DNA of 64,000 nucleotides from Rhynochetos jubatus (taxonomy: Eukaryota > Chordata > Aves > Eurypygiformes > Rhynochetidae): positions 5,766,001 through 5,830,000 of the forward strand of contig CM050655.1 of the NCBI GenBank assembly GCA_027574665.1. Reading direction: 5' to 3'. This document shows, piece by piece, positions 1 to 64,000 of the stretch; the stretch's first letter is position 1; the number at the start of each line of letters is the position of its first letter. The translations under genes were made by a program, and so were the position numbers. A model generated the notes under the pieces. It saw only the letters and a list, made by a program, of their open reading frames with translations, was not told where the DNA came from and did not search any database.

Positions 1-270
1 TTATGCCCAAGTTCCATTTACAACGGTCTGCGTTGGTGAAGCTAACCCAGCAGTCACGATCCCAGAGCAACGCCACAGACTGACAATGTTGACTACTAAG
101 TATGATTACCAAAGCACAATACGCAAGTGGTAGTCAAACACCAGTGAGAAAGAAGCACATGGAGCATCAATTTTGCCAAAGCTGCAACTACTGACTTCAC
201 TCTCCAGGTCTGCCTAAGGCTCAACCGGCATCTAAGCTGCTTTTTTTTTTTTGGACTTTGTTCCTCTTAC

Positions 271-3200
271 CAATTCCAGTAATCTCCTTTTTGATCAGCT
301 GCAACTCCATGTGCTGAATTTTTATTCTCACTAAGAGGAAATAAATTTTTCCAACAATCACATCCTTTAAGTGATACCTTTAAGAGAACAGAAGGTGGGT
401 TTTCATTAAAGAATAAACACAACTTTTACACCTTCCTGAATACATGTTAATTATTTAGCTCAGTGGGGAAGTAAGCGTCTCAGCCAGAGCAGTGCAACTA
501 GCACCCTTCCATCACTGCAGTATTAGTAAAGGAAGTACTGTAGTTATATTACAAAAGCATAAATGCAGAAATCAAGTCTTAAGTATTTTCCCAATCTTCC
601 TATTAGCACTGAAGGCAGGAGACAAGGATACCTCGAAAAAGGCCATCGTGTAATTAGTAACCAAACAGCCCAACACCATAGGCATTGAAAATCTTGCTGT
701 ACATTTTACAGACATTACTGTCTTCAGACATCAGCCGTCCACCAAACATTACACACCCTACCTTTTTACCCCGAGATATTTACTTGAATGTGTTTCGTTC
801 TAAGTGACACTTACTTTGACTTATTGTACTCAAACTCTATATGAAGACAGTCTTCAATGCCTACTTCCATTTTAATGGAGTTGTTCACATCTGGGTACGT
901 AGCAAGCTGGTGAACAATCAGATCGTATTCTTTCACCAAGTCTGACAGCCGTCTCACTATCGTCACTTTCAGAAAATACCTAGGAAGAAAGCCACCAAGT
1001 CAGCCATAATTACTCAGAGTTGCGTAAGTAAAAGACCTTACGTTCTGAACTGCTGATATTCTTTGAAAGAAAAAGAGTAAGACACCAACATTCAAGATAA
1101 AACATTTATAAGTGGAAACATGGGGGTGTTTTGTTTGGCTGTGGGTTTTGGCTTGAGTTTTTTTTTCTTTAAGGAGAGACACGGACTGTCTCCACTGAAC
1201 CAAAAGAATTTTATCTATACAAACACCACTGAGCAATGCCAAACAAAGTAACAAAGGCTACCTTATAACGATCTCAACAACCCTAATCAAGGCAGACTAG
1301 CTACTGGCTGTCACATGTCCGATCTGAAATCCGAAAGGAGGAAGAGGGCAGCATAATCGCTAACTTGTGCATTTGCTGCAGAGGAGGAGGGGAGAGGCGG
1401 CTTCACCGTTACAAACCTCAGTCTGACGTTGGCACCGATGTAGGATTCGTATGGCTTCTCCACCTGCATGAATTCAAAGTCATAGCTTCTGCTTTGGGTC
1501 AGCTCTCCAGGTAAGGCCAGTTCTTTCACTAAGTTCACAAACTCGTGGGTATTGCTTTTGTCATTGAAGAGTTCTGAAGCCGAGAAAGTTAAAGGAAAAC
1601 ATGTTTCAGTGTTTATTTTTAGCAAACAATACTGTCTCTAACCTGGCAAATGGGACAGGACAACAGAAGCAATAATTTAAGTTACACCCACTTGACCAAA
1701 CGTTTTATCCAGTTTTTCTAAGTCATCCTCAGTTTCAGCAACCTACAGTAAGCATCCCTTAAAGAGCAAACTGCAATGGACAGAACACATATGAAGCTTC
1801 ACTACCACAGCACCCTTATTTAATGACAGTTTAGCTAGCTTTAATAAGTACTTCTTGCCTTGCATTCTTTGTAATTAGCACTGTCTGATTTTGGCTTCCA
1901 GCATTTACTGCTGAAGGGACAAAAACCAAGCAACATCAAGACTGGCTAGTGATCCCAACTCACCTCCCACAGAGTAACAACACCTACCAAATGGTTTATT
2001 GTTACTACTAGCCTACAGTCAAATGGTTTATTACGGCCACCGGTCTAAAGTCAGTCAGTTGGAAACAAGTTCTTAATACAGAAGCATATACAACACCAGT
2101 TTCACACGTATAGCATCTCCTGTCCCCAGACCAGTGCCATTATTACTCATCCCTAGATCTAGTCATGAAATTCTCACCGAGATAAAAAACTTAGAAAAAA
2201 ACTGATATTACCATAAAAAAAAAAAACCCAAAACACTTCAGCATATAAAAACAAGCTTCTCTACAATTCACAACTGAAAATGTCAGCTAAACCATTAGTG
2301 GTAGTTGGGCTTACAGACAGAAGCTTTTCAGAAAAAAAGAAAATGAACTAAACGCACCAACTCCGCAGGTTAGCGTTGCCAATTGGGTAGAAACTCACGC
2401 TAACTAGTAACCGCCTATTTTCTGACATGACTACAAAATATCTAAGGTGTACTCTGTTTGCTATGACAAGCATTTATAGATTACACAGTTTATTTACTGT
2501 TACACAACCCATAGTTCTTGTACCAGTCAGAAATCTGTGCTCTGAAGAGTTGGTTTGAAGTACATCTTTGACATGCAGGTGGAGCTAGCCTCCCAGTAGC
2601 GCAGAGACAGATCACAGTACTGGGATGCCTTTTATATTGCCGTGTTAAAACTTGAAAGGATGCACGAAAACATGGGCAAGTACAAAAAGCAGTAGCTTAA
2701 ACCACTTCTGCATAACTCGGAGAACTTCTAAATGGTAGCACAAAATTCACAAAACACTAAATTAAAGCCATTCAGAGAATAAAATTTATGCAGAGTGGAT
2801 GAAGAACAGCCTGTACAGCCACTACAGGACAACAGACTAAACGAAGCTGACGTCAGTGAACTCTACTTTTTCCCTACCTCTGAATGCCTCATTCCCATCA
2901 CACTGCTGCTTTATTGTGAAAGTTTGCTTTTGCAGCCCCACTGATCAGAACCGCAAAGCAGCAGGTGTCAGCACTCAGTCGTACCTGCTACGTACCAGCT
3001 CAGACACCAGGTCCTGGAGCCTACTGACTGATGAGAAATAAAGAATTTGTGAAATTCCAATCCAAGTCAATTGTAGGAGGCTGAAACTTGATGATTTACT
3101 CCCAAGGCAGACAACAACGCAAACAGCCCTCTAACAGGGGGAAGGAATTTTAGCATCAGCCTAAGGGTACAGAGGTTACCTTGCGCAGTAAGAAGTTAGT

Positions 3201-6200
3201 CATGATCAAGATTCATTACGATTTAAATCTAGCCAGACTTACAGCTACAAGAAAATCACATTTTTAACACAAATACCACATTATCTTAATAAAAGCACTG
3301 AGATCCTCTGATGGTTCAATACTATTTTACATTAACAGTATAAAACAATGTTTTTAAAAAAAAAAACCAATCACCAAAGAATTATTTCAGAAGTGTTTTC
3401 TTATAGTTTGCCCCATCATTTCTTTTTTATGCTGCTTCTCTTTCAGAGCCAGAACTGAAGTTAACAATTAGTAAGACTGGCACAGTATGTACACCCAATA
3501 CTTTGGCTTGAGACCTTAAATACAGGCAAAACAAGGCACAAGCAGAAAAAAAAAAATATAATCAAGTGCTTTGATTTTGCTTGTCACATCAGGGTCATTC
3601 ATCATCATTTATAGTCAGAGGGAAGACTGTGTTTAACTTCGAAATATATGAAGCAGAAACCACATGTACCATGGTCACAAGTTCAAATTTTAGAAATCTC
3701 TAGTGGTTCATAATCAAATTCTTAACTGGTCTGAGACAGACTGAATACTCGCCATCCCAGTTCTCCCCCACACGTACCTGTTTCCCTCTCAACGATTTTC
3801 TGACTAGCACAAATCAGCAGAGCACTTGTGTTAAAATGAGCAGGATCTAATCTTCCTTTGACACTTGTCACCCACTAACCCAATCAGGTTGCAGTGTTTG
3901 GGCCAAACTGCTGACAGTCACAAGTGCAAAGTTCCACAAATCACATGCACTTAACATCCCATTTGTAGCTTCAAAACTCACCAATTTGTCCTACAAATTC
4001 AATTCTTATTCCTTGGTGTTCTAGTCTCTTCCCATGCTGTTTTAGGGAGACGTTCACCTACCAAGGCAAGAAAAACCCCACTAATTAAAACTTTCAACGC
4101 TTACACTCTAATACATGCTCTTAGCAAGAGGGAAGGACATTACTACATGTCTGTGAAAACCGAGGCATCTCAACAGCACCATCTGAGCTTGAAGGCAACC
4201 AAATCAAACAGGTGATTATGAAACCAAGCGCTACTCGGGTGCCACTAAATCTTCTAGGAAAAATAGGATCATCCATGAGACTGTATTTAAGAAGTAAGGT
4301 TGAAACTTTCGAGTCTCAAAATTAAGAACCTAAGCCAGAGCTTCAGCAGAGCTGACATAAGCCAGTCGTGACCCCCTTGCCACCTGTGAAGTTTCAAAGC
4401 ATCTTCTGACTGCCACATTTGGAAGTCCAAAGAAGAACTGCCGTGAGATGTATTCTTTTCAAGTGAACTTAAGTCCATTCCTCCACAGATACTTGTAAAT
4501 ATTAATGATATATAATGTTTCCTTAGGAGGTAGCAATGACCAGAGAATTTCCTGCACCGTAAAAACCAGTACGTCATTGATATCCGGGAAGGAAGTAAAC
4601 CACTTGAATATAAAATTAAAAAAAAAAAAAAATCTGTCTTTGTGGTGACAAGAATGAGGGAAGAGGTAGGGGGAAATTGTTCAGTACGTTACTGGTCTTC
4701 CAAACCTTCTCATGCCAGTGTGCGTGCCATTAGCCAGAACTCAAACACCTCTCGGGCACTGCTGACACCAGTAAGGAGTGCTCAGACCAGCGAGCATACA
4801 AAAGCTAATTCCCCCCGTTTCCTGAGTTTGAGGCCCGTCTTACCTTAATTTCACATCCCTAAAAGGATCTTTCTAGAGAACCAAGATCTGGGCATTGAGA
4901 GGTATCTGAAGAGCAGGAAGATACCCAGTGACAACAGGTCAGTCAAGATGGAAGTAGGTATTTAGAAATCAATCTCAGAACACAACAGCTGGCTCACATT
5001 TCTTGGAGGAAAAGCCAATCATAACAGAAATATTGGGAGAATGAGAATAGCTCCAGTAAAACCAGAGCAATGCACCTAGGAACTCCCTGCCAATACCGAA
5101 GTAGAGGAATCCCTCTGGCAATCTCAACTTCCATTTTTTTCCAACAAGAAAATCTCTTGTTGACTCAGCAGCCAAGTGGATTTAATATGTTGCTCCTCTG
5201 ACGCAATTCCAGAAACCACTTCAGGGCATGAAACACAACGCTTAGCTTCAGGGTACGCAAAGCAGGTTGGGTGCCACCAGCCAAAAATTACTGTTACACG
5301 TGTTAGGTTGTGGGATTTTGGAGTTCAAGGGGAAGCACGGGGATCCAGTTTGGAAAAGTTGTCTTGTCAGAAGGAGCGATAGGATTGCACACGGTTGGGC
5401 AAAAAGTTTATTCATAAAGACAAGATGACTGGAAACAAACAGCTACTGTTCAAAACGTTCAGTTTTATCAGTTGCCTGAATGACTATGGTTAAAAAGACC
5501 ATATATAGGAAAGCACTGTTTCCTCTTTAAATAACACAAGCTGAAATTGCAGCTCGTTTGTATCAATGTTTCATTTAACTTCCCATATACATCTGCTTGC
5601 CAGAATGAGTACAGTAACTAATACCCAAAAAAAAAATTACCTTTCCCGAAACAGATTCTCCATCATAGAAGAGAAAATGCTTTTCTACTTTACCATCTTC
5701 TGTTTTGATTTCTGCCGTTTTTCGTGTTTCAGCATCATTAAGAATAACATCAATCTCGCAAACAGGACCGAAAAAGCCTCCAAGAAAACTCTGGAATAAC
5801 AAAAATCAGGTAAGTTACCACACAATGGACGCTCCATTATAAATAGTAAATACCACATATATTAGGGAAAAACATCTACGCTCCCATGACGTCACAAAGC
5901 CGTTACCTATTAGAGACCCAAGACATAGCAGTGACAAAAGACAGTTGCCCATCTAGCAACTAACCGTAATCAGGCCAGTAACAAGCAGCGACAGCTCTTA
6001 CAAAATACAATGTTTATTACAAAAGCACACAGCATAGTTATCATTATTACTAAAATACTAACAAACAGGTAAAACGTTGCTGTTGCAAACACAACTTCGG
6101 TTTCTGCCGTCAGTGAGAGTGGATGCCACAAGTTCACCCACGACAGTGCTCCAACGCTCCAATCCCTTACGGCCCTTACATCTTTCTCCTCCCCTCACAG

Positions 6201-8504
6201 CAGCATTCCCTAGGCACGAACTTCCGACCACCACCAAACACAAGAAAATAGGAGAGACCAGCCTTTGACCGTGCACAAACGTTCCCTAACAAGAAGCTGC
6301 AAAACACATCAGCGGCTCTGTGGGAAACTCCACATCTCCTAAGAATCAGGCACTGATCTGCTCTGATGTACTAAAGCAGACAATACTTCACTAATTCAGT
6401 GTGACTTGGGGTTTTTTGGAGAAATTACACCGCGTTCTCAAACGACAGCATCCGCTTCAGCTAGATGAGTGCAGTATACATGAAACTGCCATCCTCACTT
6501 CACCAATTCCACCTCCAAAGTTGAGTAAGGACACATCTCAAGACATGTAGGGGACCTGAAGTTTGAAATGCAGTGTTAATAACAAAGAGCCTATGAGACA
6601 GTTTGGTCTGAACGCTGCTGCCTAGAAGCGGGAATACTGAGCGCCTCTTTGCCTACCCCTACAAGTCAAGCAAAGACACGGCGCAATTGGGAGCCATAAA
6701 CCAGCGATTCACACACGACTAAACCTACTTTGTATTTGTTCAGATCGCAAGCAGCCCTAGTTCAACTCACAACGACGTAACTAACTGAAACCTAGCTGTA
6801 TCTGCTTCACATTCTCACAGGAAAGCAGCAGCAGATGACCAACAAAGTGGTCAAACGACCACTGAATCAATGGTCCCCCGAGTCTCTGCCAAGCACATAT
6901 TCGCATTAATTGCCACCACAAGAAAAAGCTCTTTTTTTTATGACTGCACACTGGAATCGTTCTTGATTTTTGGCTCCTTGGGAAAGGGGGAGAGAGAAAG
7001 AAGGAAGTTGCAACAAGAATTCCCAATCTTCAGGCTATTTTAAACTGTTACAGAGATTACTTTTGAGCATGCCCGTATTTTTTTCCCCTCAAAATTTCAG
7101 CATTCATTCTCCAGATCCGCCCTATGCTTCCCACTCCCAAGCAAAAAAGGAAGTGCACTACCTTTAAGTAAGTATTACACACGATGGCCTCACAATGCCT
7201 GCAGAATTATGAAGCTGTACCATCATTTAAAGCTATCAGCCTGAACTAACACAGGTAACACATCACTTCTCAAGACACTGTGTACGAGTATTTCAACTGC
7301 ACCCCTTCGAGATTAGCCATGATCTCATCCAGAAAGAACAAGAACATATGGAATAAAGGAACCAACAGCTGGTATCTCCTCCAGTTGCTATCAAAGATAC
7401 CGCTGCGGGAAACCATGCAAGGCAAGAAGTATTTTAAGAAGCCATCATATGGCTTATGACGTTACAGCTTAAGAAAACGAAGACAAGAGAAGCAAGGTTT
7501 CCAGAAGCTGGCCAAGCGCTGGGCTACGTTCTTGATTTCCCACAAATGATGGGCGCCGAAGATGCTGCTACATCACCGAAATCAATCCGCATCCAGTCCT
7601 TTTGCGTTACAGCTGTAGTAAAGGACTTGTAGGACTCCCAGCAGCTGATCAACGCGCGGAAATCCCAACCCCAGCTTCACACGGAGCCCTAAAAACCTTC
7701 TGCCCGTCCAACGGAGACAGAGACACACGTTAAGGAATCCACGCGCTTCAGAAACCCGAAGTGCATTGACTTAGGTAGGGTTTTAGGTATATATTTTTAA
7801 ACCTAGAGAGCACACCGAGCACAGTGCCTAGGCCAAACCTGGTGAGCGCAAAGCGGCCGCTACGTCACCAACCCCGAAGGATTGCCACCGAGCGCTGCCT
7901 TACGGGACTGCTGGAAGATTTACTGATGCTTCCAGGGCTATCACATGCACTTCTCCCAAAGCCTCTCCGAGAGCAGCTGCGTAGGAAAAATGGAACCGGA
8001 GTTTCCCACTAAACCCCGTCCTGGCGCGGGCACGCGAACACAGAGGAACACCCCCAGCCTCCGTCCGTAAGTTATGCTAAAAACACCCCAGCGCTCCGCT
8101 TTTCCGGCCCTCCCCCGAGCCCTCCCCGCACACCAGCGGCTCCCGCGGGGCCACCGCCCCCTCCCCCCATCCCCGGGGCGGGCCCACCTGGCGCGGGGCG
8201 GCCTCCGCCAGGCCCGGCGGCCGCTCAGGGCGAGGCGGGCAGCGGGGCCGTGTGACGCAGGCTGGGGAGGGGGCGGCCGGTCACCGGGCGCTCCTCGACC
8301 GAGCCCTGGGCGAAAGGATAGGCCAGCGGCGGCGCCGGAAGGCAGACGGCGCACGGCGGGGCGGCTCTCCTCACGCACAGCCCGGAGCCACAGGTGGGGA
8401 GGAAAGGCAAAGAGGCACCGCCCGGCCCGGCCTAGGCCGCCGCCTCGGGCGCGGAGCGGCGGGTAACGGCCCGCGTACCGGCGCGCCCCCCCCGCACTCA
8501 CCAT
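271..8504 (-). CDS. VPS26A: VPS26A, retromer cargo-recognition subunit (5' two thirds of the gene; partial)
   Basis: VPS26A is an arrestin-fold subunit of the retromer (VPS26-VPS29-VPS35), which retrieves cargo from endosomes to the Golgi or plasma membrane. Coding exons in order: 8502-8504 (the Met codon only, followed by a gtgagt donor), 5641-5790, 3982-4057, 1417-1573, 815-979 and 271-377. All introns are GT-AG and phases match. They encode about residues 1-219 of the usual ~327. The second exon begins SFLGGFFGPVCEID, later exons carry LFNDKSNTHEFVNL, MEVGIEDCLHIEFEYN and KDVIVGKIYFLLVR, all family signatures. FFGPVCEID and LFNDKSN separate it from the paralogue VPS26B (FFGFGQ, LYYDRGN). 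The small third exon reads VNVSLKQHGKRLEHQ, slightly different from mammals. The remaining exons lie beyond the left edge; bases 1-270 are intron with a short poly-T run and no exon visible. Identification is very secure. Confidence 0.96.
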
Positions 8505-8566
8505 GGTGCGCACCCCTCCACGGCCGACTCCCGCCACCAGCACCAGCCGCCCCGGCCCGCGCCCCT

Positions 8567-8615
8567 GTCATGTGACCTTACAGCCCGCCACGCCACGCCC
8601 CCCGCCGCACGTGAC
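8567..8615. promoter_or_regulatory. Two E-box/CLEAR-like sites in the VPS26A promoter
   Basis: GTCATGTGAC at 8567-8576 is a 10-bp near-palindrome of the MITF/TFE M-box type, and CACGTGAC at 8608-8615 matches the core of the CLEAR element (GTCACGTGAC). They lie 63-111 bp upstream of the start codon. TFEB/TFE3/MITF bind such sites in lysosome and endosome genes. That they act on VPS26A is inference. Confidence 0.5.
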
Positions 8616-8710
8616 CGCCCCTCCACACACACACCCCCCCCTCCCTTCCATTCCCCCCGCCGCCACCGCCCTCTCCGGGCCGGCCCGAGGGGGCGGGCGG
8701 GGTCATGGCG

Positions 8711-8720
8711 GCGCATGCGC
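8711..8720. promoter_or_regulatory. NRF1-type palindrome GCGCATGCGC
   Basis: A perfect GCGCATGCGC palindrome, the core of the NRF1 consensus, common in CpG-island promoters of housekeeping genes. It lies about 210 bp upstream of the VPS26A start codon, near the likely transcription start. Confidence 0.5.
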
Positions 8721-9084
8721 GGCGGGCGGGCGCCCTGAGGGCGCCGCCTAGCGGGCGGGAGGCGGAGGTGGTCGCCCACAGGAAATAACGGCCGCTGTCC
8801 CGAGATGTCGGTCAGGATCTTGCGCTTTTATTTGAGGGGAAAAGGAGCGAGGAGGAGCGAGGCAGCCGCTCGGGCGGCTTTTATACGGTTTGTAAGAGCA
8901 CAGGCGACTCCCACCACACAAAGGTTTTTAATTTATTCCACATCCACACAGGCGGGGCAGCGCCCCCCAAACCTGCTTTCCCCCGGCTGGAATGGCTGCG
9001 CCGCCTGCCAAAAGCAAAAAGCGAGTTCAGACTGGACAGAGATTTGTTTTTTAGTGAAAGCGATGAAGATTTTAAGGCAAAGTT

Positions 9085-9090
9085 TTTATT
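9085..9090 (-). terminator. Poly(A) signal (AATAAA) of SRGN
   Basis: AATAAA on the minus strand about 91 nt beyond the SRGN stop codon, giving a short 3' UTR. A second AATAAA lies further downstream at 8932-8937. Either way SRGN transcripts end only about 150-400 bp before the VPS26A promoter island. Confidence 0.6.
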
Positions 9091-9180
9091 GATTTGGTTA
9101 AAAACCGCTTTGTGGCCCTCACGTTGGGTCAGGCCCCGAGGAAGGGCGCTGCCATCACAAGGAGGCCGATGTCTCCAGGC

Positions 9181-11593
9181 CTACAGGAGCAAATCCTCCT
9201 CCGTTAGCTTTTGCTTCAGCTTGCCACCTCGCAGGCCCGCTAGGAAGGTGGGCAGGTTCGCCTCAAAGGAGCCGTCGCTGTCACTGAGCCCCGACCCGGA
9301 GGCTGGCTCTGCTTCCACCGCGGCGTCGGACCCAGAGCCGGACTCCTCATCCGAGAGTGGAAATATGTCGCCCAGTTCTTGGTACCTCTTCATCCTGAAA
9401 TGCAGAGCGGCCGCTGGTTTATTCCAGATTTATGAATTTGTTTATTATCGCTTTAAGTGAACATACCAAAGCTCCCATGGGTGAGCCACGCTGTGACAGG
9501 ACCGGCGAGACGGGAATAACAGATTTTGGGTGCTAGCATTAATGATCAAAGTGCGGCAAATGAACTTACAGGGACAGGTCTGCCATGGGCGGAAGGATCC
9601 TGTTGGCTTCGCCGGTGGGCATGTAGAACCAGGGCCCCTTCTCTTTGATGCAGTTAGCAGACCAGGAGTCGGGTCGGCACCTCACTCTCTTGTACCTCGC
9701 CCTCTGCATCGGAGCACCTGATCAAATCAGCCGTGCGTTATTCACCAGGACGTTATTCATCAGGACCTATTAACTTTATTAGCACCTAGTAAAGCTTAAA
9801 GGAGCGGAAGAAGGTAATTTGTGTGGCCATGATTGCTCAACTGCCCAAAAGCAAATTAACCCGGCCGACTTTTTTGTAGATGGCTACCAGCATCCCTAAG
9901 CAACACCACTGCTATCAGAGACGTCAGGCACATCTTACATGAAGTGCCAGCAAGTCCACAGGAATTAGAAATGGAAACCCTGTGGGAAAACACTGCCTCA
10001 TGCCAACGTCACAGCAGGGCTAATCCCTGGCCCAAGGCACAGCACATCTCCAGAGTACCCGTGAATTCGGCCACCTGCAGTCTCCCAAACCTGGTGAAGG
10101 TACCTCAAGGTCACTGGGGGACAAGGCACCACAGCGGAGAACTGGCTCCTGCGTCCTCCCTTTCTCTGTTGGCTCCAGCAAGGGTCAGGTCCAACCCCAC
10201 TTCGGCTTTGCCTGCCTCAGCTCAGCCCCGTGAGTTCAATGGGGTGACTTTTAGTGGGGAGGGTGGAAATTCAAGGTGTGCCAAAAGCCGTCGGCCACAG
10301 GAGCAGATTTGGGGATTACATAGGCTCTCGGAGCACGTAGTGGGAGGAGAGATGGTTCAGGCATCTCCTAGACATGTCTCAGGGTTACGTAAACCCACGG
10401 TTTCGGTTCTGGTGTCCCCCAGGTGCCTCACTGGGGCTTTCGCTGAAAAGCGGGTCTTCAAAAAGTACCAAAAGGAGAAACGAACGGTCACAAAGTAAAG
10501 AGAAATCCAGCAGCATTTCATCCTTCCTCTTGGTCTCATGTAATTAATTCTGAAGCCTCCTGGCGCATTCTCCTCCTGCTGGCACTTTATCTATTTTTTC
10601 TCGGGTTCTTGGGAATATCTCTCTGTAATTACACTTCTCTATTGCCCTATATATTTCCATAATGTACTAGATGACTTCAGCTACCTCCTACACTTCTCTG
10701 TAAGAGAAAAAAAGATCTCATGGGTATCATTTCCTGCTTCTTTTACAGCGTATTCCTTTTTCACACTTATTTTTTTCCCTTAGCATATCACGAAGAAGGT
10801 TTTTAATAATAACAGTGGCAACAAACGAACAACTGCAGCTGAATACTTTGCAAATAGATGATGTACAAAAAGCAGGCCGTAATCTCTCAAACATCAGCCT
10901 CCGAGGGGCAGGTACATAACAAAAGCCTATCGCTATCACAGCCTTGGTTTGGGGAGAAATCATACCCTACATGCTTGAAAAGCGCTTCTCTCTCGCAAGG
11001 AACAAATCCCCAGGGTACATCTCACCATGAATCAACATTTCCTTCTAGTTGTTTAGTGCTGCATGTTGCAATATTGTACCGAATAAACCGTTTAATTTCC
11101 TCATACTTACAACTACTTTCCTTTCCTGCTCCCCCAAGAAAGCACACTGTAGTAGTTATGACACGGGAACTGTTACACACTTTGTAACTATATAACTGAC
11201 CAACAGTAGTAGCCTGACCACTAGGAAAGGGCCAGTTAAAATCATACATATGGACACACATGGATTGAAAATACACACGCATACAGCAACGTATTTTATA
11301 AAGCCTTTTCCTCACAGGGGCTGGGAAAGGGACACAGAAATGCTCTACTTGCAAAACCCACCTTTTTCTACCATTTACATTTCCAGAAAATGAAATGTTA
11401 GCACGTTACCCCTAGAAAGAGGTCAGTTTGAAAAATTTGGAGGCTGCTGCCTACTTGGCCTACACTACATAGCCCAGAAAGAGGATTACCGAGAGAACAA
11501 CCGCCCCGTTTTACCTTGCGCTGTGTATCCCACAAAGAGGATTAAACAAATAGCCAGGAAAATCCTCCCGTTACATCTGATAAGGAGCTGCAT
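9181..11593 (-). CDS. SRGN: Serglycin (secretory-granule proteoglycan core protein)
   Basis: Serglycin is the intracellular proteoglycan core of blood-cell granules, whose Ser-Gly sites carry glycosaminoglycan chains that pack proteases and cytokines. Coding exons: 11515-11593, 9570-9717 and 9181-9394 (stop TAG), phases 1 and 2, all GT-AG, 146 aa. Exon 1 encodes a signal peptide (MQLLIRCNGR, then a hydrophobic run FLAICLILFVGY) ending AQG just as in mammals. Exon 2 has the family pattern RARYKRVRC...NC with two conserved cysteines (residues 40 and 49). Exon 3 has the conserved DIFPLSDEESGSGSD motif and an acidic end. Only four Ser-Gly dipeptides are present, as SGSG at about 94-97 and 108-111, against a longer uninterrupted run in mammals. 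An in-frame ATG lies four codons upstream (11605); I chose the second because it gives the mammalian signal-peptide length and has A at -3. Position between KIFBP and VPS26A agrees with human synteny. Confidence 0.93.
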
Positions 11594-11605
11594 TTTGGCC
11601 GGCAT

Positions 11606-14600
11606 CCCCTCGCTCGCCACCAGCCTTCGCACGGCTTCACACTTCAGAAATACAGCGGTGCAAGGAGATCGACTTTTAGAAAAGGTTTCCAAAACCTCAA
11701 ACCCAACCCATAACCTGCGTCACCGCTTCCTGATTGACGGGACTGAGACGTACAGAAAAGCCCGGCGCCCTGCCCTCCTGGCCTTCATCACTCCCCAAAA
11801 AAACCATCCCCACTGCCTTCGCCTCCAGTTTTACCGGAGGAGAAAAGCAAACCCCGGACCAACCACCTGACTGAAGGCGTGTGGACCAGGCGTGCATCTG
11901 CCCGGCGCCTGCCCGCTGCTCAGAGGGCTCCAGGGCGTTTGCCGTTTCCTGTGGAGAGAAAAAGCAGCACTTCATGCCCCCCAACTGCATTTCTGCATTG
12001 GCGCTGGCAGTGATTTTCCCTGCCTCGAGCCCGTGTCAGTCCACCAGGAAGGTTAGGAGCCGGCTGCTTGCGGTCAGTGCAAGTTTCACCAACTGGGAAA
12101 TTACCTTTTTCCACAAAAGGAAATTATCTCTGGAATCTCATGCCAGGTTTGGGGATTTTGGGGTTTTTGGTTTTCTTTTTTTTTTTTTTTGAAAGAAGGA
12201 TCTTAGATATTCACAGAAGTGAAAAAATGTATTAATTTAGAGAACATATTCTGGTAGAAATGCGTCGGCTCCTTTCTGAAAGGGCACAGCGGATTAGCTC
12301 GGCCAGATCGTGGTCGTGTGGTGTGAGCACCCCAGGGAGCGTGGCAAAGGGTTCGGGCAGCACGTGGCTCTGCGAGGAGCCTGCCTGGAAAGCCATGAAA
12401 ACCCTTCTATAGCGGGATCGATACCTGGGAGCTGCCTTTCTGCTAGCTCACGCCTTTTGCTCGCCTGTTTGCTGTGATTAAAACCGGGCTTGAGTTCACT
12501 GCAGAATAAATCACAAACAACAAGGTTATCTAAGCGGTGGAGCTTTTTCTTAGTCATAGCATTAACTGGGGCACGGACACGTGGGCCTAACGTGCTGGCA
12601 GCACCTTCAGCGATGCTGCGGCTGCTAGCGCAAGCTGTCTGTGGTAATTCTCTTTTTACACTGTGGAAAGACCACGGGGGCCCTCGGTGGGGATCTGAGC
12701 TGAGTGGTGACTTTCCCCAGGGCATAGCGCTCCACCAAAAGCCCATGAGTGGTGGAGGAGACCCCTCCAGCAGCTCCTCTCTCCGGGCTGGGATTGACTG
12801 CTGGACCATGGGGTGAAAACTGTGCACTTGGCATTGATACAGGTTATTATGAACCATCGCACGAGGCGTTTTTTCCGTCACAGGAACAATAGGCGACTCA
12901 AAGCGAGCAGGTGTGGAAGGACTCGTGTGCAGCGGTTATTCCTACCAGCCTCTTTTCTACTTGTATTTTTAGCATCAACTCTTTTTTCTGTTTTTTTTTT
13001 TTAGGGTAGCGCTCAGCATCAATAGGAAGCGGAAGCTGTTCCTGCAATAATACCTCGCTTTTTCCGCTGGTCACGGGCACACGCCGACCCCTTTCACACC
13101 CCTTCAGTGCGTGCAAACAACCCCCCACGTGAGAAAACACCTCTCCGCCGGCTATTTCTGCCTTTCCTACCAGCCCAGGGCTTTTTCTGCCCACAGGATG
13201 CGGCCGGAGCGGTGCCCACCGATGGTCAGGGTCCTGCAGGAGCTGCAAACCCCCTGTATCTGGTGGGGGATCTCCCAGCTGAGTTATCTGTCTCGTACCA
13301 TCAGCCAGTGGGGGAACTTGTAGCGCTGGCAGTTTTGCCACACGGTTTTGTTATTTTCTTCTGTGTCAGCGGCGCGCCTCAGGAAATGAGATTGCTTGAC
13401 AATCGGTAACCATGGGAAGACTGAAGCTAATTTTCCACTCTCCTGTGTCACGTACACCTGCGTAATGGGGGCCTGGCACCCGCGGGGAGCTTCAGCCTGT
13501 GCCGCTCTCCTCCTGTCCCGCCGCGCTCCGCCCGTGCCCGCATCCTGCTGCGCTTTGCAAGCTTCCCACCTTCCTACGAATGTGGAAGTGATACGGGAAA
13601 CCTGGAGCTGAAGCAATCTGGGATGTGCAAGTCTTAAGAGTAAAGCATGCCCTTTGTGGCGTGCCATGGGATGCCCAAGGAACGCCGTGCCATTTTTTAC
13701 CTCTCTGTAAGCCACTCAGGACATAAAACACAAATAGCCAGAAGCAACAAATGCTGCCTTGAGCTAGAGGCCACAAGTTGCAGAAAGTCAACCCACACAG
13801 AGAACAGCCCACGAGCTGTGCTATACTGGAATGCTAACCCCAAAATGTGCCGTTTATCAGAGTTTAAGAGAAAAAGGATTTTTTAAAGTCAAATATTTTA
13901 AATCCACAGAGAGGACAGTCACCGTACCTCCATCAGCTGCCTCAAATCTACCTCCTGTAACAAGGAAGGTTCATAGGATAATATTCCTCTTCCATAGATC
14001 CTGCATGTAGACTGGAAAACTAAATGCCCCAACAGAATAAGCCTATAAACAGGAGAAAATAAACAAGGAGCAGATATTTGATAACGCAGCTCGTGCCTTG
14101 AGGTCAGAGAGAGGATTTTGAATACTGTACCGATACGACGGAATTGTGCTCACCTCCTGCCGATGTTTTTCCATTAACACTGCTCACCGATCGCTCACTC
14201 TCCTGGAGCGTTTCTGACAACTACCCCACTGAAGCGCTGCCATTATTTTCAAGTCACGTGCAAAGCAGATTAAGAGCTTTGCGTTTTTCCAAGGCATTAA
14301 TTTGGGGAGTGGGGGGCAGGCGGAGGGAGGGGGCTGTCTCAGCACTGTGCGCCCAGGCCCACAACCAGACACCTCGAATTCTTCATTGGGTGCCTGAAAA
14401 ATCCGGGAACAGCCCCTTGCTATAATACACACTTGCTAACATCTGACTGCTCGTAACTCTTGGGGCTGTTGTGTCTCCCAACGGGCTTCGGGAGTAACAT
14501 CACTAAATGGGGACCACACCGCAGGAGTCCCTGGTATGAGCCCATCCATCCTGCTGTTGAGGACAGGGGATGTAGGACAAAAAAAAAATCCCCAGCAGAC

Positions 14601-17600
14601 CTGTTTCAGTAACCCAGAGGGGCATCACAGGGGTGTTTAGGCCAGTTCTTTGGTGGACACCAACCCCTGCCGTGCTCCAGCCCAGTGAAATGCTGCTGGC
14701 GCAGCTTGGTCTGGAGAAGTAGTCCGATGGAGCCGTGTCGGGCTGCTCTCCCTGCTGCTTTTCCTCGCCCAGCAGCGCAGGTTTGCTTTGCAGCCTGTAT
14801 TTCCGACAAGCAGCCAGACAGCGGATGGGCTTCCATGGGTGCAGGGGCACCCACGGTCCCCGTGCTTCTCAGCAAGGCACGCAGGCGAGGAGATATCCGT
14901 CCAGACGGGGGGTCCCGATAAGGAAGTTTCTCATTCATAACTGCTCAGAAATCAGATAAATCCTAACTGCTCTGCTCTCAGGGGTCAGGTTTGTCCCTGC
15001 CCCAGGCAGTGGGAGCTCAGGCTTTGGGGGAGATCCAGGCTGACCCCTGCACGCCTCGAACGCTCCTCCCCAGTGGAGCAGCGAAGCTGACAGTGACTGG
15101 AGCAGCCGGGGGTCCCAAAGTGCCTGCGATGCTCAGCTCCTCATTCGCTCCGCTGGGAAAGCGGAAATACGTATTTTGCACAGGTCACTGATCCCGGGAG
15201 CAGCCAGTACAGACCAGGCTACATCTGTCAGGAGCAGAGCTGGAAAAGGGGGAGAAGAGGGAATGATGACAAGAGAAATAAGCAGAGAGGTCAGACCGAG
15301 CAAAGGGGAGAGTGTCTGAACGGCAGCTGGCTTGCTAGGGGGAGCACTTCTGTTGCCCAACTTGTCTTTTGGGAAGTCAGAACAGTTTTTTTCCCCGCCA
15401 CTCACTGCTGAGGTGGGACAAGATCCGTCAGACCTGGACATCCAACAAGCCCTGAGCGCATTGATCTATCTCAGAGGCTACCCACGAGCTGCCCTGTTAA
15501 ACACCCCAAAATCACCCTGAAGCCCCTCCTCAGCAGCAAGCTCCTCTCCAGGCAGGCAGCCCAGCCAGGTTTAAAGGATGCTTCCTGACACCAGCTCACG
15601 TCCAACCAACCTCTGGGGACTGAAAGCAAAAATACATCCTGCCTCGAAACAGCAAAGAGCTGGCAACCCAGGGAGGGAGGTTTGGGTTGGTCTGGGGGAA
15701 TTTCTAAATCCAGCCCTCAGCAAAGATGAATTCCTAGCCTGGCTCACATCCAAGCTCAGCGCCTGGCCTCTGTGTTCGCCTGTGTACCCAGAGCATCACG
15801 GCATGTGCAGCAGGGCTGTGTGTGGCATCCCTCGGCCTCTCTTGCCCCCCTCTCTTGCCTCTGAGGGCAGTATCAAGACCTGGCCCATGAAGATAAGATT
15901 CACATCTTGCAAGAAATCATTAACTCATGTGCATCGCGTAGAAATCTGACATTTGCTGCCATCTAGATTGCACGGAAGAGCGACTCCTTGTTTTTTCCCA
16001 TGATGAAGATCAACAAGCTCACAGGAGAGATCTTTGCTGGAAAGCCGCAGCTGCATCAAGATCGAACACAGACACCGACTGACGGGAAGCTGCCAACGGC
16101 CTTTCCCCACCAGCGATCTCTCCTCTGCCAAAAACATTAACTGAGCAACGGACTGGTCCTTCAGGAGGCAGCTTTCCTTCGTGCTGGGAGGAGTGCTGCT
16201 TTCGGCCTCCACGCGCTGAAGCCCGGCACAGCAGGAGATTTTGGCTGGCAAATTCAGGACTGTAGCTTAAAAGCAACAACTTATTAAGCCACAACACAGC
16301 AGCCGCGCTCCAGTTTCTGATTAGGGAGGGAATTTCAGTAGCCATCCTTCCTTCCTTAAAAACTCATCCGCGAGCAGCACCAGCCTCGCGGTGGAAGTGC
16401 CCAGCAGGACCCGCATGGCGGAGTGAAGGGGAAGGGAATCCCTTCACACAGTTGCTTGTTGGGAAAACACCCCTAAACTCACAAAGAATTAACTAGGGAG
16501 AGAGACACCATGGGACAAAGATGTTTTAAAAGCAAGGCCTGGTGCCCTGTTCATCTGCTGCTTCTCCAGGAGTGTCCTATCCTTGCAAACCAGTTGGTGT
16601 TGCCACATGCGTAGCTGGTTCGAGCTCGGATACCTGGGTATGAGACACAGCGATTTTTCCGTACGATGGTTTCTCCAGCACAAGGGACAACCTCGCGCGA
16701 GGGAGCTGCTCAGCAGCTTTTTAGATGCTTTTTAATCAACCCTGGGCTCTTCCCCCATAGATCCACCCCATGCAGCTCACCTTGCCTCCACTCCCTGCGT
16801 GAGCGCAAACCTGTCTCTAAACACAAGCGCTGCCAGTGCCACATAAACACTTGACACGGTGGGCACACCCCAGCCCACCAAGCTCCTTTTGAAGGATCTG
16901 CTCCGTGCTCTCGGGGTGCACGTTGCTGCGGCACGAAGCGGCGCGCTCCAAACTGCCGTCCCTCCGGTTCAGAAACAGCCTGTGGTGCTGACGAAGCTGC
17001 TCTGTCCTTGGCAGTGCAGGGAATTTCAAGACGCGCACATCCCTTCAGAAAATGCAATTTGCATTAATTAGGGGAAAAAAGGCATTTTTTGCCTTTTCCT
17101 ACTTCAAAGAGACAGACTCTTATAATAGCTCTATTTTTTCATCTCTTCTAGCACAGAAGAGGACTCAGACGGGGTCAGCCAGCATGGAAAGCTGAAGCCT
17201 GGTGCAGGATTCATCTCATCTAACGTTTCCAGCAAAGAAGGCAGCAGGGAGACCAGGACAGGCTGACCAGGGAGGTGAGTCTCACCAGACCCTTGGGCTC
17301 ACAATACCTTGTGCCTTTATGGTGCAAAGTGTCTTTCCACGAGCCCTACGTAACACCAGCAGCTCGGTGCCGTAAGAAAACACTAAGGCAAAGCACATGG
17401 AGAAGTTAAAAGAAAAAAGGATTTGAGAGTTATTTGCCTAAAGTTCCAGATGTGGACGGGCAGGATGGATGGCAGTGTGTGAGAGTATCAGGGCTAGGTG
17501 TCCGCACACAAACCGTCAGTAAATACTTGGTGTTCAGCATAAACTCTGCTGGCAGGGGGTTACGTTGTTCTTCGTTGCCCTCTCCTCTCCCGCAGCCTGC

Positions 17601-20600
17601 AGAACACGTGCTGGCAATCAGATCCAGCATCACCATTTCCATCTCCTTGTCCAAACTAGACACCCCTTCTAGGGTGTCACTACCCCTGTTACTTGAGAAG
17701 TCCCGGCTTTCCGGCGGAAGGAGGCTCTGGGCCCACCTAACTGCATCCTCTCGTGGGCTGCCGTGAAACATCTTGCTGAACCCACTGGCTACCCAGAGAG
17801 GGGCTCTAGGACAGCAGGAGGAATTGCACGGCCAACACTGAGCAGTCTGGGACCCTGCCTGGGAACCGCTTGCTCTCGCTCCCCTCCCAGTCAGCGTACA
17901 GGAAATCTTGTCAATTCCTTTTTTTTTGCCTCCTTTGTTTCACCCGTGGATCTCAGAGTCACCCTCTGACGCAAACGCTTGTACTCCTCTGACAGCGTTC
18001 CGTGACCAACACCAGCTCTCCCATCACATGCCCATCGCGACGTTTCACTTAATCACTCACCCAATCCCTCTGTTTCAGCAGAAAATTGCATTAAAAACCC
18101 TGACCGGTGAAATCCTTGCATCCCGGCATGATGCCAGGAAGTCTCTCTTACAGCGACAATGAGCACGTAAAAAGACTTCAAGTATTTCATGCATACCAAA
18201 TGCCAAAAACTCAAGCGGTAACGGTTTCAGACATCGCTAAAAACACCTGAATGATTGAGGTCTTCAGTGCTAAGGCGCTGGTTATCAGCCAGTTCTCTCT
18301 AAAGAAATGCTCGATACCGCGGACATTCTCCCTTCGGAAGGCAAGTTAAGGTGTTTGCAAAACAGGCTGTGTTTAGTATCCCAACAGTCTCTCTGGCACA
18401 TCATCCAGATTTCAGCTGGAAAGACGCATTCAAACAGTGGTTTTGGAAAGAAGGCGGCGAGGCAAACAGTGCTTGTCAGGAAACCGCTGTCAGTATGCCC
18501 ACCCGTGACAAGGAAAAGCTGGAAACCACCTGCCAAACTGCAAAATCAACAAGTGCTAGCAGGCGCCTGGGAAGGAGTTCCTGGGAAGGATGTAAAAAGC
18601 AGTTTTCAAAACAAACGTAAAACCCGCGTTAGTCATTTGTGGCGAGCTCTACAGTAGCCAAAGATGTTGCAATTGAAGAGGAAACGAAGTTGACAAATGC
18701 TCCCCACCACAAATTTACACACTTGATTTTAACATAACAGTCTTTAGTTCTGTAACTTCAAGCCTACAGAAGGGCTGACCTTGCGAGCTGCCAGCCCAAG
18801 TCTGCCTTCGCAGGACTATTTCTGGGAATTTTGGAATGAGGAATTCCACAGAGAACAACTACGTAACCCCGACTAGCTCAGTCTTTTCAAAGAAACACAC
18901 GAATCAAGCTCATCTTCGCTCTCTCAGCACCGAGCGACAGGAAAACACCAAACAAAACTGAAACGCGTAACGCCGTGTGGTACGAGATCAGCCTTGTCTG
19001 CCTGACGTCGGGCTTAATCAGGCTGCTGCAGTATTTCCGGACGTGGGAGCGCAGCAGCAATCACACCCGGCGCGAGCGCGGCACTGATACACTGAGGCAT
19101 CTCTGTTTTCAGATAAAGAAGGAAAGCATCGGCCTCGCCAGCACCAGAACTCCCAGCAGAGAAGCCTCTGGCAGGCGAACGGAGCGAACCAGCCCGGGGA
19201 CCTTTTGCTTTTGCCACACGGAAGCCGCAACCGCCGCTGCTCCCCTTGCAACATGGGGGACCCGCTTTCCTGCTGCAAAGGGGAAGCGAGGGCTCGCTTC
19301 TGCCCGCTCCCCCAGTATTTCAGCTGGCTGAAGAGGGGAGAACAGCGAAGGACATGGCTGTCACCTCCTGTCGCTCTCCTCAGGTTTTTCCCTTGAGGGA
19401 TCAAGGGAAAGAACAGGCTGAGCCTCCTTTGGCAGGCCTGTAGGCAGAGTCACAGAACAAGGCACTGGTTTCTTCTTCTCCTGAAATATTTAAGAACAGC
19501 ACAATCTTCCCGACTGACCCATTTTATAGCACATACCACGCCTCTATCCGGCATGAGAATTAAGAGCATTTCAGTTTAAACAAAACTGTGTTTTTTAATG
19601 AAGCCAAATTGCTTCTTGTGAGTATTGTGTGCTATTTGGAGCACGCTGAGGTTAGAGCCTCACAGTTCAAGAGATCTCACACTCGATACGAATTCTGCAC
19701 AAACATGGGCTTCTTGTAAACCTCCCTGCTTATGCTGGGTAAGGAGAAAAAAACCCTAGGAGAACAACAGAAAGAAGGCTTCAGCTGTGAGATTTTTTTT
19801 GCTGTACAAAAAGGAATAAAAAAGCAGGTTAAATGGAGTTCACAGAAATCTAATCTTTAATTAATCTTTGAAATAAATGCCTGACCTCACACATACTTTA
19901 CAGTTAAAACTCAACATTCCTGCAGGGAGCTTTGCTCCCTAATCCAACAACCTTCCCCCTCCCCCACCCTTTTTTTTTTTTAAGCTAAATACACAAGCTT
20001 ACTTAAATTCAACTCTCCCAAATCACTGAACCAACGGGAATTATTCAGGTTTCCTTGAAAAGACATGCCCTAGAAGCAGCACAGTGTAGTGAGCTGTGCT
20101 GAGCATCTGACACGATACTCTCCAGTAACAAAATATACTCGGGTGGTGGTCACCTCGAACGCTTACTCTAGGAGGTAAGAATGGGCACCATTGGTTTCTC
20201 GAACTCCGTACGCGTTTATACGAAACGTGTTCACGCTGCACTGCAGTGTTTGGGAACAGCTGCAAAGCTGAATCGTGCTGGGGCACCTTCAGGGGAGAGA
20301 GGTCCCAGAGGCAGAAATAACGTACCGTACAGCCCGCTGAGAACGGTTTCGCTGAGAAACCATGGGCTGCCCCCACCTTCAGGCCACGGGAAAAACTGAA
20401 TTAAAGATCTGACAGCAGAGAAGAAACTCCTGAAGGCTGACTAGACGATTACTGAGTAAAACAGAAACGACGCGCGCACGCACCTGCAGACTCTCCCTCA
20501 TTCTGTGTGCGTGCAGGTAGCTGGTCTAGTTATGAGTTTTGCTGCCTCTCGTTTCCAGGACCCATTTGTTGGCCTGTTTGTGGTTAGAAGGCTTCTGTGG

Positions 20601-21571
20601 AGAATTCTGCAAGCTAGACATCTTTACCACACGTTTAAGACGTGTACATGCTGTCTTGCTTGCGCATCCTCCTCCCTCACTCCCTCCACGCTAACGTCAT
20701 TTTTCCCCCCTCTGGTTTTTTGTGCTTTCCGGAAGAATCCAGTTGTGTTGACTGTTCTCCTTCCACGCCCTCTCGCTGTAAACATCTTCCCACGAACCCC
20801 ACAGGGCTAAGGTTGCTGCTGTACACAACCCATCACCTCGTCTCTTCGCTTCCCCCGTATCCCCTGGTATCTCTGACCACAATCTCTCAACAGCACACGG
20901 TTGGACAATGTGCTCAGCCTACGTTCTGTCTAAAAAAGGCCCCGGTGCGTAACCCTTGGGCAGACACCAGAAATACAAAGACAATCTCTGTGCACGTCTG
21001 GGGTCAGAAATGCAGCCTGCTTTTCCACCAAGAGTAACTAGATGGCTAAATTAGGACGAGGCAAAGGTAATGGGCTGTGTAAGATGAGGAACACTGCCAG
21101 GTCCTTAATGCCCATTGGGACAGAGAAGTCAGCAATCGATGGCACACAGGCAGCTTTGGAATAGCGCCTTGGCAGTGCTGGGATCTGCAGGAATTTCAGA
21201 AGTCCCCACTCGCAGCTCCTCTCAGAGAGCGCCTGGGCTCCCTGACCAAGGCAGGGTAAGAAGCCTTCCACGGCATCCCAGGCCTTTGAGCTGTATTTGG
21301 CAACTTTCTGGAGCACCAGAGCACAGCACCTCTACCCTGTGAATTCTCTACGGTGTATTAGGAGCAGGGTATCTCCTCCCACCACAAGAAAGCTTGCTGC
21401 TTGCTCCTGGTTCTGGCATTTCCAATTGCTCACGTGTTTTTACCAAAGACACTCACGTGGAAGCACTTTCACAACTATTTATTTTGGCCAAAGTTGTAAA
21501 GTATATCATACCTTAGTAAGACAGAAGGAAACAGAATTCTAAGGACGCTGAAAAGTAGCCAAGCGAATCCA
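11606..21571. other. Intergenic region between KIFBP and SRGN, nothing coding recognised
   Basis: About 10 kb between the SRGN signal-peptide exon and the KIFBP poly(A) signal. Open frames on both strands are short, lack recognisable domains or coherent splice structure, and overlap one another. Contents seen: poly-T tracts near 12175-12191, 12992-13003 and 19970-19981, and a short hairpin-like element at 13658-13692. The SRGN promoter and any untranslated first exon must lie at the left end, but no TATA box is clear enough to call. No CR1 copy or RNA gene was recognised. Confidence 0.6.
13658..13692. repeat. Short hairpin-like element, copy 1
   Basis: The sequence reads TGGCGTGCC, nine to ten extra bases, then CAAGGAACGCCGTGCCAT. 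Apart from that insertion and one substitution it matches 33731-33757 in DDX21 intron 14. The arms GGCGTGCC and GGAACGCC are an imperfect inverted repeat. It is not a family I recognise. Confidence 0.4.
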
Positions 21572-21577
21572 TTTATT
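21572..21577 (-). terminator. Poly(A) signal (AATAAA) of KIFBP
   Basis: AATAAA on the minus strand about 535 nt beyond the KIFBP stop codon. A further AATAAA is at 21478-21483. No splice acceptor or other gene intervenes, so this is the likely 3' end. Confidence 0.55.
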
Positions 21578-22111
21578 GAGCCTCCATCAACTAGGTTTTG
21601 ATTAACAGGGGAAAAAATACTGAGCAACATACAAAATAAATATTGAAAATAACACAGTTCCCTTCATACGGATAAAGTTTTCTGGGGACAAAGGTTAGAG
21701 GAGATAAAACGTATTCTAGTTGGAAGAACGTGCCTCAGGTTTCTTAGAAAAGAGTTCCTAGAGTAACAGATTCTCTTAAGAGAAACAATTTCCATACAGC
21801 ACTACACTGAGAAACCGAACCATACGCCGAAGGGCAAAAACGTTAAGGAAGAAAGGGTTTCTCTTTACAGAGAGGCCAAACAATACAAAGCGTTAGCTGG
21901 ACATTCACTTTACGTGTAAAGTCTATACCATTAGTGTGGGCGAGCTACTGAACCGGAGAGCTCCGGGGTTCTCACAGAGTTAAACTACGGCAGGCTCTGG
22001 GCGGACTGCCGAGCTGCAGGCACCTTCGTCTCAGCGGTACAGAAGGTGTCCGACAGCACGGGTTTAGACGGGTATCGTTTCATCAGCGCACATCCCCTTC
22101 AAGGCGACTAT

Positions 22112-25100
22112 TTATATGAACGGACACAGCTTGGCTCTTAGCCTCTCCATTCTCGTTGGAAGAAGACCCACCATCTCCCTACTGAGTTCTAGTTCGGTTT
22201 CAACGGCACGGGCAGCACCTGGGTACTTCTCACAATAGTCTACCAGAAATGTGTAATATTCCAATGATGTCTGCATATTTTCCAGTTGCTTTTTGCTATC
22301 CGAAGTAATAAGCTTACCATAGAGTCGCGCAATATGGAATTTAGCCACCATCGCGGGGCGAAGAACGTCTTCCTCGAGCTCTTCAGGAAACACCTTATCC
22401 GGGTTCCTCAAAGAATCTAAGAAGAGTTCATAGTATTTGATCGCTAACTGCGCCAGAGAATTGATTTTTTTAATGGTGTGCGAGTCTAGCTCCTCTAACC
22501 TGTTCCCGATAGCCACCTTTAAATCCATCATCTCATAATAGGTGTCAGCTAGTTCAAACTGAAGCTGCCTACTGATCAAGAGATAGTACTGGGGATTCAG
22601 GTCTGCATAGATAGGCTCCAGCATGTCTATTCTACGCTTGTGCATTTTGCAGCGCCTCTCATAGTCGTCTTCAAAGAAAGCAAGTACCTTAAACAACGCA
22701 CTGTGATCCTGAACAATTTCAATATGGTCAGTGACATAACCATCAACCTGAAAGAACTCTTTTGCTTCCTGAACATAGTTCTGGCCAACGAGGAAGACTT
22801 CTCTGGCTTCTTGAAAATCTAAAGGATACACGCTGCTCACTTTCTCTTCTATGGCTAAGACAGAGTCACAGATATCACTCGTCCCAAAAAGGACAGCCTT
22901 TTTCCTGCCCTTCTCTTTTTCATCCTCCTCTTTTTTCCTTTGGGCTTGAAGTTCCAGCTGCCTGTCTGGATCCAGCTCTCCTATGTTATCCTGAAACGAC
23001 AAAGCATACTAATTAAATATGCACGTGGCTTACAAAGAGCAACAAACTCTGAATCATTTTACTTAGGAGTTACCTTTGAAATACAAGCCAGCTAGCAACG
23101 TGCCAGAAGAGAAAAGACAGGGCATATTAAACCTTATAGGCACAAAATATCATGTAGATTAGTCCCAATGTTGTAAAACCGTAGCACTAAGCCAAATTAG
23201 TCTCCCTACGCTGTGGGACAACATAGCCAGAACAGCAAACGCGACGCCCGAAGGCCTGCTTCTGCAAAGCATTTCAGCAAACGATGCGTCTTACGCACCC
23301 GAAGGAATGACTGCATGAATGAACGCTGGAATGAATCAAGTGCCTGAACGAAGGAGCACACCTGCACACAAACTGTTGTGTGTTAAGACGTTCTTGCTAG
23401 CAGTTAAATAAGGAGCCAACTGCCAAATCATGCCACAGGCAAATGCAGGGGAGAGGAGGGAAATCCGTGAAGCTGCTGTACAGGCAGTGCACTGATCCCA
23501 CCACGGAGCTGCTCCCCTATCTCTGCTTATTCTCCGGGGCTGCACTGAAGTCAAAGCACGCTATGAAATACCTGCTACTTCGCAAGTATCGGTTGTCTTG
23601 TTCATTGGGCAATTGTTTATCATCTGCTACCGACTATGAATTGATTCCTGTTACATCAAAACAGCCTTTGTTTTTAAACAACGACAGCTACAGAACAGAT
23701 TTCTGGTTACCTCAAGTAATTTCCGAGCGCCTTGCAGGAGATTCAGGCAATACTTAATCCAGCATCTTGCAATTTCAGCTTTTCTCTGTCGAAGGTCCTG
23801 TTGGTCTTGCTCTGCTTCATCTATTGAACGGACACAAACACACAAAACCTAAAGAGAAAAGTCAAGCACTCCAGCAAGAACCTCAAACGTTCCACGCAAA
23901 GAGTACGTTACTGGTATTTAATTAATTTTTCCTCTTTTATAGACAGAAACACGTTCTCCATGTCAGTTTATATAATAATTGTGTCCACTGTCATTCAGGT
24001 AGAAAACCATATAAATTACCATGGATTTGTCATGCATGCATTCTTAAAAAAAAAAAAAAAAGATTAATGGATGTTTAAAAAGACCTTTGAGGTGTTTTAT
24101 TGGAAACAGATTTTCATGTCCTTCTACAACAAAGAGAAAGAAATTTGGAGACTTTGTCTTCTGAGATTCAGCTGCCTGCCCAGTCATTGTTTCTGAGGAT
24201 AATGAGGGTGGTTTTGTTACAATGGGCCCCAGACTTACCACCAAAAGAGGGAACAAAAGCAGGGGGAACTGCCTTTGGTTCATCTACCTGGTACCAACTA
24301 AGATTTATTAGCTCTACAACATCTGTATTTTTCTCCCCAGGGTTACAAGTAGCAGCACGGCTGCTGTCTCAGGAGAACGTTTTCAGAAACCAAACGGATT
24401 TCAAAGAGAACTCATTCCCCAGTCTCTAGGCAGAAGGCAGTGACTTGGCAGAGCAACGAGGGGACGCTAACATCCCCGCTCACCAAATCTAAAGCCAACT
24501 TCAGACACAGATCCACTGCATTCATTATCTTTCATTAAAGCCAATCAAGTTGTTCTTACTAAGGAAATAATTGTTGCTAATCTAAGAAAAGGCACCTTTA
24601 CTAAATATCTCTGTGTGTTTATATTCTCATGAACACGATGAAACCAATGTGCTTGCGAGTGGCCAGCGGACTAGTCATTCTGGAAGTCAGAACTTCCTGC
24701 ATACGGATCTTCAAGTCCACAGCCCAGCTCCCTGTACCGTCAACAGGAAGGGAAAACAGGAGAAACGCTTACCCACTGAAACAAACACAAATATCGCTAC
24801 TCCTGTTTGGTGCAGGAGGAGGTCACGACAGAAGTAGTTCATTGACTTGACCAACAATCACGCCAGAAATCTATGGAGTACAATTAAAGACAGGACTCTC
24901 CTCTACCACTTCCAGCCTTGCACCTGACTTTGAGACTGTAACGCACCGTGTGCTTCTCCACACCTACCGAAACCATAACCTCCTTTTTTGGCTGAAGTAC
25001 CGTATTAGTGAACTCTGACAACTGTGCACTCAGGTACCTATGGAAGCCCATACACACTCGTTCAGACCTACTGAGTATTTCCTAACATACTGTTTTCGAA

Positions 25101-28100
25101 CAGCCCAACAGATAACCTGACCCCTGATGGCCCCGTTTCCCTGAAACTAAAAAGGACATCATCCTCATAGTACTTAAAGAGTAAGAAAGGCAACAGCACA
25201 AAGTTCTGTAGTTTTTGAGCTAAGAGCTAAAAGCAATTCAATGAACATGCTGTCACTGCACTTCAATGAGATAACACTCAGTTGTCTCTATTCAGGTTAT
25301 TTTTTAACCGGAAATAACATCAGTGGATTGAAGATCTTGCGTTCCAGCTCAACCCATTACAAGTTAACCGCTATATTCACCGTTCAAAGTCAGTCGTGAG
25401 CTCACACCGGGGCTACCCTGGGTGCTTGCCCACTCTCCAGGAATTACAGCTCTATTGATTTGAAGCCTTCCGTTGCCCAACACAGAATGTGAATGGCTGT
25501 GCTGCAGATAAGCAAAGACTAAGCCTAAACCAGAGAATTTATGTTGAGTACTGACACTATCGTGCAACCACAGGCCCTTAAAACTGTGGTCAGTTCTCTA
25601 AAAGTTTCTTTTGATCTGATCTCCGCGCTGAACCACAAAGTTGTTCCTTTGCATCAATATCTGAAACAACAAGGAGGGGAGCAACAACACCAAAAATAGC
25701 CGCTAATGAGGCTGCAGCAGCATTCAGAAACAAAAGACAGTTAAAAGGTAACTTCTGGATCTGGGGGGTTTTAAGAGCTGCAGTTTCCCTCCCTCTTCTA
25801 AAAGTATTCCCAAGAGGCATCTGGTTTGGTTCATTAAATCACTGCCCTCTGATCACGGAGAAGCAAAGGTAAGCTGCATTTTAAGCACACGTACAAGGGC
25901 AAACAGGTGAAGAGAGACGTTGCCACTACCGAAATGGGTTTAAGTTTCACTTTTATTCTGGCACACCTTCTGAGACAGCCAGCAAGAAGCACTTGAGTCT
26001 TTCCTCACAGGGTTTACTCACAGCCAATCTTAAGCTGTAGTAGCAGACCTTCAGGAACATTCCACTTCATTGTTAATTACAAAGCTCTTAGAAAACGAAC
26101 GCTGGGATAAGTTTGGCCCATACTGCTAGACTTCACTTCTAACGCTACGTATGCGTGATGCCTAATTCACAACATTTTATTCGAAACGATTATACGAACT
26201 TACTGTCTTCAGCGGATGGCACCTGTCCAGCTTGGCTAAAGATGACACTGGCCGCTGCCAAACAGTGTCGGGACTCCATAAAGCATTGCTGAGAGAAACA
26301 GAAATGGCAGCCATTAGCACTGCTAGAGGCAGCCCAAGCGGGGTGTCAGCCTGGCTAAACCCCTCGCCTCAGTACAGATATCGCAACACAAGTGACAAAA
26401 CTGAGAGGGTCCGGGGCATATTCCCCTGGGCACCGGAAGAAGAGACACAAGTTTTCCACATCTACTACTGGAAAACACTACGGGTATTTTCTACCCAGCC
26501 GTTTTCTCTCTCCCACAGCCACAACAGCAAGCCTTGCTTTTAATATCAGATGCACACACTGTGAACGTTTTCACTGTTGTGACCTACGCTACTATCGCTT
26601 CCTTGTGGCAAAGATGGTATCACGGGGGGTTAGTCGGAATGAGCTGGGCACACAAGTCAACATGACGAGTCAGATGTAGATTCTTTTACTCCCGTTTGGC
26701 AGCGCGTTGTTTAGCCATCAGTGCTACCGATGCGTCGAAGAGATGCGGAAATTACAAGTTACTACTGAAATGAGCATGAACTGGCTTAGGCACGGCAGAA
26801 GCCTTAAGCATCAGAAAAGAGTGTCTGAACAGTCTAGAATATAGGAATTCCTAGATAAAACTGAAGTGTTTCCCAACACAATGGATTATTTAGAGTCAAC
26901 ACAGACGTGTGGAAGCAAACAACTCCCTTCTTCCATATTCACATAGGCTCAATCGAGTCTCAGCACATGCTAAGGTACAAAGGACAGTAATTCATAGGAA
27001 ACATGCAGTGTGCAATACCTTGGCCCTCAGATGTTTCCCTATTTAAACTCGTTATTGTAAGAGAACAACATCATTACAAGAAACAACTCCAAATTAATTG
27101 ATTACAACCTTGAAGTTTTACTTAGGAGCACCAAGTCACGTCACTGGTGATACTTCATAAACTGTAGGGTTTTTCTTCTGTCTACACCCTGCTCATTTTT
27201 CCCACTGCCACCACAACACCACAAGAAAGCCACTGTGTTCTCTTGAGAAAAAACCTAACGGATGTTTCACGGCAGAAGACAACCCGTGGGTTTATAGCAG
27301 CGCATTTTCAATTCGACACGGAGCGTCTCAAGCAGCTGTTTAAACGACTGTCTTACTTGACATTAACGATCTAATTACAGCACAAAACCACGAGGTGTAT
27401 TACCTTAGAGAGATAGTACTGTGACAAAGTAGCAGCGTTGAGTGCCCACTCTACTGGGTAATAGCCACAATACTCCAGCTGCCGTTTAAGAGTAGTATGG
27501 CAATACTGCGCCGCCTTCTCAATCATCTCCAGGTGTTGGTAGACCTGTGCCAGGTAATACAGAGTGTGTGTATAGGCTTTTTCAAATCTGGAAAAAAAAA
27601 CCACAACCATCTCGTTAGATTGCTTCTTTTTTATTCCTCCCTAAACACACCCTCAGAAATTCAAAAGGTAATAACAATCCAGGCACGCTGTTACACACCC
27701 ACCTTTTGGATCTTTCTTGGTCTGTGAGTTTTTCTTCTTCTGCCATGAAGTGTTCACTGGGATCCAGGGGAGGATTTCCATCCTGCAAGAGCACAGGGTA
27801 TGTTCAGTAAGCTGCATTTCTCTTACTTTGTAGCACAGTGCTCCCTCTTCTGGCTGCAGACGATTTACCATTTTTCAACCCCAAATTCAACAAAACTTCG
27901 CATAACGCAGCTACACCTATCAGAATGTCACACCTCTGGAGGAATTCCATGAAACACAGGAGACTCTGAGGAAGAAAGCCACAATTCCACATGGAATTAC
28001 AGGGCTTTTCAGCTTGCAGAGGACTTCTGCTTACATACTTTAAAGTAATGCATGCTATCTGCGCCAGAAACTCAACCTGGATTCTACAGAACAACGGGGT

Positions 28101-31100
28101 GTCTTTGTTTTGTACCCTAACACAACGTGTTTTAAAGCATCGATTTAATACTAAGCGTGACTTGAGGTGTGAAATATTGGTTTGCCCAGCTGCACTGTCG
28201 TGGCAAGAAAACATCCTGCAGGAAGTACTGCAAAGAACATCATGTGCAGAGCGCTCAGCAGACGTGCTAAAACTGCTCCTGCCGCTGTGAAACGACTCCC
28301 TTTATTCACCAGCGACTCCAACACATCCGTGAGGCAACAGGCAATGTCTGAGGAGGAGGAAGCTGCACAGATCGATCTCGTGAGACATATAAAACAGGTT
28401 TCTTTCCTTGATCAAGAAGGGAAAGTAAGATGTTGCCGTGCACACAGAAGTAACTGATCTTAAACTTATTTCTGTGCATTCTGTGACGTGAGTTTCTGGG
28501 ATGAACGCAGAACAGCGACAACTATACACCTTTCAGCAGTGGTCTGTCCAACCCTGCCTCCAAACAACCGTCACTAGGGTTTGAGTCAGCTACCTGCAAG
28601 CCCAACAGATTAACACTGCTGACGGCCACATTACATTAGTCTGTGTTTATCTGATTTCCTTTGTCATTACGAAACACTTCAGATGCCAATTCAAAAACAC
28701 TTACACTAAGGTCTCTTTCTAAAAGGTGGCTTTTTTCCATAACACAGTGCACCCTGAAGGACGTTCAACGTGTCTGACAGCAACAGAACCCAGCTGAGTG
28801 TGCAGTTTTCCCAGCCCTTTCCTAACCCCATTTATTTCTTAGCCCAAGAGAAAGTAAGGCAACAAATAAAAAGCAGTCCAGAGAGACGCTTTTCATAAGA
28901 TAATATGGACTCAGGCAGAAAGGGTAGAGAATACATTCACTTTATGGGGAAGAAACCATTCCCATGTTTGTATTTCTTCTCATTACAAAAAATCTTGAAA
29001 GGCTTTGCTTGTTTGCTTTCAATGGAAATGGTTTATTCATCTTCAAAGATAAACAAATGGGTCTGAAACAGACACAGACAAATAAATAAGAGTGCTTAAC
29101 CTACCAGAGCTGCAGATATTTTATGTAAGCTTTTAATCTTTAGGGTTTTCTGTTTATACCTCTTTGTTTTCTGAGATGTGAATTTATAACCCTCCATCTT
29201 GTTTTGTTTACAGATACAAAGGCTCCCAAACCTTCCAACGAGATGTGCAGTGTATTCCGGCAAGCCTATGACCTGCCACTACCAAGGAAAGCAATTGAAA
29301 CGATACGGTAAGCAAGAGCCTTGTCTCCTTCTGTATCTAACAATTAATCCTCTGATGTCAAAACACAAGTGATCTGATGTCGGCTTACTGACAGCCGTGT
29401 GTGTGTATACCCTCGTCAGGCAGCGAAGCCCCAGGAGGAATATTCACTAGCCACAACTAACAAGAATTAATCATTTTGACAAAGGCCCACAGTGAAAATA
29501 TGAAGTATTTGGCACTTCAATTACCACTTCAATTTCGTAGTCCCCGGAGCAAGCGCCGGAATCTTTTAGCGGCGCGGTGGAAGCTGGCAGTATCGTACCT
29601 GGCTGGGTATGAACAGCAAAGCTGACAGCAGGAACGAACCGGGGAGAGTGTCCGTCGACAGCTGCGGTATCTCTAGTCAGACCAACCAACCCAGAGGGTG
29701 GAAAATACACAGACAAACTTTTCAGCACAAGCAAGGTCTTTTACTCCAGGTCCACTACCTCTCCCAACACTGTAGGCCAGCACAGCTACAAAGGTGGGAA
29801 CGGAGCAGTAACCAACCCATGAAAACTAACCCAGTCTACAGTTTCCACGAGAATAATCCCTGCTATAAACCAAGTTCACGCAACACCCAAACTGCAGTTT
29901 CATTAACTGAGTTCTGCCCAACCTTTATAGCTGTCCTGAGAAACAGACACTGCTCCTTTAAGGCCACAGATGTTTGTAGCTCACTCCCTGAGGCAAGTCA
30001 GTGGAGGAACAGCTTTACAAAGAGCTTAAATATAGCACAAGGGAGTCTTTGTGGATACACAGCAGAATCCAGGACTCAGAAGGCTGTTTAATATGCACGA
30101 AGGGTCTAGCTGTTTATAAGGCTGCCCTCTTGGCTAGGGAACTGAACGGCTTGCCTCTGCGCGATACTGTGCGCAGTCAGAGCAAATCATGCACGTGTTA
30201 GTTTTGTTTCCTTTTCCCACCGAAAGCAATGGATGGACATTTTACAGCATTTCCAAGATAAGGTTAAGAATAGTCTTAATTAAAAGCCAAATTACACCTG
30301 GCTTCAACTTGGGATTATCAATTCACAGAGCTTTCATTGGTTTTGAGCAAAACCATTTTCCTGAATAAGTCCATTTTGAAATTAGCAAGTGCTGCAGTAG
30401 TGTGCCTCTTCCTACGCGAGCAGTACAAATCACAGCACTTCTCCAACGTATCACAGCAGCCCCTACAAAGCGCAGAAACTCAAGTTCCATCACACGGGGT
30501 ATTTTTTCCAAAGATTACTAAAGCTGGACGTGAGAGTAAGACCCGCCACAGTGTTGTGGAACACAGTACCTCTTTCATGTATTGATTATACAAGGCTTCT
30601 GCAGATTCCAAGTAGGTTTGGGCGGTTTTAATTTCATCCCTTTCAGACCACAGGATGCCTAGATTGTTCTAAAGGTAAAAGGAAAACCAAAATTATAATT
30701 TTGCCACTACATTCCATTTACATCACACATTCTCCCCAAACAATTTATCAATCTTCATCCTTACACAAGCATTCTGATACAATGGACTGCAAAATTTGTG
30801 CCCGCTCATTTTTTCGTGAGTTGCTCAAAAAGGAGGGTTCTCACACAGCGACAAAAGTCACCTAACAAACTGCAACTTTCTGCGTTTACACTGCTGAATT
30901 AGGACTGGTGTGTTCAAATAACGAGCGCCTTCCACACACTATGTTCTCCATCTGATTCATGCAGCTTTTATATTGTACAAAACACCACGAAAAAGGCCAA
31001 GGTATTTGAAATTTGACATCACGACCGTAGAAAAATATAACAGGAAAAACGAATGCTTGCGTATTTTCAACACCGAAAATAGATGAAAAGAACCGTTAAG

Positions 31101-32861
31101 ATGAAAAAGCTACAGATTGCTGCCTTCAAATTTTAATCACAGCAATGTACACAGTAACGCGACTGCATCCGTGAACCCACCTTTCACAAGAAGTACCTCT
31201 AATTTCGTTAAGAACATAAAGGTATTAATGATTATCCACATCTGATGTGCTAATTCCTAGGCAGCGGTGTTACTAAATCCAACAGGGCTAAGAAAAAAAC
31301 AACTCCAGAAGTGCTAGAACATGTAGCTGTGTGCCAGTGCTGTGGCCCTTTCAATCCCATCTGTCATTTCTTTAAAAAACCAGCATGATGTTATGAACAG
31401 AAATACTTTGCCCCTGGCCAAGCAGCAGAACAGACCAGATTTTGTGATACACATCCTTCAGCAGAAGCTCTGGAATTAGAGGTCTGTCTACAGAAACAGG
31501 CCCGGCAGGAAAAAGGAATCTTCCTTCCTTCAAGAGAAGTCAGTCCCGTGACAACACACTCCGTAGGACCTAGAACGTTCACAAATACTGCTTCTGTATC
31601 AGAATGTTTATTAAAAACTCAAGTCTTTTACAACCCTTGGATGGAAGCATGCCTAACGGTAGCAGTCTCGCCTTCTGCTGGACCACAGCACATCGCACAC
31701 GTGACACAAACTTTATCCTGCTCTTCAGGAAAGGCCGAGAGCAGGGAAACCCACGCCAAGGACGACATTCGCCCTGCAGAGCACTGTCTGCCAACGCACC
31801 GGTTCAGAAGCACAGTGGAATCCCTGGCCCCCAACCACAAAAGCACCAACTCCCCAGCACCACACGCTGGGAAGGTGTTACCTTATTGTGCCTGGCCTCA
31901 CGGGCGACCTCCAACCCTGCAATGAGTAACAGATTGGTAGCGGTGTACCCAGGAGAGGGAGCAGATGTCACCAACTCCAGGCGACTCGGTTAATTTATCC
32001 ACGTACGGCAAGGCACCGGTTAACTAGCGCCTTTCGCCACGAACACGCAATTCCGTGACCATTTTGCTGGGTCTGACAAGGAAGCCCTACTAAGCCTTTC
32101 CTAAGTGGAGCAGCCAGTTTTGACAGAGACCTCTAAATAACTGCCCTGTTTGATTTAGTCCAGAGGTAGGTGTCAAACTACACACCAGTGCCACGACGGA
32201 GCGCTGAGCAAAGGCCCTTTGGTGAACCTTCATCCGGCAAAAGCTCATTTCATTAACAGCATCGCTTTCTTTGCAACGAAGAAGTGGATATGACTACTTC
32301 TAGCCCTAACAAGACTATTTTCTCACCCGGAATAAACCATACTAGATTAAGAGACACCAAGTGAGGCCGCAAGGCAACCAGGTGCCAGCTTTCGACAGGG
32401 GTTTACCGTGTCGGGACAGCGCATCAACACCGCCCGCAGGCACGGCACGGCCCCCCCCCCGCCTCCCCAGCCCCGCACCAGGCCCCCCTCCGGCCTCCGC
32501 CGCCCCAGCGCACCTGGGCCTGTATGTAGAGGGAGACGCAGTCCGGGGAGAGGCGGTGGGGCTGGAGGAGCTGCGTGCAGCGCTGCAGGTGCTCCTCGCC
32601 GGCCGACAGCTCCTCGGTGTCGGTGTGGTTGACGCCCAGCTCGTACTCCAGCACGGCCCGCCGCACGGCCAGCAGCCGCGCCTCGTCGCCCTCCTCGGCG
32701 GCGCTCAGCAGCTGTTTGACCTCCTGGAGCAGCGCCCGGGCGCTGTACTTGGAGCGGTAGGGCTCGGTCTCCGGGTCCTTGCGCGACTCCACGGCCGAGA
32801 GCGTCCGGGCGGTGCGGAACTTGTCGCACACCGCGGCCCATCCGCCTCCCGCCGCCGCCAT
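22112..32861 (-). CDS. KIFBP: KIF-binding protein (KIFBP/KIF1BP)
   Basis: KIFBP is a TPR-like alpha-helical protein that binds motor domains of a subset of kinesins (e.g. KIF15, KIF18A, KIF1B) and blocks microtubule binding; human loss causes Goldberg-Shprintzen syndrome. Coding exons: 32514-32861, 30570-30668, 27703-27782, 27404-27587, 26204-26288, 23711-23820 and 22112-22990. Phases are consistent, with GT-AG at every junction, giving 594 aa. Family signatures: YRSKYSARALLQEVK and GVNHTDTEELSAGEEHL in exon 1, NNLGILWSERDEI in exon 2, YYLAQVYQHLEM in exon 4, CFMESRHCLAAASVIF in exon 5, EIARCWIKYCLNLLQ in exon 6, and VTDHIEIVQDHSALFKVLAFF plus CKMHKRRIDMLEP in the large last exon. It is about 27 aa shorter than human KIFBP (621 aa), because the acidic/proline-rich linker after ARALLQEVK in exon 1 is nearly absent. 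The start codon is the first in-frame ATG inside the CpG island and aligns with the human N terminus. Confidence 0.97.
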
Positions 32862-33130
32862 CTTGCCTCCGCAGGCCGCCCAGCGTCACGCACGACGCTT
32901 ACCGCGCCGCTGGCCAATCACCGCCGCGCTGAGGCGCGGGCCCCGCCCCCCTCCCCAGCCCCGCCGCCATGGCGCCCGCAGCGGCGCCGCCCCCCCCCAC
33001 CCCGCCGCCACAGCAGCCCCCGGTTCCCCCCCCCCCAGCGCCGTTTCCAATTCTTCATGTTCAGTTCAACCCTGTGTCGGGGCTGGGGACAGACGGTACG
33101 GACGGGCTCAGAACCCGCAGGCAGTGACAG
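32400..33130 (-). promoter_or_regulatory. CpG-island promoter of KIFBP with CCAAT box and YY1-type site
   Basis: A CpG-dense island covers the first exon and upstream flank of KIFBP. A CCAAT box lies at 32914-32918 (ATTGG on the gene strand), 53 bp upstream of the start codon, a typical NF-Y spacing. AAGATGGCGGC at 32854-32864 overlaps the start codon and matches the YY1 activator motif that often sits just downstream of the start of transcription. No TATA box is seen. The island lies only ~400-600 bp past the end of DDX21. Confidence 0.7.
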
Positions 33131-33232
33131 GCCACCTAAGCCCCCGCCCCCGCGGGATGCCCTCAGGGTTCGGCGCTGAGGGGCCCGATCCCAAATTTAT
33201 CTGAAAAAAACGTTGTTTTTAGAACCAGATTT

Positions 33233-33238
33233 TTTAAT
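33233..33238 (-). terminator. Candidate poly(A) signal (ATTAAA) of DDX21
   Basis: ATTAAA on the minus strand about 259 nt past the DDX21 stop codon. It is the only reasonable signal between that stop and the KIFBP promoter. If used, the DDX21 3' end is about 370 bp upstream of the KIFBP start codon. Confidence 0.45.
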
Positions 33239-33496
33239 GCAAGGGCTGCGGAACAGGCAAGGTGCGGGAACTGTCCGTGTTCGGAAGAGCGTTGCCCCCC
33301 GCGCCCCCGGAGAGCGCACGGCCTTGGGTTTCAGGTGTGCCAGCCCAAACAGCAGCTCTTGGGAGCAGCCCCTCGCTTGTTTTCAGCCGTCCTCAAAGCC
33401 AGGCTGCCTTCCTCAAGGAATAAAGACAAAGAGGAACCTCTAGTGGGCTTCTACTTTTGGATAAAAATCAGCTCAGTCCCATCGCCGCAGCGGCAG

Positions 33497-36400
33497 TTAA
33501 TCATGCGACCTCTTAAAATCATGTCCCCGGTTTCCGTTCTTAAACCAGGTGTTTCTCTTGAAGCCGCCGTCACCTTGCCTCCCGTTTCCGAACCTGGAGA
33601 ACCCTCGTCCTGCTTCCTGGGGGATCTCTTCCAGCTCAGGCAGTTCCTCGGCCACCGACAGCTGCCAGCGCCTGGTGTCCTTCCACTGCTCCTGAAACAA
33701 GAACGACGTCAGGAGACATTCCGTGCCTGCTGGCGTGCCCAAGGCACGCCGTGCCATCGAAAGCAACGCTGAATGCAGAGGCGTCTCCAGGTAAATCCCA
33801 CCCCCGCCAAACAGGCCGGCGGATCCCTCTTGGGAGACAACTCGCAGTCCTTTGACAAAGCATAAAGGATCACGAAGGGAGAAGAGGAAGTGAAGTCAGC
33901 AGGAAACTGGTTAACTCTCAAACACACCGGAGAGATCCAAACCCAGCATAGCCACAGAACACTGGATTTTGTTTAATAAAGGTAACACAATGGGAACTGA
34001 GAAAGAGGCGTAACTCTGCTGTGCTCCTTCCAAGGACTCTTGTCTATGCAACGTTCTTTCTAAACCACAAACCTTGTCCTCCCAAACCACCCCATACACG
34101 GCAATCAGCAAACTCTGCATCGCCAGGTCCCAGAGCTGCACACACATACCTGTACGTTACTCAGCTCGCCAGCAGGGATATCAAAGCACACCCCCTGTAA
34201 CGGGAAAAAAGGGCATTTGGTTTCCAAAGATATATTCACGAACAGAGACTCACAACTCCAGACACATGAACTGAACGAGCAGTAATTCTGTACAGGTGCT
34301 TCAGAACTCCTGCCTCAATCCCTGCAAAGAGCAGCCCTAACACACCACCCCTTCTTCCCCAAGGTCGGGCCATCTTACCGTCTTCCCCTTGAGGAAACGC
34401 ATGGCGGATATTTTGGCATCTACCTCCTCGCCAAGCTGTTCTTTCAGGCCTCGCCAGGCGTAGCTCATGGAGCGCATTTCTATTGAACACTGTAACACCA
34501 TGGTCACAAAGCCCTGCAGGGAAAAAAGGGAAAAAAAGGTTTACAAGTTTGGCTGGAGGGCCTGTAACTCACTAACTGTAACGAGCTACACAATGACTTC
34601 TTCCTGTAACGCAGTATTGAATCTAAGAAAGCAGCTTCCCAAAAGCCTCCTAAGAAGCTGAAGGTATCCATCTAACCCAGGACTGCGCTGTGATATAACG
34701 GCCAATAGCACTGCTGTATTTTAGCCAGAAGTAGGGACACATTCAATACATACAGACAGCTACCACTGGAAAAGGGTGAAAAAATAAACCCCAAAGTGAT
34801 ACAAGAAGCACAGTCCAATCACACACTATTTCCAAACTTGCGTTGCCTTGAAACCAACTGGGCCAAGTCCTCCACCAATGCCTCAGAAGAAGGGCTGTAC
34901 TTCTGTCCCACGGAGATCTCTTTGCAACCCGGTAGGCCCATGCAAGACTTACTTGAAATAGGCAGAAATGTAAGACAACGGGGAAACTACAACAGCAAAG
35001 CCCAATCTATCAGCTCGTAAAATTTCATTAAACTCCATCAAGGTCTTCTGTCACTTAGATCTCTGAAGAAATTCTTCCAACTCTCATCACAAGAAAATTT
35101 ACAGACAGATGTTGAGTTTCTCTGGTTTGCTGCAGAGCGCCCCTAAGAGCTGGTTTCGGCTAAGGAGCGAGTGACACGCCAGAAGCTGGGGATAACGGCT
35201 ATTCAGAAACCCCACTGAAAGAGCCTGAGAAGACAGCATGCTTGGACTGGACCCGACCAATTCATCTATCCATTCTTCTTAACACAGGTTTAACGTTACT
35301 TACTGCAGTAGAGTTGAGTAAGGAGCGCTGCTGGATGTAGGATGCTCCAGAAATATGGGCTAGAGCTGCAGCCAGGGCAGCAACCGCCCCTTTTTCATCT
35401 ATGAGCTCTTGAGCAGATTTTCTGAAGTAGTCTACTGCAGAAGGAGGAATGGCCTCCAACAACCTATGTGGTGACAACAGAAGTTTGAGATCAGCGGTCA
35501 ACCTGAAGTGCAGTCATGTTTAAGACAGGTTTCAGAGAGCTTTAAAAGCCCTGGCTGCCATGGTTATGCTCCACTACCACTCGTTTAACTCAACGCCTTC
35601 AGGAACACACACCTCCTCTGTCCATTAAGCCAAGCCTCTTCAAAGGTGTGTTCACAGAACAGTTTGGGTTGGAAGGGACCTTAAAGCTCATCCAGTTCCA
35701 ACCCCCTGCCATGGGCAGGGACACCCTCCACTAGCCCAGGTTGCTCCAAGCCTCATCCAGCCTGGCCTTGGACACTTCCAGGGATGGGGCATCCACAGCT
35801 TCTCTGGGCAACCTGTCCCAGGGCCTCCCTACCCTCTCTGGGAAGAACTTGGTCCTGATACCCAATCCAGGTCTTCCCTCTTTCACTTTAAACCCGTTAC
35901 CCCTTGTCCTGTCACTCCCTGTCCTTGTAAAAAGTCCCCCCAGCTTCCTTGTAGCCCCGCCAGGCACTGGAAGGTGCTATAAGTGTTCAAAACACTGAGC
36001 ATGTACAACGTGGTGTGTTTGAGAGCGTGGATAAACACATCAAGGGAAGGCTCCAAAACATAACCATGCTTAAGGCCACACCCACGAATCCACAAAAGTG
36101 TTGCCAGCAAACCCAACAAGCCCTTGCTTTTCCTTCACAGGGAAGAGAAGCAAACCACTACAGCGCCACTGCTGGGGATGGGGCAAGGCACTTTGTGCTC
36201 TCAGCGAAAGCCAATTAAATTGGTTATTTCCACGAGAGACAGTGAAAACAGGCTGGGGAACCAAGAACAGCTACCTCTCTAATGCTATTTTTGGTACACC
36301 GGCACCTCCCACCGTTTCAGTACACGGTGAACCCAACACGATGCCCATGATCTCCTTCGCACTGATCAGATCTTGGCTAATTACACATTCTCTGACAGGG

Positions 36401-39400
36401 CGATTTTCATCAACAGGGCAGCAAACAAAGCTGCATCGAACAAAACCAACCACCCTCGAGAATAAAGCCATGCAAAGAAACACAGGGTGAGGCTACAACA
36501 CCCTCGCTACCGCAGCGTAACTCCTCCGTACACTGACTACTGCTCTTTACACACTGCTACTGCATCATTTGAGCAAAGCCAGTCTCCCTGAAGAACAGTA
36601 ATTCCCTGTTCAGCTACGAATTGATTTCTGACGATATAAACAACAGCTCATGTTTTTCAAGCACGCTACCCCCGCAGAGCAGCTGACTTACGCGACAAAG
36701 ACGTGCTCACATACAGGTCTGATCCCTTAAAGCTTTGCATTAACAGCACTGTTGTTGGCAAGATCTCTAGACATCTCTGAAGAACGGGCAAATAAACTTA
36801 CTTTTTGGCATCGTTACTCGAAGCCTTAATTACGTCGGTAGCAGAGGGAACACCTATACGCTTAAATGTAATCCCCTGAAATCAAGGAAACAAATTACAG
36901 ACAAAGGTTAGTTTCAGCACACCACAACTCAACCCCACCTAAGCCTCATTACCCACACCTCTAGTTACTGTTTAGAACATTAACACAGCCTTTACTTATT
37001 TCTAAAGCCAGAAAAAAGCTTTTAAGTCCCACGCCAGACTCACAAGCAGCCCACGGTTACAAAGCCTAAGAGTGGCACTGTCTTTCTAGGAACTGAGTGA
37101 TTTCCTTAGGCAGCAGTCAGAGGTATAACTCACCGCTTTGTGCTCAACTTGTTTCAGAAGGTCTTCTTCTTTCCTCTGAAATAAACAAATGCAGATCCCA
37201 GTCCGGCCAGCTCGACCCGTACGTCCAGAACGATGGATGTAGGAATCGACATCCTTCACAAATTCAGATTAATATGAGGAAAAAAAGCTTGTGTCATTTA
37301 AACCGTTGACATTTATACGTTGTAAGAGAAGAAAACTCAAGCTAAATTCTAATCTGGAAGCCTGAGGAGCGATACATCATGTCTCTATACCCAAACTACC
37401 CACAAACCACTCCGGTCTGCGTACACTCCCCTACCCAAGCTACGCTGCCTCGGGTTTAACCAACACTACTGACAGAAGGTTGGGTTTTTTCCTAAATAAA
37501 AAGCTCCACTGGAGTTTCAAAAGAAGAGAAAGGCAGCAGGAGTATTTTAGAACTCTTATGAAACTTAACATCATTCAGGAGGCATTCAGAAATGCTGAAA
37601 CAATGCCAGAAGTTATCTTGCAACTTGCCAGAGTAACGAAAAACCATCACTTTTACTTCAAACACAGCTCAAAATATAAAAGCTTAAGGGAAAAAAAAAA
37701 AAAGCAGCTGAGGAAATTCTAGGCCTTCATTGAAAAAAAATCCACCTCCTTTGTGTATCAGAAGCAACTTCTGGTGAAACAAAGGAATAACCCACTGCTG
37801 TGCCACAAAATACTAAATTACAACTCGTGTTTCTCCCCTAGTGACTTACTTTTGGTGGCGAACACTGTATAACGAGGTCAACCTCGGGAATATCCAAACC
37901 ACGGGCAGCTACGTTTGTCGCAATCAGAACTTCAAACACGCCGTTCCTAAAGCCTTTTAACGTAATTTCTCTCTGTTTCTGTGGAATGTCACCGTGCAAT
38001 GACTGGGCATCCTGTCAGTGAAACAAACCATTAAGGTGTCATTTAACAGCTGCAGTGCTAAATTACAAATTATAAATTACTTAATTACAAAACACAAAAC
38101 ATTGGGCAGAGCAACAGAAAATAATTACACAGCTGATATCAAAGGAATATGAAGCATCCTGCTTTGTGGTTTGATCCTTCTCTGGGACAACAATACTCCC
38201 AAGCAGTGGTTTTACTGTAACGTTATTTGTAGCCTACCAACAGCAGACTGTACAACTTGCAGCCTGTCACACCAACAAGGGCCAGCTTCGGCTTTCACTT
38301 CCGCTGCAACAAATGGAAGCAACTTTACTTCCAGTGACGCACTGGAACAGGTTGCCCAGAGAAGCTGTGGATGCCCCATCCCTGGCAGTGTCCCAGGCCA
38401 GGCTGGATGAGGCTTGGAGCAACCTGGGCTAGTGGAGGGTGTCCCTGCCCATGGCAGGGGGTGGGACTGGATGGGCTTTAAGGTCCCTCCCAACTCAAAC
38501 CATTCTGGGATTCTGTGATACTTAAGCAGTGCTTGGCAAGAGCTTAGCAGAGTGTGCTGCCTTCCCTAGGGAGCCACCCCAAAACACACAGAAGCCGAAG
38601 TGACGTTGTCAGGGCATTCCCAAACCCCACAGGTGATCTGTATGACCTCCACTTTTAATGGGACAAGAGGCAGACTAACTGCTTGACAGGGAGAAAAAGC
38701 AGAGTCACAAGCTCAGAATTCGAATGAGTAATGTGCAAAAGCACGTTCCTAGCACAAGCAAAACACGCATCGCGCTTACCCAAGAACCAAGTCATTGGAT
38801 TTACTGTGAAAGCAGTAAGGCCAACAGACTAAAATCTTGCAGCAACCCAGCACCTTTGCCCACTCAAAACCAGGGTGCTAATTCAAGCAAGCGTAGCAAA
38901 CCTGCTCAATACATCACCTGAGGTCTGAAAAATTAAGTGTCCTTCCAAAGGACAACAGGACATTCTGTTCTACTGGATTGGTTGGATTTTCCCTAAATAC
39001 TGACTGTTCAAGGAATAAAAGCCATTAAGAGACAGGAATCTAAAGAGCACGCTAACATGAGGTGGAATACGTGCACTACACTGCTTATTACCATTATTAC
39101 TATCTCCTGGTTATTCAGCATAACCTGCCCATTATCCACTGATCCGATCCTGCGTAATTTTAAAGCCAAAGGAATAAATTCATAATCACAGCCCAGAGGG
39201 TATTTTAATTGCAAAGCTCTACTTTCAGAAACAGCTTTCTGAAGTCTTAAAAAGCACCCACAGAAACAACTTCATCCACACAGCTGCAACCTCGTATTTA
39301 TTTTGGGGCATTCAACCCCTGAGCAGCAGTAACTGCTGCTCCCTGTCCAGCCCCCAGTACCTGTTTGAGCGAAGCATTCATAGCCAGTTCATTTGCTTCC

Positions 39401-42400
39401 TTTTTGGTCTCACAGAAGACAATGGTCCGCCCTTGGCTGCCACTGTAGACCTGAATGATATCTCCAAGAACGCCCGCTCTCTGAGACGAGCGACACTGTA
39501 TAGCCAAGTGCTGTTTGGGAAAAGAAACATGGTAAGCATCTATGTTAAATCTAAGCCACGCACAGGACGGACAAAACGAACGCAGAAAGGTTTGGGGGTT
39601 TTAAGCTCGCAAACTACCGCCCCCACGTGAAAGCTCTGCTTAAAAAAATGTGCGTCGGCCATGTGAAAAGTCATTCCACATTTGAAACGTCAGTGCAGAA
39701 CCCGTCTCATCCAGGCCGCACGCTCTCAGGACCCGCGCTGCTCTGCAGCAGAATCACTCACTTCCACAGTCATGGCAGTCCTCTGAGTTTTCTTTCCAAT
39801 CAGGTCAATCTGTTCATATTCATCTTTCATGTATTTTTTCGCTACATCATATACCCATCGTGGACAAGTTGCAGAAAACAGCAGCGTCTGGGGGTTCTTC
39901 TCAGAACCTGGAAGGAAAAGCCACCAGTTTCAGTCATCACAACAGACTGAAACCTGAGAACTGGTAAAAAAGCCACAGTGGCTCTCAAACTGGGAGGCTG
40001 TATGTGCAGTAAGTCAGCTACAAGAGAAAAACTTAGATGCAATGGAAACACTTTTAATACCCTTTCGACACCAAAGGCAAATTACAGTAATTTTAACTGG
40101 CCCAAACCGAATTCTTCACCCTTCCTGAGAAGAAATGCAAGACACGTTTCGGCTAAAAATGGTTTAGAATGTGCCTGAAGTCCTCCCACATACCCGAAAG
40201 AACTCCTGCCTCAATCCCTCCTCGGCTGGTGTTCCAGTACTAACTAGCTGTGACAGTGTGGCTACGTGCAAAGGCAACAGGCAGGCTAAGTTCTTCTCCC
40301 CCTCGCAGACCGGGGGGAAGAGTTACAGAACAAGACCAGTAAGAACAGTTTAACGAACGGCTACCTGGTGGCTTTGCTGAATGGCCATTACATCAGAAAA
40401 CAGCGAGTATTCCCCAGTTGCCAACTCTGTGAGATGACAAGCGCACAGACACATCATAACCCTAACCCTATGCACAGTCACCTCTCTCAAGATGAAGAGC
40501 ACTAGGGCTTAGGGAGCTGGGCTTGTTGATTTTTTTGTCTGCTTTTTCCCCGCCCCCCATCCCAGAGATGCCATTCCAGCCCTTCAGCAAACTGTCACGT
40601 TGCTTTGAACCTCTGCCAACTCTACCTTACCCTTTTCTCTGAGGTCCAATACTAGCATCCCACAAAGGATCCAAGTTGAGGGTGCAAAAAGCAGCGTAAC
40701 TGCGTTTTCGGCATCTCTATTGCCCCCTGATGTCAGAATTTACCTTTTTTATATGCAAATCCTAAGATTTCTTCCACTTGTTCAGCAAAGCCCATGTCTA
40801 ACATGTGATCGACTTCATCCAAAACAACGTGCTTCACGCTGGAAAGCTCCAGCTTGCTGTTCTGAATGTGGTCTTTGATCCGTCCAGGAGTTCCCACCAG
40901 AATATCAATGCCACTTTTCAGGAGATCAACTGGAAGAGAACGGAAAAAAGGACAGTGTCAGAATGCTAGGGAGACAGCAAGGTAAAAAGCTACCAGCACA
41001 CAGCAACACTTCTAATTTCAGAAGCAAAAAACTACTGCCCTTCACTTTACCCTCCAAATAAAGCACTGTGTCCAGCCCCAGTAACAAACAGGTGAGCTTA
41101 ATGATGGTCCAAGCTGCTGGGTCAGGAACATGGGCTAAACCACACAGATACTGCCACGCAGGCCAGCGCCCAAGCAGTGATGAGCTGGCATTAGAAACCT
41201 CCAGAACTTTATCACAGAAAAAAGCCTTGTTTTTCAGCTAAATTCTTGTTCACAGCTACCTCTGGGGAGAGACAGAGCCACGCGCACGTATACAGTTCCC
41301 TCTGCCTCGGACAGTCAGTTAGCCTGCACAAACCCCCCACAAACACGCAATAAAGAAGCAGCTAAAAGCACGAGTTGCTGCAGACCTCCCAGCCGTTCTT
41401 TTAAATAAAGATTCATCGGAACTAAAATGATTCAACCCAGGCTGTATGATTCCTTTGAAAGCAGTATCATGGTTCCTGACTGAAGTGAAACTCTGAGGGG
41501 GGAAAAAAGCCACTTTTATTCATGGAATGCATTTGGAGAAAGTCAACCCAGTAATAAGGCCTCAAGTGTTTACTTACGCTGTGCTTTATACGGGGTTCCT
41601 CCATAAAAACAAGCCACTGACAGTTTCCTGGTGATATTCTTGAAGTCTTTGGCTACCTGAGTGGCCAACTCCCTGGTTGGAACAAGAACCAGTACCTGCA
41701 GGGAGCGAAGAGACACAAAAATGCAGCTGCGCTTGGGAGAGGGTGCGAGGAGAAAAGGGTTTGCTTCACGTGAAACTGCCTGCACTCCCATTCCTATCCT
41801 ACACTTGTCGCAGAGGTGCCCACAGCTCCCCACCACCCCAGCAGTATTTCCTGCCACCTGAAGCCCAGGAAACAAAGCCTCATCGCCAGCAAGAGGAAAG
41901 GAGGCAAAGCATTACAAGATACCTGAATAGGACGGTTTTTTCCTTAAGTTAATGCCATAAAACAGACCCTTCAATAACACTACCAAGGACAACGAAGGGG
42001 CAGTTGAGCATTAAAGGGCACGAACACTCACGAAGCAACCTGCGGTGGTACGATCTGAGAAGACACACAGCATGATGTACTCTAGCCAGCCGTGTATCTG
42101 CCTCCTCCACCTGCCTGCCTTGCCCCAACACCCACCCTTCCCCCCTCTGCTTTCTTTTAAGACTGAAATGATAGAACCAAGAGCTGAATTCTTCCCTAGA
42201 AACCTTCCAGACAATAACTTTAAAGTTAATAAAAGGATTAAGTAGGCAACAAATCTGCAGGCTGTAACATCCTTTCAGTCTAATGATAATTACACACTCC
42301 ATTTGCGTGGGAATACGATATCCAATTACCGGTACCTGGTTACCAATTCCATCTGGAGTAGAAATGTAAACACCACGTAGAATCCCAGAATGGTTTGGGT

Positions 42401-45400
42401 TGGGAGGGACCGTAAAGACCATCCAGTTCCAATCCCCCTGCCATGGGCAGGGACACCCTCCACTAGACCAGGTTGCTCCAAGCCTCATCCAGCCTGGCCT
42501 TGGACACTGCCAGGGATGGGGCACCCACAGCTTCTCTGGGCAACCTGTCCCAGTGCCTCCCCACCCTCTCCGGGAAGAATTTCTTCCTGATGTCCAATCT
42601 CTATCTCCCCGCTTTCAATTTAAACCCATTACCCCTTGTCCTGTCACCACAGGCCCTTGTAAATCCCCCCCAGCTTGCATCCATTAGGCTGAGTTTCCAG
42701 ACATGAGGCAAAAATGAATTAAAAAAAAAACACCTTCAGTGGAATTTATAGTGAGAAACCACCTCAGTGCACGGAGCCAAGTGCAGCTGCTTCAACCGCT
42801 GCCTCGGAAGAGGGAGGGATGGAACCTCAAAGCCACAGGCTGACTTCCTGAGGGCAGCAGCCTGGAAGCCCGCTGGCCACAGCTGCAGCGCCCCGACGGT
42901 TCCCCCCACGGCAGTCACAAGGGTCTCTAAACACGAAACGGGCCACCACCGCAGTGCGCAAAATCCCCGTCACGCTGTGGCTGACCTGAGGAACGTGTTC
43001 GGTATTGCAAACACCAGTAAAGGAGACAGCAGCCCCAAACAAACGACCCCAGACCCGCGTCTGACAGTGCCCTATCCTGCACTTTTGCTGTTAAGCCCCA
43101 AGTGGTGAGTTACCTTTGGAGCACGGCCTCTCCTCCCATCCTGCGAGACACTCTGAAGTTTTTCAGTCAGCGGAAGAGCAAACGAAAAGGTTTTCCCGGT
43201 TCCTGTTCGAGCTTGAGCAATTAGGTCTTTGCCATCGTAAATGGGCTGAAAAGTCTTCACTTGCACAGGGAACAGGTATTTTACACCTCGAGCTGCAAGA
43301 CAATCCAAAGAGGTTCCATTAAAAGGTGCCAATCCTACCACAAGCTGAGCAAACCGTTCGAAGCCCTCATACGTAACTAGCCCGAAGTCGGAGGACACGT
43401 CGCGTCAAACCCTGCGCGCAACAGAGGGTGCAAGTCAGAAGAAACGCAGGTGCGTTTGCTCTCCCACCCTAGATCAAACTGTATTCCCCCTTAAACACAC
43501 AGCTGGGTATTCACAATGAAATGAAGCCGCCTTTGTGTCTGGAGTAAGACAACCAGAGGGAAAGAACCCCCAAAGTTTTTCCCAATACATCCCAGGATTT
43601 CGGTGGTGGCTTGGTTTGGAGGGCGGAGGAGGCCGTGAGGGTGTTTATTTTTAGAAATTCTAAAGCCTGAGAGAGATTTTGCTCAGTGGAAATGAATCCA
43701 TCCATCCAAGAGAAACTTCTGAGCAAGGAAAACGTACAGCACGTAGGAGAGTTGTGCCTGGGAAGCAAGAATCAGTTTCCCAACACAGAGAACAAGAACC
43801 CTACAGTGGTTACGTCCACAACGAAACTAACCTAGAAGAGGCACGAAAATGCCCCAAAGTATGGGAATAACCAGAGACAATCTGTTCACAGGAGCCAAAC
43901 AGTCTTCACACAGGAAACACCATTACCCTCGTTTCAGAGGTTACATTGTAGGCAGCGCATACCCGAATTTCGAAATAAAGACATACAAAAAATAAAACGA
44001 TGCTGAGGAGAAGAGAAACGCTGTCTCTTAAAAGTGTGTCTGTAGGAACAACGACACCACGGAAGAATAAACCTGCCTTAAAATGATGGAACTTGAAACG
44101 GAACAAACCGGAAGATCTGTTCCTACTGACACCAGCAGGTTCTCTGAACCCACAGTGACCGCTCACGTCCGTGTTCTTACCCCACAGCAAACGTAAGATG
44201 GTTTAGGACAGTTTTACCCTTGGCTTCTGCCTCCGCTCGCCCAGCGGGTAACAGCCTGCAATTCTGGACAAACGTTTACAGAAGTTTCTTTTGCCACATG
44301 AACTAACCTTTGAGAAGGTTGATCGTGTTGTGGGAGAGAGGAAAATTGGAGAATGCGCCTTCTTTTGCTTCTTCTGTCAGCTCCTAACAGGATAAAAGGA
44401 ATAAAACCCCCAACTTATTACCCCTAAGAGATGAACAAATAACGATCCTCACACAGGCACACAAGAAAAGCTGTGTGTTTACTTCATCGCTGCAGTTTTA
44501 CCCGCTACCTCCTTTCTGTTTCCCAAAACCCTTGTGATGCAGGGACTTCACCACTAAAAGCATCATCAAGAAGTTTCACTTTACACTGTGATAAGAAGCT
44601 TGAATCCAGCCATCCCGTACCAGAAGACAAGACACACAGACACAGGCGGCATCAGTCAGCATGACGATTCCTGCAAGGGCATCCTGGGTTTACATCACTC
44701 CACTGCTCTCGTTGCCCGCAGCCACCCCTTCAAAGCCACGGCTATCTCGTCCCTCATTAGGTATACCTGCACCACCTTTAGGTCACGTACTTACCTAAAC
44801 CTCACTCTTTGGCTTCTGTTTTGGAGATCCAAGAGATCACATCATACATCCAGTGAGCAAAAAGCACTCTCCTGATCCGCATTCCCACCGTAAACACAAA
44901 CTACCCACAGAAGGCCCTGTATGGGCCTTCCCAGCCCTCACCCACCAAGGCTCTGTACAGCACCCTGCGTGCGTTATTAAGCCTGCTCGTTACCAGCGCG
45001 CCTCTAATGAAGCAAGAGAAGGGCTGGGCGGGGAGCGTGGCTACCTCTGCATCGCTGTCCTGCTCTCCGGCTGCCTCCTCGCCAGACGCGCTCCGGGCTG
45101 CCGGGGACGTCGCGCCGTTGCTCTCAGTGGAGGATGGTTTTGCCGTATCCTCAGAACCGTTGTTCTTCTTGATTGTTTTCGTCTTCTTGGGCTGGGGGGG
45201 CTCAAGGTCACTGTCGCCCAGGCCGCTCTCCTCGGGCTGGGCCTGCTCGCCCTCGGCCTTCCCGCGCCGCTTCGCCTTCTCCTGCCGCTTCAGCTTCTTC
45301 TCCTGGGTCTCCACCTGACGGGCGAGAGCAGGAGTTACGCGGAGGAACCAACAACGCGCCGTTATTCGGTTTAAACGCCTGAAAGCCCGGGCTCCCCCCT

Positions 45401-45586
45401 CAGAGCCCCCCCACTCAGGGCCGCGCCGCACAAAATGGCCGCCCCCACGGCGGCACGTGGCGCGCGGCCGCCCGCTCCCGCTCCCGCTCCCACCTTGCTC
45501 TTCCTCCGGCGGCCGCGGCGGAGGGTCTCGTCGCCCGCCGGAGCCTGCGGCTCGGCGGGGCTGGCGGCGGGGCCGGCGGCGGGCAT
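33497..45586 (-). CDS. DDX21: DDX21, nucleolar DEAD-box RNA helicase (nucleolar RNA helicase 2)
   Basis: DDX21 is a nucleolar/nucleoplasmic ATP-dependent RNA helicase coordinating Pol I/II transcription, rRNA processing and R-loop resolution. Coding exons: 45494-45586, 45045-45314, 44308-44383, 43114-43292, 41578-41695, 40744-40929, 39762-39907, 39361-39510, 37850-38011, 37134-37253, 36802-36875, 35304-35463, 34379-34513, 34150-34194 and 33497-33691; GT-AG throughout, 702 aa. Residues 1-121 are basic/acidic and disordered. Then [10 protein letters not shown] (Q-motif region), [10 protein letters not shown] (Walker A, ~172-181), PTREL, TPGR, DEVD (~283-286), SAT (~319-321), [22 protein letters not shown] and [13 protein letters not shown], then a GUCT domain. 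[13 protein letters not shown] and [12 protein letters not shown] match mammalian DDX21 rather than DDX50, and its place next to KIFBP agrees. The start has a strong gccgcc Kozak. Oddities: CRSSQRAG replaces the usual CHW[ST]QRA, DEVD is followed by H not Q, and the tail is short (GNGRQG, KNGNRG) without the mammalian FRGQ repeats. Confidence 0.93.
33731..33757. repeat. Short hairpin element, copy 2 (DDX21 intron 14)
   Basis: GGCGTGCC at 33732-33739 and GGCACGCC at 33743-33750 form a perfect 8-bp inverted repeat with a 3-base loop, 41-59 nt upstream of the last DDX21 splice acceptor. The flanks continue to match 13658-13692. The family is unknown to me. Confidence 0.4.
35660..35982 (-). mobile_element. 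CR1 LINE 3' fragment (DDX21 intron 12)
   Basis: Reading on the + strand: gtttgggttggaagggacc, then the ccatgggcagggacaccctc and ctctgggcaacctgtccca blocks. These are the reverse complement of an avian CR1 3' end. Truncated at its 5' side, as usual for CR1. It lies between DDX21 exons 12 and 11. Confidence 0.9.
38340..38520 (+). mobile_element. CR1 LINE 3' fragment (DDX21 intron 8)
   Basis: CR1 3' end in + orientation: ggaacaggttgcccagagaa through the ctagtggagggtgtccctgc block to a terminal ttctgggattctgtga. About 180 bp, strongly 5'-truncated, opposite in direction to the host gene. Confidence 0.9.
42378..42675 (-). mobile_element. CR1 LINE 3' fragment (DDX21 intron 4)
   Basis: Reverse-complement CR1 3' end beginning with agaatcccagaatggtttgg and running through the summary blocks shared with the other copies. 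About 300 bp, same strand as DDX21, between exons 5 and 4. Confidence 0.9.
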
Positions 45587-46020
45587 GGCGGCAGGCTGCT
45601 CCCCGCAGAGGCGTGCGACGACGCTACCGCCCGTCCCGCAGCGGCTGCGCCAAGAGCCGCGCCCCGCCCCGGCGCGCAGGAAGTGAGGGGAGGCGCGGAG
45701 GGCGGCCGGCGGGCGGACCGGGCCGCGGGGCAGAGCCGCCAGCAGCAGCAGCGGGCCCGCTCCGGCGCAGGACAGCCAACCCAGCCGCCGCCGATCGCCC
45801 ACCGGGCCGGCCGCCCGCGCCGCGGGAAGGCCCAGCCGCGCCGCGCGGCCCCACACGCCGCCCATGCCCCGGCCCAGCCCCTTCCGCCGGCTCTTCCCGA
45901 CAGTCCCTTCCGCCGGCGTCCCCCGCTCCCGCGGTACCAGGACCCAAAGGTGCCACCGCCTCCTCCTCCGACCGCCGCGGGGGCCCGCCGCCCCGCTGCA
46001 CAATCCCGTGACCGGGTTGC
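45020..46020 (-). promoter_or_regulatory. CpG-island promoter of DDX21
   Basis: A very CpG-dense kilobase covers DDX21 exons 1 and 2 and about 430 bp upstream. No TATA box is evident. The upstream edge is closed abruptly by a CR1 insertion at about 46036. Long overlapping open frames here on both strands are compositional, although one on the minus strand stays open in frame with DDX21 for 150 codons upstream of its ATG. Confidence 0.7.
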
Positions 46021-46035
46021 TGCGGCCCAGCTGCA

Positions 46036-46410
46036 CCCACAGCTTCTCAGCAGCCTGTGCCAGGGCCTCCCTGCCCTCGCTGGGAAGAATTTCTTCCTGA
46101 TATCCAGTCTCAATCTCCCCACTTCCAATTTAAACCCATCACCCCTTGTCCTGTCACTCCCTGCCCTTGTAAGAAGTCCCCCCCCAGCTTCTTTGTAGCC
46201 CCCCCAGGCACTGGAAGGTGCTATAAGGTCTCCCCAGAGCCTTCTCCCAGCTGAACACCCCAACTCCCCCAGCCTGTCCCCATGGCAGAGGGGCTCCAGC
46301 CCTCGGAGCATCTTCATGGCCTCCTCTGGCCTTGCTCCAACCAGCAGATACCCTTCTGCTGTTGGAGGCCCAGAGCTGGATGCAGAACTCCAGCCGGGGT
46401 CAGCCTATGC
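46036..46410 (-). mobile_element. CR1 LINE fragment upstream of DDX21
   Basis: Reverse-complement CR1 sequence that includes a more internal segment than the other copies (tctccccagagccttctccc through ccagagctggatgcagaact, a block usual in longer CR1 copies). The extreme 3' end is missing. It occupies the gap between the DDX50 3' end and the DDX21 CpG island. Confidence 0.88.
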
Positions 46411-46644
46411 TACGCACCTTTACCCTAGACACGCACCTTTAAAACCTACCCCTAACATAGGCTGTGAACTTGTAAAATAGTATTTTGTTCGGAAAACGTT
46501 GAGGTTTGGCTAGCAGTTAGGATCGATATGTTTATACCGTGAGCCAGGCTACGGTTTTGAATGCAACCACCGTATGCCGGAGTAAAGACTTAGGGCTTAC
46601 AGTAGAAATGGCAATACAAGAAAGAAAGAAACAATAACCCTTAT

Positions 46645-46650
46645 TTTATT
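46645..46650 (-). terminator. Poly(A) signal (AATAAA) of DDX50
   Basis: AATAAA on the minus strand about 149 nt past the DDX50 stop codon, giving a short 3' UTR and leaving about 1.06 kb to the DDX21 start codon. Confidence 0.65.
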
Positions 46651-46798
46651 GTGTTTTTTAAAGTGAACAGAATTTTGACTAAGGTAGTACTGAGAAAAGA
46701 AAAATCAGAATTTTTCCAAGTGGTTCCAAGGACCAGAAGATTTTAATGTAATATAAAATATTGCAGTCCCACTAATTTCCACTTCAGGATTGTTGAAG

Positions 46799-49700
46799 TT
46801 AATGGTCAAATGCTCTGTCAAAGCTGCGTTTCTGGCCTCTGCTTCTGAACCGGCTTCTACCACCGTTACCACGCCGCCCGTTCCTGAAGCCGGAGAAGCT
46901 TCGGCCATCTCCTCCGCCTCCTCCTCCTCCTCGTTGTGCTTCTACTAATTCGGGTAATTCAGTCGCCGTGCGCAAACGCCATTGTCTCGAGTCTTCCCAC
47001 TTTGCCTGTTGAAATAAAGTCGGGCGCGTTAGGTTACGTTCTAGGAACGCGTATACGGGGTATTTCGTAGTTACTCACCTGGCTCAGCTGCAAAGGAAAC
47101 ACTGTGAGCTAACACAGGGCATTCCAGTCTCCAACCCAAGTGGTCAATACTGGGTTTGCAATTTCCAGTTCAAGAGTCGACTGAGCCCACCTCAGATACT
47201 GCGGGACAGAGCTGAGACCCACCTCACAGCTTTACCCAGCAGCCTCATCAGGAACCTGTCTCCCCACCTCCCGGTTATTAAGCATACCACTCATTATTAC
47301 TGATCACAAACCCACACCCCCAGCTCCCCTCTCATCCAGAAGCAGAAATTGTTTTGGGAGCGAAGGAATGCCCGGGCCTGAGGGTAGGGAGATGCACTAA
47401 GGGAGAAATAGCTGAAGGAAAGACTGGAAGTCTCAGGAATTTTGGCATGGGAATATTAATCCTGGCAAGCAAAAACCTGGAATTCACTTTTCTGTGGACA
47501 GAATTCCGGGTCAAGAGAAGGGGTGGAATGGAAAAAAGGGGCTTTTGACAGCGTAAGGAGACCCGCTGCCCACAAAGGTGAATCCAGCAGCAGTAACGGG
47601 GGTGGATTGTTCACCACTCAGGGCACAAGTCTCAAGCTACAGGTGTTTCAGAGTTGGATACTGTAGGAAAGGAACACTGTATGCTTCATCTGTTCATCCA
47701 ATTCCTTCAAAGTCATCCCTTTTGCCGCTAGAGAAGGCAGAATCCAGGCTACATAATGTTTTCTGCCTAAGCTAGGCCAGCCAGTTTTATCTACCGTCTG
47801 CTGTAACAGGAAATTTCAACGAACGTACCTCTATTTCCTTTTGGTCTGCTGCAGGGACATCGAAGCACACACCCTAAAGAGAGAGAATCGTTTTAATAGA
47901 CGCAAGTCTAGCCTTTAATTGACTGAAATAAAGAAAACAGACTGGAAATCTATGTGCTAGGACAAACAGTTTTCCATTTCAAAGTGTTTTTTTTAAAGAT
48001 ACTTCAAAATCTTTGAACAGTGAGTCGCATCAACACTCGGTGTTCTCGAAACACCGGTACTTGCACCGCCTTACTGTTTTCCTCAGACACACACATTTTT
48101 CTTTCCTCTGCACAGCCTGTGCTTCCAATTTCCATTTTCTAGCTCTTTAACAACGAGCTTATAACCCTCTCCATCCTCAACGTGGTCTATTGCCTTCTGC
48201 ATTACTCATTTCGTACATTTCTTCCAGTCGGAAGTTTTAATCTATACTAAGAAATGTATGCGTCCAGTAAACTGAGTGTTTAGGCGCGGACCGAAAATCT
48301 CAAGTTAAACTACGTGAATGATTAAGCACCTTCAACACGGGTATGTATGGCCACGTAGGTGTGCAAAAGCACCAAAAATAAACCAGCAGAACAAGGGATA
48401 AGAGAATGGCATGTGCTGACATCCCGTAAATAAATGAAGCGATCGAGCTCATGGCATCTCCCTGTACAGTTTTCCTGACCGGGGTATGGTGAGAAGCAAG
48501 CAATACACCCCGAACAACACAAAGCTGGAGCAAATCAGCAGCCATGCCTCCCAAAAGCAGGACGTAAGCATTCCTAGTCCTCTGTGTCACCACAAATAAT
48601 ACTGGACAGCCTGTCTGCCCACAGATACTCACGTTTGTGACAATGCGTACCCACCCTGAGTGAGGGGAATAGCTTTCCTTTAAAGTGACTGTCTCTCAGC
48701 GAGCTTTGCTACACTTGTTAAACACACAGCCCAAAAAGTACCTTCCAGATACCAGAAACAGATGGACAGGCGCCCTCAGAACTGACTGCCCTAAGAAATC
48801 CTGCTCTGCGTTTCGTCCTTCAGGCACAGTAAACACGGTTCGTACCACCTTGGGCCTGTTCTGCTACCCCCACAGCCATGCGCTATACTGCTCTATACTA
48901 CCCCCTCAGCATGCCAGGGGAGCAGTGCTCTAAGCCCCTGAGATGCCTCAGCTCTGATAACACAGACTGAGGCCCGTCCAGGTCAACAAGAGCCTAGAAT
49001 GGGGAAAGATGACCAACATCTCCCCTGACAATTGCTGAGAAAGAGCTGCAACCAGGAGAGCTCAGCAGCAAAGATACAAAAAAAGCTTACCATTTTTCCC
49101 TTGAGGAAACACATTCTGTTTACTTTCCTATCAACGCTGTCACCCAACAGTTCTCGCAGTCTTCGCCAAGCATAGCTCATGTTGTTTATTTCTTCAGAGC
49201 AGTGTAGTATCATTGTAACAAATCCCTAAGGAGTAAGAAATCGGGCACGTTTACACATCTATCAGACAAGAGAAACCTGCTAATTTGCAGTTTATAAACT
49301 AAGTTTTCAGGTGGATGCTGCTACGGGACAGCGGGTGTGTTTATAGCCACTACGGTCTTGCTTGTACCTACATCAGTAGTTCCTAGTGGCTCAAATACAG
49401 TTCCCATCAACAAAATCGTAAGGAGACAAAGAATTCTCTATTCAATGACCACAGGTGTGTTGCTTTGGCTTTTTTTTCAGGCTCAAGACAAACGTTAAGC
49501 CGTACGCCCTTACCACATCCGAGTTCAGCAAGGAGCGCTGTTCGATGGAAGTAGCGCCTGAAATATGGGCTAGAGCTGCAGCCAGAGCATGAACCGGTCC
49601 TTTTTCTTGTATGAGAAGCTGAGCTGATTCCTTGAAATACTCAATAGCAGTCTGAGAAACAGAATCCAGGCACCTAGTAATTAAAGAAAGAAAAAAGAAG

Positions 49701-52700
49701 GATACACTGTTTACTAGGCTCTGGAGCAGAAGGAAAACAGCAGTCCAAGGCTTCCATCGTGATCAGTTCAGAGAGACAGCAACGGGCGATTCAAACAGCC
49801 CAACGAGGAAGACAGGAAGTGACAACAGGTCTTGAGCCACCGAACACACCTCATGGCATCTTTGCTGGAAGCCTTTATGATGTCTGTTGCAGTAGGAACA
49901 CCGACGCGCTTGAACGCAATGCCCTGAAATTTGAAAGAACACAGATGAAAGTTGCAGACTGTAAATGATTCAGTTCTAAAGAAACAGTGATGGATGCCAA
50001 TGAAACAAGCATTTAAAACTATATTTTTTTTTCTCATTTTCACCTTGTAACTCCCAACTTTTGCTACTGAAAATTACAAGGTTAAGTTTACAGGAAAAGG
50101 GGTAAGACTTAAAAGCCTTTTATGCACCAGGTCAGTTTAAATGATCCAGTGGCCTTAAACTAAAATAAATAGAGACCATTTAGGCATATTCCAGGGGGAA
50201 AAAAAAAGAGTCCTACAAATTCGAAATTATTAATTTTAGTCTGGTTTACTTGGATTTACGTACAAATTACACAGCCTTTCTAAATCTAAGTCTTGGGGTT
50301 TCTGTGCCGAGACTAAACCACCTCATCCCAACTGAACGCTTAACTGGTGGGAAAAAACACCATACGGAACAGCGCACAGAGTGCAAAAACGGGAGTAGCG
50401 GTTCCCAGTAAAGCTACACGCATGCAGATCACCCACCAGATGATAAGCCAGGGTGAACGCTGAACTGACATCCTGCTAGCTCCTCATCTCCACAGGTACA
50501 ACCTCAGCAGGAAGGTTTCAGAGCTACCCTAACACTTTACGTTTGAGCGCCGGCGATTAGAAGAAAACAGTACTTTACCGCTTTTTGTTCCACATGTCTT
50601 AACTGATATTCTTCCTTCCGCTGATAAAAACAGATACAGATCCCAGTCCGCCCAGCTCGACCAGTGCGTCCAGAGCGATGGATATAGGACTCCACATCCT
50701 TCAAAATAAACAGCCGTATGACTTATCTGACTTATTGTAATTTAATCGATTCACTGCATTCACTTATTAGAAGCTATTACAGTCAACAATACACAAGAGC
50801 GGCACCAGAGAATTAAATTACAAACATGGTTTCGCTACAGTCAAACGAATAAGCCTTTCCATAACCCTCTGAAATCCACAGCTTGAAAGCCAGAACCATA
50901 AGCATGGATCAACTATGTCTTATTTTGGCATCACCCCAGAAAATATGAGAAGACCTTTGGAGTGTGTATACTTCATCACAATCCCACTCACCCTCCTGCG
51001 TATCAATCTCAGCATGATGACTGATATTAATAGCAAATTCACTGAAAAGAGATCTTATTTGTTTAAAACCCTCTTCACTTTAGCCAGTGTTCTCACTGCT
51101 GGGGTCCCCTCCTCATGTATGCCCCTACCTAGTGAATCGCTCTTGCAAGACAAAGCCCTTCTTCACTTACGAGGCTTGGAGCAACTTGATCTAGTAGAAG
51201 GTGTCCCTGCCCATGGCAGGGGGGTTGGAACTGGATGAGCTTTAAGGTCCCTTCCAGCCCAAACCATTCTGTGATTCCCACTGCTTCCAGACTTGCAGTG
51301 ACCATAATATGGCCTTCAAGGGCGGGGCTTTAAACAACCTTAAGGGAAGGCATTTTAAAGAGACCATCTTTAAGCATACTAGGGACTGATGCACTCTGAA
51401 AAAATCCTCTGAGAAACTGCTTCTGAATAGGCCATTCCTTACCCCGAAACGCAACACTGATATATTCTGTGTGGTGATTATCGTCACCCGATAGCATTTA
51501 CTACTTGAAAACAAACTTAGAGGTTATTACAAGACACTCAACATAACCACCTCTTACCTTTGGTGGTGAACACTGCACAACCAAGTCAACTTCAGGGATG
51601 TCTAAACCACGGGCAGCCACGTTGGTTGCAACCAGCACTTTAAATGTACCATTCCTAAAACCTTTCAGTGTGATCTCTCTTTGCTTCTGAGGAATGTCAC
51701 CGTGCAGTGACTGGCAGTCCTGAAAAACAGTATTATTACAGGATTGTACCAAAAGCCAAGGCAGTGCTGCATTTTCTGGTCAGTTTTGGATACAGTATCT
51801 TGGTATTTGATAGATACAGAAGAACCGAATTATCAATGTTATTATTAGGCATCTTTACTCAGTACTTCTTATTCATATACCTCAAAGACCTTTAACAGAG
51901 GTAGGAAAACAGAATCGCAACACTTGCCTTACCTCCACCTCTACCTACTGTGACCTATGAAGACAACTCTGCCCTAACTTGCCATCCGCACCACTGTGCA
52001 AGCCTTGGCTCTTTCAAAATGGGTATCAGTTTACTCAGGCCTTCTCATTCATAGACTTTCTTTTTCCCAAAATAGTGTTCTTAATCCCCCTTAATACATT
52101 AATTTCCCCCGCTACCAATTAAAACCCAAGTGGTCCTAAAAAACCCCAGTGAACTACAGCTTCAAAGACTGTATTTCACAGCTCGCCTGGAGATGACTGC
52201 CATGTTTTCCACATCTAAAGAGGGAATGATTTGAAAACAACACTAACACGATGCTAGGATGCTGTGTAGACACAGAATCCAACAGCATTTTTTCAGACAG
52301 TTTTGGATTAAGGTCAGCAGGTAAATGGACCAGGCATATACTCTGTTAGCGACTGTTAATAGGCTAAAACAGAAACACCTAAATAATTCCCTCCTCTTAT
52401 CTGCCAAGATCAGAGTTCTGCATTGCCTACGCGAGATCTGCTATCGCTAACACCACCAGTAACACAGGATAAGGCTTCTCGCTCAGGTTTAGCTGTTAGC
52501 GAGGTCATCCAGGAGTGTGGGAGAAACACAGGTGTGGCAGATGAGAAAGCTGCTCCTTTCCCTGGGAACATGCTGCCCTACTGCTTTCTAGACATAACCC
52601 AAACCCTCCTCCTCAGTGAAAACACATACAGAAGTGGTAGTTGCTGTGATACCACCGCCAAAACCAAGCATGCAGTGCCAGTGCCGCTACACATCACAAA

Positions 52701-55700
52701 CACTGCACCGCGACACCAACGACTTATTTTCCACCGGTGCTGGAGTGTGCCGTACCACAAACCTTGGGAATACACTGAAGCTCATTCCCAAGGGATGGCA
52801 GATTGCATGCTTTCTGTGTATACATCTTTAAACTCTTCATAACAGCTGATAAACATCTCAATGAAAATACAAACACAGCTTCTGTTACATTACCGCTCTA
52901 AGCCCTAACTGCACCCCCTCGGCAACAGTAATTCACGTCAGCTTCACAGCTCAGGCGCTACTATTCCAGTACCATGACCCGTTATCCTAGTAGTTCTCCA
53001 AGTCTACCACCGTTTTTAATCCAAGACAGTTCTCTCTACAGAACAATTAATTCACAACTGCTTCCTTTCACACCAATGAGAACTCTGCCTTTAGGACAAA
53101 AATCCTTCATAGCCCAGTATCTGTCAGTGCAGCCCAGTCCTGAACACTATAATGCTGTAAACTTTCAACGAGTTGGGTTTATTTTTAAAGGTTCTTTCTG
53201 GCAGTTTTGAAACCACATGACCACCTGCAAAAGCCTGCCTTATCCACTTCAAAAGTCTCTCTTTAAACCTGACTCGGCATAGGTGTGGCATCAACACAAG
53301 GTTAACACACCTCTGACAGGATTTGTTACTTAATACAGACGATAAAATACCTGTTTGATTGAAGCATTCAGAGCCAGTTCGTTTGCCTCCTTTTTGGTCT
53401 CACAGAAGACAATGGTCCGCCCTTGGCTGCCACTGTAGACCTGAATGACGTCTGCGATAACCGCAGCTCTCTGAGACCAGTGACACTCTATCGCCAAATG
53501 CTATGGAAAAGAATGCCAGTGTTTAGCTTACATAAAGACACAACATTCTTTTTGAACACATCTGAAACTGTAATATCCAGAAATACTAAAGAGTTACACA
53601 GTTTCCTGATGGGCAAAATATGCTAACTCACGTTCCTGGAACACGCAAAATCCAGAAGGCTCTTATGTCCACCACAATTAGTCTAACATTAAGCAAAATA
53701 ATTACAGTAAGAGGGGACCAAAAAAAAGAGATGACAGCCTACAAATCACTTTTTTAAAGTAGAAAAAAAACCCCCACAGGAGACGTCACACCATTTGACT
53801 GGAGGACAGCCAGGGGTGCAGGATTTTATCACAGTTCTATCAACTACAGCTTTAAGTCAGATAAAGGGAAACAAACAAATACAGCGTGTTAAAAGCTTTG
53901 TTCAAGCACAAGATTAACGTTCCTTCAACCCCAGTGATACAATTACGATGCGTCAACTGAGCTGACCAAGTAACTGCTAAACAGTACTTAGCAGAAATAG
54001 GGCCTTATTTTATCAAGTAAAGATAATTAATTCCGGCTTCTAGCACATATGTGTGTGCATATATGTAATTACCTTGCTATGGTATTTATTGTATTGCAAG
54101 GAAAGGCCTAGTGAGGTGAGATACCATGGGAAGTTTGAAAAAACTCCTGTACAGAGAACAGCTGAATTGTGGTGTTGTCTGTGAGGTCTGTGGTGATTTA
54201 CAAGAGCCAGGTTGACGTTAATGTATGCAAAACTGGTAACTCAACCCTCCCTCTACCTGAGATGTCTATATGGTTATCAGATGCTGTGAGAACAGAGAGA
54301 GAGATGATTGAAAAAATAATTCTTGAAACAACTTTCAACACCATTCTGATAATGTACCTTCAGATGGGATGACTATTTGTAGCGTAAGGGAAAAGGGAAG
54401 AGGCCAGAAAACATTTCACATTAGACAGGTTACTCACATTGACTGTTGTGGCGGCCTTTTGAGTTCTTTTCCCAATCAGGTCAATCTGTTCATATTTAGA
54501 CTTCATGTATTTCTTAGCCACATCATACACCCAGTGTGGGCAAGTTGCAGAGAACAGTAGAGTCTGGGGATTGTCTTCAGAGTCTTAAAACACAGAACAA
54601 TGTTTCACAACCTTCGTACGTTTCATCTTACAGACTATACAAGTTATTAAAAATATGGGGTCAAATATCAGTATATAAAATAAAGGAGGCAATTCTGCTT
54701 TTAAAATGTATGCATTACTACCACCTGGGGAAAAAATACTCTAGGAAGTCTCAATATTTGCAAGATTAGGAAGTTACTATGCCGAAAACCCAGTCTGTTT
54801 TCAGGTGGTAAAAAGCTTCTAATTCCCTTTAACTGGCAGAAGTCCAAGTACAACTTATCGACAGGTGTCAAAGAAAGTTCTTTACAGACCCCTAGATACT
54901 GGATTTTAAGCTTTGCAAAGGTCCTGTGAATGACTCCCACTTCTTCAACACTTCCTCACCAGCTGTTTCTCCTACATTCCGCAGCAGTCAGTCATTTCTA
55001 AACAAAGCCACCTTGCAACTTTCAGAAAAATATACCTGAATTGTAGCAGACTAAATTATTACTCATATTTCCTACCAATTCTTTAAATATTGAGGTTACC
55101 TTTCTTGTATGCAACTCGTAAAATGTCTTCCACTTGCTCAGCAAATCCCATGTCCAGCATCTGGTCGACTTCATCAAGGACAACGTGCTTGACCTTGGTC
55201 AGGTCCAGCTTGCCACTCTGAACATGGTCTTTGATGCGACCGGGTGTCCCAACCAAAATGTCAATGCCACTTCTCATGAGATCAACTGATAAACGGGACA
55301 GAGCAGAAGAGGAGTTGGCAGTGAACTAGGGAGGAGTCTCTAACGCAGAAACACGTGATAGCTAAGTAATGCTGAAATAGCCTCTTAAACCATCCTTAAG
55401 CACTCTCCTCACAAATGTCAGAACAAATGATGAACAGGGGGAGAAAGCTCAGGGGACAAAACAAACCAACCCCAAAACCGGTCAGCTCAAAGTTCTACTG
55501 CTCTTCCAAAAGGAAAAAAGATTTCCCATCTCCCTTCCTTCTCCCCATGATTTAAATTAAGCGGGAAAGAGCTTCTTTTAACATACTTCGGAAATAGCTC
55601 TTCTCAAATTGTCTACCTTAACTGGAAACTTAAAAAACCTTTATTTATTTGATCATCCAAATTACTGAAATCAGCTCCTTCTGGAGTTCTGCAGGGAAAA

Positions 55701-58700
55701 AAAAAAATCACCCCTAGTATCTCAAGATACAATATGATGAAAGCGCTTGTTCTCATTCCTGCTCTCACTTGCCCTGTTTACAACCATCATGACAGCAAAT
55801 TAGGCTGTCACAGTAAAGAAACACTTCTCCACTTTAAAAATGGTGCAGATATCCCCTATCACACACAAAAACCCACTCACAGCTCTAAGACTAAACATTT
55901 TTTAAAAAACAGTTTTAAAAGAGCCTGTAGGGACAGGATAAGGGGTAACGGGTTTAAATTGAAAGCGGGGAGATTGAGACTGGACATCAGGAAGAAATTC
56001 TTCCCGGAGAGGGTGGGGAGGCCCTGGGACAGGTTGCCCAGAGAAGCTGTGGGTGCCCCATCCCTGGGAGTGTCCAAGGCCAGGCTGGATGAGGCTTGGA
56101 GCAACCTGGGCTAGTGGAGGGTGTCCCTGCCCACGGCAGGGGGTTGGAACTGGATGAGCTTTAAGGTCCCTTCCGACCCAAACCACTCCGTGATTCTATG
56201 ATTCTGTGAATATATAATTGTTTGCAAGAACCTAAACCCCAATACTGTGTATACAGACAGTATAATCTCTCATTTTAAATTAAAGTGCACGAGTAGACAA
56301 GGAACACCAAGAATATCATCTGAGAGCTACGGTTATTTCTCACCATAAGAAGATATGTTTTGCGTTACTGATTTTCCCATGAATATTCTCCAGTTCTTGA
56401 GTTAAAAGTGTGTGTTTGACAGGACCCAACACTATTTCTCAAATATGTCAGTCCATCAACATTTCAATGATTAGTGACATCACTTACTTTGTCCATTATA
56501 GGGGGTTCCTCCGTAAAAACAAGCTACTGTTAGCTGTCTTGTGATGTCCTTGAAATCTTTGGCAACCTGGTTTGCCAGCTCTCTAGTTGGACAAAGAACT
56601 AGCACCTAGACAGAAGACAAACACATGTTCTCTCAGCATGGCTTCTGCCAAGAAACTACTCGACTTCTAATCATTACTTTAGGCTTGACAATTTACATGA
56701 TTTAAAAAAAAACTGGTTTCAACAGTTATCTGAGCAAAGATTAGAGAAACACACTGCTCAACGTTCTTGTCACATCACTGATCTCCATCAGCACACAGTC
56801 ATGTAGGACAGGCTAACTTCTTTTTAAATGAGATGGACAGCGGGTGCTTAAATCTGGCACCAGTAGTTTGACAAAAGTAACCTTAAGATCCTTATCCTCT
56901 TACTTCTTCCAACACTGAAACACATGACAAAACAGAAAGTAGTAGTGTACTGTGGTAGAGTGAGGCCTGAAATCTTTTCTTATTTGAAGATTTGTGACTC
57001 CCTCAAAGAAAGCTTCCCCTTCTCCGCAAGCCTGGGTCACATCCAGAGCCAGCGTTCTCAGTCAGACAGCCAACATGATGGGCAGATGCAAATACAACGG
57101 CTACAACTAGTTTTGGAATGGGTTTCAGGCAATCTACAAGATGGATAACACGATGAAATAAACAGACCAAAAAAATAAATCCAGTATTAACGGGATTATG
57201 ATAAGCTCTGGCCTATCTAGTTTTGGAGGTGCCGTCATTTACGGCATCCTAAGAACATACAAGGTGTTCCCCAGCAGAATGCAGGCGGCTCACGATGAAT
57301 CTGCATTCTCTGGAGCAGAAGCTTCAGTACCTGGTGGTGATCCTAGCAAAAACTAAGCCTATTTTTAAAACATCCTGCAATGTACGTGTCTAAACAAACG
57401 TGTTTAAGCAGACAGGTTTTATCAATCAGAAAAAGTCACTAATCTGTTATTAATCTGGGAGAAAAACAAGCATCAAGCAACCGCCAGACCTGAAGAAAAC
57501 TAAACAGGAACACGTTGAACACCTGTAGTTTCGGTCTCCCGCTAAGCAGAAAGAGGAATTAACAAGTGGATCGTGTTCTTTACTCTTGATCAGAGGGTAG
57601 GAGGCAGCACAGGACGCAGGCAAAGCCCAATGAACCCCGCTTCCAAATCATCTTTCACGTGGGTTAGCTGACCCCTGCACAAACCTGAAGAACTTTTCCA
57701 ATGGGTTAAAAACCTGGCTCACTCAGACAACAGAGAAAGGAAAATCAGCATTCTAACTAAGCCCAGTTACCTTCGGTGGACGGCCCCTTCTTCTTTCCGG
57801 TGAGTCTCTTTGAAGCTTTTCAGTTAAGGGAATAGCAAAAGAGAAGGTTTTCCCTGTTCCAGTTCGTGCTTGAGCAATGACATCTTTGCCAGAAAATACT
57901 GCGTTGAAGGTCTTCACTTGCACAGGAAACAGGTATGTCACCCCTCGAGCTGTGAGAATTTCAGCAGATTTCCTTAGTACGATCATTTTACGAGGGTTCT
58001 TGCGTACTCTTCAGAGAAAGTTATCCCAAGCAGAACTTCCCTCACCTCTACAGTATGTCAGGGCTGTACCATCCCCTCTGCTGATTTATGTAATTGCAGG
58101 GGCCATCTGTAGAGACTGCCCTGGGGCTTTCTCTCCCACTTCATACCACCCGACAGAGCTAGCTGGCACACGCCAAGTGACCAGCCTTCAATGAAAGCCT
58201 CTAAGTACTGTGGATTTATTGATGTAATACTCCCCACTTACCTATGAAAATCATCTCCTTTCAAACACAACATATGTCAGAACCACTTCCTCTCTTAATT
58301 CATACTAACTCATGCACAAACTAACATCAAAGATATTTAATATAACTGGGTTTCCTTTACTCAAGATGAATTACCTTTTAATTGAAAAATTCTCGCACAG
58401 AACTGATTTTTTTTTGAGCTTATGTCCTTTAAAATTATACCGTAAAGGCTAAACTGGGCTCTATTGCAAACAGAAATATGTTGTGCATCACACGTGACAG
58501 AGATCATGTACTTTCTGTGCTCACATCACGCCAAGAAAATTACCTTGAAGAAGCTGAATAGTTTCGTTGGAAATAGAAAATTTGGAGAAAGCACCTTCTT
58601 TCTGTTCTTCAGTCATGGTCTGTTAGGTAAAAAATAAATCAGATATAACATTCCACATGGATATCATAAGGTCATCAGGATACACCAGGTAATGGCACAG

Positions 58701-61660
58701 GCACTGGTGTCATACCCAAGGGTCAGATGTTCAGTGACAGTATCACGATTATATTTCAAACTCAGACAAAAGTGACCTGTAATTTAAGACTATTTCACAC
58801 CTAATACATAACACTGTAAATGCACAGCATCCACGTTAAAACTATGAGAACTCAACAGAATGTTGGAATTTTAATTATTACCAATGGCCTAACATGCTGT
58901 TGCAATATGCAAGAATGCGGCTTAATATCTTGCCTATTTCCTACTTCCCAACTAACACAGTGATCTACAGATAGAGAAATCGATCCCAAAATACTAACAC
59001 AGGAGGTAAAGCATCCAATGCATCTACTTAGTAACGCACCACTTCCATCTAGGTTTCAACAGCGACAGCGACAGCAATGCTATGTGTGAGGAAAGAATGG
59101 TAACCCTGGAAACCACGGATGCTTTGTGAGGCATCAATTGGAACTAGAAACAAAACTAAGCAACAGCAGAACACACCGCTATGAAGGCTTTCCAAAGCAA
59201 ACCCTAGGTACAACAAGGCATGGTTCCCTTCAGAAAACGTGGGTCATGTCAAGCAAGTTTAAAGGAACCTAAATCAAATAGAAATAGTCAGTCTCTAGCT
59301 AACCCCAATTCTCATTTCACTAGAGAAGAGTCATGACACCGAAAAAAAGTCAATTACACTGTATTTGTGGCAATTACAGTCCCACCTAATGATGTTAAAT
59401 CATATTAAAGCACCACCTCACTGCAGCTTGCCCACCTGCCAACAGCTACCACCGTACTGGGCTGTTGAAGCGAGGAAACCACGACGCGCTGATCCACAAC
59501 TTCAGGACTCGCACAATTTTAAGTTTTTGCAACTAAGCAACAGAGGGGACAGCTCAAGTACCTTTAAACCCTGAAAGTCTACAACAGACTGGATAGGAGA
59601 AAAAAGACAGGAAAGATAACCCATTCTAAATTTAACCTTGCAGCAACGCCGGAGTTGCAAGCTAAACACATCACTACAGCTAAATCAGTCGGTGCTTTTA
59701 CCTGCTCTGGCTCACTGTCGTCACCACTGCTTGATGATTCGCTGGCATTTCTGTGCCGCTGCTTGGAGGTGGATCTCACGCCCAAGGAGGCTGATTTCTT
59801 CTTCTCCAGGCTCTCTCCGCTCGCATCACCATTCTGTTTAATCACACTCCTAGATTTCTTGAGCTTCGGGGGGGAATCGACATCCTCCTCGGACTGCTCG
59901 CTGTCATCCATATTGCTCTTTCTCTTCAGAGACTTGTCACAGCTTCTAGATTTCTTCTCTCTTTTATCCTTCTGGTAAGGGCACAGAGAATGAAACTTCC
60001 CAATTAATACAGCAGAGTGATTTACAGATAGAGAAATCGATCCCAAAATACTAACACAGGAGGTAGAGCATCCAATGCATCTACTTAGTAACGCACCACT
60101 TCCATCTAGGTTTCAACAGCGACAGCGACAGCAATGCTATGTGTGAGGAAAGAATGGTAACCCTGGAAACCACGGATGCTTTGTGAGGCATCAATTGGAA
60201 CTAGAAACAAAACTAAGCAACAGCAGAACACACCGCTATGAAGGCTTTCCAAAGCAAACCCTAGGTACAACAAGGCATGGTTCCCTTCAGAAAACGTGGG
60301 TCATGTCAAGCAAGTTTAAAGGAACCTAAATCAAATAGAAATAGTCAGTCTCTAGCTAACCCCAATTCTCATTTCACTAGAGAAGAGTCATGACACCAAA
60401 AAGAAGTCAATTGCACTGTATTTGTGGCAATTACAGTCCCATCTAATGATGCTGAATCATATTAAAGCACCACCTCACTGCAGCTTGTCCACCTGCCAAC
60501 AGCTACCACCGTACTGGGCTGTTGAAGCGAGGAAACCACGACGCGCTGATCCACAACTTCAGGACTCGCACAATTTTAAGTTTTTGCAACTAAGCAACAG
60601 AGGGGACAGCTCAAGTACCTTTAAACCCTGAAAGTCTACAACAGACTGGATAGGAGAAAAAAGAAAGGAAAGATAACCCATTCTAAATTTAACCTTGCAG
60701 CAACACCGGAGTTGCAAGCTAAACACACCACTACAGCTAAATCAGTCGGTGCTTTTACCTGCTCTGGCTCACTGTCGTCACCAGCGCTTGACCTTTTGCT
60801 GGCATTTCTGTGCCGCTGCTTGGAGGTGGATCTCACGCCCAAGGAGGCTGATTTCTTCTTCTCCAGGCTCTCTCCGCTCACATCACCATTCTGTTTAACC
60901 ACACTCCTAGATTTCTTGAGCTTCGGGGGGGAATCGACATCCTCCTCGGACTGCTCGCTGTCATCCATATTGCTCTTTCTCTTCACAGACTTGTCACAGC
61001 TTCTAGATTTCTTCTCTCTTTTATCCTTCTGGTAAGGGCACAGAGAACGCAAACACACGCATGTGATCCGAGCCACAGGGAAGGGAGAAGACACGGCAGA
61101 ACGCTTACAACTCTGGTGTACTAGTGGGGGCGGGGGGCTGGCACAGCGCGACCGGTGGCTCCCTGCCGCCGTGCAACTGCCGCCTGGAGGCATTTCCCCG
61201 ACCACCGGACAGCCGAGCCTTCATTTTCGGGACTCTGCCCCCCGAAAGCCCTCCCCGGGCCGCCTTGCGACGCGAACAGCCCCACGCCAGCCCCGGCAGG
61301 CCCCGCCCGGCCGTCCCCATACGAGGCCGGCCTCACGGGAGGCCCCGCCGCCGCGCACGTGGCCGGCCCGGCAGGCCACGCCACGCCCGGTGGCCACGCC
61401 GGGCAAACCCGTCCCGACCCCAGGCCACGGGGAGTGGAGAGGGGAGCGACACGAAGGACACGGAGGACAGGAAGGACGCGATCCCCAGGGTGTAGGCGAG
61501 GCGGCGCGGCCAGGCCGTACCCGTCCGCGAAAGGCCCCGGAGCCCTTCCCGGTACCTTGCGCCACTGGCGGCTGCTCTCCAGGGTTGACTCGGGCTCCGC
61601 AGTGGAATCGGAGTCCGATTCGGTCCCGCTGCTGGTGCTTAACCGGGTGGCCTCAGGCAT
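46799..61660 (-). CDS. DDX50: DDX50, nucleolar DEAD-box RNA helicase (Gu-beta), with a duplicated exon 2
   Basis: DDX50 is the tandem paralogue of DDX21, a nucleolar RNA helicase. Coding exons: 61556-61660, 60759-61028 (exon 2B), 59702-59971 (exon 2A), 58544-58619, 57771-57949, 56488-56605, 55100-55285, 54438-54583, 53351-53500, 51558-51719, 50579-50698, 49850-49923, 49514-49673, 49091-49225, 47829-47873 and 46799-47005. From exon 3 to exon 14 every exon equals its DDX21 counterpart in length. Protein: 800 aa with both exon 2 copies, 710 aa with one (human DDX50 is 737). Motifs: [67 protein letters not shown], then GUCT and a tail with seven glycines and [39 protein letters not shown] and the exon 2 pattern [19 protein letters not shown] favour DDX50, as does position upstream of DDX21. 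However, [13 protein letters not shown] and GFVTMIL look DDX21-like, so the symbol rests partly on synteny. The frame is open for 175 codons upstream of the chosen ATG. Confidence 0.88.
51171..51277 (+). mobile_element. CR1 LINE 3' fragment (DDX50 intron)
   Basis: A short, ~107-bp CR1 3' tail in + orientation: gaggcttggagcaacttgat, the cctgcccatggcagg block, ending aaaccattctgtgattcc. It lies between DDX50 exons 51558-51719 and 50579-50698. Confidence 0.85.
53388..53448 (-). other. Tract in DDX50 exon 8 identical to DDX21 exon 8 (putative gene conversion)
   Basis: These 61 bases are identical to 39398-39458 in DDX21, inside homologous 150-bp exons that differ at roughly a quarter of positions just to the 5' side. 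The tract encodes the motif IV region ([17 protein letters not shown]). Neighbouring exons differ at many silent sites, so local homogenisation is the simplest reading. Confidence 0.6.
55921..56208 (+). mobile_element. CR1 LINE 3' fragment (DDX50 intron)
   Basis: CR1 3' end in + orientation from gagcctgtagggacaggata to a terminal tgattctatgattctgtga, the diagnostic CR1 octamer repeat tail. About 290 bp, between DDX50 exons 56488-56605 and 55100-55285, opposite to the gene. Confidence 0.92.
59702..59971 (-). CDS. DDX50: DDX50 exon 2, copy A (3'-proximal copy)
   Basis: A 90-codon phase 0-0 exon encoding a Lys/Ser/acid-rich disordered segment: [17 protein letters not shown] at the start, [17 protein letters not shown] in the middle and [15 protein letters not shown] at the end. 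Its acceptor has new upstream sequence from the duplication junction, including a tattaat that could serve as branch site. The serine/acidic cluster looks like a casein-kinase-2-type target (inference). Confidence 0.85.
60759..61028 (-). CDS. DDX50: DDX50 exon 2, copy B (5'-proximal copy)
   Basis: The same 90-codon exon with six amino-acid differences from copy A: Val for Leu at position 15, Val for Ile at 44, Val for Ala at 50, Lys-Arg for Glu-Ser at 78-79 and Ala for Ser at 82. The last three make [10 protein letters not shown] more basic and less acidic than copy A. This copy keeps the sequence context of the intron next to exon 1, so it occupies the original acceptor environment. Confidence 0.85.
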
Positions 61661-62170
61661 CTCCGCTCGCCGGCAGCCGCTGCGCTCCGCGGCACGCCAC
61701 GCCGCCGCCACCTCCAGCCGCTGACAGAAACTGACCCCGCCCCGTGTCCTGGCAACGCGGGGAGAGACGCGGCCGCCCAACGGTCGCGCCAGCCAATCGC
61801 GTGCCGGCCCCGCCCCCGGCCGCGAGGCGAACAATGAGTCCGGGCCGTTGTGCGGACTCCAAGGCCCAGCCCCCCCTGCGCGGCGCGTGCCCGCCCCCCC
61901 CCCCCCCCACCGGCAGGCGGCCGCCATGGCGGGCGTGAGGCGGGCGGGCCGGCGGCACCGGGGAGGTGGGGGACTGCGCCATTGCCACTGGGGCGTGCGG
62001 TGTGGGGTGTCCCCCGTGCGCGTGTTCACCCCTGGGCGGGGTTTGTTAAGGAAGCGGAAAAGCCTGAGGGGAAAATCCCGGTAGCGGCGTGGCGGAAACG
62101 CGCTGAGGCGGCCCGGGGAGCGCGCTCTGCTCAGGCCCAGCCAGCGCAAGCGCAGTTTCTTCCGCTTCCT
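61060..62170 (-). promoter_or_regulatory. CpG-island promoter and exon 1 of DDX50
   Basis: A CpG-dense kilobase spans DDX50 intron 1, exon 1 and the upstream flank. A CCAAT box lies at 61793-61797, about 133 bp upstream of the start codon, and a GGCAAC half-site (RFX/X-box-like) at 61751-61756. There is no TATA box. Open frames on both strands across this island are compositional. Confidence 0.7.
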
Positions 62171-62199
62171 CGCAGCCACGGCCACTCTGCCTGAAGGAA

Positions 62200-62859
62200 A
62201 CCTCTCGTGGCTTTAAAAACTGGTGACCACAACTTCAGCCTTGTTGGAGACGGATTTTCAACAGTGGAGGAGCCCAGCGGAGTCACGGTGTGACCAGGGT
62301 CCTCTGTGAGGTTTAAAAGGACCGCAGGCCTTTAGCACCATAACACCAGAGCTTTAGCTACAGGAAGAAATCAGGATTGAGAAGGCAAAATCAGTCTTCT
62401 GCACCTAAAAGCTGTGAAGGCAACCTGCCGGCTGCCAGGAGCTTCCCGTAAAGCGGAGGGAGCGGGGTGGCGAGGAGCGGAGCAGAGCAGGAGCGTGCTG
62501 GCCCGCAGCAGGGTTCCCTCTCAACGCCACTGAACTGACCTGTTGCCACCTTTTCACCTGCAAAGGCTAAAATCCTGCTGGCCAGGTAGGAACACACCGA
62601 GTAGGTTCAGGACAGCTGAGATTTCCTCAAGACACAGTTTGAGAACCTCAGCGTTCAAGGAATGTTTGTAGTAGCAAGGTGCGTGCCAATCATCTAGTTC
62701 GTTTGCTTTGTTTTGCTGTTGTTTTCGTGGCACACGTAGGAAGGACTTTCACAAATGACACTGTAAACCAGTCCCGCCCAACTGATAACAATTCATATTA
62801 GAGCAACACATACCCTTTCCAGGTCAATGGCGTGATCTGAATGAAGTATGCCAGTCCTT
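62200..62859. other. Intergenic stretch upstream of DDX50, nothing recognised
   Basis: About 660 bases between the DDX50 island and the poly(A) signal of the next gene. No coherent exon, repeat family or RNA gene was recognised here. Confidence 0.5.
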
Positions 62860-62865
62860 TTTATT
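62860..62865 (-). terminator. Candidate poly(A) signal (AATAAA) of the gene upstream of DDX50
   Basis: AATAAA on the minus strand about 285 nt past the stop codon of the candidate terminal exon at 63149-63188, a plausible distance for a 3' UTR. Confidence 0.4.
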
Positions 62866-63148
62866 ATCACAGGGATGCAAAAACTAATTAAAGATGAGGG
62901 CAACAGAAATAATACACATCAGCTCTCCAGGTACTGTGGTCAGAAGCTTTAACTATCAGCTTTGATTCATAAACAGCCTCACAGATGTGACTGATCGCAT
63001 TTACAGAATGGTTACCGTGTTACAAAGGGAAAGTTTACAAAGCCCATTAAAAGAAGAATCAAATATTCGTGGCCCGAGTTAGCTGCAGCAAGGAATTGTG
63101 TTGTGATTGTCCTTCCACTTTGTCCTCTCTGCATTAGTATTTATGCTT

Positions 63149-63188
63149 TCAGAATTTGGCAGGAAGCTTCATCTTCTTTTCAGTCCAC
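63149..63188 (-). CDS. Candidate last coding exon of an upstream gene (STOX1 expected by synteny)
   Basis: On the minus strand a good acceptor (ctgttattttag) is followed by 40 nt that read, after one carried-in base, WTEKKMKLPAKF and then TGA. In human the gene immediately upstream of DDX50, in the same orientation, is STOX1, whose last coding exon is, as I recall, short. I cannot confirm the peptide as STOX1, so no symbol is given. The rest of that gene would lie beyond the right edge. Confidence 0.4.
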
Positions 63189-64000
63189 CTAAAATAACAG
63201 AATTATTAGACGTCAGACTTCACATTCTGAAAATAAACTGAGTTGGCTTAGCTTCTGGTACCACAGATGACATCAGTACAAACAATCAAAACGACCCTTT
63301 GCAATGTATTGCGCTAAAGAGCATCCGACATTTCATGTGTTGCTGTCTAAGGAATACACTAGAAGCGTGCTTGAAAGAGCGTACCGCCAAAAGCTGCTTA
63401 AGGGGGGAAAAAAAAGATGATGATTTCCTTAACAGCCATGGTATGTGATTGTTCTTTCATATACTAACTTCTCAAGGTGACAGTGCGCATCTCATGTGAA
63501 CTCAAGTGGTTTAATTACACTTAAATACCAGTTGTTTAAGATCTTAAGGATATGTGATGCTATTAAAAAAAAAGGATATTTTTGCCTCACAGAATTTTAA
63601 CTTACGCTCTTGCCAAGTTAGTTAAGAGTTTTGTAGGCCTTCTCCACATGCAACTGTGTAAAAAAGTGTTTCATACCAATTTGTTTTCCATTAAGGGATT
63701 CTCCAGTATAGTTACAGGCAAAACTTACCCCGTGAAAGGAAGCAGAAGCTTCTAGCTCAAATGACGTACACATTCCCCTGTCTATTGTGAGCAAGTCAGA
63801 TGGTATTTTGTACTCTAAACTTCAACTGAACACCTCTATAAGGCACTTTTTGTTCTCGTCTACAACTAGTATTGTCATACGGCAAGAGCACTGTGAACCT
63901 GCCTGCTAACAAGATCAATCCCCACGTGTAACACTGAGTCTATCCATCACCATGTTTCTTAACTTTTCTGCACTTGGCCATCTCCATCCGCACGGCAGAG
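63189..64000. other. Probable last intron of the upstream gene; nothing else recognised
   Basis: About 810 AT-rich bases to the window edge without an identifiable exon or repeat. If the terminal exon call is right, this is intron on the minus strand. Confidence 0.35.

What the first reader, a model, noticed from the sequence alone, without database searches (positions are those of the whole stretch)
58943..61047. In-frame tandem duplication of DDX50 exon 2
Two directly adjacent ~1.05 kb units each carry a complete 90-codon exon with phase 0 at both ends and intact splice sites. Including both adds 90 residues of Lys/Ser/acid-rich disordered segment to the N terminus (800 versus 710 aa). Human DDX50 and the DDX21 paralogue in this window each have only one such segment before the helicase core, so the duplication looks lineage-specific and young. 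Possible outcomes are a longer N terminus, alternative or mutually exclusive exons, or a silent copy. A false duplication in the assembly is the main alternative, but clustered coding differences make a pure artefact less simple.
Basis: partly seen in the sequence, partly recalled or inferred. Interest (0 to 1): 0.8.

Follow-up and report, generated by a model that had tools for sequence, protein, structure and literature searches.

The report
Tandem-duplicated exon in DDX50-like helicase
A bird-like genome carries two side-by-side, slightly different copies of one exon in an RNA-helicase gene, which would lengthen the protein's floppy front end by 90 residues; this is a neat but familiar kind of recent duplication, and whether both copies are used needs RNA and read data.

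Summary
Two adjacent ~1.05 kb units (58943-59990 and 59995-61047, 97.3% identical) each contain a complete 270-nt, phase 0-0 exon with AG/GT borders in an otherwise intact DDX21/DDX50-type helicase gene: 800 codons with both copies, 710 with one. Gene order (KIFBP downstream; a STOX1-like frame upstream, named from memory) makes it the positional DDX50; its core is nearer human DDX21 (recalled sequences). A search of the 1.33-Gb own genome found the exon only here (2 matches). The neighbouring paralogue has one 270-nt exon 2.

Best reading: a young, genuine tandem duplication without long homology at its junction. Copy 2 keeps the donor and the last 19 intronic bases, and the new upstream sequence offers branch-point-like motifs, so both exons are probably spliced in, lengthening a disordered tail that in DDX21 is nearly dispensable for unwinding. 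Inclusion is inferred.

Against an assembly artefact: no gap, ~2.2% divergence, mostly transitions. No reads were available, so it is not excluded. Selection for different exons is not supported. New member of a known kind; low-to-moderate interest.

The parts
59995..61047 (-). Unit 1 (first in the gene): last 19 nt of intron 1, exon 2a, about 764 nt of the following intron
58943..59990 (-). Unit 2: the same 19 nt, exon 2b, about 759 nt of intron
59991..59994 (-). Junction: 4 bases between the two aligned units; no long homology between the breakpoints
60759..61028 (-). Exon 2a, 90 codons, phase 0-0
59702..59971 (-). Exon 2b, 90 codons, phase 0-0
60784..60797 (-). Cluster of 6 of the 9 exon differences (codons 78, 79, 82)
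61556..61660 (-). Exon 1 (35 codons, start ATG)
58544..58619 (-). Exon 3, first exon towards the helicase core
46799..57949 (-). Remaining exons of the gene: DEAD, Helicase_C and GUCT domains, frame open; includes a 15-codon exon starting at 47873
45045..45314 (-). Comparison: exon 2 of the neighbouring paralogue, also 270 nt and phase 0-0, single

Best explanation
A genuine, recent tandem duplication of about 1.05 kb in the DDX50-position gene copied exon 2 together with the last 19 nt of intron 1 (polypyrimidine tract and AG) and some 760 nt of the next intron. Shown: structure, frame, splice borders, divergence, and that no other copy was found in the own genome. Inferred: the event was end joining or template switching, because the breakpoints share no long homology; the second copy drew its branch-point region from the tail of the first copy's intron and from the junction itself; both exons are recognised independently and mostly both included, giving an 800-residue protein with two consecutive disordered 90-residue basic/serine segments before the helicase core. 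The effect is probably mild: more positive charge and more phosphorylatable residues in a flexible tail.
For: Two intact phase 0-0 exons with the same donor and the same last 19 acceptor bases. Scores from a small matrix made of the gene's own other sites (12 acceptors, 12 donors; the exon at 47873 was not in the set): acceptors 4.0 (2a) and 4.8 (2b) against 0.9-10.4, donors 6.1 against 2.0-11.1. Exon search of the own genome: 2 matches, both here (only best candidates are scored by that tool); pair search: 1 match. No N in the window or in the fetched flanks from C8:5,746,001 to an N run at about C8:5,864,482. 18 of 23 substitutions are transitions, with one 5-bp indel and no homopolymer-length difference, which looks like mutation and not read error. 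The rest of the gene is open with DEAD, Helicase_C and GUCT. Human DDX21 without its unstructured 185-residue N-terminal region keeps ~87% unwinding activity (PMC7721647, passages), so extra tail should be tolerated.
Against: No RNA, reads or relative were available: neither inclusion nor reality in the animal is shown. Exon 2b has an upstream AG with only 24 bases between it and the exon, which its branch point must skip or follow and which could weaken it. All 6 codon differences change the amino acid and none is silent, so nothing shows constraint on either copy since the event (with only 54 of 270 synonymous sites this is weak evidence). In recent high-quality assemblies most remaining false duplications lie on the same scaffold (PMC9516828, table passage).
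Confidence: 0.55

Rival explanations
1. The duplication is real, but one copy is skipped or hardly used: the gene still makes mainly the 710-residue protein, and the other exon drifts as a silent passenger.
For: All 6 codon differences are amino-acid changing, none silent; exon 2b lost the original upstream branch-point region and has an AG with 24 bases between it and the exon.
Against: Both copies are open, in frame, with the same donor and last 19 acceptor bases; no stop or border change in either. A disordered tail would drift even when used.
Confidence: 0.2
2. False duplication in the assembly: two alleles of one exon placed side by side.
For: Differences look like SNPs; false heterotype duplications are frequent in vertebrate assemblies and in recent ones mostly on the same scaffold, e.g. 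22.2 of 24.1 Mbp in zebra finch (PMC9516828, passages). No reads could be checked.
Against: No gap between the copies, one of the marks named in that paper; the join lies between non-homologous places with 4 bases between, not at an overlap; no third copy elsewhere; divergence of about 2.2% (24 differences in 1052 positions) exceeds the average heterozygosities in that paper's table, 0.95%, 0.34% and 0.22%, although false duplications favour more divergent places.
Confidence: 0.15
3. Mutually exclusive or alternative exons: each transcript takes one copy, and the two copies are specialising (copy 1 more basic, copy 2 more acidic and serine-rich near its end).
For: Clustered K/R/A against E/S/S difference; net charge +7 against +4; mutually exclusive choice is a known fate of tandem exons (PMC9741552, abstract).
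Against: Both exons are 270 nt and phase 0-0, so joining both keeps the frame and nothing forces exclusion; the intron between them is 787 nt; excess change in the exon is not significant (P 0.07 raw against nonsynonymous sites, 0.41 by codons, 0.59 with clusters merged).
Confidence: 0.1

Closest known systems
Tandem exon duplications in animal genes (PMC9013439, abstract and Results section seen; PMC9741552, abstract and its section on disorder seen)
   Same: Adjacent copies of one exon within a gene, splice sites copied with the exon.
   Different: The human substitution events described in PMC9741552 are mostly ancient, mutually exclusive and slightly less often in disordered segments (23.7% of residues against 28.3% of all); this pair is about 2% diverged, lies in a disordered-looking tail, and has no splicing data.
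Internal repeats of the DDX21 N-terminal tail (human DDX21, sequence recalled)
   Same: The same region of the paralogue has grown by repetition of Lys/acid-rich units.
   Different: There the units are 18-19 residues; here a whole 90-codon exon with its intron is repeated.
Heterotype false duplications in vertebrate assemblies (PMC9516828, passages seen)
   Same: Two near-identical neighbouring copies with SNP-like differences.
   Different: No gap, no overlap-type join, divergence above the average heterozygosities listed there; read depth not testable here.

Membership tests
Tandem exon duplication | Two adjacent homologous exons in one gene, same orientation | tested here: met
Tandem exon duplication | Frame kept (symmetrical phase) and ordinary splice sites on both copies | tested here: met
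Tandem exon duplication | Both copies present in transcripts | not testable with these tools
   no RNA data held
Mutually exclusive exons | One and only one copy per transcript | not testable with these tools
   no RNA data held; nothing seen in the sequence forces exclusion
DDX21/DDX50 helicases | DEAD and Helicase_C core followed by a GUCT domain | tested here: met
   the two solved-structure sequences matched at E up to 1e-40 are both Nucleolar RNA helicase 2
DDX50 (as against DDX21) | Core sequence closer to DDX50 than to DDX21 | tested here: not met
   75.9% to human DDX21, 70.3% to human DDX50; quartet patterns 8/12/6, unresolved (human sequences recalled)
DDX50 (as against DDX21) | Position between STOX1 and DDX21-KIFBP (human order recalled) | tested here: inconclusive
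   Paralogue and KIFBP (Pfam) follow as expected; STOX1 upstream is recognised from memory only, Pfam gave no hit for the fragment tested and the search with the STOX1 family did not complete
Assembly false duplication | Gap between the copies | tested here: not met
   0 N in the window
Assembly false duplication | Half read depth, discordant reads, single-copy k-mers | not testable with these tools
   no reads held

The most novel reading that the evidence does not exclude
A freshly duplicated disordered exon whose two copies are already diverging in charge (K/R/A against E/S/S in a 14-bp cluster) and are used as double or alternative tails that retune a nucleolar helicase, caught a few million years after the event, with a branch point newly made by the junction.
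Probability: 0.1. Interest if true: 0.45.

Novelty: new member of a known kind. Interest (0 to 1): 0.25.

Why it matters
If real, it is a young, easily tested example of how a disordered segment doubles by exon duplication. The duplicated piece carried the polypyrimidine tract but not the original upstream branch-point region, so the second copy had to find a new one. It would let one ask directly whether doubling a helicase's flexible tail changes nucleolar behaviour. If it is an artefact, it is a caution about gene models in chromosome-scale assemblies.

Tried and rejected
Outside copies to polarise the changes: genome contigs and viral contigs gave no relative of exon 2 (prokaryote and viral collections, so little was expected). 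Polarising K78E/R79S/A82S by the paralogue and human proteins: the paralogue and human DDX21 have E at the aligned site, human DDX50 has K-R, and the alignment there is loose; left undecided. Positive selection on the exon: not supported after merging clustered changes. Gene conversion: the longest identical run has P 0.002 with all 24 differences, 0.014 with changes within 3 bp merged (19 events) and 0.10 with those within 15 bp merged (12 events); the bin-variance test gives 0 of 5000 shuffles, 0.023 and 0.80; suggestive at best. A local template for the 14-bp cluster: none by exact match elsewhere in the window. A retrocopy in the genome that would show past splicing: no further exon match. 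Literature: DDX50 with exon duplication, 0 papers; exon duplication, intrinsically disordered, tandem repeat and birds together, 0; tandem duplication, microhomology, exon and bird genome together, 0; tandem exon duplication with bird, 8 listed; DDX50 with chicken, 7 listed; none of these 15 opened. DDX21 with phase separation, N-terminal, nucleolar: 61 papers, 12 listed, none opened. Control pieces from other contigs were not obtained. Structure prediction was not run.

Full report
What is there. The region holds two directly adjacent units in the same orientation: 59995-61047, first in the gene, which runs on the minus strand, and 58943-59990, 97.34% identical over 1053 columns, with 4 bases between them. 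Tandem Repeats Finder lists nothing in 50-64 kb, its longest period being 500. Each unit starts 19 nt before the exon and ends some 760 nt into the next intron. Exon 2a (61028-60759) and exon 2b (59971-59702) are 270 nt each, open, phase 0 at both ends, with AG and GT borders. Of random 270-mers drawn from the letters of the unit's intron, 10 of 2000 are open in a given frame.

The gene. With exons joined at AG/GT borders the frame is open through the DEAD, Helicase_C and GUCT domains. That model has 785 codons; a 15-codon exon starting at 47873 had been missed (borders read by eye), giving 800 with both copies and 710 with one. The two solved-structure sequences matched at E up to 1e-40 are both Nucleolar RNA helicase 2, i.e. 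DDX21 (6l5m, 6l5l). A second gene of the same kind lies next to it (45.6 to 33.5 kb), then KIFBP (Pfam KBP_C). Beyond the window's right end a 771-codon reading frame (window-equivalent 64266-66578) looks like STOX1 from memory; Pfam gave no hit for the fragment tested, and the genome search with the STOX1 family did not complete. STOX1-DDX50-DDX21-KIFBP is the human order (recalled), so the gene is taken as the positional DDX50. In the own genome (1.33 Gb, 148 contigs) a 315-residue core query gave 28 matches: 13 in these two genes and 15 on other contigs at 32-55% identity, so no third close relative appeared.

The paralogue. Its exon 2 is single, exactly 270 nt and phase 0-0 (45314-45045). 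The symmetrical 90-codon exon is therefore likely to be older than the duplication. Human DDX21 (recalled) shows repeats with a period of 18-19 residues in the same tail, so the region has grown by repetition elsewhere.

Divergence. Inside the unit there are 23 substitutions and one 5-bp indel: 9 substitutions in the exon and 14 in about 762 intron positions, 1.8%. All 6 affected codons change the amino acid; with 54 of 270 sites synonymous, that is not remarkable. Exon against intron: P 0.16 raw, 0.80 by codons, 1.0 with clusters merged; using nonsynonymous sites only, 0.07, 0.41 and 0.59. 13 of 14 intron and 5 of 9 exon substitutions are transitions. The longest identical run is 331 bp (P 0.002 raw, 0.014 with changes within 3 bp merged; 346 bp and 0.10 with those within 15 bp merged), which hints at patchy mutation or gene conversion without proving it. 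With a bird neutral rate near 2 per billion sites per year (recalled), 1.8% corresponds to roughly 5 million years, more if conversion has acted.

Junction and splicing. The breakpoints share no long homology, which points to end joining or template switching. The donor of both exons is CAG|gtaaaa and the last 19 intronic bases are the same; their scores lie within the range of 12 other acceptors and 12 other donors of the gene (a small matrix from the gene itself, without the exon at 47873). Further upstream they differ. Exon 2a has one weak branch-type motif (ATCAC, -36). Exon 2b has the tail of unit 1, with perfect yTNAy motifs at -33 and -20, and an AG with 24 bases between it and the exon. 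The -33 motif depends on a base that differs from the matching place in unit 2 (TTAAT against TTAGT), and the A of the -20 motif is the junction base 59991. That these motifs are used is inference after the fact, and the direction of change is unknown.

Artefact or not. False duplications are marked by half depth, gaps between copies on one scaffold, discordant read pairs and single-copy k-mers (PMC9516828, passages). Only the gap could be tested: the window has no N, and the nearest N run in the fetched flanks begins at about C8:5,864,482, some 37 kb away; the left flank is free of N down to C8:5,746,001 (N can also be a stretch withheld by the operators). Against my reading, the same paper's table shows that in its newer assemblies most remaining false duplications lie on the same scaffold (22.2 of 24.1 Mbp in zebra finch). 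As a control, 26 ten-kb pieces of the same contig were scanned (6 flanking, 20 at 2-Mb steps): 2 of 26 lie inside satellite arrays, 0 of the other 24 hold a direct pair of at least 150 bp and 85% identity; 4 of the 26 contain some N. The window tiles and one overlapping piece showed only this pair; pairs that straddle tile edges could be missed, as the tile edge at 60000 itself did. I put the artefact at 0.15.

Function. In human DDX21 the N-terminal 185 residues are flexible, add little to RNA binding and are not needed for unwinding, about 87% of the activity remaining without them (PMC7721647, passages). By analogy an added 90-residue segment should be tolerated and act, if at all, on localisation, condensates or phosphorylation. 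Net charge is +7 for copy 1 and +4 for copy 2. The simplest expectation is inclusion of both exons; alternative use and a silent copy remain open.

Verdict. A correctly observed, probably genuine young tandem exon duplication of a known kind in an ordinary gene. Its interest depends on data not held here.

Noticed in passing
L008 (own genome C8:1000001-1010000): The whole 10-kb piece is a tandem array with a unit of about 472 bp; shifted self-alignments are 96.8-98.2% identical.
   Followed up: no
L021 (own genome C8:27000001-27010000): The whole 10-kb piece is a tandem array with a unit of about 176 bp; shifted self-alignments are 93.2-96.4% identical.
   Followed up: no
33497-61660: Both helicase genes in the window are closer in their core to human DDX21 than to human DDX50 and the quartet is unresolved, so one-to-one orthology with the human pair rests on gene order (recalled human sequences).
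   Followed up: partly
56193-56206: ATTCTATGATTCTG, resembling the 3' end of bird CR1 elements (recalled); the only hit to ATTCTATGATTCTA with up to one mismatch in the window. It is slight support for a bird source.
   Followed up: no
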